Source: Anaerovorax odorimutans DSM 5092 (GTDB taxonomy: Bacteria; Bacillota; Clostridia; Peptostreptococcales; Anaerovoracaceae). Taken from it: DNA of 64,000 bases. This document shows positions 1 through 64,000 of this stretch, one piece after another (position 1 is the first letter of the stretch; each line of letters starts with the position of its first letter). The notes below the pieces were generated by a model. That model did not search any database. It worked only from the letters and a program-made list of their open reading frames with translations, and had not been told where the DNA came from. The stretch spans positions 1 to 64,000 of the forward strand of contig NZ_KE384518.1 of the NCBI RefSeq assembly GCF_000426305.1. The letters are read 5' to 3'. The position numbers were made by a program, and so were the translations under genes.

Positions 1-88
1 TGTGTACGCGAGGTGTACAAACTCCAATTTTTTTAATATTTATTTATTAAACATTATTGATTTTTCAACGTTAATAAGCATACTGTTT

Positions 89-661
89 CTATATGTCATT
101 ATTTCGAAACATCCCTTCATTAATTTTCGAAAGTTGATTGTAATCATTAAAATCTACCACCTTAATTATACCTAATTCTTCACCTTCTTCTGAATATATA
201 GTACCTGTACTGTCAACATTTATTTTATCCGTGTTAAGTAAAATAGGTCCGTTTTCTCCCATTACCCTACCCACATGCTGCAGGCTAAGATACCCTTCAT
301 CATCTAAAGTAAACGACCCATTTCTAGTATATAAGCTTCCTTCATCAGTTTGGATTTCAAAAAAACCCTTATCCACAATTGCGAAATCCAAAGGTCTGTC
401 TGTTTCTTCAAAAACACCTTGTGTATAATTTGTTACCGATTCATCTATTGTTCTAATCATTGAAGAAGTATTTAACGGCTTACTGCCGCTCTTATCTTTA
501 TTCCCTGTTCTATATAAAAGTTCCTCCTGAAATGTTTTGGACACCAGAGTATCTCTTTTGTATCCAGGTGTTGATACATTTGCCATGTTATTACTTATAG
601 TATTTAAATTCCTGTTCTGCGAAAGCATACCCGATGCAAGGGTATAAAAACCTTTTAACAT
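89..661 (-). CDS. FlgF/FlgG-like flagellar rod protein, C-terminally short
   Basis: The N-terminal half is a flagellar rod/hook family protein: it opens with MLKGFYTLASGML and carries the family signature NNMANVSTPGYK near residues 24-35. Rod proteins of the FlgF/FlgG (Bacillus FlhO/FlhP) type form the distal rod between the MS-ring and hook and are usually about 250-270 aa. This one stops at 190 aa, just after the central domain (VVDFNDYNQLSKI...), so the C-terminal D0 helix that normally packs into the rod is missing. I read the three frames after the stop and found no continuation. It is the last gene seen in the flgB-flhA-fliA operon, 13 bp after fliA. It may be decayed, or the rod function may be supplied by another copy. 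FlgF and FlgG cannot be told apart here. Confidence 0.8.
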   Translation of the reverse strand: MLKGFYTLASGMLSQNRNLNTISNNMANVSTPGYKRDTLVSKTFQEELLYRTGNKDKSGSKPLNTSSMIRTIDESVTNYTQGVFEETDRPLDFAIVDKGFFEIQTDEGSLYTRNGSFTLDDEGYLSLQHVGRVMGENGPILLNTDKINVDSTGTIYSEEGEELGIIKVVDFNDYNQLSKINEGMFRNNDI

Positions 662-674
662 TTTATTTTCCCTT

Positions 675-1454
675 CTAATCTTTAAAATAATTTTCTACAT
701 ACAATCTTAACTTTCTCAACGCTGCAGCATGAATTTGTGAGATACGCGGCTCACTAACATCCATAACCCTTGAAATTTCTTTCATGCTTAGCTCTTTCCT
801 GTAATATAAAGAAACAACCAATTGTTCCTTTTCCCTTAACGATTTTACTGCTTCATTCAATATTTCTGAAAGCTCATTTCTTTCTAAGTTTCGAGCCGGA
901 ATATGATCAGTCTGAGATTCTATAAGCTGATCTGAAATAAAATTTGTTTGAAGACTATCCATTAAAGTATCTAATGACAATAAATGATATAGATTTGTAT
1001 CACCCAATGCTTTTAAATACTTGTCAAGGCTCATTCCTAAATAATCAGCAATTTCTTTATCCTTAGGATATCTGGCAAGCTTAGAAAACAATTCATTATA
1101 TGCTTTGTCAATATCTTTACCTATCTTGCGCACACTCCTGGGAACCCAATCCTGCTTTCTTGCAATATCAATAATAGTTCCTCTTATTCTTAGAGAAGCA
1201 TAACTTTCAAACTTTACATTTTTAGAGGCATCAAATTTATCTATTGCCCCCATTAAAGCTATAATTCCTTCATTAATCATATCTTCTATATCAGTAAAAC
1301 TTACATAAACCCCTCTCATCTGCATAGCAATAGTTTTTACAATATAGCTATATCTAATTACTAGCTCTTGCTTAAGCTTTTCTTCTTTGGTCTCCCTATA
1401 AATCGAAAATAATTCCTCATTTGTTTTAGACTCTAATTCACTGGATAGAAGCAT
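675..1454 (-). CDS. fliA: RNA polymerase sigma factor for flagellar operon (sigma28/FliA/SigD family)
   Basis: The 259-aa length is typical of sigma28. Region 2 is recognisable (EDMINEGIIALMGAIDKFD, then FESYASLRIRGTIIDIARKQDWVPRSVR, about residues 55-110), as is the region 4 helix-turn-helix (LSMKEISRVMDVSEPRISQIHAAALRKLR, about 220-250). It directs transcription of late flagellar and chemotaxis genes and is held by the anti-sigma factor FlgM, which is encoded on the opposite strand at 13.4 kb. It lies 17 bp after flhA, where other Firmicutes have flhF and flhG in between. Likely target promoters are listed before cheA and flgM. Confidence 0.95.
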   Translation of the reverse strand: MLLSSELESKTNEELFSIYRETKEEKLKQELVIRYSYIVKTIAMQMRGVYVSFTDIEDMINEGIIALMGAIDKFDASKNVKFESYASLRIRGTIIDIARKQDWVPRSVRKIGKDIDKAYNELFSKLARYPKDKEIADYLGMSLDKYLKALGDTNLYHLLSLDTLMDSLQTNFISDQLIESQTDHIPARNLERNELSEILNEAVKSLREKEQLVVSLYYRKELSMKEISRVMDVSEPRISQIHAAALRKLRLYVENYFKD

Positions 1455-1471
1455 AAATCACCCTCACATTT

Positions 1472-3526
1472 TTAAACAACAATATTTCCTACTGCTTGAA
1501 TTTGTATATTGTTTGCAATCTCTCCAAAAGATAGGACATACAAATTTGGATAAAATTGTTCAATCATTCTATAAAAATAAAGACGTATTACATTACTTGT
1601 TAAAATAATCGGAGCCTGTGATAGTTCGGTGAACTTAGGTAATTGCTCTTTCAATTGTCCGATAATGCTCTGCATCACATCAGGACTCATGGCTAAATAT
1701 ACTCCTTGTTCATTTCTTGTCAAACTTGATAAAATCGTTTTTTCTAATTCAGTATCAAGGGTCAATACTCTTAGCTGACCATTTTCACAAAATTTTCTCG
1801 TAATAGTACGTTTTAATGCCATTCTTACATTTTCTATCATAACATCCACATCATTAGTTGCTGCCGAAGAATCTATCAAACTCTCTAAAATTGTAACCAA
1901 ATCCTTTATCGGTACGCCTTCTTTCAGCAGATTAAATAATACCTTTTGAAAATTTCCATAAGAAATTATATTAGGAATTGCTTCCTCAACTAACTCCGGA
2001 GAAATTTTCTTTGTATTTTCTATTAATTGCATAACTTCCGCCCTGGTAAGCAGCTCATGTACATTGCGCTTAATAGTCTCAGACAAATGGGTAAGCATAA
2101 CAGATAATGGATCAATTACGGTATATCCGTATATTTCAGCCAAATCCTTTTTGTCCGATGTAATCCATTTGCTTGGAATACCATATGCAGGCTCTATCGT
2201 ATCGATACCATCAATTTCACCAGTAGGATTAGGCGGTTCAAGGGCCAAATAATAGTCTACTAAAATCTCACCACTGCTTATTTCTTCTCCCTTAATTTTA
2301 ATTACATATTCATTAGTGTTTAAAACTGCACTGTCTCTTAATCTGACAGATGGAACTACGAATCCCATTTCCTGCGCAAACTGTCTTCTGAATATAACAA
2401 TTCTGTTTATTAAACTTCCTCCACTATTTTCATCTACTAAAGGTATTAGACTATAACCAAATTCCATTTCTATAGGTTCTACATTTAGCAACGAGTAAAT
2501 ATTGTTTACATCTTTAAAATATGAATCTTCATCAAATTCTTCCTGCTCATATTCTTGATTCACAATTTCATCTTCAACATTTTGCTTCTTCTCAGCACTT
2601 ATTAACCTTATACCCAAAGAAATTAATATTACAGCAAGTATTATCGGCTGTACAGGAGGTGCTCCCGGAATGAATACCAAAAGTCCGATTATAACGCCCG
2701 ATATTACCAAAACTCTAGGCTGTGATAAAAACTGTTTTGTTACATCCTGATTTAAATTACTCTCTGATACAGACCTTGTTACTATCATACCTGTTGCGGT
2801 GGATATAAGCAGTGCCGGTATTTGTGAAACAAGTCCATCTCCAATTGTAGCAATGGAATATACTTGCAGAACTTCAGAAAATGGCATATTACTTTGCACA
2901 ATACCTATGATTGTACCTGCAACAAAATTAATCAAAGTAATTACGATTGCCATAATAGCATCGCCCTTTACAATCTTTGTTGCACCATCCATAGCCCCGT
3001 AAAAATCTGCTTCTTTTTCAATTTTATGTCTTCGTTCTCTAGCTTGTTCTTCTGTAATCAATCCGGAACTAAGGTCTGCGTCAATTGCCATCTGCTTTCC
3101 TGGCATAGCATCTAAAGTAAATCTGGCTGCTACTTCTGCAACACGTTCAGCTCCTTTAGTAATTACTATAAATTGTACCAATACAATTATTAGAAATATA
3201 ATAACACCAACTACTACATTCCCCTGAAGTACAAAACTTCCAAAAGTTTTAATAACTTGACCCGCTTCACCCTGCTTAGTCAAAATCAATCTGGTTGAAG
3301 AAACATTAAGCGCAAGCCTAAACAAAGTGGTAATCAAAAGAAGCGATGGGAATATGGAAAATTCCAACGTTTCACTTATGTACATTGTAGTCAATAATAT
3401 TATTAAAGATATTGTGATGCTAATAATAAACATCATATCTAATGCAAAAGGGTTAAGAGGAATTATTAATAACAAAACGACAATAATTACAAATATAGCC
3501 ACAGTGTTACTAAATATTTTTTTCAT
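1472..3526 (-). CDS. flhA: Flagellar type III export gate protein FlhA
   Basis: The 684-aa protein has the FlhA layout: about eight N-terminal membrane helices in the first 300 residues, the conserved cytoplasmic loop (GAERVAEVAARFTLDAMPGKQ and AIDADLSSGLI, about residues 125-155), and a large soluble C-terminal domain that docks export substrates and chaperones. FlhA forms the nonameric ring of the export gate and couples proton flow to export. The gene sits directly after flgB and before fliA, away from the flhB/fliPQR cluster at 23-26 kb. The start ATG is preceded by CGGAGAT. Confidence 0.97.
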   Translation of the reverse strand: MKKIFSNTVAIFVIIVVLLLIIPLNPFALDMMFIISITISLIILLTTMYISETLEFSIFPSLLLITTLFRLALNVSSTRLILTKQGEAGQVIKTFGSFVLQGNVVVGVIIFLIIVLVQFIVITKGAERVAEVAARFTLDAMPGKQMAIDADLSSGLITEEQARERRHKIEKEADFYGAMDGATKIVKGDAIMAIVITLINFVAGTIIGIVQSNMPFSEVLQVYSIATIGDGLVSQIPALLISTATGMIVTRSVSESNLNQDVTKQFLSQPRVLVISGVIIGLLVFIPGAPPVQPIILAVILISLGIRLISAEKKQNVEDEIVNQEYEQEEFDEDSYFKDVNNIYSLLNVEPIEMEFGYSLIPLVDENSGGSLINRIVIFRRQFAQEMGFVVPSVRLRDSAVLNTNEYVIKIKGEEISSGEILVDYYLALEPPNPTGEIDGIDTIEPAYGIPSKWITSDKKDLAEIYGYTVIDPLSVMLTHLSETIKRNVHELLTRAEVMQLIENTKKISPELVEEAIPNIISYGNFQKVLFNLLKEGVPIKDLVTILESLIDSSAATNDVDVMIENVRMALKRTITRKFCENGQLRVLTLDTELEKTILSSLTRNEQGVYLAMSPDVMQSIIGQLKEQLPKFTELSQAPIILTSNVIRLYFYRMIEQFYPNLYVLSFGEIANNIQIQAVGNIVV

Positions 3527-3538
3527 TTATATCTCCGT

Positions 3539-3931
3539 TTATTCTCCTGTAATAACCATTCTAAGTCTTGTAAACTGATCAGAGATCTGATTTGCCATAT
3601 ATTGATACTGCAATTGGGTTCTGGCCAGTTCTACATTTTCCACATCAACATTTACATTGTTTCCATCCATTCTGATACTCTCATCGTCACTTTGATGTAT
3701 CATCATTTTAGAATTTTGAATTTCCTTTGCAATATCACTGGATTTTGCAAATTGTCCGTTACCAAATTTTGAAAGATTACTTCTCAGTTCATCTTCAAAC
3801 GTTACGTACTTTGCTTTGTATCCAGGAGTATCACCATTCGCCACATTTTCTGATATAACTCTTTGTTTCTGCCATAAAAAATCTAAGCTTTTTTGGCTTA
3901 AATTAATTGCATTATTGTTTAGCCAATCCAT
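3539..3931 (-). CDS. flgB: Flagellar basal-body rod protein FlgB
   Basis: The 130-aa protein has the FlgB signature (ISENVANGDTPGYKAKYVTFEDEL, residues about 26-50) and the short two-helix rod architecture, ending with the helical QYQYMANQISDQFTRLR segment. FlgB is the proximal rod subunit on the MS-ring/FliE junction. In most Firmicutes flgB-flgC-fliE are adjacent; here flgB opens a separate operon with flhA and fliA, while flgC-fliE are 36 kb away. A strong Shine-Dalgarno (AAGGGGAG) precedes the ATG, and a sigmaA promoter lies 53 bp upstream. Confidence 0.95.
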   Translation of the reverse strand: MDWLNNNAINLSQKSLDFLWQKQRVISENVANGDTPGYKAKYVTFEDELRSNLSKFGNGQFAKSSDIAKEIQNSKMMIHQSDDESIRMDGNNVNVDVENVELARTQLQYQYMANQISDQFTRLRMVITGE

Positions 3932-3983
3932 TAAGTTAACTCCCCTTCTTTTTTATATTTATAAATTTATATATAATTAATTA

Positions 3984-4012
3984 ATTATACTATTTTTTTG
4001 ACAAATAAACAA
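3984..4012 (-). promoter_or_regulatory. sigmaA promoter of flgB-flhA-fliA operon
   Basis: Read on the minus strand: -35 TTGTTT (4007-4012), a 17-bp spacer containing seven consecutive A, and a perfect -10 TATAAT (3984-3989). The start would be near 3977, leaving a leader of about 45 nt before flgB. The match is to the housekeeping consensus, so flgB, flhA and fliA may be expressed independently of the c-di-GMP-controlled operon. Confidence 0.55.
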
Positions 4013-4066
4013 CTGATTTTACATTATATTACTTTATTTTTCAAAATTTTTTTATAATTCTCATTA

Positions 4067-4151
4067 AAAAAGACCGAGATTATGAACTGACCCTCATAGG
4101 TTGGATTTTTAGGTCTAACCTACGGGGTTACATCATTGATCTGGTCTTTTT
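4067..4151. repeat. Long imperfect palindrome: bidirectional terminator and possible IS-end relic
   Basis: The outer arms AAAAAGACC (4067-4075) and GGTCTTTTT (4143-4151) pair perfectly; AGAT/ATCT continues the stem past one bulged G. Inside, ACCC (4090-4093) pairs GGGT (4125-4128) and TAGGTT (4097-4102) pairs AACCTA (4117-4122) around a 14-nt loop. The whole 85-nt structure sits between the SLH gene stop and the flgB promoter and would terminate transcription in both directions. The core TGAACTGACCC resembles, from memory, terminal repeats of IS3-family elements, so a MITE or solo IS end is an alternative origin. No coding potential is seen in 3932-4223. Confidence 0.6.
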
Positions 4152-4223
4152 CATTTGAATATAAATATTCAAAATATTATATTATCGTATTTAAAACATT
4201 AAACATATACAAGTATTGATTTT

Positions 4224-7200
4224 CTATAAGAATCCAACCTCAAAATGTGCACTGTTAGGATCTTCCGTATCTATAGTAAAGTTCATAACTAATGGTCCTG
4301 CTTTATTTCCCGACTTGTCATAAATAGAATAATTAAAGCGAATACTTCCATTATTCACCATGTCAGTAAATTTAATAATTACACCTTTTACAGCACCATT
4401 TATATCAGTTGTGCTCTCTATACTATAACTACCTCCGGAAACTTGAAGTTTACTGTTTAATACAGCTTCCGTCAACGGCAGCAAATCTCCATTTTCAGTT
4501 TCTGTATAATATAAAGGTTTATTAAATGTAAGAGAAAGCTCACCGTCACACTTGTAAATACCTGAAGGAGAAGTTATATTCGTAATAATTGTATTTGCAT
4601 ATAATCCTAACGGTGTCTTATCAAGTGGTGTCATACTGGAAATAGAAACCACGTCGGAAGGATCTCCGAATTCTTTTTCAGCTACTGCATAAAAAGTATA
4701 GTATTTTTCAGTTTCCAATGAGCTGCATGAAATTTTCACCGATTTATATTTAGTTGATGTGACTTCTCCATAAGATACAGCTTTTGCATCTTCACTATTG
4801 TATTTATCCTTTATCTGCTGTGCCGTTGGCTCTGCTTTTCCTCCAGGGAAAGTTGTACCCTTAGGGTATACAATCCAATATATGGTTGCATCACTGTCAA
4901 TGGTTGTAGACACTGTTACCGATCCATCATCCGAGCTGGCTACTCTTGGCCCATCAACAAATTCAGGAGTTGTAACAACAGTAGTGGAAACATCTTCTTT
5001 TTGCACATCAGAGAATTCCGGAGGATTTCCCTTTATAAGATAATATACTTCATAGTCCGTTGCCGGCTCCAACCCTTCTATGGATGTAACATACTTACTG
5101 TTTCCATACGGAATTTCTAAATTACCTATTTTACTTCCTGAAGGTCTGTAACTTCCGTTGATTATACTCAAAGCGCTTGGCGTAGATGAAACAGTACCTT
5201 TTTTAACTGCTAAATAATATAATGTTGCACTTTTATCTGCACTGGCAGTCAATTCAACTGAAGTTTCCTCGCCGCTGCAGTCAAAGAATTTCAAAGTAGG
5301 AACTACCGTATCTATAAAGTAAGCAGTACATTTAAAATTATCAGGTTTATTGATTTGATAAATCTTTCCTTCTTTTATCATTGAATCTAAATTTTCTTTT
5401 ACACCTTTAACTATTACAGTAAGATTTTTATTAGTTCCTGCAATTCCTTTAGCACTTATATTAACATTCCGATTCCATGTATCTCTTTTTGTATTTCCTT
5501 CAACTTCTGTAAATGAAATATAGTATTCCTTTTCACTTAAGGAATTAAAATCATCAAATGAATAATTGCTGCCACCTCCTGCTTTATTTATAAAATATGC
5601 TATAGTATAAGGTTTCTCTTTCGGTAAGAAAAAGTTCCCTAATAATTTTTTACCGTTCTTGTCTTTCACATATAGATTAAAATAAACATCTGTATCTGAT
5701 TCTAAAACAGTATCATAACATAATTCATCATTATCTGATTTTTCTTTTGGCTTTATTTGAAATGCTATATCTAAATTAGGATATGTGTCAGGGGCTTCTA
5801 TCTCATTAAAAGTTATACTCGGTACCAATTCCGTAGTGGTAAATGTAAGTTTTTGTAATTTTGATTTATTGCCAGCGCTATCCTTCATAGCTATATAAAA
5901 ATCATATGTGGTTTTATTTGATAAGCCGCTGATATTAAAAGTTGTTTCACTGCTTCCGCTGCATGATACAGTATTACCTTGCAAAGAACCCGAAACATTT
6001 TGTGCTAAGAGTTTATCAATTGTAGGTGCACTGGATTTTTCCGGCAAAAGTGCCCAATATGCAGTACAATTTTTTGATGGCAGAACACTTATTGTAGCAC
6101 TATTCTTTGAAATGGATTTAGTCTTAGGGTATCCATTTTCAAAACTAAGAGGACTATTGTCTACAGTTTCAAAAGTATTTTTTTCTATATCTGAATCATC
6201 TTCTCTTAGATCTACTAATACTGCATATAATTTATATTCTACGCCTCCTTTAAGTCCTGATAGTTTAACGGTAACTTCCTTATCGTTTAAAATTCCCATA
6301 TTACCGGATTTTGCAGCATTACTGCTGTTCAATTTAGTTAGATCATCTAATGAAACCGATCCATCTGTGGACTCTTTTAACATCCAATATACCTTCCCCG
6401 GCTTATTTACCTCAAACAGTACATCCGCAGAAGTGGCAGTGATTTCTTTAATTTTTGGATATCCGCTTTTAAATTTTGGTTTTAATGAATCTAATTCTGC
6501 ATCCTGATTTGTCATTTTTTTCCCATTGATTGTTGTCGTAATTCCCGGTCTTATAATAATATTTTCAGGCAGCATAGAAATGTTTACATTATCTGAGTTT
6601 ACTACTACTGAATCAACTTCTCCTTCACCTGTTACAGTAGTATTTGTATCAATAAACATCTCTTCTGTATCTGTATCTTTTTCAAGAAATACCTTTGATC
6701 CTGCACCAAGCTCATCTACAGTCAATCTGGAAATATAGCCTTTATGTAAGGAAAGAGAATTTCCTTCTCCCATAATTTTAATATCTTCAAAATCTCCTGA
6801 AAGTTCTAATTTTGTTCCGCTTTCCCCTTTTAAAATTATATCATTGAATGCAGAATCTCTGACATTTCCTTCTTCTAAATATGCATTGCTTTTTATTGTA
6901 GTCGTATTAATTGTAGTATCCCCTTCTGCTCTGAAGCTGATTTTCTTGCCAAAAACGGAATCTATAATAAGATGATTAATATTACAATCAGTGAGGACAA
7001 CACTGTTTTCACCTACATTGCTTTCTCCTGTTCCGCTTACAATCAAGTCTCCTTCAACAGTAACATTTTCTAAACTAGTATATCCTAATCCAACTCCTGC
7101 TGTTATATACAAGTCACCTGCAACGTTTGTGTTTTTCAAACTTGCCCCAGACTGTATAACTGAAACATTTCCTTTAGTATACCCATAGCTGTTATATCCC

Positions 7201-7835
7201 CTATCTTTTACAATATATCCTGCAACTTCCGATAATACCTTAGCCATTTCACCACGCTTCATCTGGCCATTTGGTCTGAATGTATTATCAGGGTAACCTT
7301 TTATATAGTTCTTTTCTGCAGCAGCATTTATGTAATCCTTACTCCAGTTGCTGAAATTTCTGCTATCCTCAAATTCAAAGTTATCTTCATTTATTCCTTC
7401 AATTTTCAAAGCTTTGCAAAGTAATACAACAGCTTCCTCTCTTTTTAATAGTCCATCAGGATTTGCCTTATTTTTCCCCGAACCTTCAAAATATCCTTGT
7501 TTTGCGGCAATTGAAATATCATCAGCATACCATGCATTTTTATCTACATCTTTAAACTTCTTTACACCTTTTTCGGTATACCCAAAAGCTCTGTTAATCA
7601 TAGCCACAAACTCAGCTCTTGTAATGGCGTTTTCCGGATAAAGTCTTCCATACGAATCACCCTTCATTACGTCTTGATTTACCAAGTTGTTTAAATACGT
7701 GCTTGCCCAGTGTTCAGAAGAAGCATAACTCTCCGAATCCCTGCCCATGTCAACAAATATCATACTTGTAAAAAAAACAACGGATAGAGTTACTGCCCCT
7801 ATTTTTTTCATACATTCTTTGACTGTAATTTTCAT
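4224..7835 (-). CDS. SLH-domain surface protein with beta-solenoid and repeated FN3/Ig-like modules
   Basis: The 1203-aa protein starts with a basic, hydrophobic signal peptide (to about residue 40, ending ESYASSEHWAS). Three SLH modules follow (about residues 42-215), each with the TRAEF/KREEA/KRGEM helix motif and a Y/F-P-x-N/D-G-type turn; these anchor proteins to pyruvylated secondary wall polymer. Residues about 220-440 are short hydrophobic beta repeats of solenoid type. From about 455 onward come beta-sandwich modules with a recurring aromatic pair: GKVYWML, CTAYWALLPE, ATLYYLAVKKG, ATIYWIVYPKG. It is secreted and wall-bound. It lies between a PilZ gene and flgB but has its own promoter and terminator. 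A role in adhesion or the S-layer is inferred; no enzyme motif was seen. Confidence 0.9.
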   Translation of the reverse strand: MKITVKECMKKIGAVTLSVVFFTSMIFVDMGRDSESYASSEHWASTYLNNLVNQDVMKGDSYGRLYPENAITRAEFVAMINRAFGYTEKGVKKFKDVDKNAWYADDISIAAKQGYFEGSGKNKANPDGLLKREEAVVLLCKALKIEGINEDNFEFEDSRNFSNWSKDYINAAAEKNYIKGYPDNTFRPNGQMKRGEMAKVLSEVAGYIVKDRGYNSYGYTKGNVSVIQSGASLKNTNVAGDLYITAGVGLGYTSLENVTVEGDLIVSGTGESNVGENSVVLTDCNINHLIIDSVFGKKISFRAEGDTTINTTTIKSNAYLEEGNVRDSAFNDIILKGESGTKLELSGDFEDIKIMGEGNSLSLHKGYISRLTVDELGAGSKVFLEKDTDTEEMFIDTNTTVTGEGEVDSVVVNSDNVNISMLPENIIIRPGITTTINGKKMTNQDAELDSLKPKFKSGYPKIKEITATSADVLFEVNKPGKVYWMLKESTDGSVSLDDLTKLNSSNAAKSGNMGILNDKEVTVKLSGLKGGVEYKLYAVLVDLREDDSDIEKNTFETVDNSPLSFENGYPKTKSISKNSATISVLPSKNCTAYWALLPEKSSAPTIDKLLAQNVSGSLQGNTVSCSGSSETTFNISGLSNKTTYDFYIAMKDSAGNKSKLQKLTFTTTELVPSITFNEIEAPDTYPNLDIAFQIKPKEKSDNDELCYDTVLESDTDVYFNLYVKDKNGKKLLGNFFLPKEKPYTIAYFINKAGGGSNYSFDDFNSLSEKEYYISFTEVEGNTKRDTWNRNVNISAKGIAGTNKNLTVIVKGVKENLDSMIKEGKIYQINKPDNFKCTAYFIDTVVPTLKFFDCSGEETSVELTASADKSATLYYLAVKKGTVSSTPSALSIINGSYRPSGSKIGNLEIPYGNSKYVTSIEGLEPATDYEVYYLIKGNPPEFSDVQKEDVSTTVVTTPEFVDGPRVASSDDGSVTVSTTIDSDATIYWIVYPKGTTFPGGKAEPTAQQIKDKYNSEDAKAVSYGEVTSTKYKSVKISCSSLETEKYYTFYAVAEKEFGDPSDVVSISSMTPLDKTPLGLYANTIITNITSPSGIYKCDGELSLTFNKPLYYTETENGDLLPLTEAVLNSKLQVSGGSYSIESTTDINGAVKGVIIKFTDMVNNGSIRFNYSIYDKSGNKAGPLVMNFTIDTEDPNSAHFEVGFL

Positions 7836-7914
7836 TTTTTCTCACCCATCCTATTTGAAATTTAATATATTTACCTGATCAACACTATTACTAACATGTA
7901 ATGTATCTACATTT

Positions 7915-7943
7915 ATTATAATAACAATTTATTATAGTTACAA
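7915..7943 (-). promoter_or_regulatory. sigmaA promoter of the SLH protein gene
   Basis: Minus-strand reading gives -35 TTGTAA (7938-7943), a 17-bp spacer and a perfect -10 TATAAT (7915-7920). The -35 overlaps the stop codon of the upstream PilZ gene. The leader to the SLH start is about 70 nt and contains the Shine-Dalgarno AGGATGGGTG just before the ATG. Confidence 0.5.
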
Positions 7944-8669
7944 TTTATTTTTTTCTTCATCTTTATTTTCTTCTTCTTTATTTTTTCCTTCATTTTCTTT
8001 TTCTTTATTTTTTTTCTTTTTATTTCCTAATTGAGTTTGAAATACAAACTGTCTTATAATGCTTTCCTGAGAAGCTTTCATATCAATAAATTGGCATCCA
8101 TAAGAATATACATTATTTTTTTCCTTTGTTTCTCTTAGTATTTTCATTTCCAATATTATAGGAAAACGGCCTAAAGTAAAATCTGTTATTATATGATCCC
8201 CCACCTCTAAGTTTTCATTTTTACCCTCCGTTATAAAACATGCACCCCCTGCGCTGATATCTTTAAATCTAACAGGTATTTTAACAATAGCTCCATTATC
8301 CTTCGGTTCTTTTGAAACAGCTTCTACCACTTCAACATAATTAATACTCACTTTAAAATCTTTACGCCTTTGAACATGCTCCAAAAATTTTAAATGTTCA
8401 ATATGTACACGTCCTTTTAATATATATCCTGCTCTTCCTGTATATAAAAGTATACCTTTATCATCATTGATTATATTTAATCTCACAGGACGGCCTTCTG
8501 TAAGAGTACCTTTTTTAGCCTCTGTAATATCAATATATATAATAGCTCTGTTTTTTTCTTCTTCAATTTTTAATAATTTTCCGGGGATTTTTTGAGTATC
8601 TGCATCATCAAGAATTAGTATTATCTGAGCCCCATCTAATTTATCCGTGTTCCTATTGCTTTCGTTCAT
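7938..8669 (-). CDS. PilZ-domain flagellar brake-like protein (YcgR family)
   Basis: The 243-aa protein has a YcgR-type N-terminal beta domain (about residues 15-95) followed by a PilZ domain (about 98-215). YcgR/MotI proteins bind c-di-GMP and slow the motor through the stator or switch. The DxSxxG motif is intact (DISAGG, residues 137-142). The arginine motif reads QRRKDFK (100-106), so the second Arg of RxxxR is Lys106. The C-terminus is a highly charged Lys/Glu/Asn tail of about 25 residues. It is divergent from cheA with about 100 bp between, so it may be co-regulated with chemotaxis. Whether it still binds c-di-GMP is unclear. Confidence 0.85.
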   Translation of the reverse strand: MNESNRNTDKLDGAQIILILDDADTQKIPGKLLKIEEEKNRAIIYIDITEAKKGTLTEGRPVRLNIINDDKGILLYTGRAGYILKGRVHIEHLKFLEHVQRRKDFKVSINYVEVVEAVSKEPKDNGAIVKIPVRFKDISAGGACFITEGKNENLEVGDHIITDFTLGRFPIILEMKILRETKEKNNVYSYGCQFIDMKASQESIIRQFVFQTQLGNKKKKNKEKENEGKNKEEENKDEEKNKL

Positions 8670-8710
8670 TTAGTTTAATCCTTTTTTTTAAATTCTTTAA
8701 GCAGTAACGT

Positions 8711-8736
8711 TATTTTATTTTCCATTTTGTCGATAT
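8711..8736 (+). promoter_or_regulatory. Candidate sigma28 promoter of the chemotaxis operon
   Basis: GTCGATAT (8729-8736) matches seven of eight positions of the sigma28 -10 GCCGATAT. The -35 is poor: TATT at 8711-8714, 14 bp upstream, or TAAC at 8705 with a longer spacer. It lies 36 bp before the cheA ATG. The call rests on the -10 and on the genes downstream. Confidence 0.35.
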
Positions 8737-8771
8737 ACTATTTGAGATAATTTTTAAGGTGGTGTAAAAAT

Positions 8772-10823
8772 ATGGATAATAGTATGGAAAATATGTTAGA
8801 TATGTATCTCTTTGAAACAAACACTCTAATTGAACAATTGGATGAAATATTGCTAAATGCAGAAAAGGCTGAAAGTTTTACTGATGATGATATAAATGAA
8901 ATATTCAGAATCATGCATACAATAAAAGGTTCTTCTGCAATGATGCAGTTTTCATCATTAATGAACATTGCTCACAGAATAGAGGATTTGTTCTTTTTCA
9001 TTCGTGAAAATGGAATTCCTGAGAAACATCGTCTCGCATTGTTTGATCTAATGTTTCGTTCTAATGATAAATTAAAATCACAGATCAGTAAAATTGAAAA
9101 CGACGAACCTCTCAATGATAATATCGACGATTTTATACAAGAAGTTAATACTTTTCTTGAAATATTTAAAGGCGATATTGAAAATCAAGAATCTGACTCT
9201 GAAAGTTCGTCCTTACCTGTCAGTAATGAAAACAACGATACACAGAATCAGTCTGATTCAAATAAACATTCTATTACAATTTTCTTTGACGAAGGAAGCG
9301 GCATGGAAAATTTAAGAGCTTTTATGTTGATAACTTCAATAAAAGAATGTTATTCAGATTTCAGTTATTATCCTGAAAATGTTGAAACTGATTCTTCTAC
9401 CAGCGAATATATTTCAGAACATGGTTTTAAAATCAGTTTTTCAAATGATAAAAGCTTAGATGATGCAATTGCTATTATTAAGAGTTCCTTGAATATAAGA
9501 ACATATGAAGTCTCAGAAATTGCTGAAGACAAAACGGAAGATATTAAAGAAGAAAAAGCAGCAGTTCCTTCTGTCAACAATACTGCAAATACATCAAAAC
9601 AGAAGGTAAATACAAACACAAACAACGAATCAGCTCATAAAAAACAAAGTCTTATAAGCGTTAACCTATCAAAATTAGATAAATTGATGGATATTGTGGG
9701 AGAAATCGTTATTACCGAATCTATGGTAACTTCATCTCCTGAACTGCAGGATATAAAACTTGATAACTTTACCAAATCTGCACGTCAATTAAGGAAATTA
9801 ACAGATGAACTTCAAGACACAGTTATGTCAATAAGAATGGTTCCTGTTTCCGGTGCATTTCAAAAAATGAACAGAATTGTTAGAGATATGGGACAAAGCC
9901 TTGGGAAAAATGCAAAACTTACTATTATAGGTGCGGATACTGAAGTGGATAAAACAATTGTGGACAGCATAGGAGATCCTATTATGCATATGGTAAGGAA
10001 TTCCATGGATCACGGTCTGGAATCCAGTGAATCTGAAAGAACTGCTTTAGGCAAAGACCCTCAAGGTGAAATAACTTTGATGGCAGAGCATACTGGCAGT
10101 GAAGTTTTAATTTCCATAAGTGATGACGGCAAAGGAATCAATACAGAAAAAGTTCTTTCAAAAGCTAAGGAAAATCAACTGCTTGTAAAACCGGAAAATG
10201 AATATACAAAAAAAGAAATATTACAGCTTCTATTATTACCGGGCTTTTCCACAAAAGATCAAGTTACAGAATATTCCGGAAGAGGCGTAGGTATGGACGT
10301 TGTTAAAAAAAATATAGAAAAGGTAGGTGGGGTGGTAACCATTTCCAGCGAAGAAGGTCAAGGTACATGTACTACCTTTAAAATACCTCTTACATTAGCT
10401 ATTGTAGACGGTATGGAAGTATCTGTAGGTTCATCTATTTTCACCATACCGATTATGAATATAAGACAATCATTTAAAGTATCACCTGAAGAAATTGTTT
10501 ATGACGTGGACAGAGGAGCTATGATCCGCAAGATGGACAATTATTATCCTATTATTCGCATACATGAACTTTATCAATTAGAAACGAATATAACGGATAT
10601 AACCGATGGAATAATGATTTGGGTTGAATCAGGAGATAAATCCTACTGCTTATTCGTGGACGAATTGAAAGGTGAACAACAAGTAGTAGTTAAACCTCTT
10701 CCTTCTTATTTGAATCAATTTAACATAAAAAATTCAGGTATTGCCGGCTGTACCATATTAGGTGACGGTAACATCAGTATTATTTTAGATATTTCAAATC
10801 TATATGATGCTGCGGTTTTCTAA
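8772..10823 (+). CDS. cheA: Chemotaxis histidine kinase CheA
   Basis: The 683-aa kinase has all five CheA domains: P1 phosphotransfer with the HTIKGSSAM box (His49), a P2 CheY/CheB-docking domain (about 165-250), P3 dimerisation helices (LSKLDKLMDIVGEIVI, about 297-312), a P4 ATPase with N box HMVRNSMDHGLES, G1 DDGKG and G2 GRGVGMDVV, and a C-terminal P5 CheW-like domain. It autophosphorylates in response to chemoreceptors and passes phosphate to CheY (encoded at 26.5 kb) and CheB (next door). It is the first gene of cheA-cheW-cheR-cheB; AAGGTGG precedes the ATG. Confidence 0.98.
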   Translation: MDNSMENMLDMYLFETNTLIEQLDEILLNAEKAESFTDDDINEIFRIMHTIKGSSAMMQFSSLMNIAHRIEDLFFFIRENGIPEKHRLALFDLMFRSNDKLKSQISKIENDEPLNDNIDDFIQEVNTFLEIFKGDIENQESDSESSSLPVSNENNDTQNQSDSNKHSITIFFDEGSGMENLRAFMLITSIKECYSDFSYYPENVETDSSTSEYISEHGFKISFSNDKSLDDAIAIIKSSLNIRTYEVSEIAEDKTEDIKEEKAAVPSVNNTANTSKQKVNTNTNNESAHKKQSLISVNLSKLDKLMDIVGEIVITESMVTSSPELQDIKLDNFTKSARQLRKLTDELQDTVMSIRMVPVSGAFQKMNRIVRDMGQSLGKNAKLTIIGADTEVDKTIVDSIGDPIMHMVRNSMDHGLESSESERTALGKDPQGEITLMAEHTGSEVLISISDDGKGINTEKVLSKAKENQLLVKPENEYTKKEILQLLLLPGFSTKDQVTEYSGRGVGMDVVKKNIEKVGGVVTISSEEGQGTCTTFKIPLTLAIVDGMEVSVGSSIFTIPIMNIRQSFKVSPEEIVYDVDRGAMIRKMDNYYPIIRIHELYQLETNITDITDGIMIWVESGDKSYCLFVDELKGEQQVVVKPLPSYLNQFNIKNSGIAGCTILGDGNISIILDISNLYDAAVF

Positions 10824-10896
10824 AAGTCAGCAAATAATGTAAATTTAACTGTTTAATAAATATTTTTGTTAAACTTTTTATAGGAGGTTAATTGAT

Positions 10897-11367
10897 ATGG
10901 CAAATGAAATAGAAAGAGATACTTTGGACATTACAGATAATTCAGAGGCTCTAAACGATAACACAAAAAAATTCTTAACATTTCTTTCCGACGAACTCTA
11001 CTTTGCAGTTGATATTGGATATGTAATAGAAATTATAACTTCATACAATATCACTCATCTGCCAAGAGTACCCGAATATGTAACAGGTATTATAAATCTC
11101 AGAGGGCAGATTATACCTATTGTTGATATTAGAATCCGTACAGGAAGGCCCCTTATTGAATATACTGATAAATCATGCATTATTGTCTTAGAAATAAACT
11201 CTATGATGATTGGAATAATAGTTGATGAAGTATCTCATGTTGTGGATGTTAAAACTGAAAATATTTCTCCATCACCTTCCAAAAATAAGCAAGAGCTCGT
11301 AAACGGAATCGCACGTGTGGATAGTACAGTAAACTTAATTTTAGATTGTGAAAGTCTAGTACAATAG
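10897..11367 (+). CDS. cheW: Chemotaxis coupling protein CheW
   Basis: The 156-aa protein has the CheW fold: KFLTFLSDELYFAVDIGYV at the start of the domain and the conserved GIINLRGQIIPIVDIR motif (about residues 62-80). CheW links CheA to methyl-accepting receptors. It follows cheA by 73 bp with a strong TAGGAGG ribosome-binding site. The N-terminus has about 25 extra acidic/polar residues before the domain. Confidence 0.97.
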   Translation: MANEIERDTLDITDNSEALNDNTKKFLTFLSDELYFAVDIGYVIEIITSYNITHLPRVPEYVTGIINLRGQIIPIVDIRIRTGRPLIEYTDKSCIIVLEINSMMIGIIVDEVSHVVDVKTENISPSPSKNKQELVNGIARVDSTVNLILDCESLVQ

Positions 11368-11393
11368 TCAATTTTAATTTAGAGAGGTAGTAT

Positions 11394-12197
11394 ATGCTTG
11401 AAATAACACAAACAGATTTTTTGCGTCTTGTTAAATTTGTAGAAAAAAATTACGGAATTGACCTAAGCAAGAAAAAGCATTTAATTGAAGGCAGGTTGTC
11501 AAATTTTATAACAGACAAAGGCTTTGCCGATTTCAGCAGTTATGTTGATCATATTCTTAAAAAAAATACTGCTGATGTTCAGGAATTATTAAACCGTTTA
11601 ACAACAAATCATACTTTCTTTATGAGAGAAAGTACGCACTTTGATTTCTTTAAAAATACAATTTTACCGCAATTTGAGCAAAAAAATAAAAATAAAGTAC
11701 TAAGTATTTGGAGTGCAGGATGTTCTTCCGGTGAAGAACCTTATACCCTTTCAATGATTTTAGCCGACTACTTTGGGCCAAAATTTAGCCAATGGGATAC
11801 ACGTATACTAGCTACAGATATTTCGCAGAAAGTTCTTTCTCAAGCTAAAGAAGCAGCATACAGCGAAAACTCTATTGCAAATGTACCTGACAGCTGGAAA
11901 AAAAATTATTTTATGAAGTCTGGCACAAAATATACTATAGTTCCTAAAATAAAAGATAATGTAATATTTCGTATGTTTAATTTAATGGATCCTATTAAGT
12001 TTAAAATGAAATTTGACATTATTTTCTGTAGAAATGTAATGATCTATTTTGATCAGCCTACAAAAGATGCTTTAATAAACCGTTTTTATCATGCTACAAA
12101 TAATGGAGGATACCTGCTGATTGGTCATTCAGAAACACTGAATCGTGAAAGTACACCTTATCAATATCTTATGCCCGCCACTTATAAAAAACTTTAA
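11394..12197 (+). CDS. cheR: Chemotaxis receptor methyltransferase CheR
   Basis: The 267-aa protein has the CheR N-terminal helical domain and an AdoMet-binding domain with WSAGCSSGEEPYTL (about residues 103-117) and FDIIFCRNVMIYFD (about 203-216). It methylates receptor glutamates, opposing CheB. The gene is 26 bp after cheW with GAGAGGTAG upstream of the ATG. Confidence 0.97.
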   Translation: MLEITQTDFLRLVKFVEKNYGIDLSKKKHLIEGRLSNFITDKGFADFSSYVDHILKKNTADVQELLNRLTTNHTFFMRESTHFDFFKNTILPQFEQKNKNKVLSIWSAGCSSGEEPYTLSMILADYFGPKFSQWDTRILATDISQKVLSQAKEAAYSENSIANVPDSWKKNYFMKSGTKYTIVPKIKDNVIFRMFNLMDPIKFKMKFDIIFCRNVMIYFDQPTKDALINRFYHATNNGGYLLIGHSETLNRESTPYQYLMPATYKKL

Positions 12198-12244
12198 TAC
12201 GTTTAGCGCTTTTTAATTACAACTTTTAAAGGAGATAACTAGAT

Positions 12245-13279
12245 ATGAAAAAAGTTAAAGTTTTAGTCGTTGACGACTCAATTTTATTTAGAAAAGTTTT
12301 AATAGATCGTCTTTCCCAATATGATCATATAGAAGTGGTTGGGTATGCTACTGATGCTTTCGATGCTCAAGATAAAATTCCAAAATTAGACCCCCATGTT
12401 GTAACTCTTGATGTGGAAATGCCAAAGCTCAACGGTATTGAATTTCTAAAAAAAATGATGCCAAAAAGGCCCTTGCCTGTTGTCCTTGTCAGCTCTTTAA
12501 ACATCAGTGTATTTGAAGCTTTGTCAGCAGGCGCTGTTGACTTTGTAAGAAAACCTTCAATGCAGGCACAAAATGCTGTAGATTTATTTATTTCAGAATT
12601 AGTAAGAAAAATTTCAATAGCTTCAGTTGCCAGAGTAAAAACCTCCAATACTGTAAAAGCTCAAACGATTATAACAAGCGATGCACTTAAAAGTACTGCG
12701 AAGTCCAACTCTATTGTAATTGCTATAGGAGCTTCCACAGGGGGAACAGAAGCTACTCTTACAGTTTTAAAAAATCTACCTGCAAATACACCAGGGATTC
12801 TTGTTACTCAGCATATGCCACCGGGTTTTACGAAAATGTATGCAGAAAGATTAAATAAACTTTGCGCTATGGAAGTAAAAGAAGCACAAAATGGTGATAA
12901 AGTCATACCAGGCAGAGTTTTAATTGCTCCGGGAGATGCTCATATGCGTTTAACCCGTACAGGAAATGAATATTTCGTAAGATGTGCACCGGGTGAAAAA
13001 GTAAGTGGTCACTGCCCTTCTGTAGATGTACTTTTTGATTCTGTAGCAAGTGTGGCTAGAGGTAATTCCGTTGGAATAATTATGACAGGTATGGGTAAGG
13101 ACGGAGCAGCCGGACTTTTAAATATGAAAAAACAAGGTGCATATACCATCGGGCAAAGTAAAGAATCTTGTGTTGTATACGGAATGCCAATGGTAGCAAA
13201 AAATATAGGTGCAGTTGCAACTGAAGCACCTTGTGAAGAAATAGCTTCTATTCTAAAGCAGCATTTAAATAAATTATAA
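12245..13279 (+). CDS. cheB: Chemotaxis response regulator / receptor methylesterase CheB
   Basis: The 344-aa protein has an N-terminal receiver (acidic pair D10/D11, phosphoacceptor D56 in TLDVEMP) and a C-terminal methylesterase domain with the Ser164-His190-Asp286 triad in GASTGG, TQHMP and TGMGKDGAAG. It removes methyl groups from chemoreceptors after phosphorylation by CheA. It is the last gene of the che cluster; an all-A/T hairpin overlaps its stop. Confidence 0.97.
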   Translation: MKKVKVLVVDDSILFRKVLIDRLSQYDHIEVVGYATDAFDAQDKIPKLDPHVVTLDVEMPKLNGIEFLKKMMPKRPLPVVLVSSLNISVFEALSAGAVDFVRKPSMQAQNAVDLFISELVRKISIASVARVKTSNTVKAQTIITSDALKSTAKSNSIVIAIGASTGGTEATLTVLKNLPANTPGILVTQHMPPGFTKMYAERLNKLCAMEVKEAQNGDKVIPGRVLIAPGDAHMRLTRTGNEYFVRCAPGEKVSGHCPSVDVLFDSVASVARGNSVGIIMTGMGKDGAAGLLNMKKQGAYTIGQSKESCVVYGMPMVAKNIGAVATEAPCEEIASILKQHLNKL

Positions 13280-13301
13280 TATAAAAATTTTTTTATATTA
13301 T
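13276..13301 (+). terminator. A/T hairpin at the end of cheB
   Basis: A 12-bp all-A/T stem (13276-13287 with 13290-13301) with a two-base loop overlaps the cheB stop codon. It has no G/C pairs and no clear T-tract after it, so it is at most a weak terminator between the che genes and flgM. Confidence 0.3.
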
Positions 13302-13304
13302 GCA

Positions 13305-13331
13305 TAATGCTTTTAATATATATGACGATAT
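13305..13331 (+). promoter_or_regulatory. Candidate sigma28 promoter of flgM-flgN-flgK-flgL
   Basis: TAAT (13305-13308), a 15-bp spacer and GACGATAT (13324-13331) match the sigma28 consensus TAAA-N15-GCCGATAT at three of four and seven of eight positions. It is placed 63 bp before flgM, the usual sigma28-dependent late operon. Confidence 0.55.
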
Positions 13332-13393
13332 ATATTGTAGTAAGTTAAATATAAGTCAATAAAATATTACAATAACCTAAAGGGGTATTAACT

Positions 13394-13702
13394 ATGAAAA
13401 TTACATTAAATAATATTGTTTCTTCAAATAATGGAGAACATATAAAATCAAAAGCAATAGAAAAAAAAGAAACTGAGCAAAAGCAAAGTTATGATAAAAT
13501 CACTATCGGAAATACAAGTGTGTGTGATTTACCTAAAAATCAATTTGTCAGTGTATTAAAAAACCATATTATGACGGAAGTAAAAACAGGTGCTTCCTCA
13601 TATAAGCTAAATGATCTTTCTAATCAAATTGCTCTTGGAGAATACGACACTAATATTAATTCTGTAGTAAAAAGAATGATGCTTGACAGCGGGAAGGATT
13701 AG
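13394..13702 (+). CDS. flgM: Anti-sigma28 factor FlgM
   Basis: The 102-aa protein has a disordered, Lys-rich N-terminus and the FlgM-like C-terminal helices (about residues 70-100: YKLNDLSNQIALGEYD and NSVVKRMM). FlgM binds FliA until the hook-basal body is complete, then is exported. The assignment rests on size, C-terminal pattern and position directly before flgN-flgK-flgL. An AAGGGG Shine-Dalgarno precedes the ATG. Confidence 0.85.
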   Translation: MKITLNNIVSSNNGEHIKSKAIEKKETEQKQSYDKITIGNTSVCDLPKNQFVSVLKNHIMTEVKTGASSYKLNDLSNQIALGEYDTNINSVVKRMMLDSGKD

Positions 13703-13704
13703 TT

Positions 13705-14181
13705 ATGGATCAATTTGTACAATTTAAAAAGATTATAACGGAATATATTAAAATCTTAGATCAAATTATTATTTTAGAAAATAACAAGCTGAAAACTATT
13801 GCTGAAAACGATGTAAATTCATTAGATAAACTCATAAAGGACGAACAGGTTTATATTCTAAAACTTAAAGGCATAGATATAAAAAGAGAAAAACTTCAAA
13901 AAGAGATGAATATGGAAGATTTCTCCTTCAGTGAAATAATATCTGCAGCAGATGGTGATGAAAAGCAATTATTAAAATCTGATTATGAAGTACTTTTACG
14001 AAAAGCCGAAGAATTAAAAGCTGCTTCAGACAATTCGAAACTATCTATCGAATTAAATTTACATAAGATTGATTTGTTATTATCTAGTCTAAACAGTAAT
14101 GCAGATTGTCAATATGTTTATGATAAGAACGGAACAAAACCAAATTTAAACACAAGCCATTTTGCATCAAAGAAGGTATAA
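13705..14181 (+). CDS. flgN: FlgN-type chaperone for hook-filament junction proteins
   Basis: The 158-aa protein is almost entirely helical with heptad-like Leu/Ile/Lys spacing, ending with helix-breaking residues. It sits two bases after flgM and just before flgK and flgL, its usual substrates. The call is mostly from context plus the FlgN-like pattern EYIKILDQIIILENNKLKTI near the N-terminus. Confidence 0.85.
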   Translation: MDQFVQFKKIITEYIKILDQIIILENNKLKTIAENDVNSLDKLIKDEQVYILKLKGIDIKREKLQKEMNMEDFSFSEIISAADGDEKQLLKSDYEVLLRKAEELKAASDNSKLSIELNLHKIDLLLSSLNSNADCQYVYDKNGTKPNLNTSHFASKKV

Positions 14182-14218
14182 TACACTTACTAAAAACACA
14201 AGGAAATGGAGAAAGAAA

Positions 14219-15769
14219 ATGATTAGATCAACTTTTTTTGGATTTACAACAGCCTTGAGTGGGCTAAGAGTCAGTCAGAGATCACTTGATGTCACAGGGC
14301 AGAACATAAGTAATATCAATACAGAAGGATATACAAGACAAAGACTGGATCTTTACAGCCAAATATCCGGAGGCATTGATGATAAATATACAACAAGACC
14401 TAACAATTCAATTGGTCAAGGAGTTGGCATTACTAAAGTAGAACAAATACGTAATCCATTTTTAGATGTAAGGTTCCGTCGTGAAGCATGCAAAGTAGGC
14501 GAAATAGATTCTAAACTTGCTACATTGAAAGATTTGGAATATGTTTTTGATGAAACAATGACGAAAGGTCTTGATAATCAAGTATCTGATTTTATAAAAC
14601 AACTTCAATCCCTTTCCTCCAATACAGGCAATTCAGAATTCGACGGTATTGCAAAGGCTTCTGCAGAAGTATTGACAAAGCTTTTTAATCAATATGCAAA
14701 TCAAGTAGAAACAGTTCGAAACCAACAAGAATATCAGCTTGACAAAGTTGATATTCCAAAGATAAACGATTTATTAAAAAACATTGCTGAAATAAATAAA
14801 AGCATCCGAAATAGTCAGCTACAAGGCAATCCAGCTTTGGAACTTATGGATACGAGAAATTTATATATTGATGAACTCTCCAATTATATGAAAATTGATG
14901 TTACATATACGCCTAATGAAATAGCACCCGGTGTTATTGTTGATGATATAAATATTGACCTTATCAGTGATAGTTACTCCCCTACTAAACTTATTGATAA
15001 TGAAAAATACGGTATAGTAAGTTCCACTAGAGATGCAACAACAGGAAAAATCGGTATAAATCTTGACTTTAACGGCGGCGGCCCTGTTGCCATAGGAGAT
15101 CACTTAGATACGGGGGTTCTAAAAGGGAATCTGGATATGCTAAACAATTCAGGAGAATTTGATTCTCCTACAACTACAAGAGGTATCGGATATTACGAAA
15201 AGATGCTTGATACCATTGCTTCAAAATTTGCAGAAGAATTTAACGAATCAAATAAATTATCGGACGGAACGCTTCAACCTCTTTTTGGGAAAAAAGATGG
15301 TACTCCGGCCACAGATCCAATCACTGCAAAAAATTTATGTATTGCCGAAGGCTGGGCTAATTGTACATATGGTATTACAGCCTCAAAAAATGAAAATCCC
15401 GGCGGTAATAATGATGGCGCTGCTGATAATATTTTATATATGATTTCTTTATTTTCAAAAAAGCTAGATTTTAAAACAACTCCGGGGAATAAGGTTCTTT
15501 TTACCGGTACTTTTCAGGAATGTTTAGGAGAAACAAAAAATATACTTGCCCTTGATAAAAGCTCTACAGAAAAAATCTTTAAGAATTATTATTCTGTGTT
15601 AACACAAGTTGACGACTCGCGGCAGGGTATATCTGCAGTATCATTAGATGAAGAAGGAGTAAATCTATTAAAATTCCAAAAATCATATAATGCAGCGGCA
15701 AGATTAATGACAACATTAGACGAAGCTATTGATACAGTCATTAACAAAATGGGTGTTGTAGGAAGGTAA
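14219..15769 (+). CDS. flgK: Flagellar hook-associated protein 1 (HAP1) FlgK
   Basis: Start chosen at MIRSTFFGFTTALSGL (ATG 14219), preceded by AAATGGAGAA; the longer frame from 14162 would add 19 residues unlike the family and overlap flgN. The 516-aa product has the rod/hook signature QNISNINTEGYTRQR near residue 30 and the C-terminal D0 helix (VSLDEEGVNLLKFQKSYNAA). FlgK is the first junction protein between hook and filament. Fourteen bases separate it from flgL. Confidence 0.97.
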   Translation: MIRSTFFGFTTALSGLRVSQRSLDVTGQNISNINTEGYTRQRLDLYSQISGGIDDKYTTRPNNSIGQGVGITKVEQIRNPFLDVRFRREACKVGEIDSKLATLKDLEYVFDETMTKGLDNQVSDFIKQLQSLSSNTGNSEFDGIAKASAEVLTKLFNQYANQVETVRNQQEYQLDKVDIPKINDLLKNIAEINKSIRNSQLQGNPALELMDTRNLYIDELSNYMKIDVTYTPNEIAPGVIVDDINIDLISDSYSPTKLIDNEKYGIVSSTRDATTGKIGINLDFNGGGPVAIGDHLDTGVLKGNLDMLNNSGEFDSPTTTRGIGYYEKMLDTIASKFAEEFNESNKLSDGTLQPLFGKKDGTPATDPITAKNLCIAEGWANCTYGITASKNENPGGNNDGAADNILYMISLFSKKLDFKTTPGNKVLFTGTFQECLGETKNILALDKSSTEKIFKNYYSVLTQVDDSRQGISAVSLDEEGVNLLKFQKSYNAAARLMTTLDEAIDTVINKMGVVGR

Positions 15770-15788
15770 TGAAGGGGGTAAATTGAAA

Positions 15789-16808
15789 ATGAGAATTACA
15801 AGCGGAATTATGATGAGACAATATAACAGAAGACTGAATACTATTATCAGTGATTTAAACAAAGCAAATGAAACAATTACAACCAGACGTAAGTTTACGA
15901 AAGCTTCTGAGAATCCTTCTGAATCAGTAAAATCACAACAATTGCGTAGAGAAATACTCCAGAATGAAAACTATCAGACTAACCTAAGAGATGTTCAGTC
16001 AAAATTTGACTCGATAGAAAGTAATATGATGAATATTTCCAAAATAGGAGAAACTGCATATGTAGATATTTTAAAAGTTATAAATGGAACTAATAGTATT
16101 GATGAGCGTAAAATCGTTGCCGCAGAACTTCGTGAAATGCAAGAATCTATAATTATGAATTGCAATTCTCAATTTAATGACCAATATATTTTCGGAGGAA
16201 GCAGTACAAAAGAAGCTCCTTTCGCCATAGACAAAACTACAGGAGCTGTTACATTCCGTGGTATAAATGTAAACACTACAGATCCAACAGAACTGGCTAC
16301 CTTAAAAAAAATGGCAGAAGAAAACACCTACATTGATTTGGGATTTGGAATGACTTTTGATAGCAGTGATCCAAATAATCCTAATACTATAAAAAACAAC
16401 AGTGCTTATAATACTGCAATGCCAGGTATTAGTTTTTTAGGATATGGTCACGATTCATCTGGAAATTCCAATAATTTAGTTGTACACCTTGGAGAAATCG
16501 CTGATATGCTTGAAAGTCCAACTTATTCACCTGAAAATATAGAACCATTAAGTAAAAAACTTGATGTTCAAAGAAAAGATCTCCTAATTGGAATTACCAA
16601 ATTAGGAAGTAATACCAAATTTCTGGATTACACTGAAAAAAGACTTGAAGATAATGAATATAATATAAATGAAAAAATCGAGAACACTGAATTTGTAGAT
16701 TTAGCAGAAGCAATATCAGCTTTTAAAATGCAGGATATGACATATCGTGCAGCTTTAAAAACAGGGATGGATATTTTATCTGTTTCATTTATAGATTTTA
16801 TGAAATAA
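15789..16808 (+). CDS. flgL: Flagellar hook-associated protein 3 (HAP3) FlgL
   Basis: Start set at ATG 15789 (MRITSGIMM); an in-frame TTG at 15783 is also possible, and both are near the AAGGGGG site. The 339-aa protein has flagellin-like ends: the N-terminal coil with FTKASENPSESVKSQQLR and a C-terminal helix (ISAFKMQDMTYRAALKTG). FlgL is the adaptor between FlgK and the filament. Confidence 0.95.
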   Translation: MRITSGIMMRQYNRRLNTIISDLNKANETITTRRKFTKASENPSESVKSQQLRREILQNENYQTNLRDVQSKFDSIESNMMNISKIGETAYVDILKVINGTNSIDERKIVAAELREMQESIIMNCNSQFNDQYIFGGSSTKEAPFAIDKTTGAVTFRGINVNTTDPTELATLKKMAEENTYIDLGFGMTFDSSDPNNPNTIKNNSAYNTAMPGISFLGYGHDSSGNSNNLVVHLGEIADMLESPTYSPENIEPLSKKLDVQRKDLLIGITKLGSNTKFLDYTEKRLEDNEYNINEKIENTEFVDLAEAISAFKMQDMTYRAALKTGMDILSVSFIDFMK

Positions 16809-16853
16809 AATTTTTCCTTTATAATCAAATAATTCAACAAGGAGGGTTGTAAA

Positions 16854-17456
16854 ATGAAACCGCTTATTGAAATCAAAACAATTCCGATTTCTATAGAGTT
16901 CAAAGTAACACCAAGTAAAATTCAACGTTCACAAGGTATGGCAGAATTAGAAATTTCCAGAGAGAAAAAAGGATTAAGTATTAAAAGCAGACCAATTAAA
17001 CTAAACGTGGACAGTTTTGAAGCAAGAAATTCCGTTGTACCTTCCACTGCAACAAGTTCAAGGCAATTTGGCGAGAACGGAATCACAGCTGCATATGAAG
17101 CAACTGCACAATTTGCAGAGGAGGGAAATATGCTGTTAAATATTCATTTAAATCAAGATACTTTAGGACAAATAGCAGACTCAAGAATGTCTCAGCCCGC
17201 GGATTTTAATATTGGATTTATACCCGAATATCCTGCAGATATCAGCTGGGAACCCGGAGATTTAAGTATTCAATATGAAATGGATAAATTAAATTTCGAT
17301 TGGAAAATCGGTCAAGGAAATTATGAATTTATTCCGGGTAACATTGAATTTATAGTAAAAGAATATCCTAAAGTTATTATTGAATATGTAGGAGGCCCTA
17401 TTTATGCACCACCAAGTGCAGATCCTGATTACGAACCTATTGATATAAAAGCATAG
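16854..17456 (+). CDS. DUF6470 family protein (YviE-like)
   Basis: The 200-aa soluble protein has no membrane segment. It matches the small family found between flgL and fliW in Firmicutes (yviE position in Bacillus), with an amphipathic middle and beta-rich end (PEYPADISWEPGDLSIQYE). Its molecular role is not known to me; the conserved position points to late flagellar assembly or regulation. GGAGGG lies before the ATG. Confidence 0.8.
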   Translation: MKPLIEIKTIPISIEFKVTPSKIQRSQGMAELEISREKKGLSIKSRPIKLNVDSFEARNSVVPSTATSSRQFGENGITAAYEATAQFAEEGNMLLNIHLNQDTLGQIADSRMSQPADFNIGFIPEYPADISWEPGDLSIQYEMDKLNFDWKIGQGNYEFIPGNIEFIVKEYPKVIIEYVGGPIYAPPSADPDYEPIDIKA

Positions 17457-17467
17457 CTGAGGTAATT

Positions 17468-17908
17468 ATGAATATAGATACAAAATATTTTGGAAATATT
17501 GAAATAGACGAAGATGAGAAGCTAATATTCCCTAATGGTCTTTTTGGCTTTGAAAACAATAAATCATTTTTTATCCTTGCTTTTGATGATTCTGATAAGG
17601 ATATTTTATGTTTACAGTCAGCAGATGAGCCTTATCTTGCCTTTGTAATTATAAATCCTTACAGTATTGTTTCCACATATGAGCCTGTTTTATCAAAATA
17701 TGATTTAAAGGATCTTAAAGCTGATAATAATATATCTCTTATATATTATTCCTTAGCTGTAGTGCATGACGAATTTAAAAATACTACTATTAATCTTAAA
17801 TGTCCTATAGTTCTAAACGTTGAAAAAAAATTAGCAAAGCAAGTTATCTTAGAAGATAGCACTTATTCCCTTCGTCATCCTATAATGACACCAAATAAGG
17901 AGGAATAG
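17468..17908 (+). CDS. fliW: Flagellar assembly factor FliW
   Basis: The 146-aa protein has the FliW hallmarks: IEIDEDEKLIFPNGLFGFE near the N-terminus, FLVI-type core strands and the closing YSLRHPI motif (about residues 135-141). FliW binds flagellin and allosterically antagonises CsrA, so flagellin translation matches secretion. It lies 11 bp after DUF6470 and 4 bp before csrA. Confidence 0.96.
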   Translation: MNIDTKYFGNIEIDEDEKLIFPNGLFGFENNKSFFILAFDDSDKDILCLQSADEPYLAFVIINPYSIVSTYEPVLSKYDLKDLKADNNISLIYYSLAVVHDEFKNTTINLKCPIVLNVEKKLAKQVILEDSTYSLRHPIMTPNKEE

Positions 17909-17912
17909 TGTT

Positions 17913-18146
17913 ATGCTTATTTTAACAAGGAAACAAGGAGAAACCTTCACCATAGGAGATAATATTGAGATAACTCTTTTAGAGATAAAAGGAGATAAAG
18001 TTAAAATTTCCATAGATGCACCAAAAGAGATTAAAATTCTGAGAAAAGAACTGGAAGAAGCACAGAAGCTTAACCATGAATCCCTGCTGTCAGATTTATC
18101 TAATATTACAGCATTAAAAGATATATTAAAAAAAGAAAAAAAATAA
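17913..18146 (+). CDS. csrA: Carbon storage regulator / translational repressor CsrA
   Basis: The 77-aa protein begins MLILTRKQGETFTIGDNIEIT, with the family RNA-binding residues in the first strand (LTRKQGE) and the later strand region around IDAPKEIKILRKEL. CsrA dimers bind GGA motifs in mRNA; the likely target is the fliC leader 125 bp downstream. The Lys-rich tail is a little longer than in the shortest homologues. Confidence 0.97.
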   Translation: MLILTRKQGETFTIGDNIEITLLEIKGDKVKISIDAPKEIKILRKELEEAQKLNHESLLSDLSNITALKDILKKEKK

Positions 18147-18180
18147 TAGTAAATTTATATATTTACTATTATTTTTTTTT
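18142..18180 (+). terminator. Intrinsic terminator after csrA
   Basis: An A/T-rich stem (AATAATAGTAAAT with ATTTACTATTATT) overlapping the csrA stop is followed by a long T run. It separates the fliW-csrA transcript from fliC, which implies a separate flagellin promoter. Confidence 0.7.
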
Positions 18181-18195
18181 ATAAATTAACGATAT
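18170..18195 (+). promoter_or_regulatory. Weak candidate sigma28 promoter of fliC
   Basis: AACGATAT (18188-18195) matches six of eight -10 positions of sigma28; the only -35 at an allowed distance is TATT (18170-18173), which overlaps the csrA terminator. TATAAT at 18257-18262 is an alternative -10 for sigmaA but has no good -35. A fliC promoter must exist here, but its exact place is uncertain. Confidence 0.25.
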
Positions 18196-18270
18196 ATTAA
18201 ATGAAAGGTAAATAACACTATAGCGTACGAATAGTGTTTATGATTTTACTTATAAGTATAATTTATAAAG

Positions 18271-18305
18271 GAGCAAGGATTGCTCAAATGAAACATTCAA
18301 GGAGG
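18271..18305 (+). promoter_or_regulatory. CsrA-binding leader of flagellin mRNA
   Basis: GAGCAA (18271-18276) and TTGCTC (18280-18285) form a perfect 6-bp stem presenting GGA in a 3-nt loop, the preferred CsrA target. A second GGA pair lies in the Shine-Dalgarno CAAGGAGGAATG (18298-18309). The spacing of about 22-25 nt suits binding of one CsrA dimer to both. This is the two-site arrangement known for Bacillus hag, where CsrA blocks ribosome entry and FliW relieves it. Confidence 0.7.
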
Positions 18306-18313
18306 AATGAAAA

Positions 18314-19951
18314 ATGAGAATACAACATAATTTAGCTGCGGTTAACGCACACAGACAACTTACAAGCAACAATAGCATGGTATCTAAAAACTTAGAAAAG
18401 TTATCTTCCGGTTATAAAATCAACAGAGCCGGCGACGATGCCGCAGGTCTTGCAATTTCCGAAAAGATGAGAGCTCAGATTAAAGGTCTTGAAACTGCAC
18501 AAGCAAATGCTAATGATGGTATTTCCCTTGTACAGACTGCTGAAGGTGCATTAACAGAAGTACACTCAATGCTTAACCGTATGACAGAGCTTGCTACAAA
18601 ATCAGCAAACGGAACTCTTAAAGATGAAGTAGACCGTGAAGCAATCCAAAGCGAAGTAAAATCTCTAAGCGATGAAATTGACAGAATTGCTAAGAGCACA
18701 AACTTCAATGGAATTACATTACTAGACGGTAAATTGGGTAGCACTTCCGGTGGATCCATTGTTAGTTTTTCAGTAGAAAGCGATTTGTCTTCTAGTTTTA
18801 CTGATGCAACTGCTCAAATCAGTAAAACAAATGATTTTAAAAACCTTACTACTGCTCAGGAAGCAGGTGATACAGTATCTTATTCTCTAACATTTAAGGA
18901 TGCTGCAGGTACAGAACAAAATGTAAGTGTTAATTTTACTGTTAGCTCAGATCAAAAACAACTTATCTCTGATAGTGGTAAAAAATATGATATCACCGAT
19001 TCTGGTGCTCAATTAGGTGAGTTACAAGATGCTGTTTTAGCTGAACTTCAAGAAAATGGCGACATAGCTAATAATTTTGATGTAACGAAAACTGGTGATG
19101 CTCTTACTTTTACTTCAAAGGAAAAAGGAGCAGATGCACCAGTTGTTACTAATATTGCATTAAATCACACTATTAAAACATCTGGCGACGTTGAGCAAGA
19201 AGTAACAGGTGTGGCTATTACAGCAGGTAAAGATGCTTTTGATTCTATAGAATTTAAAGATATTGGAGCATTAAATGATATTACAAAGATAAATGAAGCT
19301 CCAATTTTTGAAGTTAAAGGGGAAAGATTCTTATTTGTAGGTGATGGCGTTACAGATGAAGATCTTAAAAAAATTGACAGCGATATAAATATTGTTAGAA
19401 CAGCAACAGATGATATTACTGTATCAAGTGCTAATGTTACAAATATGATAAGTGCGATTAAAAATGCTACAGGTGCAGAGGTAAGAGCAGATTCAACTGG
19501 TACTATTATTGAATTTGGCCGTCCTTCCAATGTAGCCGGTGCTTCTACTGAAGGTGGTTTACAGCTTCAGGTTGGTGACAGCGCAGAATCTTTCCAAAAG
19601 GTTAGTGTAAAAGTTGGTGATATGAGTACAGCAGGATTGAGGATTAAGGGTCTTGATGTATCTTCAGCTGATGCTGCCAATGCTGCAATAGATAAGATTA
19701 AAAATGCTATAAATATTGTTTCCAGCAACAGAGCCGGTCTTGGTGCTGTTCAGAACCGTTTGGAACATACCGTTAACAACTTAGGTGTAACATCTGAAAA
19801 CTTAACTGCTGCTGAAAGCAGAATCAGAGACGTTGATATGGCAAAGGAAATGATGAACTTTACGAAAAACAACATCTTAACTCAAGCAGCTCAAGGTATG
19901 CTTGCTCAAGCTAATCAGCTTCCACAGGGTGTATTACAATTATTAAGATAA
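18314..19951 (+). CDS. fliC: Flagellin (filament subunit)
   Basis: The 545-aa flagellin has canonical D0/D1 ends: MRIQHNLAAVNAHRQL, the LSSGYKINRAGDDAAGLAIS stretch (about residues 30-50) and a C-terminal coil closing QANQLPQGVLQLLR. The central about 270 residues are a variable, Thr/Asp/Lys-rich surface domain. It is exported through the FlhA/FlhB gate. Translation is probably governed by CsrA. The gene ends in a strong terminator, and fliB follows 82 bp downstream. Confidence 0.98.
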   Translation: MRIQHNLAAVNAHRQLTSNNSMVSKNLEKLSSGYKINRAGDDAAGLAISEKMRAQIKGLETAQANANDGISLVQTAEGALTEVHSMLNRMTELATKSANGTLKDEVDREAIQSEVKSLSDEIDRIAKSTNFNGITLLDGKLGSTSGGSIVSFSVESDLSSSFTDATAQISKTNDFKNLTTAQEAGDTVSYSLTFKDAAGTEQNVSVNFTVSSDQKQLISDSGKKYDITDSGAQLGELQDAVLAELQENGDIANNFDVTKTGDALTFTSKEKGADAPVVTNIALNHTIKTSGDVEQEVTGVAITAGKDAFDSIEFKDIGALNDITKINEAPIFEVKGERFLFVGDGVTDEDLKKIDSDINIVRTATDDITVSSANVTNMISAIKNATGAEVRADSTGTIIEFGRPSNVAGASTEGGLQLQVGDSAESFQKVSVKVGDMSTAGLRIKGLDVSSADAANAAIDKIKNAINIVSSNRAGLGAVQNRLEHTVNNLGVTSENLTAAESRIRDVDMAKEMMNFTKNNILTQAAQGMLAQANQLPQGVLQLLR

Positions 19952-19962
19952 TAAAATCTTAT

Positions 19963-20000
19963 ATAATAAAAAAAGTGGGTCATCCCACTTTTTTTATTAT
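19963..20000 (+). terminator. Intrinsic terminator after fliC
   Basis: A near-perfect stem with core AAAAGTGGG/CCCACTTTT, extended by A/T pairs (19963-19979 with 19984-20000) around a TCAT loop. The fliB start is only 34 bp further on, so fliB probably relies on read-through from fliC. The core resembles the terminator at 21371-21405. Confidence 0.85.
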
Positions 20001-20033
20001 AATTACATGACTTATTAAAAAGGAGTTTTCTAT

Positions 20034-21323
20034 ATGGATACTATAATGCTAAAGCCTTCATATTATGATAGTTTTTCTTGTCTGGGTGATAAATGTAAAT
20101 TTACTTGTTGCCAAGTATGGGATATATATCTAACAAAAAATGAATATACACATATTAAAAATTTGCGAAAACCTAAGGAATTGGAAGAACTAACATCTAA
20201 AACCTTTTATCGTATAAAAAAGGGAGAAACAAAAAAGAAATATGCTTTTGTAAAGTTTGATGAAAATAAGCTATGCCCTCTTTTAACAAAAGGTAAATTT
20301 TGTTCCCTGCAGCTCTCCTGTGGTCATAAGTCTCTACCCTACACCTGCCGAGCTTTTCCAAGATGTACCACTATTAATTCTATTAAAGACAATATGTCTG
20401 AACAACATCTGTCCTTAGGATGCGAGGCTGTATTAAAAATTATTATGAAACTTCAAGGCGGTATTACTTTTGAAAGTTATGATAAAAACTATTCTAATAT
20501 GGATTTAGACCATATAAATCACCTTATTACTTCATCTCATGCCGAAACTCGTCCTGTTTTCAATTACGCTTGGGATATAAAAACTTTAGGATGTGATATT
20601 TTACAAAATAGAAGATTCTCACTTGAGGATAGAATGTTGCTCATGGGTATGGCATTTCAATCCATAGATAAACTGGAAAAAAGTAAAAATGAAAATGAAA
20701 TTCCTGCTTTTCTAAATAAGTTTTCTACTATGATGGAGGATTCCTCTTTGCTAAAAAGTTTTGAAAATATTCAAGGAAATTCATACTTTAAATCAATGAA
20801 TGCCATTGCTTTTTTAGACTTTTTAAATATTAAACAAAATATGACTAAATTTATAAATGATATTTTTAATAACTTGGGAATTATTAAAAATAAGGAAAAC
20901 GTTACCGGTGAAAAACCAGAGGTGGATACTGACGAGTTTATAATAAAATTTGAAAAAGAATTATCCTTTGATGAATCCAAATATATGGAAGCTTCCAAAA
21001 GATTTGATGAATTTTTTAAAGGAAGAAAATATATATGGGAAAATATTATGGTCACTTATTTCTTTTATAACAATCAGCCCTTTTTCAATAAAGATAAAAG
21101 TATATGGCAAAATTTTATATTCTTCGCAAATATATATAATTTACTAAAATTCAGCATTATGGGTTATTTGACTGATGAAAGCACAGACGATGATTTTATT
21201 TATGCCACAACTCTTTGCTCACGTACTTTAACACACTCGCAGTTTTTATTTGATATAGTAGTTAATAAATTTGAAGAAAATGAGAGTGATACTTTAGCTC
21301 ATATGGCTATCTTAATAAAATAG
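20034..21323 (+). CDS. fliB: FliB-type flagellin lysine N-methylase
   Basis: The 429-aa protein carries the FliB/YkgJ-like cysteine clusters: CLGDKCKFTCC (residues about 12-22) and CPLLTKGKFC...CGHKSLPYTCRAFPR (about 83-115). In Salmonella FliB methylates surface lysines of flagellin; the chemistry is thought to need an iron-sulfur centre. It lies directly after flagellin, whose exposed domain contains several lysines as possible substrates. AAAAAGGAG precedes the ATG. Confidence 0.88.
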   Translation: MDTIMLKPSYYDSFSCLGDKCKFTCCQVWDIYLTKNEYTHIKNLRKPKELEELTSKTFYRIKKGETKKKYAFVKFDENKLCPLLTKGKFCSLQLSCGHKSLPYTCRAFPRCTTINSIKDNMSEQHLSLGCEAVLKIIMKLQGGITFESYDKNYSNMDLDHINHLITSSHAETRPVFNYAWDIKTLGCDILQNRRFSLEDRMLLMGMAFQSIDKLEKSKNENEIPAFLNKFSTMMEDSSLLKSFENIQGNSYFKSMNAIAFLDFLNIKQNMTKFINDIFNNLGIIKNKENVTGEKPEVDTDEFIIKFEKELSFDESKYMEASKRFDEFFKGRKYIWENIMVTYFFYNNQPFFNKDKSIWQNFIFFANIYNLLKFSIMGYLTDESTDDDFIYATTLCSRTLTHSQFLFDIVVNKFEENESDTLAHMAILIK

Positions 21324-21370
21324 ATAACAATAAAACAATAAATTTTTTTATAAATCAATATTTTCTACAC

Positions 21371-21405
21371 AATAATAAAAGTGGGCACACCCACTTTTAT
21401 TTATT
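21371..21405. terminator. Bidirectional terminator between fliB and flhB2
   Basis: AATAATAAAAGTGGG (21371-21385), loop CACA, and CCCACTTTTATTTATT form a strong hairpin with A and T tracts on both sides. It serves the two convergent operons; the stop codon of flhB2 lies inside the 3' arm. Confidence 0.85.
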
Positions 21406-21723
21406 GTCAGGCAGACCCACTTCTTTTATCTCCTCGATTTTTTTATCTTTATTTAAATCTTCTTCACTTGGTACATATTTTAAAAAATATAAATAAATAT
21501 CTACTACGGCTTGATAAAGGTTTTCCGGTATATTTGAGCCTAATTCCAGCTGTGACAACACTGTTGTCAATGAGTTGTCCTCATATACAGGAACATTATT
21601 TTCATTTGCCACTTCTACCATCTTTTCTGCCATATGTCCCAGACCTGAAGCCACTATAACAGGAGAAGTATCATTACTATCATATTTTAAAGCTACTGCC
21701 TTACTTGAACTAAATTGTGACAT
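21397..21723 (-). CDS. FlhB C-terminal-domain-like protein (FhlB/YlqH type)
   Basis: The 108-aa protein corresponds to the cytoplasmic C-terminal domain of FlhB (SSKAVALKYD, then PVIVASGLGHMAEKMVEVANENNVPVYED) but has no membrane part and no NPTH autocleavage motif. Such stand-alone copies occur beside flagellar genes in many Firmicutes and can partly replace the FlhB C-domain. It overlaps the preceding gene by 14 nt and is the last gene of the large flagellar operon. Confidence 0.9.
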   Translation of the reverse strand: MSQFSSSKAVALKYDSNDTSPVIVASGLGHMAEKMVEVANENNVPVYEDNSLTTVLSQLELGSNIPENLYQAVVDIYLYFLKYVPSEEDLNKDKKIEEIKEVGLPDNK

Positions 21724-23128
21724 TTACAACATTCCTCCCCTCATATATTTTAGGAAATACTTCTGATATGGTCTTTGGTTCTGTACACTTTTCCAAGAAA
21801 AAGGTTTTGAAAGAAAAGTCATTGCTTTCTACTATATTTGTAATTTCTTCTCTTATTTCCTTTTCAGCTGACTGCAGCTTTTCAGGGTAATATAGTTCCA
21901 TAAATAAGCTATTTCCCTTTGCTAATAATACCATTTCAAAATATCCCAGATTTTTAATATCAAACTTTATAAGCATCTTTATTGATTCTGTATCATTATC
22001 CCTGCCATTGTCTTGTTCATGGTTAGGATCAACCCACAGCTCTGAAAAGAATAATTTTCCGTTGATATCAGCAGGAATCATAAGGTGTACAAGAGGCATA
22101 TATACACTTTCGTTTATTAAAGCAGAGCTTAATATATTTTGGAAAATCTGTTTATTTTCATAACCTGCTTCACCACCCATACCCCTTGTAATAATACTGA
22201 TAAGCTTATCTGCTATTTCCGTTTTCCCTTCGTAATTATTCCCTTTGGAGGATAATAAAAACTGTTCTAGCTCCGCAATGGGCACGCCTTCCAGTTGACT
22301 TTTTATTTCACTGAAACCAACTAAAGTTTTGAATGACTTTAAAAATGTTTCCTTTGATCCCATTTCATATTTAGCCAAATTTAAAACAAGCATATTTATT
22401 ATATCTCTTGCAGGGCCAAAATCCTTGGTTTGTGAGATATATCTTGATAAATAAGGGATTATCTCTTCTTTTAAGACATTAAGATTTTCTTTAATTTCTC
22501 CGTTTTCATTTCCTACTACGAGTTTATCAATTAAAGCATTTAATGCAACTGATACTTGCCGCGGTATTCTTGTACTTATATTTTTTAAATTGGAAATCAT
22601 ATTGTTTAATATATGGTTTCCTCCTGTCAAGCTGTCATATTTTTTCAAAAAATCCGAGACAGCACCTTTCAAATCACTTGAGGTACTATTCTTTAATACA
22701 AATCTCAGCATATCAAAGAATACTCCATTAAATTTGTTTGCCGTACTCTGGGTATTTTTTACAAAATTTAGGAGTTCAGGTTCTGACATTTTAAGCATAT
22801 CCATATATGCTGCCATTTCATCTGCTATTCCCTCACCCATACCTGAATTGACAATACTGCCTAATCTTGAGAAAAAAATCTTGCTGTAGCTTTCTGTCAT
22901 TCCCGGTGTGCTTTTTATCATCTGCAAAAACTTATCAAAATTAGATTGCAGATTAGGTGAAAATTTACCCGGTTCTCTGTCACTATACACATTTTGAGAA
23001 TTGGGTTTCGTTACTCTTGAAGGGTCCGGTATATTTTGTATATTGGGTTCATTTTGTGAAAGGGGTCTTGCTTTCCCTAAAGTTTCCTGCCCCGGTAAGG
23101 GAGTCGTTACTTTTAATATATCTGACAT
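21710..23128 (-). CDS. Uncharacterised flagellar-operon protein, possible FliK-like C-terminus
   Basis: This 472-aa soluble protein has a Pro/Gln/Asn-rich N-terminus, a long helical middle (about residues 60-320), and a C-terminal mixed domain (about 350-470) whose pattern MLIKFDIKNLGYFEMVLLA resembles the hydrophobic strand repeats of the FliK C-terminal domain. It lies between flhB and the stand-alone FlhB-like gene, the place of ylqG in Bacillus. The link to hook-length or substrate-specificity switching is inference from position and that pattern. No transmembrane segment or enzyme motif is seen. Confidence 0.6.
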   Translation of the reverse strand: MSDILKVTTPLPGQETLGKARPLSQNEPNIQNIPDPSRVTKPNSQNVYSDREPGKFSPNLQSNFDKFLQMIKSTPGMTESYSKIFFSRLGSIVNSGMGEGIADEMAAYMDMLKMSEPELLNFVKNTQSTANKFNGVFFDMLRFVLKNSTSSDLKGAVSDFLKKYDSLTGGNHILNNMISNLKNISTRIPRQVSVALNALIDKLVVGNENGEIKENLNVLKEEIIPYLSRYISQTKDFGPARDIINMLVLNLAKYEMGSKETFLKSFKTLVGFSEIKSQLEGVPIAELEQFLLSSKGNNYEGKTEIADKLISIITRGMGGEAGYENKQIFQNILSSALINESVYMPLVHLMIPADINGKLFFSELWVDPNHEQDNGRDNDTESIKMLIKFDIKNLGYFEMVLLAKGNSLFMELYYPEKLQSAEKEIREEITNIVESNDFSFKTFFLEKCTEPKTISEVFPKIYEGRNVVNVTI

Positions 23129-23131
23129 AGC

Positions 23132-24196
23132 TTATCCTCTTTTATTTTTCATACCATAAATTACAGCAAGAATTTCTGCAACAGCTGCATAATATGCCGC
23201 AGGTATTTCCATATTTAGTTCTGACGAAGAGAAAATAGCCCTCGCTAACGGCTTATTTTCCACAACGTCCACTCCATTTGATTCTGCTACTTTTATTATT
23301 CTCAAAGCCATCTCATCTTGTCCCTTTGCCACAACTACAGGTGCCCTATCTTTTTCTATATCGTATCTTAACGCTACGGCAAAATGGGTTGGATTTTTAA
23401 TAACCACATCAGCTGTGGGAACTTCCTGCATCATTCTTGACATGGCAAATTTTCTTTGCTGCTCTTTTATTTTTCCCTTTATTTTAGGGTCTCCTTCAAG
23501 CTGTTTATATTCTTCTTTTACTTCATGCTTTGACATTTTTATCTGTTTTTCATAATCCCATCTTTGATAAAGGTAATCAAGACCTGCAACAAAAACAAAT
23601 ATAATGCTTATGCGGTAAACTAAATCAACAACTGATTCTAATAAATAGGCAGCAGATTGAGATATATCCATAAAGGGGCTTTGAGAAAAATTATAAATTC
23701 TGCTCTTAAAAAAATTATATATTATAACGCAAATAATAGCAATTTTTATTGAACCTTTTACCACTTCTACAAAACTCTTTAAAGACAATAATCTCTTAAA
23801 TCCTTCTATGGGATTCATACGATTGAACTTAGGTTTAAGGCTTTCCATTGAAAACAGGAATTTTGTCTGAAATCCTGTGGCAACAACTGCAACTAATATG
23901 CTTATAAGAGAAATAGGAAGTGCAATATAAACAAAAGCCCAAATGCAGTCTACTAATATTTGAAAGGAAAAAGCATCTGTTATGCTGTCTACACTAGAAG
24001 CATATCCCATATATTTTTCTACAAATATTGAAAGTCTGCTATACGAAAAGGGGAACATAATTTTTAGTAATGTATATAGAACTAAAATGGAAGCCACATT
24101 TACAATATCTTTACTGGAATAGGCATGTCCCTTTTTTCTCTCATCTTTTCGTTTTTTGGGCGTGGCCTTTTCGGTTTTTGATCCGCTATCTGCCAA
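23132..24196 (-). CDS. flhB: Flagellar export switch protein FlhB
   Basis: The 354-aa protein has a basic N-terminus (KTEKATPKKRKDERKKG), four hydrophobic segments (about residues 30-215) and a cytoplasmic domain with the autocleavage motif NPTH (268-271). FlhB cleavage switches export from hook to filament substrates. A TTG start at 24194-24196 is favoured because GGGGG lies 7 bases upstream. It follows fliR by 33 bp. Confidence 0.97.
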   Translation of the reverse strand: MADSGSKTEKATPKKRKDERKKGHAYSSKDIVNVASILVLYTLLKIMFPFSYSRLSIFVEKYMGYASSVDSITDAFSFQILVDCIWAFVYIALPISLISILVAVVATGFQTKFLFSMESLKPKFNRMNPIEGFKRLLSLKSFVEVVKGSIKIAIICVIIYNFFKSRIYNFSQSPFMDISQSAAYLLESVVDLVYRISIIFVFVAGLDYLYQRWDYEKQIKMSKHEVKEEYKQLEGDPKIKGKIKEQQRKFAMSRMMQEVPTADVVIKNPTHFAVALRYDIEKDRAPVVVAKGQDEMALRIIKVAESNGVDVVENKPLARAIFSSSELNMEIPAAYYAAVAEILAVIYGMKNKRG

Positions 24197-24229
24197 CTCT
24201 ATTCCCCCCTATTACATTTTATTATATTC

Positions 24230-25000
24230 TCACCCTTGTCCCATAATAATTACCATTTGTTCCATAGAATCAAAGAGTAATTCTATTAAATATTCCATAA
24301 AGGATACCATAGGCGAAAATAATATAACTAATAGTATAAGACCAATAAAAAGCTTTGCTTGAATATTTATTACAAATACATTTATCTGCGGTATAGCCTT
24401 CATGAGAATACCTACGGCTATTTCAAGCAGAAACTCTATTGCAACAATTGGCATGGCAAGCTTAACAGCAAGTACCGTACATTGACAAAATACATCTAAT
24501 ATAAGGGATGGCACTTTTGTATTAATTATAACTTTTCCATAAGGTATAAACTCACCCAAGTTTAAAAAAAGCTTAATAAGTGTCAAATGACCATTTCCCA
24601 CAAAGAATAGAAATGTAAATAATATATTATAATATGTACCCGTAAGTGACATGGATATATTACTTTGAGGATCATATATCTTTGACATTGCAATACCCAT
24701 CTGTAAATCAATCAATTCACCGCCAAATATTATTATATAAGCAAAAAGGCTTACTATAAAGCCTAATACATAACCTATAAAGAATTCTTTTAACAATAAT
24801 ATTATATATTCTACCGTAGTACTGAATTCTGTAATTGAAATATCTGAGTATGTATATATTACAAGAGAAAGTACCAATGTAAGTCCTATTTTAAACATAG
24901 CGGGAAAGTTTCTCCTGCCTAAAATAGGGTTGAATAAAATACACCCTGCCATCCTCATTAAAACTAATGTAAAAATTATCCAATCTTCTATTCCAAACAT
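24230..25000 (-). CDS. fliR: Flagellar export gate protein FliR
   Basis: The 256-aa, highly hydrophobic protein with about six membrane segments matches FliR, including the conserved LILLLKEFFIGYVLGFIVSL region (about 66-85) and GELIDLQMGIAMSKIYDP (about 93-110). FliR joins FliP and FliQ in the export gate. It starts 6 bp after fliQ. Confidence 0.95.
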   Translation of the reverse strand: MFGIEDWIIFTLVLMRMAGCILFNPILGRRNFPAMFKIGLTLVLSLVIYTYSDISITEFSTTVEYIILLLKEFFIGYVLGFIVSLFAYIIIFGGELIDLQMGIAMSKIYDPQSNISMSLTGTYYNILFTFLFFVGNGHLTLIKLFLNLGEFIPYGKVIINTKVPSLILDVFCQCTVLAVKLAMPIVAIEFLLEIAVGILMKAIPQINVFVINIQAKLFIGLILLVILFSPMVSFMEYLIELLFDSMEQMVIIMGQG

Positions 25001-25006
25001 ATCTTA

Positions 25007-25267
25007 TTATCCCAGCATCATTCTAAAAATATCTTTTGTAAAATCTGACATTGTTTGAAGCATCCATGATCCTGCCAATAAAAGAATCAGTGCTATCAAA
25101 AAAAGTTTAGGCACAAAAGTAATGGTTTGTTCATTTATTTGTGTCGCTGCCTGAATAATAGAAATAATCAAACCTATAATCATACTTAGAAGTAAAATAG
25201 GTGCAGCCAGTTTAGTTGCAACCAGAATTGATGATTGCATGACTGAAAGTACTTCCATTTCTGTCAT
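25007..25267 (-). CDS. fliQ: Flagellar export gate protein FliQ
   Basis: The 86-aa protein has two membrane helices and the FliQ pattern IISIIQAATQINEQTITFVPK (residues about 31-51). It packs around FliP/FliR in the gate. AAGGCGGTG precedes the ATG. Confidence 0.96.
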   Translation of the reverse strand: MTEMEVLSVMQSSILVATKLAAPILLLSMIIGLIISIIQAATQINEQTITFVPKLFLIALILLLAGSWMLQTMSDFTKDIFRMMLG

Positions 25268-25286
25268 TTTTATTCACCGCCTTAAC

Positions 25287-25946
25287 TCACATATTAAAAC
25301 TACTAACCAAAGTAGTGAAAAGTAACTCCCATCCATTTATAACTACAAACAATAGTATCTTAAATGGCAGAGAAATCATCACCGGAGGCAGCATTATCAT
25401 TCCCATAGACATGAGTGTACTTGAAACAATAATGTCTATTAATAAAAATGGAATAAACAATAAAAATCCCATTACAAAAGCTCTGCTAAGCTCACTTGTC
25501 ATAAAAGCAGGAATAATAATATGTATAGGTATTTCTTCTAAGTTCTTTGGTTTATCCATCTTTGCAAAGTCCAAATATACTTCTAAAGACTCTACCTTTG
25601 TCTGCTTAAGCATGAATTCTTTTATAGGTACACTTGCTTTTTCTAAAGCTTGCTGCTGGGTTATTTCTTCATTTTTATACGGCTGATAAGCATTTTCATT
25701 GATATCTGTTATAACCGGTGACATAATAAACAATGTTAAAAATAATGCTATACCTATTAACACCGTATTCGGCGGTGTCTGCTGCAAGCCAAGGGCATTT
25801 CTCAAAAGTGACAGTACAATGATAATCCTCGTAAATGAGGTCATCATAATCAATATAGACGGCAATAGGGTTATAACTGTAAGTAACGCCAATATTTCAA
25901 GCGTCTGTACCCCATTCCCGTTAATGGAAACAAGTGCATCATTCAT
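25287..25946 (-). CDS. fliP: Flagellar export gate protein FliP
   Basis: The 219-aa protein has the FliP signatures SFTRIIIVLSLLRNALGLQQTPPN (about residues 37-60) and the late segment SMGMIMLPPVMISLPFK. Unlike some homologues it starts close to the first membrane helix and has no long cleavable signal. FliP forms the pentameric core of the gate. An intercistronic hairpin separates it from fliO. Confidence 0.97.
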   Translation of the reverse strand: MNDALVSINGNGVQTLEILALLTVITLLPSILIMMTSFTRIIIVLSLLRNALGLQQTPPNTVLIGIALFLTLFIMSPVITDINENAYQPYKNEEITQQQALEKASVPIKEFMLKQTKVESLEVYLDFAKMDKPKNLEEIPIHIIIPAFMTSELSRAFVMGFLLFIPFLLIDIIVSSTLMSMGMIMLPPVMISLPFKILLFVVINGWELLFTTLVSSFNM

Positions 25947-26034
25947 AGCTTTATTCCTCTTATAATCAGTAACCTTAAAAGTTTTTCTATCTGTTAAATA
26001 AATTCATACAACTAAAGAAGTTGAGAACTTTTAA

Positions 26035-26067
26035 CCTGCTATAATTTGAAAAGAAAATTATAGCAGG
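26035..26067 (-). other. Intercistronic hairpin between fliO and fliP
   Basis: A perfect 13-bp stem (26035-26047 with 26055-26067) abuts the fliO stop codon. On the minus strand it has no T-tract, so it is not a typical terminator for the operon; on the plus strand CTATTTTTT follows. It may be an mRNA processing or stabilising element, or a block to antisense transcription. Confidence 0.6.
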
Positions 26068-26427
26068 CTATTTTTTGATTTTAGACATATATTTTTGCAA
26101 TATATTTTTAAATGCTGACTTAGCTTGAAATTGATTCATTGGATTTTGTCTGATTTCAACTAAATCATCTTCTTTCAGTTTTTTTATAAATTGTATGGAT
26201 TGGGAAGTGACACTAGCCAAAAAATAATCTTGACCTATTTGTACTATCACAAGTAATTTGTCCTGTCCCAAAGCCAATCTGTCTACAATTTTCATGTGTT
26301 TTGCCGAGTTAAATTTTGATGCACCCAAAGCAACATATTTACTAAATAAATAGCTTAAATAAATAACGACGATAATTGCCACAATAGCTAAGAGTAAAGG
26401 AGTTATATCTTTAAAAATAATAATCAC
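26068..26427 (-). CDS. fliO: Flagellar biosynthesis protein FliO
   Basis: The 119-aa protein has one N-terminal membrane helix (LLLAIVAIIVVIYLSYLFSKYV) and the FliO cytoplasmic motif MKIVDRLALGQDKLLVIVQIG (about residues 44-66). FliO assists FliP assembly. The only canonical in-frame start, GTG at 26425-26427, is embedded in the Shine-Dalgarno (AGAGGGTG), so the true start is doubtful. It lies between cheY and fliP. Confidence 0.88.
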   Translation of the reverse strand: MIIIFKDITPLLLAIVAIIVVIYLSYLFSKYVALGASKFNSAKHMKIVDRLALGQDKLLVIVQIGQDYFLASVTSQSIQFIKKLKEDDLVEIRQNPMNQFQAKSAFKNILQKYMSKIKK

Positions 26428-26455
26428 CCTCTATTAAATAATTAACTGCATAGCT

Positions 26456-26815
26456 TTATCCAAGGATAGAAGTTACAGTTTTTATAATTCTGTCAGGTTT
26501 AAAAGGTTTAACTATAAAATCTTTTGCCCCTGATTTTATAGCTTCAATAACCATAGCTTCCTGACCCATAGCTGAACACATAACTACTACTGAATTTGGA
26601 TTTATTGATTTAATGGTTTTCAGTGCTTCCAACCCATCCATATTAGGCATTGTAATATCCAGAATAACCAAATCAGGCTGCACCTCTTTATATTTTTCAA
26701 CAGCCTGAAGACCATCAGCTGCCTCATATAAATCTGTATAACCATTCTTTGACAATGTATCCTTTAACATCATTCTCATAAATGCCGCATCATCAACCAA
26801 CAAAATTTTTGCCAT
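26456..26815 (-). CDS. cheY: Chemotaxis response regulator CheY
   Basis: A 119-aa single receiver domain with D8/D9, phosphoacceptor D53 (LDITMPNMDG), the switch segment VVMCSAMG and the late Lys in IVKPFKP. Phospho-CheY binds FliM/FliY to change flagellar rotation. Its place between fliY and fliO is the Bacillus/Clostridium arrangement, while its kinase CheA is on the other strand at 8.8 kb. Confidence 0.96.
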   Translation of the reverse strand: MAKILLVDDAAFMRMMLKDTLSKNGYTDLYEAADGLQAVEKYKEVQPDLVILDITMPNMDGLEALKTIKSINPNSVVVMCSAMGQEAMVIEAIKSGAKDFIVKPFKPDRIIKTVTSILG

Positions 26816-26845
26816 TTTAATTACCTCTCTTTACTAAATTTTTCT

Positions 26846-28147
26846 TTACTTATTAAATAACATATCTGATTTCTTGATTATCTCAGTAATTTTTACTCCA
26901 AATGAATCATCTACTACTACAACATCCCCCTTTGCAATACATTGACCGTTAACATATAAATCCACCTGCTCACCAGCCATCTTATCTAAAACCACCAGTG
27001 TGCCTTGATTAAATTCTAAAATTTCTTTAACTAATTTACGGGTTCTTCCAATTTCCACTGAAATCTCTAGTGGGACAGACATAATCAAATCTAAATTTGA
27101 TTCCTGTTCCTTAGTAAGCTGATTACCATCTGCATCAAAGTTCGTATACTGTGGCTGAACATTAATAATTCTAGGCTGCTCATTATATACTTGCTGCTGC
27201 ATATTCACCGCAGGTTGAGAAGGTGCTGCTGCAGGAGCTTGAGGCTGCACAGGTATTTGAGGCTGCACAGAAACCTGAGGTTGTACTGCTGCAGGCGACG
27301 GTGCTTGTGTAGGTGGTGGTGTTGATACCTGCTGTGTGTCAGTTTGCTGCAACGCAGGTTGTGAAGCTTGCTGTGGCGCTCCCTCATTAGAGGCCTGTGC
27401 TTCTGCTTCCATAGATTTCATCAATTCCATTATTTCTTCTTGTGACATAGACTTTGAATCATTACCTACTGTATTTGGTATTTCTTCAGGTGCACTCTCT
27501 GCAATTTCAGGCTCAGAATTGGTCTCTGCAAGAGTTGCATCATGCAGTGAGGTAACCGATCCAATGAGTTTTTTTGCCAGATCTATTGACATAAGTGTCA
27601 TGAATTCACTGTTTACACTGCTTTCAATATCTAAATTAAATTTAACTACTATCATAGGTTCTTCAGTAGAAAAATATTTTTGTTTAAAATTCTCTGTATC
27701 ACTAATCTCAAAAGATACAGGAGTTGAAATATTTACAGGTTCTCCAATAAAATCCGCTAACGCCGTTGCCGAAGCTCCCATCATTTGATTCATTACTTCA
27801 CAAACTGCACTCAAACTTAATTCATCTAATGTAAATTCCTCATCAGGTATTTCTGTGCTCATTAAAATTTCTAAAATCTTTTTTACATCAGAACGTTTCA
27901 GCAGCATAATGTTGCTGCCCTCCATACCTTGCACATAGGTAATTTCTACTCCAATAGCCGGCTCTAATGATTTAAAATCAAAGTCTTCAAAGGATACAAC
28001 ACTGACATTGGGCGTTGTAATTAATACCTTTCTGTCCAGCATATCTGACATAGCTGTTGCAGAGGAGCCTAGACTAATATTAAGAATTTCTCCTATTGCA
28101 TCAATTTCCATTGGACTAAATAGGTCCGCATATTTTTCTTCGTTCAT
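26846..28147 (-). CDS. fliY: Flagellar motor switch phosphatase FliY
   Basis: The 433-aa protein has a CheC-like phosphatase domain with two complete D/S-x3-E-x2-N-x22-P motifs: D16/E20/N23/P46 and S113/E117/N120/P143. A Pro/Gln-rich linker follows (about residues 245-335), then a FliN (SpoA) domain (LDLIMSVPLEISVEIGRTRK, about 350-370, to the end). It is both C-ring component and CheY-P phosphatase. No separate cheC or cheX is seen in the window, so FliY may be the main CheY-P sink. It is 18 bp after fliM. Confidence 0.96.
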   Translation of the reverse strand: MNEEKYADLFSPMEIDAIGEILNISLGSSATAMSDMLDRKVLITTPNVSVVSFEDFDFKSLEPAIGVEITYVQGMEGSNIMLLKRSDVKKILEILMSTEIPDEEFTLDELSLSAVCEVMNQMMGASATALADFIGEPVNISTPVSFEISDTENFKQKYFSTEEPMIVVKFNLDIESSVNSEFMTLMSIDLAKKLIGSVTSLHDATLAETNSEPEIAESAPEEIPNTVGNDSKSMSQEEIMELMKSMEAEAQASNEGAPQQASQPALQQTDTQQVSTPPPTQAPSPAAVQPQVSVQPQIPVQPQAPAAAPSQPAVNMQQQVYNEQPRIINVQPQYTNFDADGNQLTKEQESNLDLIMSVPLEISVEIGRTRKLVKEILEFNQGTLVVLDKMAGEQVDLYVNGQCIAKGDVVVVDDSFGVKITEIIKKSDMLFNK

Positions 28148-28164
28148 AAATCTCCTCCGCTATT

Positions 28165-29166
28165 TTACTGATTATTTACTGATCCATTAATCTTTACTGC
28201 CATACTTCCTCTATGAGTACCCATTTTTCCCCGGAACCAAGGTTTTTTTTCAATATATAAATAAATATCTGAATCTTGAGGTTTTTTTAAGTTTATCACA
28301 TCTCCTGCTTTTAACTGATAAATATCTTTCATTAAAACTTGTGCTTCTCCCAGTTTCGCTGTGATTTCCAAGGTAGAATCTTTAATGCTGCTTAAAATTT
28401 CCTCTGGGGATGCTTCATCTTGGAAGGTTTTTCTTTTGTTATTTACTTCCCGCATTTTTTCAAAGAAAGTAAATACGTTGTCAAGAAGTCTCCCCGGCAA
28501 ACAAATATTTATTTGCCCCGTTGTTTCATTTAACTCTATACTTAATATTACAATTACAACAATTTCATCTGAACCTATAGTCTGAACTAATCTTGGATTG
28601 CTTTCAATCTTCGCAAATTCTAAGTTAAGGTCCAGATAATTTTGCCAAGCATCTTTCATAATAGGCAAAATATGCTTTAAAAGTACTTCATAAATAGATA
28701 ATTCAATATCTGTAAATCCATGAGTTGCACTTTCTTCTTCATAATCACCTACTCCACCTAACATTCTATCAATCATTGTATACATAGTATGATTGGAAAT
28801 CTGAACCATAATTTGTTCGTTTTCCTCGCTGTCGCTTAATTTAGTATCTACCAATGCAATCAGATCATCATCATTCAACGCATTGTTAAATTCATAATAT
28901 CTTTGTTCTTCAACATCCATTAATTCAACATTAAAATTTAAGCGCAATAAACTCGTTAAATATGATGAAATTACTCTAGCATAATTTTCATAAATACTGA
29001 AAATTAATTTTAATCTATCCTTTGTATATTTTTTAGGAGTATGAAAATCATATTTTCTTATTTTCTTTGATGAAACCTCATCATCTAGCTGTTCTTCGTT
29101 CATTGCTCCTTCTTTTACAGAGTTGAGTAATTCATCTATTTGACTTTGGGTTAGTATATTGCTCAT
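28165..29166 (-). CDS. fliM: Flagellar motor switch protein FliM
   Basis: The 333-aa protein has the N-terminal CheY-binding helix (LTQSQIDELLNSV, residues 4-16), a CheC-like middle domain and a C-terminal SpoA domain (STLEITAKLGEAQVLMKDIYQL). FliM connects FliG to FliY/FliN in the C-ring. It follows motB by 35 bp. Confidence 0.97.
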   Translation of the reverse strand: MSNILTQSQIDELLNSVKEGAMNEEQLDDEVSSKKIRKYDFHTPKKYTKDRLKLIFSIYENYARVISSYLTSLLRLNFNVELMDVEEQRYYEFNNALNDDDLIALVDTKLSDSEENEQIMVQISNHTMYTMIDRMLGGVGDYEEESATHGFTDIELSIYEVLLKHILPIMKDAWQNYLDLNLEFAKIESNPRLVQTIGSDEIVVIVILSIELNETTGQINICLPGRLLDNVFTFFEKMREVNNKRKTFQDEASPEEILSSIKDSTLEITAKLGEAQVLMKDIYQLKAGDVINLKKPQDSDIYLYIEKKPWFRGKMGTHRGSMAVKINGSVNNQ

Positions 29167-29201
29167 ATATGTCTCTCCTGTTTGAAATCTATTTTATATT
29201 T

Positions 29202-29984
29202 CTATTCATCTAATATGGGGGTACCAATTGTTTTATATACTTCTTCCAGCGTAATGCTTACTGCATTACTTTTAGTAATTAATATCTCAACACGCCTGTT
29301 TCTTGCACGATCCTCCGGAGTTACAAAAGATGCAATGGGATAATTTTGACCATATTCCATTGAGACAAGCTTCTTAGGCTCTATAATATTTTTTTTCTGA
29401 ATATAAACAAGTACCGTTGTAGCCCTGTTCGATGCGAGAAATCTATCTCCCTCAGCTTCATTTGGTTTATTAGGATCCGCTTGATTTGTATGACCCAAAA
29501 TACGGACTTGACCAACCTTTTCTTTTACTTCTCCTATTCCTCCGCAAAGGACATTTAATACACCTATTCCTTCTTGCTTCAAAATATAACTATCACCATC
29601 AAATAAGATATTATTTCTAAAAACAATAAATGTAAAATCATCACCCTTTGCAAGACCCACATCACATTCTAAATCATTATCTTCCACATATTTTTTAAGC
29701 TGTTTATAAATATCATCAAATTCTTTATTCTGAGTAAGCAACCCACTTCCGCTTGATGTAATGGCATTTTCGCCGTTTGGAGGCTCTTCCTCCATTATTA
29801 TCTGAGAAACTTTATCCGCATCCGGATTCATACTTTTTACAAGCATTTCCCATTTTGCAGCATCAATTGTTGACATGGAAAATAACATTACAAAAAAACA
29901 CAGCAGCAAAGTAACCATATCACTATATGTATTAAGCCAAGAAGATGATTCATCTGATTTTTGTTTATTATTTTGTTTTCGCAT
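29202..29984 (-). CDS. motB: Motor stator protein MotB
   Basis: The 260-aa protein has a single membrane helix with the essential ion-carrying Asp22 (YSDMVTLLLCFFVMLFSM) and a C-terminal OmpA-like peptidoglycan-binding domain (VRILGHTNQADPN...NRATTVLVYIQ and RARNRRVEILI). With MotA it forms the stator. The coupling ion cannot be decided from this alone. Confidence 0.96.
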   Translation of the reverse strand: MRKQNNKQKSDESSSWLNTYSDMVTLLLCFFVMLFSMSTIDAAKWEMLVKSMNPDADKVSQIIMEEEPPNGENAITSSGSGLLTQNKEFDDIYKQLKKYVEDNDLECDVGLAKGDDFTFIVFRNNILFDGDSYILKQEGIGVLNVLCGGIGEVKEKVGQVRILGHTNQADPNKPNEAEGDRFLASNRATTVLVYIQKKNIIEPKKLVSMEYGQNYPIASFVTPEDRARNRRVEILITKSNAVSITLEEVYKTIGTPILDE

Positions 29985-30038
29985 TATTTTCCACCTTATT
30001 TTATTACTTTAAATAATAATATTAATCCGTTTATTAAC

Positions 30039-30890
30039 CTAACCCTTTGCTTTTTTTTCTTTTTTCGGTTTTTTCTCTTTTTTTGCTTTATTGCCTGATC
30101 CTTCTTCCCCTCCTTCATCCATAATTAAAGCTCTTTCCTTTTGAGGTAAGAAGGAGATAAGCTTTTCTCTTATAAATTTAGGATTTTCACCTGATTGTAT
30201 AGATAAAATTCCTTCTACAACAATCTCTTTGCAAAGCATTTCTTCTTCATGTCTTAATTTTAATTTATTAGCTATAGGTGCAAAAAACAAGTTGGCTAAT
30301 ATTGTACCATAAAAAGTCGTAATCAACGCCAGTGACATACCTTCGCCTAATTGATCACTTCCGCTGCCATCACTGAAACTTAAAGCTTTTAACATATTTA
30401 TTAATCCTATCAATGTACCTATCATACCAAATGCAGGAGCAAAAGCAGCACCTTTTTCATAAATAGATGTGGATTCTTGATGTCTGGCATCTAAATAGGC
30501 CATATCATCTTCAAGCATTTGTTTTACTTTGTCAGGATCTATGGCATCAACGATAAGTAAAATGCTGTCCTTTAAAAAAGGATCACTTTGTTCATTTGCC
30601 TTTTCTTCTAGTGCTAATAAGCCGTTTTTCCTTGCAATCTGAGCAAATTCTGCTATAGTGTCTATGTAATCTATTGGATTGTATTTTCTTCCTGATACTA
30701 CAATTTTAAGATGTTTTAACACGCCCTTTAACGTACTTAAAGGGAAAGATGCCGTAATAGCCGCTAAAGTACCACCTAATGTCATTACGATACTTGATGC
30801 ACTCAAAAAGTTACCAAAATTCCCCAAACCAATTCCATAACCTACCAGTAATATTCCTGACACAATTCCCAATAAAGTTGTTAAATCCAT
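30039..30890 (-). CDS. motA: Motor stator protein MotA
   Basis: The 283-aa protein has four membrane segments and the conserved PAFGMIGTLIGLINML region (about 151-167). The last about 20 residues are an unusual Lys/Glu-rich tail (KKEKKPKKEKKAKG). It is within the flagellar operon between flbD and motB. Confidence 0.96.
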   Translation of the reverse strand: MDLTTLLGIVSGILLVGYGIGLGNFGNFLSASSIVMTLGGTLAAITASFPLSTLKGVLKHLKIVVSGRKYNPIDYIDTIAEFAQIARKNGLLALEEKANEQSDPFLKDSILLIVDAIDPDKVKQMLEDDMAYLDARHQESTSIYEKGAAFAPAFGMIGTLIGLINMLKALSFSDGSGSDQLGEGMSLALITTFYGTILANLFFAPIANKLKLRHEEEMLCKEIVVEGILSIQSGENPKFIREKLISFLPQKERALIMDEGGEEGSGNKAKKEKKPKKEKKAKG

Positions 30891-30903
30891 AATTTCCTCC
30901 GTG

Positions 30904-31116
30904 TTATAACGTTTCTACCTTAATTAATTTATGTTTATCCCATATTCTAGCATTAAATTCTATTACTTTATCAATAATTTCATCAGCACTCTCTTTTACA
31001 ACAAAAAATTCCTTGTTCATTAATATTACTTTGGATTCGGGTATAATTTCTATGGATTGAATTTGATTACAGTTAACAATAAACTCTTCATTATTCAACT
31101 TTGTAAGCCTAATCAT
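30904..31116 (-). CDS. flbD: FlbD family flagellar protein (FlbD/SwrD)
   Basis: Start set at ATG 31114-31116 (MIRLTKLNNEEFIVN), preceded by AAAGGAGATTGATCTT; the longer frame would begin inside a strong hairpin. The 70-aa protein matches the small Firmicutes family between flgE and motA, whose Bacillus member (SwrD) supports stator torque. Confidence 0.9.
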   Translation of the reverse strand: MIRLTKLNNEEFIVNCNQIQSIEIIPESKVILMNKEFFVVKESADEIIDKVIEFNARIWDKHKLIKVETL

Positions 31117-31137
31117 AAGATCAATCTCCTTTTTATA

Positions 31138-31161
31138 TAGTAGGACCAAAAGGTCCTACTA
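31138..31161 (-). other. Intercistronic hairpin between flgE and flbD
   Basis: A perfect 10-bp stem TAGTAGGACC/GGTCCTACTA with an AAAA loop lies 30 bp after flgE. No T-tract follows on the minus strand. It may protect the 3' end of hook mRNA or mark an RNase site, but is unlikely to stop transcription of motAB. Confidence 0.6.
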
Positions 31162-31191
31162 AACATAATTTAAATTAAGACATATAGTTTA

Positions 31192-32091
31192 CTATCTCTT
31201 AAGATTTACCAGTTCTTGTAACATTTCATCAGTTACAGTAATAATTCTTGTGTTTGCCTGGAAACCTCTCTGTGTTGTAATCATATCTGTAAACTCTTTT
31301 GAAAGGTCAACATTAGCCATTTCAAGGCACCCTGTTTTAAGCTGGCCCGTAGCACCTTCACCCGGTACTTCTGCCGTTAAGTCTCCTGTATTATCCTTTG
31401 CTTGATAATATGAATTTTCTGTACTCATTAAAGCATTAGGATTAGGTACATTTGCAATCGCAATATTCCCAATAAGAACTGGCTTATTATCGGCATCTAT
31501 TCCTGAAACAGTACCATCAGGACCAATGCTAATACCTGTAAGCTTAATAGGTTTGGAATTTGAGTCTAAAGGTTTTTGAATAGGTACTAACTTTGACTTA
31601 TCAACTTTACCTGTTCCATCATATTTAAACCCATACACACAGTTTCTGTTAGCATCAACTAAGTTCCCATTACCATCAAAATTAAAAATACCAACACGTG
31701 TAAGCTTTGCTTTTTTTAAATCATCTGATTTCGCCGGATCCAATTCTACATCAGTAGCATCAGAATTTTTTTTTGGTCCAACCATAAAATATCCATTTCC
31801 AATAATCATTGCATCCATAGGATTATCTGTTGGTGCAATACCTCCCGAAGTATGCATAACATCAACGGATCCAATCTGCGACCCATAGCCTATTTGTGAA
31901 GGATTTCCCCCACCATATACATCCCCCGGGGCACTTGATGATGTTAAATTCTGATAGAATACATCTTTAAAAGTAGCACGTCCTGCTTTAAATCCATATG
32001 TGTTTACATTTGCAATATTATTACCGATAACATCCATCTTCGTCTGATGAGCACGAAGACCTGCTACAGCGGCAAACATTGATTTAACCAT
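31192..32091 (-). CDS. flgE: Flagellar hook protein FlgE (short form)
   Basis: The 299-aa protein begins MVKSMFAAVAGLRAHQTKMD and has NNIANVNTYGFKAGRATFKD (residues 24-43); the C-terminus has the D0 helix (ANVDLSKEFTDMITTQRGFQANTRII). Its position after flgD and before flbD identifies it as the hook subunit, like the short Bacillus FlgE (earlier called FlgG). Longer hook proteins have extra surface domains missing here. Confidence 0.92.
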   Translation of the reverse strand: MVKSMFAAVAGLRAHQTKMDVIGNNIANVNTYGFKAGRATFKDVFYQNLTSSSAPGDVYGGGNPSQIGYGSQIGSVDVMHTSGGIAPTDNPMDAMIIGNGYFMVGPKKNSDATDVELDPAKSDDLKKAKLTRVGIFNFDGNGNLVDANRNCVYGFKYDGTGKVDKSKLVPIQKPLDSNSKPIKLTGISIGPDGTVSGIDADNKPVLIGNIAIANVPNPNALMSTENSYYQAKDNTGDLTAEVPGEGATGQLKTGCLEMANVDLSKEFTDMITTQRGFQANTRIITVTDEMLQELVNLKR

Positions 32092-32166
32092 TTATTTTCT
32101 CCTTTCATCAACCGTTTTTAAGATATATCATTCACATATACCCCATAGCCTCCATAAATGGTCCGG

Positions 32167-32559
32167 CTATATAATTACGGCACTGTCAATATTAGTAAAT
32201 ACGTTTTCTTTCATTTCATTTCCTGCCATGGTAGTGACCACAGTATTGTTTGGAACATTCACTATAAAAGCATAATTTGAGTCTATTATTACAACATCCT
32301 TTGCGCCCTTGTCTCTTGCTTTAGATACTGCATTGTTTAAATCATTTAAGAGAGTTGGTGTTAATTCAATACCTCTTTGATTCACCCTTTGCTGAGCATG
32401 CTTGGAAAATTGAACCTTACTGTTTTTATCAAGCTGCTCCTTTAATATTCTTTCAAAATCAGATCCTATGGCATTTTGATTGATTGGACGCTTTACTTCT
32501 TTTGTAGATATGGAATTAATATTATTTGAATAATTATTTCCAATTCTTATGTCTGCCAA
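32167..32559 (-). CDS. Flagellar operon protein, TIGR02530 family
   Basis: The 130-aa protein contains the FSKHAQQRVNQRGIELTPTLL motif (about residues 53-73) of the small family found between flgD and flgE in Firmicutes. Start TTG at 32557-32559 is chosen because GGGGG lies 7 nt upstream; a TTG 15 nt earlier is also open. Its function is not established to my knowledge; a role in hook assembly is suggested by position. Confidence 0.85.
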   Translation of the reverse strand: MADIRIGNNYSNNINSISTKEVKRPINQNAIGSDFERILKEQLDKNSKVQFSKHAQQRVNQRGIELTPTLLNDLNNAVSKARDKGAKDVVIIDSNYAFIVNVPNNTVVTTMAGNEMKENVFTNIDSAVII

Positions 32560-32634
32560 ATTCTTTACCCCCAATCTTCTTTTATTTTACGGATTTATAT
32601 TTCTCCTGTTAAATCAGTTCTCCCATATACTTTT

Positions 32635-33099
32635 TTAATCTTTTGAGCCATTTCCATCTTCAGGATCAGTCTCTTTTGCTGTTGGCAGCTTCCCCACTGC
32701 CATTATTTCAGGCAATTTAAAACTGTGCTCGTTATCAATATATACTATAGGTTCTCCCTCAAACAAGCTTACACCTGTAACAACACCGGTCTTTGTGTTC
32801 AACTCTCCACGTGAAGTAATTGATGCAGCTGTAATTTCTTTACCAATCAAAGATGCCGCATATGACGTCATACTTGTATCAACAAGATTGTTTATCGCTT
32901 CAAGTTGTGTAAACTGTGCAAGCTGAGACATAAATTCAGTATCTTTCATAGGATTCATCATATCTTGATTTGAAAGTTGTGATGCTAATAATTGTAGAAA
33001 ATCATTTACATCAAGTCCTGTATTTAAGCTCTTATTACTAGTTGTTCTGGTATTTTCTGTACTTGTGGTATTATTACTATTAACTCCATCAACTGGCAA
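32635..33099 (-). CDS. flgD: Flagellar hook capping protein FlgD
   Basis: The 154-aa protein has the FlgD signature DVNDFLQLLASQLSNQDMMNPMKDTEF (about residues 29-55) followed by ESQLAQFTQLEAI-like helix and a short C-terminal beta domain. FlgD caps the growing hook. Start TTG (33097-33099) follows AAAGGG with 8-nt spacing; the longer frame overlaps fliK. Confidence 0.95.
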   Translation of the reverse strand: MPVDGVNSNNTTSTENTRTTSNKSLNTGLDVNDFLQLLASQLSNQDMMNPMKDTEFMSQLAQFTQLEAINNLVDTSMTSYAASLIGKEITAASITSRGELNTKTGVVTGVSLFEGEPIVYIDNEHSFKLPEIMAVGKLPTAKETDPEDGNGSKD

Positions 33100-33127
33100 T
33101 ATTATCACCCTTTCTGTTATTTGTAAA

Positions 33128-34432
33128 TTACAACAATGCTTGTTGTTCCAATAATCCAAATTTCAATTGATTAATAAAAGAAAGATTTTCTTCATCTTGC
33201 GACCTCTGGAAATTAAAGTTTTCCTGCTGCTGTCTGTTTTGTCTTTCTCCTCTTCCGTCATCATAAGTTCCTCTGTTGTTTTGCCCCATAAATTTGCTGT
33301 CATCTTCTACCGTTACTGTGGTATGAAGTCCCGTATTATTTTCTAAAATACCTCTTAAGCTTTCAGTATTCATAGATAAAAGGCTGTGGGTTTTAGCATT
33401 ACTGCAATTCAATATAATTTGTGCACCAGAGCTTTCAGCAATAATTTTAATTCCTATTTTACCAAGTTCTTTTGGATTTAATTGTATATCAAATTCCTGT
33501 TTGCCATCCTTAAGATTATACATAATTTTTTCAGCAATTTGATTTGTAAATGCTTGATTTGTTGTATTATTGCTGTTTGCAACTTTAATATTTAACTTAC
33601 TCAAATCTAAATTCTGTGTTTTTAATGCAACAGGTACTTCTTCTGATGTTTTTGTCTCTGCTGTCTCTGTTTTTTGAGTTATCTTTCCAAAGTTTTCTTC
33701 AGATTGATTTAATCCAATAATTTTATTTTGTTTCACACCTTCTGCATTTTTTTCTGAGATATTTAAATTCTTTACTGTATTATTGCTGCTTTCAGTGGTA
33801 TTGCTTTTGCTGTTATTAAGTTGTACTTTTGCAGATTTAGGAACTTCTTGTTTTGTTGCTTTTTGATTACTTGTCTCATTATTATTTAAAACAGTAACTT
33901 TATCTGCCTTTGTATCTTGATTTTTCTTAGGCATCTGTTCTGCAGTCAATACTTGTGAAGCCTGATTTGCTGATAATGTTTTACCAGAAGAAACATCTGT
34001 TGAAGTTTCAGCTATTGGATTTAATACTGTATTATTAGGTACTACGCCTTTATTTAAATTTTGATTATTGTCAGATACCACATCAGTTGACAATTTCTGT
34101 CCCGCTGGTGCTTTATCAGAGGATATATCTACTTGTCCAATAATCTTATCTTTAAGGACTGCATCAGTAAGATTTTTTTCTAGATTATCTACTTTGTCTT
34201 GACCGGTATTATTTACCTCTAATTGCGAATTTACATTTTCATTATTTGTTTTATGATCTTCTAAATGAGTGTCCTTATTTTTTGGCTCTTTTTTATCTGT
34301 TTTCTGACTTTTCTTTACAGTATCATTAAGAATACTTTTAAATTCATTCCTTGAATCCTTTGCAAAAGATTTACCTTCTGTTTTACTATTGTCAGCTTTT
34401 ATTTTAACAAAATTAATTGCAACACCTTCCAT
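33128..34432 (-). CDS. fliK: Flagellar hook-length control protein FliK
   Basis: The 434-aa protein has a long Asn/Thr/Lys/Ser-rich, low-complexity N-terminal ruler (about residues 1-290) and a C-terminal FliK domain (about 300-385) with FDIQLNPKELGKIGIKI, followed by a Gln/Asn/Arg-rich tail. FliK measures the hook and triggers the FlhB switch. It lies between fliJ and flgD. Confidence 0.93.
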   Translation of the reverse strand: MEGVAINFVKIKADNSKTEGKSFAKDSRNEFKSILNDTVKKSQKTDKKEPKNKDTHLEDHKTNNENVNSQLEVNNTGQDKVDNLEKNLTDAVLKDKIIGQVDISSDKAPAGQKLSTDVVSDNNQNLNKGVVPNNTVLNPIAETSTDVSSGKTLSANQASQVLTAEQMPKKNQDTKADKVTVLNNNETSNQKATKQEVPKSAKVQLNNSKSNTTESSNNTVKNLNISEKNAEGVKQNKIIGLNQSEENFGKITQKTETAETKTSEEVPVALKTQNLDLSKLNIKVANSNNTTNQAFTNQIAEKIMYNLKDGKQEFDIQLNPKELGKIGIKIIAESSGAQIILNCSNAKTHSLLSMNTESLRGILENNTGLHTTVTVEDDSKFMGQNNRGTYDDGRGERQNRQQQENFNFQRSQDEENLSFINQLKFGLLEQQALL

Positions 34433-34488
34433 TTTATTTTCACCTCCTTCCAGTTGATATTTTATTAAAATTAATTTAATAATCCATA

Positions 34489-34929
34489 TTAATTACAAGT
34501 AAACCTGTTGGAAACAAACTCTTCTACTGATTGTTCTTCTTTTTTTTGCAATGCTTTATTATATTCATCAAGTCTTTTTTCCTTTAATTTGTCTAAAGAG
34601 GCAACTTCTTTCCTTGCTTCAATAACTTGAGTTTTCTTTTCAGATTCTGTTTCTTTTAAAGAATTTAATTTATCTTTTTCTTCTTTTATTTTATTTTCCA
34701 GTATCTTTAAATATCTTTTATACCCTATTGCTTCTATTAAAATAAGGCCTTGCTTATTTTTACTGTTGAATTCATTATTTATATTTTTGTGCTTATCTTC
34801 TAATTTCAAAAGTATATTTTCTTGATCTTTAAGTGCAGCAAGAATAGTTGCATGTTGACTTTTCAAATTATCCAATATTTGATTTTTATATTTATGCACT
34901 GTACTTAGTGAAAAGTTAAATTTTTTCAT
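34489..34929 (-). CDS. fliJ: Flagellar export protein FliJ
   Basis: The 146-aa protein is a continuous coiled coil rich in Lys/Glu/Leu, with the FliJ-type start (FNFSLSTVHKYKNQILDNLK). FliJ links the FliI ATPase ring to FlhA. It is 24 bp after fliI. Confidence 0.92.
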   Translation of the reverse strand: MKKFNFSLSTVHKYKNQILDNLKSQHATILAALKDQENILLKLEDKHKNINNEFNSKNKQGLILIEAIGYKRYLKILENKIKEEKDKLNSLKETESEKKTQVIEARKEVASLDKLKEKRLDEYNKALQKKEEQSVEEFVSNRFTCN

Positions 34930-34952
34930 AAATTTGTCCTCTTTTTAATAAA

Positions 34953-36260
34953 CTACGTACTTAAAATATCTATCATTTCTTTGACAATTTCATCATATTC
35001 AAAAGTCTCATCTTTTCCTTGCTTTAAAAAATTATTCACTGTATCTATCTTAGAAATAGCAAAATCCAATTTTTTATTTCCTCCCGATTTGTATGCTCCA
35101 ATTGAAATCAAATCTGCATTTTCTTCATATTTAGCTAAAATATCTCTTAACTTTGATGAAGCTTCCAAATGTTCTTTTGAAACAATTGCATCCATTAATC
35201 TTGATATACTTGAGCTTACATCTATTGCGGGAAAATGATTTTTATGTGCCAATTTTCTGGATAGAATTATATGTCCATCCAAAATCCCTCTCGCTGTATC
35301 TGAAATTGGCTCATTTGTATCATCACCTTCTACCAAAACGGTATATATTCCTGTAATGGAACCGCTGTCAAAGTTACCGCTTCTCTCAAGCAATTTAGGC
35401 ATTTCTGAATAAATAGATGGTGTATAACCCCTTGCTACAGGAGGCTCTCCTACAGCAAGTCCTATTTCTCTTTGCGCCATGGCAAATCTTGTAAGTGAAT
35501 CCATCATTAAAAGGACATCGTTACCCTGATCTTTAAAGTATTCTGCAATGGCTGTTGCTACAATAGGACATTTCATTCTAAGCATGGCAGGCTGATCTGA
35601 TGTTGCAACAACTACTATTGATCTTTTTAATCCTTCCTCACCTAAATCTCTTTGTATAAATTCTCTTACTTCTCTTCCTCTTTCACCCACCAACGCTATT
35701 ACATTAATATCGGCACAAGAATGTCTTGCAATCATACCAAGCAAAGTACTTTTTCCAACACCGCTTCCTGCAAATATACCAATTCTTTGACCTTTTCCAA
35801 TTGTTATCATACCATCTATTGCTTTTACACCAAAATCTAATCTTTGTGTAATAGGTGGTCTGGAAAGAGGATTGATATAATTACTTTCAACACTGTAATA
35901 ACTTTTAGCTATAAATTCATCAAGTCCATCTATAGGCTTTCCCATTGCATTAATAATGCGACCTCTTAGGAAGTCTCCAACGGGGATTTTTAATCTCCTG
36001 TTTGTGTTCTTTATAAAATTACCTGCCCCGATACCATTTGTGGAGTCATAAGGCATAAGTATAGTTCTGTCTGATTTAAATCCTACTACCTCAGCAATAA
36101 TTTCTTTTTTTCCATCTTGAGTAGAAATAATATTAATATCTCCTATATTAGCCTTTATACCAGATGCTTCAATAGTCATTCCCACAATATTTTCAATTTT
36201 TCCAATATGCTTTACTGTCTCTGTTGTTTTAATCAAATCGGCTAAATCACTGAAATTCAA
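34953..36260 (-). CDS. fliI: Flagellum-specific ATPase FliI
   Basis: The 435-aa ATPase has the P-loop GIFAGSGVGKSTLLG (about 158-172), GERGREVREFI and the Walker B segment LLMMDSLTRFAMAQREIGLA. Start TTG at 36258-36260 is preferred because GGAGGAG lies 6 nt upstream and follows the fliH stop immediately; an ATG 30 nt earlier would overlap fliH. FliI energises delivery of export substrates. Confidence 0.96.
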   Translation of the reverse strand: MNFSDLADLIKTTETVKHIGKIENIVGMTIEASGIKANIGDINIISTQDGKKEIIAEVVGFKSDRTILMPYDSTNGIGAGNFIKNTNRRLKIPVGDFLRGRIINAMGKPIDGLDEFIAKSYYSVESNYINPLSRPPITQRLDFGVKAIDGMITIGKGQRIGIFAGSGVGKSTLLGMIARHSCADINVIALVGERGREVREFIQRDLGEEGLKRSIVVVATSDQPAMLRMKCPIVATAIAEYFKDQGNDVLLMMDSLTRFAMAQREIGLAVGEPPVARGYTPSIYSEMPKLLERSGNFDSGSITGIYTVLVEGDDTNEPISDTARGILDGHIILSRKLAHKNHFPAIDVSSSISRLMDAIVSKEHLEASSKLRDILAKYEENADLISIGAYKSGGNKKLDFAISKIDTVNNFLKQGKDETFEYDEIVKEMIDILST

Positions 36261-36261
36261 C

Positions 36262-37059
36262 TTATTCTCCTCCATGATGCTTGCTTTCATCTAATATTTC
36301 TTTTATATTTTCAAGCTGTGTATCCACACTAGCATCAATAATTTGATCGGGTAATTCTATAATACATGTTCCCGGCTGTTCATTTTCCATAAATACAACC
36401 TTTACATGAGGTGAAATTTGCCCAATGGCCTCTAAAAATTCACTTTCACCCTCTACATTCAAACTTGCTTCATAATTTGAAATATGAATCCTTGCCCATT
36501 CCTTATTTTTAAATTTTTCTGTAGCCGATATAATCATCTTCGTAATAACTTCTGAACTGGATTTCAAACTAATTTTTATAATTTTTTCAGCTATTATCAA
36601 AACAAGGTTACAAAGCTCATCATACTGCTTATCTATAAGTTCTTCTTTTTTTCTTTCTAAATCTGCAATAACTTGTTTTAGCTCTTGCAAAAACTTCTCG
36701 GACTCTTTTTCAAGCCTTAATTTATTTTCTTTAACAGCAATTTCTTCTCCTTGAATTCTTCCTTTAGCAAGCCCCTCTTTATAGCCCTTTTCTTCTGCCT
36801 CTAATAGAATTTTCTCCGCTTTTTTTTCTGCTTCTTCTAATATTTCAGCAGCTTTTTTCTTGCTGTCTTCTATTATTTGATCTGCTAATTTTAAATTATC
36901 TTCACTATCTTCATTTTTTTCCTCATTTGTATTAGAATTTTCTTCATCCAATGCTTCTTCACTGCTTTCCATGTCACTGGTTAAATCAGAAGAAAAAGAA
37001 TAGGGCACTACTCTTGGTGTTCCAGTTTTTGAATCTATAAAACTAGGCAATAATATCAT
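36262..37059 (-). CDS. fliH: Flagellar assembly protein FliH
   Basis: The 265-aa protein has an acidic N-terminal segment, a long coiled-coil (about residues 60-160) with repeated KAAEILEEAEKKAEKIL-type heptads, and the FliH C-terminal domain that inhibits FliI. Start ATG 37057-37059 has AGGTGG 6 nt upstream and overlaps fliG by 17 nt. Confidence 0.93.
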   Translation of the reverse strand: MILLPSFIDSKTGTPRVVPYSFSSDLTSDMESSEEALDEENSNTNEEKNEDSEDNLKLADQIIEDSKKKAAEILEEAEKKAEKILLEAEEKGYKEGLAKGRIQGEEIAVKENKLRLEKESEKFLQELKQVIADLERKKEELIDKQYDELCNLVLIIAEKIIKISLKSSSEVITKMIISATEKFKNKEWARIHISNYEASLNVEGESEFLEAIGQISPHVKVVFMENEQPGTCIIELPDQIIDASVDTQLENIKEILDESKHHGGE

Positions 37060-38053
37060 CCTTTCCACCTTTTGTAATCACAAGTTCCCCTTCATCTTCA
37101 AGACGTCTTATGATTGCCACAATTCTCTGTTGTGCTTCCTCAACATCTCGAATACGTACATTATATGTGTATTCAAGATCAGACTTAACAGTTTCAGCCA
37201 TACGGCTGGACATATTAGCAAAGAATACTTCTGAAACTTCTTGGTTTGCACCTTTTAATGCATATACCAAATCTTGTGAGTCCACCTCGCGCAGGAATTT
37301 CTGAATAGCTCTGTTATCCAAAATAGTAATATCTTCAAATACAAACATCTTCTTACGTATTTCGTCTGCAAGTTTAACATCTGTTTTACTAAGTTCATCA
37401 AAGATAAATTTCTCATTTCCTCTGTCCATATTATTCATAACATCTGCGATATAATCTACACCGCCAATTTGAGTGAAATCTACAGACAGAACAGAAGCAA
37501 ATTTCTTTTCCAATGTTTGTTCAACAGTTTTAATTGTTTCAGGCGAAGCACTATCCATTTTTGCAATACATTCAACTACTTTTATTCTCTTTGATTTAGG
37601 AAGCTCCGAAATTACATCTGAAGCTTGATCGGCTCTTGCATATGATAAAATCAGTGCAATAGTCTGGGGTCTTTCATGCTGTATGATTGCCAAAAGATGC
37701 TTGCTGTCTGTTTTCCTTATAAACTCAAACGCTCTTGTCTTTAAAGATTTTGTAATTCTATCTAAAAGTGAAGTTGCTGTTTGAAGTCCAAAGGCTTTTT
37801 CAAGTACACTTTTAGCATACTCTAAGCCCCCATCTGTAATAACTTTCTTAGTTAAACATAATTTATAAAAATCATCCAAAACACTTTCATTTTGTTCTGA
37901 AGGAACACGCTTTAATTTCGCCACTTCAAGTGTAAGTGTTTCTAAATCTTCTTCATTAAGATATTTATATATTTTAGAAGCATTTTCAGCCCCTAAGGCA
38001 ATAACAACTGTAGCAGCTTTTTGAGCTGGCGTTAATGCAGGAGTATTACTCAT
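37043..38053 (-). CDS. fliG: Flagellar motor switch protein FliG
   Basis: The 336-aa protein shows the three FliG domains, with the EHPQ-like motif (EHERPQTIALIL family form HERPQTIALILSY, about 129-141) and the torque helix region (SRMAETVKSDLEY, about 290-302). It couples stator force to the C-ring. It overlaps fliF by 8 nt. Confidence 0.97.
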   Translation of the reverse strand: MSNTPALTPAQKAATVVIALGAENASKIYKYLNEEDLETLTLEVAKLKRVPSEQNESVLDDFYKLCLTKKVITDGGLEYAKSVLEKAFGLQTATSLLDRITKSLKTRAFEFIRKTDSKHLLAIIQHERPQTIALILSYARADQASDVISELPKSKRIKVVECIAKMDSASPETIKTVEQTLEKKFASVLSVDFTQIGGVDYIADVMNNMDRGNEKFIFDELSKTDVKLADEIRKKMFVFEDITILDNRAIQKFLREVDSQDLVYALKGANQEVSEVFFANMSSRMAETVKSDLEYTYNVRIRDVEEAQQRIVAIIRRLEDEGELVITKGGKDDIIA

Positions 38054-39620
38054 TTTCCTCTTCTCCTCTTAACCATGATTTAATCAGTTGAGCTGATATT
38101 TCCGGATTATTGCTTGCAAAGTCTCTGATTTCATCTCTGAGCTCTGACTCTCTTGTAGGCTTTATGTCTTCAACATTGATACTTAATACACCTTCTTCAA
38201 GGCTTTCTTCTTCCGTTTCTTCTTTAGCTTTTTTCCTCTTCTTAGAAATAATTACAGCTAAAGCAATTATAATTATAAGTAATAAAATTATACCTAGCAA
38301 AATAAATTTCCCATATTTAGATTCTTTAACAAAATCACTTATATCATTCCAAACACTGGAAGCTTCTTGTTTATCTTCTGAATAGAAAGCAGTATTAAAA
38401 ATAGATATTTTATCATCAGCAGCATTTACATCTATACCTGCTGCATGAGCAATAAGTTTCTTCAATTCTGCCGTTTTTGTGGCAGTCAGATCTTGACTGT
38501 CCACTGCCACGGAAACGGTTAAGTCTGTTAAAACCCCCGAATCACTTTCCACTTGTTCTTTTACTTGGTTTACAAGATAATCCAATGCTTTCTCATCTTT
38601 AAAATATATTTCATTCCCATCGGTAGTAATTCCCGGATAAATAGGAACATCTGCATTAGTTTCCGATCCCGGAATTCCGCCTACTTCATCTTTATCTCCT
38701 ATAACTTCCTGGGAGGTAACCTCTTTTGATGGAATACCTTTATTATCTTCTGTAGTAGGCAAGTAATTTGTAATCTCTTTTATTTTCTTATCTATATCCA
38801 CTGTAGCATTCACTGTAACACGCACATTGTCTTCACCATAAATTGTTCTTAGAAGATGTAAAACTTTAACCTTAGTACTATTTTCGATCTCTTTTTCTAA
38901 GTTTAATTTTAGTCTGGCAGAACCTTCCTGTGTATTATTTTCTGATGTAGAAACTTCCATTCCGTCTCCGTCAACAATTACTACATTCTCCATATCCATA
39001 CCGGGGATACTTTTTGCCACGAGCCTTTGAATACCCTTTACTTGTTCAGCAGATGGAGAACCTCCATCCTCTGTAATTACCACAACAGAAGCACTGCTTT
39101 CCACCTTATCTTTTTCCAAAACATATTTCTTATCACTGCCTATGGCAATAGTTACTGTAGCATCTTTTACATTATCAAAAAGCCTTATGGTAGATGCTAG
39201 TCTCTCTTGTAAATCGTATATTTTATAGCTGTTTTTCTCGAAATCCGTTGACATTAGATCTACGTTATTTTTAAATATATCATATGTCAATCCGCTTTTA
39301 GGATATCCTTCGGATACTAAAGTAGCTTTCAGCTCTTGTTCCTGATCTTCAGGAACTAAAATAGTGCCGTCTTCGTATTTATAATCAACTTGGCTTTCCT
39401 GCAATTTACCCATAATTTCTGTAGCTTCTTGATCATTTAAGTTTGCAAATAAGGTTGCATATTCCTTATTATTTAAAATAGCCGTAATAACAAAAGCCAA
39501 AACAATCACAATAACCAAGATTGCTGCTGCTATAACCTTGGTTTTTCTGCTGTATTTGGCATTTATTTCCACAATTTGCTTTTTTAAATTTTGAAAGTTT
39601 TCTTCAATTTTTTCTCGCAA
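38046..39620 (-). CDS. fliF: Flagellar MS-ring protein FliF
   Basis: The 524-aa protein has two membrane helices (about residues 26-48 and 438-462) flanking the periplasmic ring-building motifs (YATLFANLNDQEATEIMGKL and the beta-collar region) and a cytoplasmic FliG-binding tail. The start is TTG 39618-39620 with GAGGTGA 9 nt upstream. FliF is the assembly base of the whole flagellum. Confidence 0.96.
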   Translation of the reverse strand: MREKIEENFQNLKKQIVEINAKYSRKTKVIAAAILVIVIVLAFVITAILNNKEYATLFANLNDQEATEIMGKLQESQVDYKYEDGTILVPEDQEQELKATLVSEGYPKSGLTYDIFKNNVDLMSTDFEKNSYKIYDLQERLASTIRLFDNVKDATVTIAIGSDKKYVLEKDKVESSASVVVITEDGGSPSAEQVKGIQRLVAKSIPGMDMENVVIVDGDGMEVSTSENNTQEGSARLKLNLEKEIENSTKVKVLHLLRTIYGEDNVRVTVNATVDIDKKIKEITNYLPTTEDNKGIPSKEVTSQEVIGDKDEVGGIPGSETNADVPIYPGITTDGNEIYFKDEKALDYLVNQVKEQVESDSGVLTDLTVSVAVDSQDLTATKTAELKKLIAHAAGIDVNAADDKISIFNTAFYSEDKQEASSVWNDISDFVKESKYGKFILLGIILLLIIIIALAVIISKKRKKAKEETEEESLEEGVLSINVEDIKPTRESELRDEIRDFASNNPEISAQLIKSWLRGEEENE

Positions 39621-39702
39621 CTTTTAAGTTCACCTCAAATCTTATATTTTAGTGTCTTTTAATTGTTCAGATATGGCATATTTTAATACAGATTTAAAAA
39701 TG

Positions 39703-40005
39703 CTATAGATTAATTCTCATAATTTCACTATATGCATCCATTGCTCTGTTTCTCAATTGTACCATCATCTGTAATGAAAGCTGCGCTTTTGTTATATCAA
39801 TTTGAAGATTATGTAAATCATCACTCTGACCTGTTGCTAAAAGTGCTACATCAGAGTTTACTTTTTCATCAGTCTCAGCTACATTTTTTATTGCATCCTC
39901 AAAAACAGATTTAAAAGGAACTTGTGCTCCTTCACTGCTATAGTCTTTTTCGTTAAATTTTGTATTTTGAATTCCATCAATTTTATTAATGTCTGTAATA
40001 AACAT
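39703..40005 (-). CDS. fliE: Flagellar hook-basal body complex protein FliE
   Basis: The 100-aa protein has the FliE C-terminal helices (DLHNLQIDITKAQLSLQMMV, then QLRNRAMDAYSEIMRINL). FliE joins the MS-ring to the rod and is the first rod-type export substrate. It is 21 bp after flgC. Confidence 0.95.
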   Translation of the reverse strand: MFITDINKIDGIQNTKFNEKDYSSEGAQVPFKSVFEDAIKNVAETDEKVNSDVALLATGQSDDLHNLQIDITKAQLSLQMMVQLRNRAMDAYSEIMRINL

Positions 40006-40026
40006 CTAACTTTCCTCCACACACTT

Positions 40027-40464
40027 TTATCTTCCTATTTCAAGAGCTCTACCTGCCATTAATTTTATTGCATTTAAAGCTGTAACATTTGCATCGTATG
40101 CTCTGGTTGCTGACATACTATCAATAGTCTCTTTTAATATATCCACATTAGGCATCATAACGTAACCCTGCTCATTTGCATCAGGATGATCCGGATTATA
40201 AACGCTTTTAAATGGTCTTTCATCTTCTACAATCTCGCTGATTCTAACACCTGCATTCGAATTTTTATTCATTGCCGTTACTAATTGAGATCTAAAGCTT
40301 CCTGAACCAATTGGCTCAAAAACCACCATTTTCCTACGATAAGGCCCTCCGCCTTCTGTTCTAGTGGTATCAATATTTGCTATATTCTCTGAAATAATAT
40401 CTAATCTTGTTCTTTGTGCTGTCAATGCTGAAGCACTGATGTTCATTGAGTTTAAAAAGGACAC
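40027..40464 (-). CDS. flgC: Flagellar basal-body rod protein FlgC
   Basis: The 145-aa protein has the rod signature SENIANIDTTRTEGGGPYRRK (about residues 29-49) and C-terminal MVMPNVD-like MMPNVDILKETIDSMSATRAYDAN. The start is GTG 40462-40464. It is the first gene of the 19-kb operon, with a leader carrying a c-di-GMP riboswitch. flgB, its usual partner, is elsewhere (3.5 kb). Confidence 0.96.
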   Translation of the reverse strand: MSFLNSMNISASALTAQRTRLDIISENIANIDTTRTEGGGPYRRKMVVFEPIGSGSFRSQLVTAMNKNSNAGVRISEIVEDERPFKSVYNPDHPDANEQGYVMMPNVDILKETIDSMSATRAYDANVTALNAIKLMAGRALEIGR

Positions 40465-40526
40465 TTATCACACACCCTGCCTTTCGTTACATTTTATATT
40501 ATTCAATTACCAAAATAGTTAAATAT

Positions 40527-40563
40527 ATTTTACATTTATCGACAATGTTTTGCAAGCATTTTG
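40527..40563 (-). promoter_or_regulatory. Possible internal promoter(s) before flgC, downstream of riboswitch terminator
   Basis: Minus strand: TTGCAA (40550-40555), 17-bp spacer, TAAAAT (40527-40532) fits sigmaA. Interleaved with it, CAAA (40560-40563), 16 bp, GTCGATAA (40536-40543) fits sigma28 at three of four and seven of eight positions. Either would produce flgC mRNA lacking the riboswitch. Confidence 0.45.
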
Positions 40564-40691
40564 TAAAAGTTCTGAATACTTTAGAAACAATTTACACAAA
40601 TTTAACTTAATATTGTTCATATTTTTACAAAATATTAATCCATTTGTTTAATTTAAATAATCTTTCAGTTAAAAGCTTTCAAAATTTGCAC

Positions 40692-40726
40692 AAAAAATAT
40701 TCTCGCACACCTATGCACAAGAATAT
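40692..40726 (-). terminator. Riboswitch expression-platform terminator
   Basis: The arms ATATTCTTGTGCA (40714-40726) and TGTGCGAGAATAT (40697-40709) pair over 13 bp when G-U pairs are allowed, with a short TAGG loop and a following T6 run. It starts about 10 nt after the aptamer, so ligand binding can favour termination before flgC. Confidence 0.8.
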
Positions 40727-40734
40727 ATTCCTGT

Positions 40735-40819
40735 ATCATTGGCGGCATGGCAATCATAGCATAATAGCCTTAGACCCATTGCTTTGCGTCCTAATTTTTC
40801 AATTAGTTTGCCTTTTTCA
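40735..40819 (-). ncRNA. Class I cyclic-di-GMP riboswitch (GEMM-I)
   Basis: The minus strand contains the conserved blocks in order: GGCAAAC, a stem CUAAUU/AAUUAG closed by a GAAA tetraloop, GGACGCAAAGC, GGUCUAAGGC, and the tetraloop-receptor arm ending UUGCCAUGCCGCC; outer AUUG/CAAU can close P1. A terminator follows directly. The position before a flagellar operon is that of the C. difficile Cd1 OFF switch, in which c-di-GMP causes early termination and loss of motility. Confidence 0.9.
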
Positions 40820-40863
40820 ATTTATAAAATATAATATCTATTTTAACGCTTTATTACTTTACT

Positions 40864-40891
40864 ATTATATAAATTAATGAATAAATGTCAA
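40864..40891 (-). promoter_or_regulatory. sigmaA promoter of the flagellar operon
   Basis: Consensus TTGACA (40886-40891) and TATAAT (40864-40869) are separated by 16 bp on the minus strand. The start near 40857 lies about 40 nt before the riboswitch and gives a leader of about 390 nt. Confidence 0.8.
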
Positions 40892-40898
40892 TAGTTTA

Positions 40899-40941
40899 TG
40901 CACAAAATGACATATATCTGCACAAGTTGACAAACTGCACA
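40899..40941. repeat. Three TGCACA direct repeats upstream of the flagellar promoter
   Basis: TGCACA occurs at 40899-40904, 40919-40924 and 40936-40941, i.e. TGTGCA on the operon strand, starting 8 bp upstream of the -35. Steps of 20 and 17 bp place the copies on roughly the same helix face. They could be an operator for an unidentified regulator. Confidence 0.4.
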
Positions 40942-40956
40942 TGTTTTTTACAGCAA

Positions 40957-40991
40957 AAAAAGTACCTTCCATTAAATCAAAGGTACTTTTT
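40957..40991 (-). terminator. Intrinsic terminator after the EF-G-like gene
   Basis: AAAAAGTACCTT (40957-40968) and AAGGTACTTTTT (40980-40991) pair perfectly around an 11-nt loop, with T-tracts on both sides. It ends the EF-G-like transcript before the flagellar promoter. Confidence 0.85.
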
Positions 40992-41016
40992 AAGTATTAA
41001 TATTTATTCATTTTAA

Positions 41017-42981
41017 TTAACGATTAGACTCAATTTCATCTTTATGTTCTTCAATAATTTTTTCTGCCAGAAAAGCAGGTACTTCTTGATATCTTTCAAA
41101 CTTCATGTTAAAACTTCCTCTTGCTTGAGTCATTGAACGAAGAATAATTGCATATTTAAACATTTCTTTTTGGGGTACTTCTGCCAAAACTTTCTGACCG
41201 CCCGATTGTAATGGCTCCATGCCTAAAATTTTACCCCTTCTTTTATTCATATCGCCCATAATATCACCCATGTATTCATCCGGTACTAAAATTTCCACAT
41301 GCATTACGGGTTCAAGAAGAACTGGTTTTGCTTCTACTATTCCTTTTTTAAAAGCTAACGATGCGGCAATTTTAAACGCCATTTCATTTGAATCAACATC
41401 ATGATATGAACCATCATATAGTTCAGCTTTTATATTTACAACTTTATATCCTGCTAAGGGACCTTTTTCCATAGACTCCCTTAAACCTTTTTCTATTGCA
41501 GGTACATAGTTCTTTGGTATTGATCCACCAAATAAGCTCTCCACAAATTCAAAATCCTGATCTGATGGGGAAAATCTAATATGTACATCTCCATATTGTC
41601 CGGCACCTCCGGATTGTTTCTTATGTTTACCTTGAACATCCGATTTCCCTTTAATGGTTTCTCTATATGGAATTTTTTGATCCATAAGCTTTACATTAAC
41701 GCCAAATCTATCTTTTAATTTCGCAATTATAATCCCAATTTGGATTTCTCCTTGACCACCTATTAAAGTTTGGTGGGTTTCATTATTTCTTTCAATTACA
41801 AACGATGGATCTTCTTCCTTTAACTTAGATAAACCTGTGGCAATTTTCTCTTCATCACCTTTATCCACAGCTTCTATTGCCATATATAATGAAGGTTCCG
41901 GAAAGTCAAGAGGCAGATATCTGATCTCATCACTTTTATCACATAAAGTATCCCCAGACAGAGTATGCTGCAGTTTTGAAATAGCAACAATATCTCCAGC
42001 TTCTGCATAATCTAATTCAAGCTGTGTTCTTCCTCTTACAAAAAATAACTTGCCTAGTTTCTCCGGTTTGCCTGTCCTTTCATTTAATACTTCTGTCCCT
42101 GAATTAATTTTCCCTGTAATAACTTTCATCAATGAAATTTTCCCAACAAAAGGGTCTGCAATTGTTTTAAATACAAAAGCGGACATAGGTGCATCTACAA
42201 CAGAGAGTTTCTCAACTTTTTCATTCTTATCATTGAATCCATAGTATGGACCATGTTGATATGGGGTTGGAACATATGTAATGAGAATATCCAAAAGGCC
42301 TTCTATTCCATGACCTAAAGAAACAGCTGAAGAGCATACAGGTACAATACCTCCATCCGAGATACCTTTTACAAGACCTTCTTTAAACTCTTCATCTGTA
42401 AACTCTTCACCACTGAAATATTTTTCCATTAATGAATCATCAGTCATAGCAATGGCTTCTTTTAGTGCTTCATCTATTTCTGCCGAAACAGGATAACTAA
42501 AAGGAATCAAAGTATCTCCAAACTTTTCTTTTAATTCTGCAAAAGTTTTATGAAAATCAAATTCATCTTTATCCCTTTTATTTATAACTATAAATCTTGG
42601 CATTTTATATCTTTCACAAGCTTTCCAAGCATGCTCTGTTCCTACCTGAACACCTGCCCCGGCATCCACTAAGATTACTGCAGCCTCAGAGGCTCTAAGA
42701 GCAGCATTTACTTCTCCTATAAAGTCAAAGTAACCTGGGGTATCAATAAAATTAATTTTGCTGTCTTTCCATTCTACGGGAACAACTGAGGTATTGATTG
42801 AATACCCTTTTTCAATTTCCATCTTATCATAATCGGAAACTGTATTCCCATCTTCAACTTTGCCAATACGGTTTATTACACCTGTGGCAAGTAAAGCGGC
42901 TTCTAGTAATGTAGTTTTCCCACAACCGCCGTGTCCAATAAGTGCAACGTTTCTAATTGTTTCGCTAGTATAGCCTTTCAT
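41017..42981 (-). CDS. EF-G-like translation GTPase
   Basis: The 654-aa protein has the EF-G domain series: G1 GHGGCGKTTL (about residues 16-25), G3 DTPGYFDFIG, G4 NKRD, then EF-Tu-like, ribosomal S5-like (GQYGDVHIRF) and EF-G C-terminal domains. It is somewhat shorter and more divergent than canonical EF-G (about 690 aa) and is not next to rpsL/rpsG, so it is best read as an EF-G paralogue rather than the main translocase. The IS607 relic lies directly upstream. Confidence 0.9.
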   Translation of the reverse strand: MKGYTSETIRNVALIGHGGCGKTTLLEAALLATGVINRIGKVEDGNTVSDYDKMEIEKGYSINTSVVPVEWKDSKINFIDTPGYFDFIGEVNAALRASEAAVILVDAGAGVQVGTEHAWKACERYKMPRFIVINKRDKDEFDFHKTFAELKEKFGDTLIPFSYPVSAEIDEALKEAIAMTDDSLMEKYFSGEEFTDEEFKEGLVKGISDGGIVPVCSSAVSLGHGIEGLLDILITYVPTPYQHGPYYGFNDKNEKVEKLSVVDAPMSAFVFKTIADPFVGKISLMKVITGKINSGTEVLNERTGKPEKLGKLFFVRGRTQLELDYAEAGDIVAISKLQHTLSGDTLCDKSDEIRYLPLDFPEPSLYMAIEAVDKGDEEKIATGLSKLKEEDPSFVIERNNETHQTLIGGQGEIQIGIIIAKLKDRFGVNVKLMDQKIPYRETIKGKSDVQGKHKKQSGGAGQYGDVHIRFSPSDQDFEFVESLFGGSIPKNYVPAIEKGLRESMEKGPLAGYKVVNIKAELYDGSYHDVDSNEMAFKIAASLAFKKGIVEAKPVLLEPVMHVEILVPDEYMGDIMGDMNKRRGKILGMEPLQSGGQKVLAEVPQKEMFKYAIILRSMTQARGSFNMKFERYQEVPAFLAEKIIEEHKDEIESNR

Positions 42982-42984
42982 GTT

Positions 42985-43154
42985 TTGACCTGCTACTCAA
43001 AATATGGACAAATATATACCCATATCGAGAATTTTGTTGCTTCGACCTATATGCTTTCGTATTAGATTTTTCTAATTACTACTCACAAGTTCTTGTATAG
43101 TCCACAACCGTAAATTCCGACCTAGCCAGCCGTACATACTTATAATTTGCTTGA
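42985..43154 (-). other. Possible omegaRNA / right end of the IS607-family relic
   Basis: The 170 nt downstream of the tnpB stop are free of coding potential and rich in short hairpins: TAGA-AAAA-TCTA and ATATGG/CCATAT (43002-43025). In IS605/IS607 elements the TnpB guide RNA is made from the tnpB 3' end and the right end. The exact end, and whether RNA is made, cannot be read from this one copy. The segment also has to contain the EF-G-like gene's promoter or leader. Confidence 0.35.
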
Positions 43155-44321
43155 TTATGCAATTTTATAAGTTTTAGCATCTCTCAAATTAAGACTTGCA
43201 TTATAATCCCTATCCCTTGTATATCCACATTTATCACAAATATAAACTCTATCTGAAAGTTTTAAATCCTTCTTAATACTTCCGCATTGATGGCATATTT
43301 TAGATGATGAATACCATCTGTCTACAATTCTTAATTCAATTCCTAATTCTTTGCATTTTACTTCTAATTTAGTTCTAAATTCATAAAACTTTTGTGAAGC
43401 AACTGCTTTTGAAAGATGTCTATTCTTCATCATACCCTTTATATTTAAATCTTCTATTGTAATATAAGATGGCTTGATTTTTACTATCTCATTAACAATT
43501 TTATTAATATAATCAGTACGAATATTTTCAATTCTTTGATGAAGTTTTTGTACTTTTAGCTTTTGTTTGAATATATTTTGTCTAGCAGCTTCTCCTTTCA
43601 ATTTTTTATTTCTTTGTTTCAAACTTTCATATTTCCTCGAAAGTTTTCTTTGTTCTCTTTTTAATTGCTTCTCTAATTTAATCAATTGTTGTGTTTTATT
43701 AATATTTTTCTTAATTAAACCATTACTGCAGATTGCAAAATCTTTTAAACCTAAATCAATACCTATACCCTCTTTATCAAGAGTAGTTTGATTTATATCA
43801 TTTTCTTCTATCAAAACTGACACATAGTATCTACCAGCTTTATAAGAAACCATTCCACTCTTAATAATTTTATTTGTTGGTATATATCCTTTTTCTTTTA
43901 ATCTAACCCAGCCTAATGTAGGAATTTTTATTCTATGTCTTTCACAAGGAATAATTACTTTTGCATCGGTTTTAACAAAATACATTTTAACATCGGATTT
44001 ATTTTTCTTTTTAAATCTCGGAAATTCACTCTCGTGTTTAAAAAACCTTTTAAATGCTCTATCTGCATTCATAATAGATTGTTTTACTGATTTACTACTA
44101 ACTTCTTTAATCCAAGAATATTCTTGATTCCTTGGAATAAACTCATTATTCAACCATTTTGAAAAATCCATACCTGATACAAACTTCTTTTCTTTTTCAT
44201 AAATTTCTTTGTTGTGAGCTAAATAAAAATTATAAACATATCTGCAAACACCAATTGTTTTATGGATAATTATTTTCTGCTTATTTATTGGATTTATTTC
44301 TGTTTTGTAAGCTTTTAACAA
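43155..44321 (-). CDS. tnpB: TnpB RNA-guided nuclease of IS607 type
   Basis: Start TTG 44319-44321 (LLKAYKTEINP) is chosen because the upstream part of the longer frame overlaps the tnpA C-terminus in another frame; AAGGAA precedes it. The 388-aa protein has the N-terminal helical/wedge part, the RuvC catalytic residues D189 (GIDLGLKDFA), E290 (TIEDLNIKGM) and D372 (RDYNAS), and a zinc ribbon CHQC/CDKC (Cys 343, 346, 362, 365). TnpB cuts DNA using a guide RNA from the element's 3' end. All key residues appear intact although tnpA is dead. Confidence 0.92.
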   Translation of the reverse strand: MLKAYKTEINPINKQKIIIHKTIGVCRYVYNFYLAHNKEIYEKEKKFVSGMDFSKWLNNEFIPRNQEYSWIKEVSSKSVKQSIMNADRAFKRFFKHESEFPRFKKKNKSDVKMYFVKTDAKVIIPCERHRIKIPTLGWVRLKEKGYIPTNKIIKSGMVSYKAGRYYVSVLIEENDINQTTLDKEGIGIDLGLKDFAICSNGLIKKNINKTQQLIKLEKQLKREQRKLSRKYESLKQRNKKLKGEAARQNIFKQKLKVQKLHQRIENIRTDYINKIVNEIVKIKPSYITIEDLNIKGMMKNRHLSKAVASQKFYEFRTKLEVKCKELGIELRIVDRWYSSSKICHQCGSIKKDLKLSDRVYICDKCGYTRDRDYNASLNLRDAKTYKIA

Positions 44322-44573
44322 TTTCCTTATCTTCCTTTGTCTGTTTTTTATACTTTCTAAGCCCGTAAATCTCACAAGAAAAAACATGTATTATTGATAT
44401 TAAATCGTTTACTAATTCTTCTTGCAGTGGTAGTTTTTAATTATTAACAATAATAATTTCTACTCCGTTAAACATTAAAAACCTTTCACTTTACCTTCGT
44501 TATCCCATCACTGACGTGTTTTAGCAGATACACCTATCATTTCTTCAAACTCTTGTGGTTTATATATATTCAT
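44281..44573 (-). pseudogene. tnpA: IS607-family serine recombinase TnpA, internally deleted
   Basis: The minus strand first encodes a MerR-like N-terminus (MNIYKPQEFEEMIGVSAKT, then RQ-stop-WDNEGKVKGF), where TGA replaces the Arg codon of the family QRW motif. After a frame change it continues with the family C-terminus (VEIIIVNN, ELVNDLISIIHVFS, IYGLRKYK) to a stop at 44281. The catalytic serine-recombinase middle (roughly 130 residues) is missing, and there is a second internal stop after VNN. The tail overlaps tnpB by about 40 nt, as in intact IS607. Confidence 0.8.
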
Positions 44574-44739
44574 AAATTCATCTTCTTTATGTGTATCACT
44601 TTTGTCTATTTTTATCAATGTATTTATTAATTATTTATTTCTCCCAAAATATTTTTTTCAGATAGTTGATTTAAGTATATCATTTGATAGATTAAATATC
44701 AATTCTTTATTCAAATTATTCTGATAATTACTTTGCTGT

Positions 44740-44786
44740 AAAAAATAAACAAAGTAATTAGAAATTTATTACTTTGTTTATTTTTT
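44740..44786. terminator. Perfect 19-bp hairpin, bidirectional terminator
   Basis: AAAAAATAAACAAAGTAAT (44740-44758) pairs perfectly with 44768-44786 around a 9-nt loop; A and T tracts on both sides make it active in either direction. It lies between the IS607 relic and the acetamidase remnant. The rest of 44574-44868 holds no gene that I can see. Confidence 0.7.
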
Positions 44787-44868
44787 TATCCATTATATTA
44801 TTTTTTGCTTTTTAAATTTAGTGATTCTGAAATAAATTATAGCAAAATTTTTATAGATAAACTCTAAT

Positions 44869-44940
44869 CTATACCTCCACTTTTTCAGCAGGCTCATTCT
44901 CCTTTGAAAAAGCATAAACAGATTTGTCAATAACGATCAT
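44869..44940 (-). pseudogene. N-terminal remnant of acetamidase/formamidase-like gene
   Basis: A 23-codon frame reading MIVIDKSVYAFSKENEPAEK resembles the start of acetamidase/formamidase family proteins, where a Y-x-(F/M)-SKEN-x-P sequence is usual. It has a good ribosome-binding site (GGAAGGAC) but stops at VEV. The following frames show no continuation, so the rest of the gene has been lost. Confidence 0.4.
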
Positions 44941-45048
44941 AATATCCGTCCTTCCTTTTTTCTAAAAAATAATATTAATATTATATATTAAATAATATCA
45001 CGAATCTAATAAAGTACACTTGCCAATTTCTGCAAAATTTGCAATTTA

Positions 45049-45074
45049 AAACAGCTTCCGTCAAAAAGCTGTTT
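45049..45074 (-). terminator. Hairpin after sdaAA
   Basis: AAACAGCTT (45049-45057) pairs AAGCTGTTT (45066-45074) around an 8-nt loop 20 bp after the sdaAA stop. The T-tract is short, so termination may be partial. Confidence 0.6.
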
Positions 45075-45093
45075 CAATAATAAATTTAATTTA

Positions 45094-45966
45094 TTAATAC
45101 TTATCACAAAAGTTTCCAAGCATTTTTCCTGTTTTTGTAGCTGCTATTCCTCCCAGTGCTGTTTCTCTTAGTTCCATAGGAAGCTTTTTCCCTACTCTAT
45201 ACATAGCTTCTATAATTTCATCTGTTGGTATTCTGCATTTCATCCCTGCCAATGCTAAGTCCGCACTTAAAAGGGCATTTACTGCTTGTGAAGCATTTCT
45301 CTGTGCACAGGGAATTTGTACCAATCCACCAATAGGATCGCAAATCAATCCCATAACATTGATTAAAGCAAGTCCACATGCTTCTGCTGCCATTTGCGGC
45401 GTCCCTCCATAGAGTTCCACCGCTCCAGCTGCTGCCATTGCAGCCGCCACACCACATTCAGCTTGGCAACCGCCTTCTGCTCCTGAAACTGTAGCATTTT
45501 TAGTAATAACAGCACCGATACCTGAAGATACTAAAAGCGCTTTTAAAATTTCTTCTTTTGTCTTATTTTTTTCTTCGGCAACAGAGATAATAACTGCCGG
45601 AACAATGCCGCATGAACCAGCAGTAGGCATAGCACATATTTTCCCCATAGAAGCATTTACTTCACTACAAGATAGTGCTCTAGCCATTGCCATATTAATT
45701 AAACTTCCGCAAATGCTTTCACTTTTCTTTATATAATTGTAATGATTAGAAGCTATACCTGCAATTAAATTTCCTTCTGAGTCAGCACTTTCAAATAAAG
45801 CCTTATTTGCTGAATTTACCATTACTTCATATCGTAACCACATATCATCTAAAATTTCTTCTTTATTTCTTTCAGAAAGCTCTATCTCATTTAATAATAT
45901 AATTTCTGATAAAGATTTATTTTCCTTTTCGGTCAAAATAAGCAATTCTTTTATATTGCTGTACAT
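45094..45966 (-). CDS. sdaAA: L-serine dehydratase, iron-sulfur-dependent, alpha subunit
   Basis: Start ATG 45966 (MYSNIKELLIL) has GAGG upstream; the 30-nt longer frame has no better site. The 290-aa protein has the cluster-binding cysteines in PTAGSCGIVPAV, LICDPIGG and VQIPCAQRN. With the beta subunit it deaminates serine to pyruvate through an oxygen-sensitive [4Fe-4S] cluster, typical of amino-acid-fermenting anaerobes. It follows sdaAB by 51 bp. Confidence 0.95.
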   Translation of the reverse strand: MYSNIKELLILTEKENKSLSEIILLNEIELSERNKEEILDDMWLRYEVMVNSANKALFESADSEGNLIAGIASNHYNYIKKSESICGSLINMAMARALSCSEVNASMGKICAMPTAGSCGIVPAVIISVAEEKNKTKEEILKALLVSSGIGAVITKNATVSGAEGGCQAECGVAAAMAAAGAVELYGGTPQMAAEACGLALINVMGLICDPIGGLVQIPCAQRNASQAVNALLSADLALAGMKCRIPTDEIIEAMYRVGKKLPMELRETALGGIAATKTGKMLGNFCDKY

Positions 45967-46017
45967 TTTTTTCCTCTTTTCAATAATATAATTCAAAATT
46001 TTATTATCATTTATTAG

Positions 46018-46680
46018 TTACATATTAATAGTATTTACAGAATAAATATCCCTATTTTGTTCTAATCTATATATAATTTCTTCAGGTATTTTTTCATCCA
46101 GTTCAATTACACATGCTGCATTTTCTTTCTTTTTCATTCTGCTTACTTTCATAGTAGCAATATTAATTTTATATTCAGATAGTATACTCGTAATAAAACT
46201 TATTATACCTTCCTTATCTCTCTGCCTGATAAAAAGAGTTGGATATTCATCTCTGATTTCAGTTTTATATCCATCAATTTGATTAATTGTAATTTCTCCG
46301 CCACCTATTGATGAACCGCAAACAATTCCCAGTTGTTTATCTCCTTTATAAAAGGTTATTTTAACGGAATTTTCATGCATGCCTTCTAAATTAATTTTAT
46401 AAAACTTATATCGGAGATTCCTTTTATCAGCAAGATAAAAGGCATTTATAATATTTTCATCATCCTCCATAAGACCGAGTACACCTGCAACCAAAGCTTT
46501 GTCAGTACCATGTCCTGTTCCTGTTTCAGCAAAAGAAGCATGCAAACCAAAGGTAACATAATCAAATTCATAATTTACAAGCCTACTTGCCGTTCTTGCC
46601 AATCTTACCGCTCCTGCTGTGTGAGAGCTTGAAGGACCAATCATAACAGGTCCTGCGACTTGAAAAATACTTATATTCAT
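46018..46680 (-). CDS. sdaAB: L-serine dehydratase, iron-sulfur-dependent, beta subunit
   Basis: The 220-aa protein has the serine dehydratase beta domain (MIGPSSSHTAGAVRLAR, about residues 12-28) and a C-terminal ACT domain (GIISFITSILSEYKINIATM) that senses serine or related amino acids. It forms the alpha/beta enzyme with the next gene. Confidence 0.95.
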   Translation of the reverse strand: MNISIFQVAGPVMIGPSSSHTAGAVRLARTASRLVNYEFDYVTFGLHASFAETGTGHGTDKALVAGVLGLMEDDENIINAFYLADKRNLRYKFYKINLEGMHENSVKITFYKGDKQLGIVCGSSIGGGEITINQIDGYKTEIRDEYPTLFIRQRDKEGIISFITSILSEYKINIATMKVSRMKKKENAACVIELDEKIPEEIIYRLEQNRDIYSVNTINM

Positions 46681-46781
46681 CCTTCCATCCTTTTAACATA
46701 ATCTTAATGCAATTACAGTAACTATAAATGCAATTAGCAGCCTTACTGCTGAAACAAATACTGACTCTAATAATTATAAGG

Positions 46782-48176
46782 TTAAAACTCTGCTGTCTTA
46801 GGTGTACGAGGGAATGGTAATACATCTCTAATATTACTCATACCTGTAATATACATGATAATTCTTTCAAAACCAAGACCATACCCTGCATGCTTTACAC
46901 CACCGTATTTTCTTAAATCTAAATACCACCAGTAATCTTCTTCTCTCAAGCCTAATTCTTTAATACGGTCAACAAGTCTTTCATAACGTTCTTCTCTTTG
47001 ACTTCCTCCGATAATCTCACCTACTCCCGGTACAAGAAGATCCATTGCGGCAACAGTATTATTATCTTCGTTCATTCTCATATAAAAAGCTTTGATCTCT
47101 TTTGGATAATCTGTTACAAATACAGGTTTTTTGAATATTTCTTCAGTAATATATCTTTCATGCTCTGTCTGCAAATCAATACCCCATTCCACAGGATATT
47201 GGAAATCATGATTAGACTTTTTAAGCAAATCTACCGCTTCAGTATATGTTATCTTTGCAAAATCTGAATTTACAATATTATTTAATCTGTCTAATAATCC
47301 TTTGTCTATAAAACTGTTAAAGAATTTCATTTCCTCATGGGCATTTTCTAAGATATAATTAATAATATATTTAATCATGCTTTCTGCAAGTTCCATATTA
47401 TCATTTAGATCAGCAAATGCCACTTCCGGTTCTATCATCCAAAACTCCGATGCATGTCTTGCAGTATTTGAATTTTCAGCTCTGAAAGTAGGTCCAAAGG
47501 TATATACATTTCTAAAAGCCAAGGCAAAAGTCTCAGCTTCAAGCTGCCCACTAACTGTAAGGCTTGTCTCTTTGCCAAAAAAATCTTCACTATAATCAAT
47601 ACTGCCATCTTTTGTTTTAGGTAAATTATTCAAATCTAAAGTTGTTATGCGAAACATCTCTCCTGCACCTTCGCAGTCACTTCCCGTAACTATAGGCGTG
47701 TGTACGTAAACAAAATTATTCTCCTGAAAAAATTGATGAATAGCATAAGCAGCTAATGAACGTACTCTGAATACTGCTGAGAAAGTATTACTCCTTGGTC
47801 TTAAATGTGCAATTTCTCTTAAAAATTCTAAACTATGTCTCTTTTTTTGAAGTGGATAATCCGCAGTTGATCCAGCTTCTACAATAATCTCTTTTGCTTT
47901 TATTTCGAATGGTTGTTTTGCTTCAGGAGTTAATGTCAGCACACCTCTTACACATAAAGCTGCAGCAATAGGTGCTTTGGAAATTTCCTCGAAGTTTTCT
48001 ATAAATTCACTTTCATAAACTATTTGAACGGATTTAAAATAGCTACCATCATTTAACTCTATAAATCCAAACTTATTTGAGCTTCTGTTGGTTCTTATCC
48101 ATCCTCTCACAATTACTTCTTTTTCTTTATAAGATTCTGTGTTTTTGTATAATGCTCTCAACTGAATATCTTTCAT
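46782..48176 (-). CDS. asnS: Asparaginyl-tRNA synthetase
   Basis: The 464-aa class II synthetase has an N-terminal OB anticodon-binding fold ([20 protein letters not shown], about 21-40) and motif 2 ([21 protein letters not shown]) and motif 3 ([12 protein letters not shown]). The Asn rather than Asp type is supported by the overall match to bacterial AsnS. No T-box leader is seen in the 67 bp before it. Confidence 0.96.
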
Positions 48177-48197
48177 AACTTTTCTCCTGTTTAGGAA

Positions 48198-48227
48198 AAG
48201 AAGTTTGCCTTATGGCAAACTCTTCTT
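48198..48227 (-). terminator. Hairpin between lysS and asnS
   Basis: GTTTGCC (48203-48209) pairs GGCAAAC (48214-48220) over a TTAT loop, extended by AAGAAG/CTTCTT past a 2-nt bulge. A short T-rich run follows on the minus strand. It is a likely but modest terminator of lysS. Confidence 0.55.
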
Positions 48228-48243
48228 ATCCTTTATATACATT

Positions 48244-49794
48244 TTATTTTTCTAATGGTTTCATTGTTGGGAATAAAATAACATCTCTTATGGACGGAGC
48301 ATCTGTGATAAGCATAATAACTCTATCAATACCAATCCCAAGACCGCCGGTGGGAGGAAGTCCTACTTCAAGAGCGTTTACAAAATCTAAATCCATTGGA
48401 TGCGCTTCATCGTCTGTTCCATCATCAAGCTGACTCTGTTGTTCCTTAAACCTTTCAAATTGGTCAATCGGATCATTTAACTCAGAAAACGCATTTGCAA
48501 TTTCCCAGCAATTTATATAAGCTTCAAATCTTCTTGTAATTCTAGGATCCTTAGGATCTCTCTTCGCTAATGGTGAAATTTCAACTGGATGTCCTGTAAC
48601 AAATACTGGCCCATCAAGATATCCCGGTACATCTTCACAAAATTCTTCAAACATTTCTGCTAAGATCTTACCTCTTGTCATATCTTTAACTTCGTCCTTG
48701 TCCATCCCTTGTTTAATTGCTGCTGCCCTTGCTTCTTCATCTGTTACAATAGTTGCAAAATCTACACTTGTAATTTCTTTTATAGCATCAGCCATATCTA
48801 ATCTTCTCCAAGGTGGAGTTAGGTCAAATGTCTTTCCTTGGTATTCAATAACCATGCTTCCAGTTGCAGCTAAAGCTGCCTTTGAAACGACCTGCTCAGT
48901 AACCTCCATCATAGTCTCCATATCAGCATAAGCCATATAACATTCCATGGAAGTAAACTCAGGATTATGGTTTCTATCCATTCCCTCGTTTCTGAACATC
49001 TTGCCCATTTCATATACTCTGTCAAGACCTCCAACAATTAATCTCTTCAAAAACAATTCGTTAGAAATACGCAACTTCATATCTATGTCAAGAGTATTGT
49101 GATGAGTATCAAAAGGTCGAGCATTTGCTCCACCAGCAATGGTTGTCAAAATAGGTGTATCTACTTCAAGATATCCATAATCAGTTTCAAGAACACCCTT
49201 TATTGCGTGAATAATCTTTGAACGCTGTACAAAAGTATTTTTTACTTCGGGATTTACAATAAGGTCAACATATCTTTGACGATATCTCTGATCCTGATCT
49301 TTTAGACCTTGAAATTTATTAGGAAGAATCTGCAATGATTTAGATAATAATTTAATTTCAGAAGCTTTTATGGAAATCTCTCCATGTCTTGTTTTAAATA
49401 TTTGTCCCTTTAAACCTATAATATCCCCAATATCATAAGTTTTAAACACTTCATATTCTTCAGGTGTAATAGCATCTTGTCTTACATATACTTGAATTCT
49501 ACCTTGCTTATCTTGAATATCAATAAATGATGCTTTTCCCATGTGGCGGTTTGCCATAATTCTGCCAGCACAAGAAACGGATTTTCCTTCCATTTCTTCA
49601 AAATTGTTTTTAATATCCATGCTGTAAGCATCTACGTCCCATGTTTCTTCCGTAAAAGGATTTCTTCCCATATCCTGAAGTTTTTTTAGCTTATCACGTC
49701 TGACTTGTCTAAGCTCATTTAGACTCTCTTCTGTAATTTCCGCTTCAGATTCTATTAAATTATCATTCGCCTTATTCTTTTCTTCTGTACTCAT
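48244..49794 (-). CDS. lysS: Lysyl-tRNA synthetase, class II
   Basis: The 516-aa enzyme has the OB-fold domain (about residues 70-160) and the class II catalytic motifs, motif 2 FRNEGMDRNHNPEFT and motif 3 GLGIGIDRVIML. It lies 45 bp after greA, the greA-lysS pairing common in Firmicutes. Confidence 0.97.
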   Translation of the reverse strand: MSTEEKNKANDNLIESEAEITEESLNELRQVRRDKLKKLQDMGRNPFTEETWDVDAYSMDIKNNFEEMEGKSVSCAGRIMANRHMGKASFIDIQDKQGRIQVYVRQDAITPEEYEVFKTYDIGDIIGLKGQIFKTRHGEISIKASEIKLLSKSLQILPNKFQGLKDQDQRYRQRYVDLIVNPEVKNTFVQRSKIIHAIKGVLETDYGYLEVDTPILTTIAGGANARPFDTHHNTLDIDMKLRISNELFLKRLIVGGLDRVYEMGKMFRNEGMDRNHNPEFTSMECYMAYADMETMMEVTEQVVSKAALAATGSMVIEYQGKTFDLTPPWRRLDMADAIKEITSVDFATIVTDEEARAAAIKQGMDKDEVKDMTRGKILAEMFEEFCEDVPGYLDGPVFVTGHPVEISPLAKRDPKDPRITRRFEAYINCWEIANAFSELNDPIDQFERFKEQQSQLDDGTDDEAHPMDLDFVNALEVGLPPTGGLGIGIDRVIMLITDAPSIRDVILFPTMKPLEK

Positions 49795-49839
49795 TATCTA
49801 TCCTCTTTTCTTGAACACTGAATAATCTTATATTATTTT

Positions 49840-50313
49840 TTATACTAAAATGTTCAGTACTTCATATTTTACAATTCCATCGGGAACTTGAATTTCCGCA
49901 ACTTCTCCAATTTTTTTACCAAGCAAACCAGATCCAACCGCTGATTCATTTGAGATTTTGCCTTCATAAGGATCCGCTTCTGTAGAACCTACAATAGTTA
50001 TTTCCATTTCCTCATTAGAATCTAGTTCTTTAACCTTAACTTTTAGCCCTATTCCTACTATATCTTTACGCTGATTTTTTTCATCTATAATTCTTGCTTT
50101 ACGTATCATATTTTCAAGCTTGTTGATTCTTTCTTCTAATTCAGCCTGTTCATTTTTAGCCGAATCATACTCGGAATTTTCCGATAAGTCTCCGTATGAT
50201 ATTGCTTCCTTTAATCTTTCAGCAACTTCTTTTCTTCTAACTGAAACTAATTCCTCATGCTCTTCAACAACTTTTTCATATCCCTCTTTGGTTAACAGTA
50301 TTTCCTCTGCCAT
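49840..50313 (-). CDS. greA: Transcription elongation factor GreA
   Basis: The 157-aa protein has the N-terminal coiled coil with the acidic tip region (YGDLSENSEYDSAKNEQ, about residues 41-57) and the C-terminal FKBP-like domain. GreA rescues backtracked RNA polymerase by transcript cleavage. Confidence 0.97.
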   Translation of the reverse strand: MAEEILLTKEGYEKVVEEHEELVSVRRKEVAERLKEAISYGDLSENSEYDSAKNEQAELEERINKLENMIRKARIIDEKNQRKDIVGIGLKVKVKELDSNEEMEITIVGSTEADPYEGKISNESAVGSGLLGKKIGEVAEIQVPDGIVKYEVLNILV

Positions 50314-50432
50314 ATCTCTATCTCCTTTATTGATTACCTTAAATTTTAAGATTATATTGTGCGCTCATATTCGCAATATTATAAACTATTATGTCTAAAA
50401 AGTCAAGAAATCCCAATTGTTTTAGATTGTTA

Positions 50433-51398
50433 TTATCTCACACAATTAATAGTTTTCATCAGCAAATCAGCGTCATTAATATTATTAACTTTTCTTCTTA
50501 TTTCAGCGGCTCCATGTACACCCTTTAAATACCAGCCAATGTGTTTGCGCATTTCCCTCACTGCGGCATATTCCCCTTTTTCTTTAAGTAAGTAATCAAA
50601 ATGCTTATTTATTATATTTAATTTTTCTTCTAATGTAGGCTCCTTAGATATTTCATCACCATTCCAAAGAGCTAATGCTTCTTTAAAAATCCAAGGATTT
50701 CCCATTGCGCCTCTTGCAATCATAACAAAGTCACAATTAGTTTCTTTCATCATATCCAAAGCATTTTGACCATTAAACACATCTCCGTTTCCTATAACAG
50801 GAATTTTTATTGCCTTTTTTACATTTGAAATAACAGACCAGTCTGCTTTTCCATTATAAAACTGTTCTCTTGTGCGTCCATGTACACAAACAGCAGATGC
50901 ACCTGCTGCTTCTATAGCCTTTGCAGTTTCCACTGCATTAATACTTTTTTCATCCCATCCAATTCTTATCTTTGCTGTAACAGGTTTTTCTGCATTTAAA
51001 ACTACCGCTTTTACTATTTCATACACCTTATCTATTGACTTTAATAAGGCTGAGCCTTCACCGTTTTTAACTACTTTAGGCACAGGGCAGCCCATGTTAA
51101 TATCAAGAAGACAATTATCTTTTTTTGCTAAGGTTTTAGCAGTATAAGCCATAATTTCTGGTTCTGATCCAAAAATTTGGTATGCTACAGGTTTTTCATC
51201 TTCATATATTTTTAACAATCTTTCTGTATTTTTGTCATTATAATATAATCCTTTTCCGCTTACCATTTCCGAATATACCAATGCAGCCCCTTGTTGTTTG
51301 CAAATTCTTCGAAAAGGCGCATCGGTAACTCCTGCTAACGGAGCTAATAAAAATGGGCTTTCAATTTTAATATTGCCAATCTGTAATTTATTTTTCAT
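50433..51398 (-). CDS. dus: tRNA-dihydrouridine synthase (DusB type)
   Basis: The 321-aa flavoenzyme has the FMN-binding TIM barrel (LAPLAGVTDAPFR near residue 18), catalytic Cys104 in MGCPVPKVVKNGEGSALL, and GNGDVF. It reduces uridine in tRNA. It is 18 bp after coaX, as in the Bacillus coaX-dusB-lysS region. Confidence 0.95.
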   Translation of the reverse strand: MKNKLQIGNIKIESPFLLAPLAGVTDAPFRRICKQQGAALVYSEMVSGKGLYYNDKNTERLLKIYEDEKPVAYQIFGSEPEIMAYTAKTLAKKDNCLLDINMGCPVPKVVKNGEGSALLKSIDKVYEIVKAVVLNAEKPVTAKIRIGWDEKSINAVETAKAIEAAGASAVCVHGRTREQFYNGKADWSVISNVKKAIKIPVIGNGDVFNGQNALDMMKETNCDFVMIARGAMGNPWIFKEALALWNGDEISKEPTLEEKLNIINKHFDYLLKEKGEYAAVREMRKHIGWYLKGVHGAAEIRRKVNNINDADLLMKTINCVR

Positions 51399-51416
51399 CT
51401 TAATCCTTTATTTTAT

Positions 51417-52226
51417 TTATGCCTTATCACATTTATGTCCATGAAATTTATTCTTTTCATAAATTAATCTTAAACCTTCTAAAGTAAGAAGCTTGTCCAC
51501 GTGGTCAATACAGTCAATGCCGGATTCTATAAGAGTTGCAAGACCTCCTGTAGCTACTACTGTTGGTGTTTTCCCTGAAGGACAAGCCTTTTCTAATTCT
51601 TTTTTCATTTTTTTTACAATATAATCTACCATACCCATATGTCCGTAAACCAGTCCTGACTGCATACTTTCTATTGTATTTCTGCAAATAGTATGTCCCG
51701 GCTCTTCTAATTCAACTTTTGGTAGTTTAGCTGTTTTTTCAAATAAAGCATCTGATGAAATTTTAATCCCCGGCGAAATTGTGCCACCTAGATATTCGGC
51801 CTTTTCAGTTACCGCACAAAAAGTAGTTGCCGTACCAAAATCAACTAACACTAAAGGACCACCATATTTTGCAAGTGCCGCAACTGCATTTACAATTCTG
51901 TCAGCACCTACTTGTTTTGGATTATCATATTTAATAATAAGACCGGTTTTTACACCAGGACCCACAACTATAGCTCTTTTTTTAAAATATTTCATAGATA
52001 AATGCTGTAATGTGAAAAGAACTGACGGAACAACCGTTGAGACTATTACATCTTTTACCTCTTTGGTCTTTAATCCTTCATAAGCAAAAAGTTGATTTAT
52101 AATCATACCATATTCATCAGCACTTTTATTGTTGTCTGTTTCCATTCTCCAGTTTTGAATCAATTTGCCGTCTTTAAAGACTCCTAAAACTATGTTGGTA
52201 TTTCCAACGTCGAATGCAAGTAACAT
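51417..52226 (-). CDS. coaX: Type III pantothenate kinase
   Basis: The 269-aa protein has the ASKHA phosphate motif DVGNTN (residues 5-10), [20 protein letters not shown] and GGTISPG. It performs the first step of coenzyme A synthesis and is not feedback-inhibited like CoaA. A terminator hairpin separates it from the decarboxylase genes upstream. Confidence 0.96.
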
Positions 52227-52273
52227 ATATGTTCTCCCTTCAGTTGTTCAAATTTGCTACTTTATTATAAATG

Positions 52274-52302
52274 AAACCCTGCATCATTGCAATGCAGGGT
52301 TT
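52274..52302. terminator. Hairpin between decarboxylase genes and coaX
   Basis: AAACCCTGCAT (52274-52284) pairs perfectly with ATGCAGGGTTT (52292-52302) around a 7-nt loop. The T-tract is modest on both strands. It probably ends the decarboxylase transcript. Confidence 0.65.
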
Positions 52303-52323
52303 TATTTAATAACATATCATTTA

Positions 52324-52734
52324 CTATTTTAATGAAATTAATACATCGCCGGCGTTTACAGCTGCACCCTTTGTAACTTGTATTGTATCTACAGTACCTG
52401 CTGCAGGTGCTGCTATTTCATTTTCCATCTTCATTGCTTCTAAAATTAACAGCACTTGTCCTTCTGTTACTGTATCTCCCACGTTAACTTTAATATCTAA
52501 AACTGTTCCAGGCATTGGACAATCTACAGTTTGTGCACCTGCAGACGGAGCTGCTGCAGGAGCCTTTTTCGCTGGAGCTGGCGCAGGCGCAGGAGCTGCT
52601 GCCTTAGCTGGAGCTGCTGCAGGAGTCTGTGCCGGAGCTGCTGCAGGAGTCTGTGTTGCTGCTGAACCAGTTCCTAATTCTTCTACTTCTACTGCATATG
52701 CAGTACCGTTAACAACAATGTTATATTTTTTCAT
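52324..52734 (-). CDS. Biotin carboxyl carrier subunit of acyl-CoA decarboxylase
   Basis: Start ATG 52734 (MKKYNIVVNG) has GGAGG 8 nt upstream. The 136-aa protein has a short N-terminal domain, an Ala/Pro/Lys flexible linker (about residues 30-70) and a C-terminal biotinyl domain with the EAMKMENEI attachment lysine. It carries CO2 between the carboxyltransferase and a membrane decarboxylase. Confidence 0.93.
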   Translation of the reverse strand: MKKYNIVVNGTAYAVEVEELGTGSAATQTPAAAPAQTPAAAPAKAAAPAPAPAPAKKAPAAAPSAGAQTVDCPMPGTVLDIKVNVGDTVTEGQVLLILEAMKMENEIAAPAAGTVDTIQVTKGAAVNAGDVLISLK

Positions 52735-52753
52735 ATATTCGTCCTCCAATTAA

Positions 52754-53200
52754 TTAAAATTTTCTGCTCTCTATGCAATCTATACCTCCAGCTTTAGCCC
52801 AAACTGGCGGATTACCTGCAATTCTATTAATTTTTCTTATAACTAAATTATTTTTAAAATCACTGCCTTCACTTGCTGCAATAGCTGCCATTATAACAGC
52901 CACAAGCTCTGGATTTTCACCCTTAATATCACTTTTGTTTTCTAAATCAGCAGTATTTGTTGAAGCCTTCGCTTCAGCTACTGCTTGAGCTGATGTAAGA
53001 TTAACAGTCTCAGGTTTTTTTTGCAAGCTGTCTAAAATTTTAGTCATAATAGCTATCATTGCCCATAAAAGAATAAGTACTATGAATGTAATACCCATTC
53101 CCATAATAGTAGTGATTAATGCAGCAACAGCCTTATCTCCGTTACTAAGCTGATCAAAAAGTGTAGGATCTGCAAATTTTTGCATTAAACTAAGTTCCAT
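52754..53200 (-). CDS. OadG-type small membrane subunit of sodium-pump decarboxylase
   Basis: The 148-aa protein has one membrane helix (ALITTIMGMGITFIVLILLWAMIAI, about residues 27-51), a charged linker and the OadG-like C-terminus (PELVAVIMAAIAA, then VIRKINRIAGNPPVWAKAG). It would tether the carboxyltransferase and biotin carrier to the membrane pump. It is 17 bp after the carboxyltransferase gene. Confidence 0.88.
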   Translation of the reverse strand: MELSLMQKFADPTLFDQLSNGDKAVAALITTIMGMGITFIVLILLWAMIAIMTKILDSLQKKPETVNLTSAQAVAEAKASTNTADLENKSDIKGENPELVAVIMAAIAASEGSDFKNNLVIRKINRIAGNPPVWAKAGGIDCIESRKF

Positions 53201-53217
53201 ATGCCAAACCTTCCTTT

Positions 53218-54759
53218 CTACAGAGGAATATTACCATGCTTCTTAGCAGGCAATGACTGTCTCTTTGATGCCAGCATATCAAATCCGCTGATAATTCTCT
53301 GCCTTGCCGTCTGAGGTTCAATAATATCATCAACATAACCCATTTCCGCTGCTCTGTATGGATTATTAAACTTTTCTTCGTACTCTGCAACTTTTTCCTG
53401 CCTCTTGGCAATTGGATCATCTGCATTCTTAATATCTTTTCTAAATACAATATTGGCTGCACCTTCTGCACCCATTACTGCAATTTGGGCAGTAGGCCAA
53501 GCCATAACAAGATCTGCCCCTAATTCCTTATTACACATACCAATATAAGCTCCGCCATATGCTTTCCTTAAAATCATTGTAATTTTAGGAACAGTAGCTT
53601 CGCAATAAGCATAAAGCATCTTTGCTCCATGTCTTATAATACCACCGGTTTCCTGATCTACACCAGGTAAAAACCCTGGTACGTCTTCTATAGTTAAAAG
53701 AGGAATATTAAAAGCATCACATCTTCTTATAAATCTGGCTGCCTTATCTGAAGCGTTTATATCCAGACATCCTGCGGCAAATTTAGGCTGGTTAGCTATT
53801 ACTCCCACTGTAGAACCATCCATTCTAATAAAACATGTAATCATATTCTTCGCATAATGAGGCATTACATCATAAAATACGCCGTTATCAGCAATTTTTT
53901 TAATAACATCATACATGTCATAAGCTTTATTTGGATTTTCCGGAATAATTTCATCGAACTCGGGGATGAGTCTGTTAGCATCATCATCTGTAGCATAAAC
54001 AGGTGCGGTTTCCAAGTTATTTGAAGGCATGTAGCTTAAAAGTTCTCTTACTTGCGCAAGAGTTTCTTCATCATCTTTACCTATAAAGTGTGCAACTCCA
54101 CTCTGTGAATTATGTGTCATTGCTCCGCCGAGTTTCTCTGCTGAAATATCTTCTCCTGTTACTGTTTTTATAACCTGCGGTCCTGTAATAAACATTTGGC
54201 TTGTTTTATCAACCATAAAAATGAAATCTGTAATAGCCGGTGAATATACTGCACCGCCTGCACAAGGTCCCATTATAACTGAAATCTGTGGAATAACGCC
54301 AGATGAAATAGTATTGTTGTAAAAAATCTTTCCAAATCCGGAAAGAGCATTTACACCCTCTTGGATTCTAGCACCACCGGAATCGTTAAGTCCAACTATA
54401 GGGGCCCCCATTTTAAGTGCCATTTCCTGAGCCTTTACAATTTTTTCTGCATGATATTCACCAAGAGACCCTCCTAGAACAGTAAAGTCCTGAGCATAAG
54501 CAAATACCAATCTTCCATCAACAGTACCATATCCGGTTACCACACCATCTCCCGGTGCTTTTTTATCAGCCATATCAAAATTATGACATCTGTGAGATAC
54601 GAACACATCCATTTCCACAAAGCTGCCTTCATCGAAAAGAATATTAATTCTTTCTCTTGCAGTCAATTTGCCCTGTGCATGCTGAGCTTCAATTCTCTTT
54701 TCACCTCCGCCAAGAGCAATAGCTGCTTTTCTTTCACGAAGATCTTCAAGCTTGTTCAT
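53218..54759 (-). CDS. mmdA: Acyl-CoA carboxyltransferase, methylmalonyl-CoA decarboxylase alpha type
   Basis: The 513-aa protein has the two crotonase-like halves of acyl-CoA carboxyltransferases (GGSLGEYHAEKI and GGARIQEGVNAL; later GFLPGVDQE and KAYGGAYIGMCNK). Length and neighbours fit the alpha subunit of methylmalonyl-CoA decarboxylase; the related propionyl-CoA carboxylase beta chain is the main alternative. It would move CO2 from (methyl)malonyl-CoA to biotin. A membrane beta subunit gene is not adjacent. Confidence 0.88.
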   Translation of the reverse strand: MNKLEDLRERKAAIALGGGEKRIEAQHAQGKLTARERINILFDEGSFVEMDVFVSHRCHNFDMADKKAPGDGVVTGYGTVDGRLVFAYAQDFTVLGGSLGEYHAEKIVKAQEMALKMGAPIVGLNDSGGARIQEGVNALSGFGKIFYNNTISSGVIPQISVIMGPCAGGAVYSPAITDFIFMVDKTSQMFITGPQVIKTVTGEDISAEKLGGAMTHNSQSGVAHFIGKDDEETLAQVRELLSYMPSNNLETAPVYATDDDANRLIPEFDEIIPENPNKAYDMYDVIKKIADNGVFYDVMPHYAKNMITCFIRMDGSTVGVIANQPKFAAGCLDINASDKAARFIRRCDAFNIPLLTIEDVPGFLPGVDQETGGIIRHGAKMLYAYCEATVPKITMILRKAYGGAYIGMCNKELGADLVMAWPTAQIAVMGAEGAANIVFRKDIKNADDPIAKRQEKVAEYEEKFNNPYRAAEMGYVDDIIEPQTARQRIISGFDMLASKRQSLPAKKHGNIPL

Positions 54760-54910
54760 ACATTATTCCTCCTATAATTAAATTTGCATATTATATCGAT
54801 TTATTTATCTTTATCGCCTTACTCTTATGAACATATAAATTCATTAAAATATACCAACCTTAATATAACTTAAATATTGTGAAATTTCAATAAAATTTCC
54901 CTTGTATACA

Positions 54911-56629
54911 TTATTTTTTTGTATTGCCGTAAAGAATATCCATAGATTTAAACAGCTCTTTTTTTATACTGTTATTAACAGTTGTTTTAAGGGGAAGAAT
55001 TATAATATAATCATTATCTTGTAGATATGATCTGCCAGTAATGACTTTGTAAACTTCTCCTGATGCCATAGATTTATTAAGATATAAAGATACTGGGTTT
55101 TTTATCCATATGACCTTAAATCCATTTCTTATACTATAGCTGTCTATCATAATTCTTGAGCTTTCTCCCAGATAGCTTATAACTAAATCATTTCCCTTTG
55201 TCATAGTAATTTTATCTGCTCCAAGAGCATAAAAAGTATCACTCAAAGGAAGCAGCAATACATCATTTGTTCCTTTCTGTACAGGTAAAAATTCTTTATT
55301 AATTTTATAATAGTAAATTTGTCCATTATTATAATACCAATACTCTCCGCATTTTGCAAAAAATGAATTTTTTAATATTTCTTTTGCTTCATCTGAAATA
55401 GACAGATTGTCCATAACTTCTTTTAAATCATTTGGTTTCTTAACTGTTTCTAATCTATATTCATATTTTTTATGTAGGATTCTAATATTTTCTCCATCTA
55501 AACTAAGAATATAATCAATATTTCCAATAAAGCCTTGATTTTTTTCATATATTTTAACCGTGAAAATATTTTCTGTTTCCTGTATATCATTAAATGCTGA
55601 TTTGTCTAATTGAATTTGTCTATCGCCCAGAAAAAATTTTGCAGACTCCCCTTCTTTTAATCCATGTATTTGCAATTTTTGAAAATCATCAATATATGAA
55701 TCCAATAATTTTTTCTGTTTTCCATCTTCACCTTCAATAGTTAGATAATAATCTCTTTCTATTCCATCTAATTCTTGCGGCAGTATGGTTGATGTATAAA
55801 TTCCGGCAGCACCCATATCAAATAATTTATCTGCGTATTCAATATCATTTATAGGATGCACATATACTTTAATGCCATTATTGGAAATTTCTTTACATAA
55901 GCCTTTTTCTGCATAATAGGACTGCATTGTAACCGCATATAAATCATTCTTTTTTGCAAAATCTATAATTTCATCAGCTTTTGGATTCTCCTGTAAATAT
56001 AAAGTTAATATTATATTCTTAAACCCCAAGGATTTTACTTCATCATATTCTTCAAAGCTATATATTTGAGGAACCATTCTATCAATATAATCAGGATAAG
56101 ATTCTGCAATTATATTCAGAAGCTTTAAATTATCTCCTTTAGTATCTGTTACAATTCTCACATCAGGAGCATTATCTAGTATCTTTGTAAGTTTATCAAA
56201 GGTAAGCACTTCCAATTGTCCGAATATTTTTAGTCTTAGGAAGCTGTCTTCACGTAATTTATCATCGAACTTTGAGCCTAAATAATGCTCAATAGTTCTG
56301 TCCCAATCATGAAGCATTATTATTTTATTATCTTTTGAAATTTCCATATCAAGTTCTATCATTTTATAGCCATTGATTATAGCATCATTTACTGCTTCTA
56401 CGGAATTGCTTGTTTCATAACCTTTATATATTCCTCCCCCATGAGCAATGGCTTTTTCATAATTTCTTACTTCAGTTTCATTTTCTTGTTCAACTTTTTC
56501 AAGTGCAAAGCTGTAAACAGATGTTAGCTGTAACAATATTACTGTAATTATTAATACCCAAGAAGCCTTTATGTATAATATTTTTCTAGCTCTAAAAGAA
56601 CACCTTTGTTTTATATCTATGCTATACAT
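54911..56629 (-). CDS. Glycerophosphodiester phosphodiesterase fused to a stalk-like domain
   Basis: Start ATG 56629 (MYSIDIKQ) is preferred; the longer frame from 56740 has no ribosome-binding site, though the one for 56629 (AGGG, 3 nt away) is also poor. The 572-aa protein has an N-terminal signal anchor (WVLIITVILLQLTSVYSFA), then a GDPD domain with IAHGGG, ELDMEISKD and LHDWDR. The C-terminal third (LLLPLSDTFYALGADKI and a long beta segment) resembles the copper-amine-oxidase N-terminal-like domain seen in many clostridial surface proteins. It probably degrades extracellular glycerophosphodiesters. Confidence 0.82.
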   Translation of the reverse strand: MYSIDIKQRCSFRARKILYIKASWVLIITVILLQLTSVYSFALEKVEQENETEVRNYEKAIAHGGGIYKGYETSNSVEAVNDAIINGYKMIELDMEISKDNKIIMLHDWDRTIEHYLGSKFDDKLREDSFLRLKIFGQLEVLTFDKLTKILDNAPDVRIVTDTKGDNLKLLNIIAESYPDYIDRMVPQIYSFEEYDEVKSLGFKNIILTLYLQENPKADEIIDFAKKNDLYAVTMQSYYAEKGLCKEISNNGIKVYVHPINDIEYADKLFDMGAAGIYTSTILPQELDGIERDYYLTIEGEDGKQKKLLDSYIDDFQKLQIHGLKEGESAKFFLGDRQIQLDKSAFNDIQETENIFTVKIYEKNQGFIGNIDYILSLDGENIRILHKKYEYRLETVKKPNDLKEVMDNLSISDEAKEILKNSFFAKCGEYWYYNNGQIYYYKINKEFLPVQKGTNDVLLLPLSDTFYALGADKITMTKGNDLVISYLGESSRIMIDSYSIRNGFKVIWIKNPVSLYLNKSMASGEVYKVITGRSYLQDNDYIIILPLKTTVNNSIKKELFKSMDILYGNTKK

Positions 56630-56854
56630 ATACCCTAATTTAACCTTTCTACATTTAAAACATAAATTATACTGCAATTGTAATTTTATAAAAATTTCAA
56701 TATTAAAGTTTTTATTTACACTTTCAATATCGTAATCCATCAGATATTTAAATTATTTATACTCTTTGCTGTATTTCTTATGATAAAAAATTTCAGCAAA
56801 CTAATAATGATATATTAATTTGCTGAATGTTAATTTTAAAAAGTATAAAATTAT

Positions 56855-58930
56855 TTAATTTTTTTCATCATTATCTGATTCCTTGTCTAGCATAGTTTTA
56901 TCTTCTAAAATTTCGTCATTACTATCTAATATAGTTTCATCTTCTGAAATTTCATCTTTACTATCTAATACGTTTTCATCATCTGTGGAAATTTCATTAT
57001 TTTCTTTAATACTTTCTAAACGCATAAGGTTTTCTGATTCAGCAGCTTCCTCAGCATTAGCTTTTTCGAGAACCTTTTCCATATCTCTAACTTCAGCAAT
57101 AAGCTGTTCACTGGTTTTTTCACCGGTAAATAAAGCTTCAAACTGTTCTCCATCTAATGTTTCTATTTCAAGAAGAGTATTTGCCACTAAATGAAGTTTA
57201 TCTATATTTTCAGATAATAACTTTTCGGCTTGATCAAAAGCATCTTGTATAATCCTTCGAACTTCTTCATCTATTTCAGAAGCCATTTCTTCTGAGTGAT
57301 TTTTTCTTGTGGAAAAATCTTTTCCTAAAAAGACTTCATCTGATGAACTATAGTTTACAGTTCCTATCTTTTCACTGAATCCATATTTTGTAACCATATC
57401 TCTTGCAATATCAGTAGCTCTCTCAATATCATTGCTTGCACCAGTACTAATATCGTTTAAAGTAAGTTTTTCAGCAACTCTGCCTCCTAACAAGTGTACA
57501 ATCTGTTCTTCCATCGTTGTCTTTGTGGCATAATATTTATCTTCTTTTGGAAGAATCATAGTAAATCCACCAGCTCTACCCCTCGGAATAATAGTTACTT
57601 GATGTACAGGGTCTGTATTTGGCATCATTCTAGCAATAAGGGCATGACCGGCTTCATGAAATGCCGTAAGCTTTCTTTCTGTTTCACTTATTACTCTGCT
57701 CTTCTTTTCCGGTCCTGCAATTACCTTTGTAATGGATTCTTCAATTTCATCCATACGAATTTTTCTTCCGTTTCTTCTTGCAGTTAAAAGCGCTGCTTCA
57801 TTTAATAAGTTTTCTATATCAGCAGGAGTAAATCCTGGTGTTCTTCTTGCTAAAACTTTAGGATCAACGGTCTCATCTAACGGCTTATTCTTTGAATGTA
57901 CTTTAAAAATTGCCTCTCTGCCTTTAATATCAGGAATTCCGATAACAACTTGTCTGTCAAATCTTCCCGGTCTTAATAATGCAGGATCTAATACGTCCGG
58001 TCTATTTGTAGCTGCAAGAATGATAATTCCTGTATTTTCACCAAATCCATCAAGTTCTACAAGCAATTGATTTAAAGTTTGCTCACGTTCATCATTTCCT
58101 CCGCCTAAACCTGCGCCTCTTTTTCTGCCCACTGCATCAATTTCATCTATAAAAACAATACATGGTGAACTTTTCTTTGCCTGTTCAAATAAATCTCTTA
58201 CTCTGGAGGCACCAACACCTACAAACATTTCTACAAAGTCTGAACCACTTATGCTGTAAAAAGGTACGCCGGCTTCTCCCGCTGCTGCTTTTGACAAATA
58301 TGTTTTACCTGTTCCCGGAGGACCTACAAGTAAAACACCTTTTGGTATCCTTGCACCTAGATCCCTATATTTTTTAGGATTTTTAAGAAAATCCACTATT
58401 TCAGAGAGTTCCTCTTTTTCTTCGTCTAATCCCGCGACATCGTTAAAGGTCACTTTTTTTAAGTCCTCATCCTTATGCAGCTTGGCCCTGCTTTTACCAA
58501 AGGACATGACTTTTCCGCCGCCCTGGCCTTGATTCATAAACATGAGCCAGAAGATGACGAAAATAACAATAATCACAAGAGTAGGAAGCATAGATAAAAA
58601 TATGGATTGCTTTTTCGGTTTTACACCGGCAACTTTTTTAATTTTTCCTTCCTTCATTTGAGGGAAAATATATTCTTCCTCAAGCATTTGTATTTCAAGG
58701 AAAGAAGGTGAATACATCACTACTTTTTCTCCTGATTTCAAGGTTCCTGATAATGTGGTATCAACTATTGTTATTTCTTTTACTTTTTCCTGATTTAAAT
58801 ATGAAGCAAAATCTGAATATGCTATCTCTTTTACCTCCTGTTGTTTACTGCCTTGATAAAACCAAGCTACTGCAAGAACAATGGCAAAAATAATAATATA
58901 TATACCTAAATTTTTAAAATTTCTCTTCAA
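56855..58930 (-). CDS. ftsH: ATP-dependent zinc metalloprotease FtsH
   Basis: The 691-aa membrane protease has two membrane helices (about residues 8-26 and 109-132), the AAA+ module with Walker A GPPGTGKT (203-210) and Walker B FIDEIDA, the second-region arginines (RPGRFDR), and the zinc site HEAGH (425-429). The C-terminal about 60 residues are an acidic extension built on a 13-residue repeat. It degrades misfolded membrane and regulatory proteins. Confidence 0.97.
56891..57007 (-). repeat. 39-bp tandem repeat in the 3' end of ftsH
   Basis: About three copies of a 39-bp unit (56891-56929, 56930-56968, 56969-57007) encode acidic 13-residue units of the form LDS-DEI-ED-T-. The first two copies are close; the third is diverged. 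The unit keeps frame, so copy changes would alter tail length without killing FtsH. Confidence 0.8.
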
Positions 58931-59006
58931 TGTATGTTATTCCTCCCTTTACAATATATATGATTTTATTTTTTTGTACAAAATCACGTTTAACAGTTTA
59001 TCATAT

Positions 59007-60374
59007 CTAAATACTATATTCAAGTAAAAGGATATGCGCCGTTTCCTCTTTTAACCTATAATTTTCGCTGATCCTATAACCAATTATCCATATCACCTCT
59101 GAACCTAAGCAAACTAATGGGATAAAATCTCTTCTTTCTTTTTTAATTTTAGCATCTACAAAAAAATCTTGTAACTTCTTTGTACCTTTCATCCCTTTAG
59201 GACAAATATAATCACCTTGTTTCCTTGTCCTCAAAATTAATTTGCATCCACTATTTTTAATTTTATCATAATCAAAAGCCTGTGTATTCTCATTTAAACA
59301 AATATTCTTTAAATCCATTAAGATTTTTGACTTAAGATATCCGTTTAATTCATAATAATTATCTTTGTCATCATTTTTTTTATAAAGCTCTGCATTTCCA
59401 TAAGATATCCTTATACCATAGTCATTAGGAAAATCTACACTAGATGAAGTTTTTGCTTCTTCTAAAATATTCTCTGCAGCTTTAAGATGTACTGCAGAAA
59501 TATCTTGAATCAATCCGATTTTTTTAAAAAGCCTAATGATAACTCTATTTCTAACAGCAGGATATAAATTTTTAAGAATATTAAGATCAATGCTAATTAA
59601 ATTTTCTTCATTTTGCTTAGCATACTTTTCAATTATTTTGTCAACAACACTATAAATATATTCTTTATCCTCTTTTGCAATATTAGCCAAACGATTTAAT
59701 GCCAGCATAATATTTTTATTAAAGTTTTCCTCAATATATGGTATCAATTCAAGTCTCACTTTATTCCTTGTATAAATAGCCTGTAAATTTGTATGATCAA
59801 TTCGGGGATTTAAATTATTCACAGCACAATATTCTTCTATTTCTTTTCTGCTTATATCAAGAAGAGGTCTTATTATTGAAAATCCTCCCTCACCACTACG
59901 CATATATTCAATTCCCGAAAGTCCATCTGTACCTGTACCACGTATTATTCTCATTAACAAAGTTTCTGCCTGATCATTAAGATTTTGAGCTACTGCTATT
60001 TTAACTTTTTGAGAATTTATTTTATTTGCTATTTTATAAAACGACTTATAACGGACATTTCTTCCTGCCTCTTCACCTGAAATTCCTTCATCACTTGCAA
60101 TCTTATTTACATCATATGTAAAGCTATAACAAGGTATATCATATTTTTTGCAAAGTAATTCAACATAATTTTGATCCTCTTCTGCTGCACCTGGTCTAAA
60201 TTGATGATTAACATGTACTGCATGAAGAGTAATATTAAATTCTTCCCTGATTTCATTAAGAACATGAAAAAGGCACACCGAATCTGGACCTCCTGAAAGT
60301 CCTATTACGATATGCTCTCCTTTTTCTAACAATCCATTATTTAAAATAGTATTTTTTACTTTTTCTATAATCAT
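59007..60374 (-). CDS. tilS: tRNA(Ile)-lysidine synthetase TilS
   Basis: The PP-loop SGGPDS is at residues 27-32 if the start is ATG 60374 (MIIEKVKN), which fits family length; an in-frame GTG 36 nt upstream is possible and neither has a clear ribosome-binding site. The 455-aa protein has the N-terminal ATPase, middle and C-terminal TilS domains. It makes lysidine in tRNA-Ile(CAU). hpt, usually between tilS and ftsH, is absent. Confidence 0.94.
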   Translation of the reverse strand: MIIEKVKNTILNNGLLEKGEHIVIGLSGGPDSVCLFHVLNEIREEFNITLHAVHVNHQFRPGAAEEDQNYVELLCKKYDIPCYSFTYDVNKIASDEGISGEEAGRNVRYKSFYKIANKINSQKVKIAVAQNLNDQAETLLMRIIRGTGTDGLSGIEYMRSGEGGFSIIRPLLDISRKEIEEYCAVNNLNPRIDHTNLQAIYTRNKVRLELIPYIEENFNKNIMLALNRLANIAKEDKEYIYSVVDKIIEKYAKQNEENLISIDLNILKNLYPAVRNRVIIRLFKKIGLIQDISAVHLKAAENILEEAKTSSSVDFPNDYGIRISYGNAELYKKNDDKDNYYELNGYLKSKILMDLKNICLNENTQAFDYDKIKNSGCKLILRTRKQGDYICPKGMKGTKKLQDFFVDAKIKKERRDFIPLVCLGSEVIWIIGYRISENYRLKEETAHILLLEYSI

Positions 60375-60514
60375 AATTTTATTATATTGTTTCCACATTA
60401 TATAGACCACTTTATAACTGCAGACATGATTTCAATAATTTCCAACTTACAGCAACACTGTATCAATCATAGAAATCATTATAACATATTTTTCTATATT
60501 AGAGTTATTAATAT

Positions 60515-62338
60515 TTAATTTACCACTGCTGTAATAACTGTCATATCATCTTTTTCTTTTAATCCATAACGTTCAACTGCTTTATTTATAATCAGATCAG
60601 ACATGGTCTGCGGATCTTTTGACTTGATATTTACAATAGTATCTATAAGCCAGTCAAGCTGCCTGTCTTCTCTGTCTGCATCTGTAATCCCATCAGATAC
60701 AATTATAATTTCATCACCTTTACGAACTTTAATATCTATAGAATCCACAGAAATCCTGTTTATTATACCTATTGGAAGTGCTGCAATTTTAATAGCCTCA
60801 ACATGATCGCCTCTTTTAATAAAAGTAGCCGCCGCGCCGATTTTAAACAATTGCAGATTTCCCGTATTTCTATTCAAAATACCCATATCCACAGTGGAAA
60901 AAATTTCTTCTGTGGAATTAGCAAGAAGTAAAGAATTTATTGTTCTTAATGCAAGTTCTATATCGAAACCTGCTTTCAATAAATTATGCAAGGTTGAAAT
61001 AGTAAGACCACTCTCATCTGCTGCCCGTCTTCCTTTTCCCATTCCATCACTCAAAGCAAGAATATAATCTCCATTTTTCATTTCCGTGCATAAATAACTA
61101 TCACCCGAAATATTATCTTCTTTTGCATAACCTGAAACTCCCACGTCTACGTTATATCTCGGTTTTTGCATTATATTTGCCTTCTCGGGCTTGTCCAAAT
61201 CCAAAATCATATTTTTTGTTAATCTTGTCAATGCTTTAAACTGCATAGGAATTATAGATTGACTATCTTTTGTTCTGCCATACAATGCAGCAAGTTTTTC
61301 AAAAGTTTCTAAATATCCATGCAATGTATTTTTAATTTTTTCTCTGGAAATAAGATCATAATATTGCTCACAATCTCTTAATCTTGCTAAAAGTATCTCC
61401 AATTTATAAATCAATTTTTGAGGCAGGAACATAAAAATTACAGCTGCGATAATAGGATCTGCCGCAGTTAAATAAAGTTCCGGATATCCTTTTATCATTC
61501 CAAATCCCAAACAGACTGCAATAAAACATGTTCCCGTCACTATTCTGCTTAATCCTGTAAAAAATCCTGCAACCATACCGCTACAGGCAAAAATCCCTAT
61601 AATCGCAGGAGTTCCTGAAGCTACCATCATAAGTGTAAGTCCTGAAGCAATACCTGCCAAACCACCTTCCATTACACCCATTTTATACCCAATAAAAAGT
61701 GATATAAAAAGTGATACTACATACACAGGAGAAAAAAATGCAATCGTATCTATTCCGAGTCCGCCTACGGCAAGAATAGAAACTGCCGATAAGACTACAA
61801 TGCCCTGAGCAATAGGTTTTTCTTTTTCATTGCTTTTATCCATTATATTAAAAAAGAAATAAAATAAATATACAAAACCAACAACTAATACAGCTTCCAT
61901 ACATAACATTATAATGTCATATTTAAAAACAATTGGTCCGGTAATAATTATAAATGCTTTTACAATACTGGTAATAGCAGCCGTTATTATCCCTACTCCA
62001 AGCAATGAAAGTTTTCTCTTATTCAACAAAAAGAATACTGCACCACAAATTACAGTGGCAATTATATCTCCCCATACATCATAGCCTGTCCACTTATTAG
62101 TAAACGATCCGAGAAGAATAAACGGCAGTGCATAAACATTGATTTTACCTCTTGACATTAATACCGCCGTTAACGCAGGTCCGCATGGGAAAATATTTTC
62201 AAATAAAGCTACTCTTCCAAGAAGAAATGAAACACCTGCCAAAGCAATTAAGTTTATATAATACCCTATTTTTATTTTTGTTCCTGCTATCGCAGATTTT
62301 TCTTTTTTATTAAACAATGCATCTAACAACAATTCCAC
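60515..62338 (-). CDS. spoIIE: Stage II sporulation phosphatase SpoIIE (short)
   Basis: Start GTG 62338 has AAAGGGG 8 nt upstream. The 607-aa protein has about ten N-terminal membrane helices (to about residue 300), a short linker, and a C-terminal PP2C phosphatase (DNISGDSYL, LSDGMGKGRRAADES, SDGITD). SpoIIE dephosphorylates SpoIIAA to activate sigmaF in the forespore. It is shorter than the roughly 830-aa Bacillus protein, mainly between membrane and PP2C domains. It shows that the organism is or was a spore former. Confidence 0.93.
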   Translation of the reverse strand: MELLLDALFNKKEKSAIAGTKIKIGYYINLIALAGVSFLLGRVALFENIFPCGPALTAVLMSRGKINVYALPFILLGSFTNKWTGYDVWGDIIATVICGAVFFLLNKRKLSLLGVGIITAAITSIVKAFIIITGPIVFKYDIIMLCMEAVLVVGFVYLFYFFFNIMDKSNEKEKPIAQGIVVLSAVSILAVGGLGIDTIAFFSPVYVVSLFISLFIGYKMGVMEGGLAGIASGLTLMMVASGTPAIIGIFACSGMVAGFFTGLSRIVTGTCFIAVCLGFGMIKGYPELYLTAADPIIAAVIFMFLPQKLIYKLEILLARLRDCEQYYDLISREKIKNTLHGYLETFEKLAALYGRTKDSQSIIPMQFKALTRLTKNMILDLDKPEKANIMQKPRYNVDVGVSGYAKEDNISGDSYLCTEMKNGDYILALSDGMGKGRRAADESGLTISTLHNLLKAGFDIELALRTINSLLLANSTEEIFSTVDMGILNRNTGNLQLFKIGAAATFIKRGDHVEAIKIAALPIGIINRISVDSIDIKVRKGDEIIIVSDGITDADREDRQLDWLIDTIVNIKSKDPQTMSDLIINKAVERYGLKEKDDMTVITAVVN

Positions 62339-62405
62339 TAAAATCACCCCTTTGTAAGTATTATAGCGAGATGATTTGTATAAATATGTTGTAATTTGCA
62401 TAATA

Positions 62406-62441
62406 TACGTAGTATTTTCCATCAATTTCTACGTAGTTTTT
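62406..62441. repeat. Direct repeats TACGTAGT-TTT upstream of spoIIE
   Basis: TACGTAGTATTT (62406-62417) and TACGTAGTTTTT (62430-62441) are in the same orientation, 24 bp apart, in the 107-bp gap before spoIIE. Each contains the palindrome TACGTA. They may be binding sites of a regulator. Confidence 0.35.
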
Positions 62442-62445
62442 ACAA

Positions 62446-63246
62446 TTAATCTTGAATGTCGAAAAATTTCATTGCATTTTGACAAGTTGTATTCACCACT
62501 TGCTCATAACTGATACCTTTTATTTCTGCAATCTTTGCTGCTGTGTACTCTACAAAAGGAGGCATATTTCTTTTCCCTCTATGAGGTACAGGTGTCAAAT
62601 ATGGTGAATCTGTTTCTATTAACATTTTTTCTAAAGGAATAGTTTCTACAACCTCTATTCCTTTTTTTGCATTCTTATAAGTTATAGGTCCTGCTATAGA
62701 AATAGTACCTCCAAGCTTAATATATTGCTTTGCAAGTTCACTGCTTCCTGAAAAACAATGAATTAATAGCTTTGCATCTCCGTTAAACTTATCCAACCTG
62801 CTTTTACTGAAAACGCCTTCTTCTTTCAAAATTGTAAGCACATCTTCGTGTGCATCTCTGTCATGTATTACAATTGGCATACCAAGTTCAATGGCAAGTT
62901 GAATTTGACGTCTAAACCAATATTTTTGAACATCTCTTTCAGAATTGTCATAATAATAATCAAGTCCAATTTCACCAATTGCCTGCACTTTCTTTTTCTT
63001 AGCAAGTCCCTTAAACATAATCATAGCTGCCTCATCCATACTATTTGTGTCATGGGGATGACATCCTACAGCTGCATAACACCAAGGATATTTTGCAGCA
63101 TGTTCTGTAGCTTTTACAGAGCTTTCCAAATCAAACCCAATATCCATAACATACGACATCTTGGCATCTTCTATTGCCTTTATAATTGTTTCTCTGTCAG
63201 AATCATATTCTTCTGAATTTATATGAGCATGTGAATCAAATAACAT
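62446..63246 (-). CDS. tatD: TatD family metal-dependent DNase
   Basis: The 266-aa TIM-barrel hydrolase has the metal ligands LFDSHAHI (residues 2-9), GEIGLDYYYD, VIHDRDAHED, LIHCFSG and TDSPYLTPVPHRG. TatD acts on DNA 3' ends and in quality control. It follows metG by 36 bp, the metG-tatD order of many Firmicutes. Confidence 0.96.
   Translation of the reverse strand: MLFDSHAHINSEEYDSDRETIIKAIEDAKMSYVMDIGFDLESSVKATEHAAKYPWCYAAVGCHPHDTNSMDEAAMIMFKGLAKKKKVQAIGEIGLDYYYDNSERDVQKYWFRRQIQLAIELGMPIVIHDRDAHEDVLTILKEEGVFSKSRLDKFNGDAKLLIHCFSGSSELAKQYIKLGGTISIAGPITYKNAKKGIEVVETIPLEKMLIETDSPYLTPVPHRGKRNMPPFVEYTAAKIAEIKGISYEQVVNTTCQNAMKFFDIQD
62457..62463 (+). promoter_or_regulatory. Possible Spo0A box
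   Basis: A perfect TGTCGAA heptamer lies inside the 3' end of tatD, about 120 bp upstream of the spoIIE start. Bacillus spoIIE is activated by Spo0A. A single heptamer is weak evidence. Confidence 0.25.
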
Positions 63247-63282
63247 AAATAGACCATCCTTTTATTAAACAAATAGCTGTTA

Positions 63283-64000
63283 TTATTGTACATTGTTTCC
63301 GTTCTGTGCTTCTGTAGTAACAAATTCAAGCTTATCCTTATTATCTGCAAATAATATCATACCTTTTGATTCTTCGCCTCTCAATTTAATAGGTTTTAAG
63401 TTGGCTACTACAATAACTTTTTTACCAACCATTTGCTCAGGTGTATAATGCTTTGCAACTCCGGAAACTATTTGTCTTGTATCTGTTCCGATTTTTACTT
63501 TAGATACTAGAAGTTTGTCTGCCTTAGGGTGTTTCTTACATTCTAAGATTTCACCAACCTTCAAATCTATCTTATCAAAATCTTCTATTGTAATTTCTTC
63601 TTTAAATTGTGTAGGAGGCTCATCAGGCTGTGCACTTGGCTTCATAGCTTCTAATTCTTCCAATTCCTTTTCAATATCAAGTCTTGGGAAAATAGCTTTG
63701 CCTTTTTTAACCTTTTCCATACCAAGCATATCGAATACAAAAGCATCCTTCCATTCTACATCAGCATACCATATTCCAAGTTGTTTTCTTATTTCTTTTG
63801 ATGTAGTATGCATAAATGGATAAATTAATATTGAAATTATTCTAATTGATTCACAAAGATTATGAAGTACTGTATCCAATCTATCTTTTGTGGATTCGTC
63901 TTTAGCAAGCACCCAAGGCATAGTCTCATCTATATATTTGTTTGTTCGTCTTACGAGAATCCAAATTTCTTCTAACGCTTGACTAAAAGCAAATTTATTC
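63283..64000 (-). CDS. metG: Methionyl-tRNA synthetase, C-terminal part (runs off the window)
   Basis: The frame is open to the window edge, encoding about 238 residues of the C-terminal half: the anticodon-binding helical domain (ALEEIWILVRRTNKYIDE) and the C-terminal tRNA-binding OB domain (KIDLKVGEILECKKHPKADKLL). The catalytic HIGH/KMSKS part lies beyond 64000. The 5' end is missing only because the window ends. Confidence 0.95.
   Translation of the reverse strand, partial: NKFAFSQALEEIWILVRRTNKYIDETMPWVLAKDESTKDRLDTVLHNLCESIRIISILIYPFMHTTSKEIRKQLGIWYADVEWKDAFVFDMLGMEKVKKGKAIFPRLDIEKELEELEAMKPSAQPDEPPTQFKEEITIEDFDKIDLKVGEILECKKHPKADKLLVSKVKIGTDTRQIVSGVAKHYTPEQMVGKKVIVVANLKPIKLRGEESKGMILFADNKDKLEFVTTEAQNGNNVQ

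Follow-up and report, generated by a model that had tools for sequence, protein, structure and literature searches.

On the minus strand of the window, by which we mean the whole 64,000-nucleotide stretch of DNA that was analysed, flgC stands at the head of a long run of flagellar genes and behind a leader with recognizable regulatory parts, while flgB, flhA and fliA lie elsewhere. The features, in the direction of transcription, are as follows.

40919-40932 (-): box 1 of a tandem direct repeat, TGTCAACTTGTGCA, which holds the LytTR-like 9-mer TCAACTTGT
40899-40912 (-): box 2 of the repeat, TGTCATTTTGTGCA, with two changes from the consensus, starting 20 bp after the start of box 1
40864-40891 (-): sigma-A promoter, TTGACA (40891-40886), 16 bp, TATAAT (40869-40864), 12 of 12 positions to consensus
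40738-40822 (-): c-di-GMP-I (GEMM-I) aptamer, P strand GGCA 40812-40809, A strand UGCC 40747-40744
40705-40746 (-): predicted antiterminator, GCCGCC 40746-40741 pairing with 40711-40708 and 40706-40705 and closing an inner hairpin 40739-40713
40692-40726 (-): intrinsic terminator, stem 40726-40697 with 13 pairs and a loop of 4, U-tract 40696-40692
40465-40691 (-): AT-rich leader from the terminator to flgC
40027-40464 (-): flgC, first gene of the operon, GTG start, TIGR01395
21710-40464 (-): controlled operon of 23 ORFs, flgC to orf472, probably co-transcribed
3539-3931 (-): flgB, outside the operon, the genome's one match over the cut-off
1472-3526 (-): flhA, export-gate gene, outside the operon
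675-1454 (-): fliA/sigD, sigma-28 family, outside the operon

An earlier reading of this DNA from its letters alone (the sequence-only reading) had proposed a consensus sigma-A promoter, a full GEMM-I aptamer and a terminator, in that order, before flgC, and each of these parts and their order on the minus strand were confirmed. The Rfam RF01051 search that it called for gives a match at 40822-40738 (-) of 80.8 bits (E 2.6e-14) over the full length of the model (positions 1-87), against a gathering score of 35. Among five promoter-like sites in 40300-41100 (shuffle mean 5.3) the flgC promoter is the only one with 12 of 12 positions, and the same interval holds two terminator-like sites against a shuffle mean of 0.3. 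The distance from aptamer to terminator stem, estimated earlier at about 10 nt, measures 11 nt. The end of the -10 lies 41 nt before the aptamer, which is thus in the 5' leader behind the promoter; transcription of flgC probably starts near 40857. Judged by its sequence, the element is a class I c-di-GMP riboswitch, a type that is well documented in clostridia.

As to ligand supply, the genome has 21 GGDEF matches and also five class I and three class II c-di-GMP aptamers. The one substitution G20A is enough for a class I GEMM aptamer to accept cGAMP (excerpt of PMC6274999), and the flgC aptamer might accordingly be a GEMM-Ib variant whose ligand is cGAMP and not c-di-GMP. We consider this very improbable: RF01051 is the best model, and in the Rfam alignment the aptamer keeps the conserved GGC of the consensus.

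Two candidate explanations of the AT-rich part of the leader were tried and rejected. A decayed flgB left no remnant there, tblastn of the leader with FlgB of nine relatives and the genome's own FlgB returning only short chance pieces (best E 0.08). The leader likewise has no counterpart of the 154-bp invertible flagellar switch of C. difficile with its 21-bp repeats, since the longest inverted repeat with both arms in 40465-40691 is 11 bp and not about 21.

The 23 ORFs counted from flgC to 21710, where the sequence-only reading had spoken of about 24 genes, run in the order flgC, fliE, fliF, fliG, fliH, fliI, fliJ, fliK, flgD, TIGR02530, flgE/G-like, flbD, motA-like, motB-like, fliM, fliY, cheY-like, fliO, fliP, fliQ, fliR, flhB and orf472; fliH, flgD, motA, motB, fliO and flgE/G are among the names taken from best matches under the curated cut-off. 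A scan of the minus strand found a single terminator-like site inside the operon, a weak one at 24764-24747. The statement that export gate, motor and cheY are all under the leader's control holds for fliO, fliP, fliQ, fliR, flhB and the motA-, motB- and cheY-like genes but not for the export-gate gene flhA, whereas the exclusion of flgB (3931-3539, -) was correct. The flgB gene sits with flhA and fliA in a second cluster, also on the minus strand, which is cut by the edge of the contig; the absence of flhA and fliA from the operon had gone unmentioned, as had the tandem boxes. With fliA in another cluster, the flgC leader would have no direct control of the sigma factor; an indirect link to sigma-28 through export and an anti-sigma factor is possible. 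The sigma-28 promoter consensus is TAAA-N13-17-CCGATA, and this pattern has 0 matches in the window against 0.75 expected, a count that says little. Upstream of the flgB cluster, and adjoining an S-layer-homology protein, a protein with a PilZ domain (a c-di-GMP binding fold) is encoded at 7938-8669 (-), possibly a second c-di-GMP input on motility.

That ligand binding stops transcription had been argued earlier from the closeness of the terminator to the aptamer. This reasoning does not suffice because an OFF switch needs an antiterminator; the direction itself finds support in a predicted antiterminator, although the prediction is sensitive to the energy set. Growing transcripts were folded from the probable start at 40857. 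With Turner energies the aptamer helix P1 (GGCA 40812-40809 with UGCC 40747-40744) forms first, and on emergence of the 3' arm of the terminator GCCGCC 40746-40741 pairs with 40711-40705 while the 5' arm of the terminator folds on itself. For a transcript ending at 40697 the free fold is the antiterminator, at -37.1 kcal/mol and with a P1 probability of 0.018, compared with -34.1 kcal/mol when P1 is forced and -33.9 kcal/mol when P1 and terminator are both forced.

As a control for A-strand capture, the base pairs of the terminator were permuted 400 times and the products folded, with Turner energies only. At end 40697 capture is 0.989 for the real terminator and 0.143 on average for the permuted ones, none of which (0/400) captures as strongly, while P1 is equally low in 2/400. 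Likewise at end 40701 none of the 400 equals the real terminator in capture and six do so in low P1. The controls come closer at end 40705, where 7/400 are equal in capture and 35/400 in low P1.

Three energy sets (Turner 2004, Andronescu 2007 and Langdon 2018; 37 C, start 40857) give the antiterminator probabilities of 0.95, 0.67 and 0.21, respectively, at 40702 and of 0.94, 0.36 and 0.02 at 40697. Before the terminator arm is made (ends 40738 and 40718) P1 stands at 0.66-0.76, 0.22-0.31 and 0.04-0.06 in the same order, so that P1 of the free aptamer would be weak without ligand in the latter two sets; in the construct used for comparing relatives' leaders it is 0.87. By end 40688, with the U-tract out and no ligand, the terminator has reached 0.89, 0.96 and 1.00, and since it wins in all three sets the decision of the switch would have to be kinetic. 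An antiterminator that uses the aptamer A strand is therefore a prediction that depends on the energy set, with one of the three giving it little support.

The same figures bear on whether the leader switches at all. In a fixed attenuator the aptamer would bind c-di-GMP but termination would hardly change, the terminator winning with or without ligand, as it does without ligand at 40697 in the Langdon set and at 40688 in every set. Because of the polymerase footprint it is the shorter free transcript that matters, and at 40702 the antiterminator dominates in two of the three sets; this, together with the failure of all permuted terminators to match the A-strand capture at 40697 and 40701, makes a fixed attenuator unlikely in our judgement. 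An ON switch, in which ligand favours read-through, we regard as barely credible: riboswitches whose cyclic-dinucleotide aptamers are highly homologous may act in either direction (excerpt of PMC9262584), but here a single fold can hold both the aptamer and the terminator, which have no overlap, and competition with the terminator comes from the very strand that the ligand-bound aptamer needs.

OFF is the likeliest direction of the flgC-leader switch. RNA polymerase would start at the sigma-A promoter and then make the aptamer. With c-di-GMP bound, P1 would be held, the A strand would not be free, and the terminator would form, ending transcription about 161-166 nt from the start. With no c-di-GMP, the A strand would capture the terminator arm, polymerase would pass and the genes from flgC to flhB would be expressed.

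The sequence-only reading had likened the position to that of the C. difficile Cd1 switch. There, c-di-GMP binding to a class I riboswitch in the flgB leader leads to termination and fewer early flagellar transcripts (excerpt of PMC6200980), the antiterminator consists of strands T, A and H and the terminator of T and H, and the antiterminator is transiently stable and refolds later to the terminator (excerpt of PMC9262584). The early operon of C. difficile includes sigD, the level of which tracks c-di-GMP (excerpt of PMC5386303). The flgC leader is like Cd1 (Cdi-1-3) in its class I aptamer, early flagellar operon and downstream terminator; the likeliest direction is OFF in both, and the antiterminator predicted here with Turner energies would likewise be built from the aptamer A strand and terminator arms. 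Class, part order and the parallel as such hold. The placement of flgB and sigD differs: an operon of the Cd1 type begins with flgB and holds sigD, whereas here flgC comes first and flgB (3931-3539), flhA and fliA (1454-675) are elsewhere.

Aptamers at this place recur in other Bacillota. Of 20 loci scanned, 11 carry an aptamer of class I or of the sister GGC family, nine of them upstream of flgB-flgC and two between fliE and fliF. Among 61 genomes (this one included), 28 have a FlgC match and three, again including this one, an aptamer just upstream of flgC or flgB-flgC; FlgC was found in 100 of 148 genomes of the order, and in that draw at least five genomes of one genus have, among the matches listed, an aptamer 729-756 bases upstream of flgC. 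The 42 of 80 named loci that were examined represent 41 genomes, 17 of them with a class I match. The flgC-leader riboswitch is thus a member of a known, recurrent kind. The two c-di-GMP-I aptamers that lie between fliE and fliF, within a flagellar operon and not in its leader, are at L093 2362-2448 and L094 1474-1559, in two genomes of family f12 (G047, G058).

Riboswitches in flgB leaders were found in Sedimentibacter (L086, L090), Tissierellia (L061, L072), other Bacillota (L060, L084, L088) and also in two family members, G007 (L091) and G022 (L092), the last of which best fits the sister family RF03167. Like the window leader, these place the aptamer directly upstream of an early flagellar operon, there flgB-flgC; unlike it, they have flgB in the operon, and their expression platforms differ in sequence and spacing in the eight leaders compared (L061, L072, L084, L086, L088, L090, L091 and L092). 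With the window's FlgB as the only query, so that distant homologues may be missed, flgB lies near flgC in 18 of 92 loci at E below 1e-8 and in one more, L102, at 5e-8. In the remaining loci none was found with that query. These include the closest FlgC relatives read (G056, L011 and L012; 70-73% identical), where flgC follows a gene read by eye as cheY, whereas flgC of the window opens its operon.

Folding of eight relatives' leaders (L060 was excluded because the contig end cuts its aptamer) gave downstream capture of the A strand in five, L061, L086, L088, L090 and L091, as computed without a shuffled control, and no clear capture in three, L072 (at most 0.49), L084 and L092. The rows of L084, L092 and L091 are weak either way, since the P1 partner was not properly found in L084 and L092 and P1 reaches at most 0.53 in L091. 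No relative with this particular flgC leader was found from which covariation could be read. The motif TGTCGAA, which we take to be the Spo0A box, occurs at most 80 bases upstream of the aptamer in four of these eight leaders (L072, L084, L088, L090), near the promoter of the flgB riboswitch, and is absent from the other four (L061, L086, L091, L092).

Upstream of the flgC promoter, the 9-mers TCAACTTGT and GCAACTTGT of the two boxes are separated by an 11-bp spacer, and the second ends 10 bp upstream of the -35. A genome-wide search with the pattern TGTCAWNTTGTGCA, allowing one mismatch, gave 21 matches against five for the reversed control. Ten of the 21 contribute to six tandem sites, each with a period of exactly 20 bp, and the other 11 stand alone, no second box having been found in the stretches fetched around them; this search would miss any tandem pair in which each box is off by two mismatches or more. 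Across the window and 138 fetched loci (1.02 Mb) the tandem pair was found in stretches of this genome only, the fetched stretches of the flgB-leader relatives included in that count having none of the flgC type, and 20 permuted motifs gave 0 tandem pairs in the window and loci L091 and up, a set without the named loci. The notable feature is the pairing of the boxes, since neither TGCACAA nor the 14-mer in a looser form is enriched in the window: TGCACAA occurs 10 times against 11.4 expected, with four of the ten copies in 40687-40925 and two of these in or beside the terminator, and the 14-mer with two mismatches occurs 14 times against 10.7 expected.

The six tandem sites lie before flgC, a chemotaxis receptor gene (C4), the gene of a Kelch/Big_2 secreted protein (C12), agrB (C13), the gene of a 4Fe-4S membrane protein (C3, 79605) and that of a copper-amine-oxidase-N protein (C8). 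In four of the six, the best-scoring -35 begins at a distance of 41 bases from the start of box 1; at the agrB site distances of 41 and 42 score equally, and at the Kelch site a -35 beginning at 45 scores better. No c-di-GMP aptamer reaches the gathering score in the fetched stretches at the five other tandem-box promoters.

According to the excerpt of PMC6193735, LytTR repeats are 9-mers that are usually separated by 12 bp and less often by 11 or 13, and they strongly favour a position 10 bp upstream of the -35; ACCACTTAT is one example. The flgC boxes resemble LytTR direct-repeat promoters (LRS, VirR and AgrA type) in their 9-mers, 11-bp spacer and 10 bp to the -35, all within the ranges of that excerpt; unlike those promoters, one candidate site here precedes a c-di-GMP riboswitch. 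A literature search (titles and abstract openings) found, among the matches listed, no report of LytTR boxes before a flagellar c-di-GMP riboswitch.

The agr locus on contig C13 encodes AgrB (PF04647) and has a short ORF that looks AgrD-like by eye; the opposite strand encodes a GHKL kinase and a LytTR-domain response regulator (agrA). Because agrB is among the targets and the LytTR-type agrA lies beside it, AgrA is the likeliest regulator of the tandem boxes, as judged from this gene context. The boxes might instead belong to another regulator or to a repressor, which we hold to be the lesser prospect though a sizeable one. Against this, agr loci often autoregulate, and one of the six sites drives agrB. 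The placement 10 bp upstream of the -35 also fits activation (excerpt of PMC6193735).

Our preferred reading, to which we give a probability of roughly 0.7, is that the leader is a transcription-terminating OFF riboswitch whose promoter is switched on through the tandem boxes by a LytTR regulator, most likely AgrA. The shared sites suggest that this response regulator, probably AgrA of the C13 locus, would activate the promoter, and the operon would be expressed in the presence of the agr peptide signal and at low c-di-GMP. An agrA mutant of C. difficile R20291 has no flagella, and its Cd1 leader transcript is down 5.3-fold; flagella did not return on complementation, and more than one route was considered, with fliA and flgM as possible direct targets or c-di-GMP raised via lower phosphodiesterases (excerpt of PMC3754575). 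Set against what that excerpt says of agr control in R20291, a candidate direct site is visible here in the flgC promoter.

At about even odds, in our estimate, some 240 bp would form a two-signal gate in which an Agr-type LytTR regulator directly activates initiation and a c-di-GMP riboswitch stops elongation, with sigma-28 left out. If so, what is known in clostridia as a network connection between agr and flagella would in this lineage consist of direct contact at a promoter. Whether a cell swims or settles is influenced by peptide quorum sensing as well as by c-di-GMP. Here the two inputs seem to converge on a single short leader, at the successive steps of initiation and termination, so that one reporter would be enough to test their integration. 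The riboswitch would sit on the structural operon, which lacks fliA and flgB, and the late-gene sigma factor would be uncoupled from it. The riboswitch itself is of a known kind; what makes it a variant is the putative Agr-type promoter in front of it and an operon from which flgB, flhA and fliA are missing.

Other structured RNAs were noted in the same genome. A RAGATH-18 RNA (RF03064, 63.4 bits) lies in the window at 43034-43108 (-), 46 nt downstream of a TnpB gene at 43155-44387 (-), with a second copy at C3:99425-99496. Guide RNAs of IS607 TnpBs derived from RAGATH-18 are known and co-occur only with IS607, according to the excerpt of PMC11061315; the TnpB of the window scores 303.8 bits with the NCBIfam IS200 model and 171.7 bits with the IS607 model, both under their cut-offs. 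Tandem class I c-di-GMP aptamers (L103 1082-1169 and 1308-1395, -) precede a gene read by eye as prepilin peptidase-like. The aptamer at L105 1866-1950 better fits c-di-GMP-I-GGC (RF03167) and ends just before the gene of a secreted protein, and may therefore act on translation; it is followed by a 6S RNA match at L105 3084-3262.
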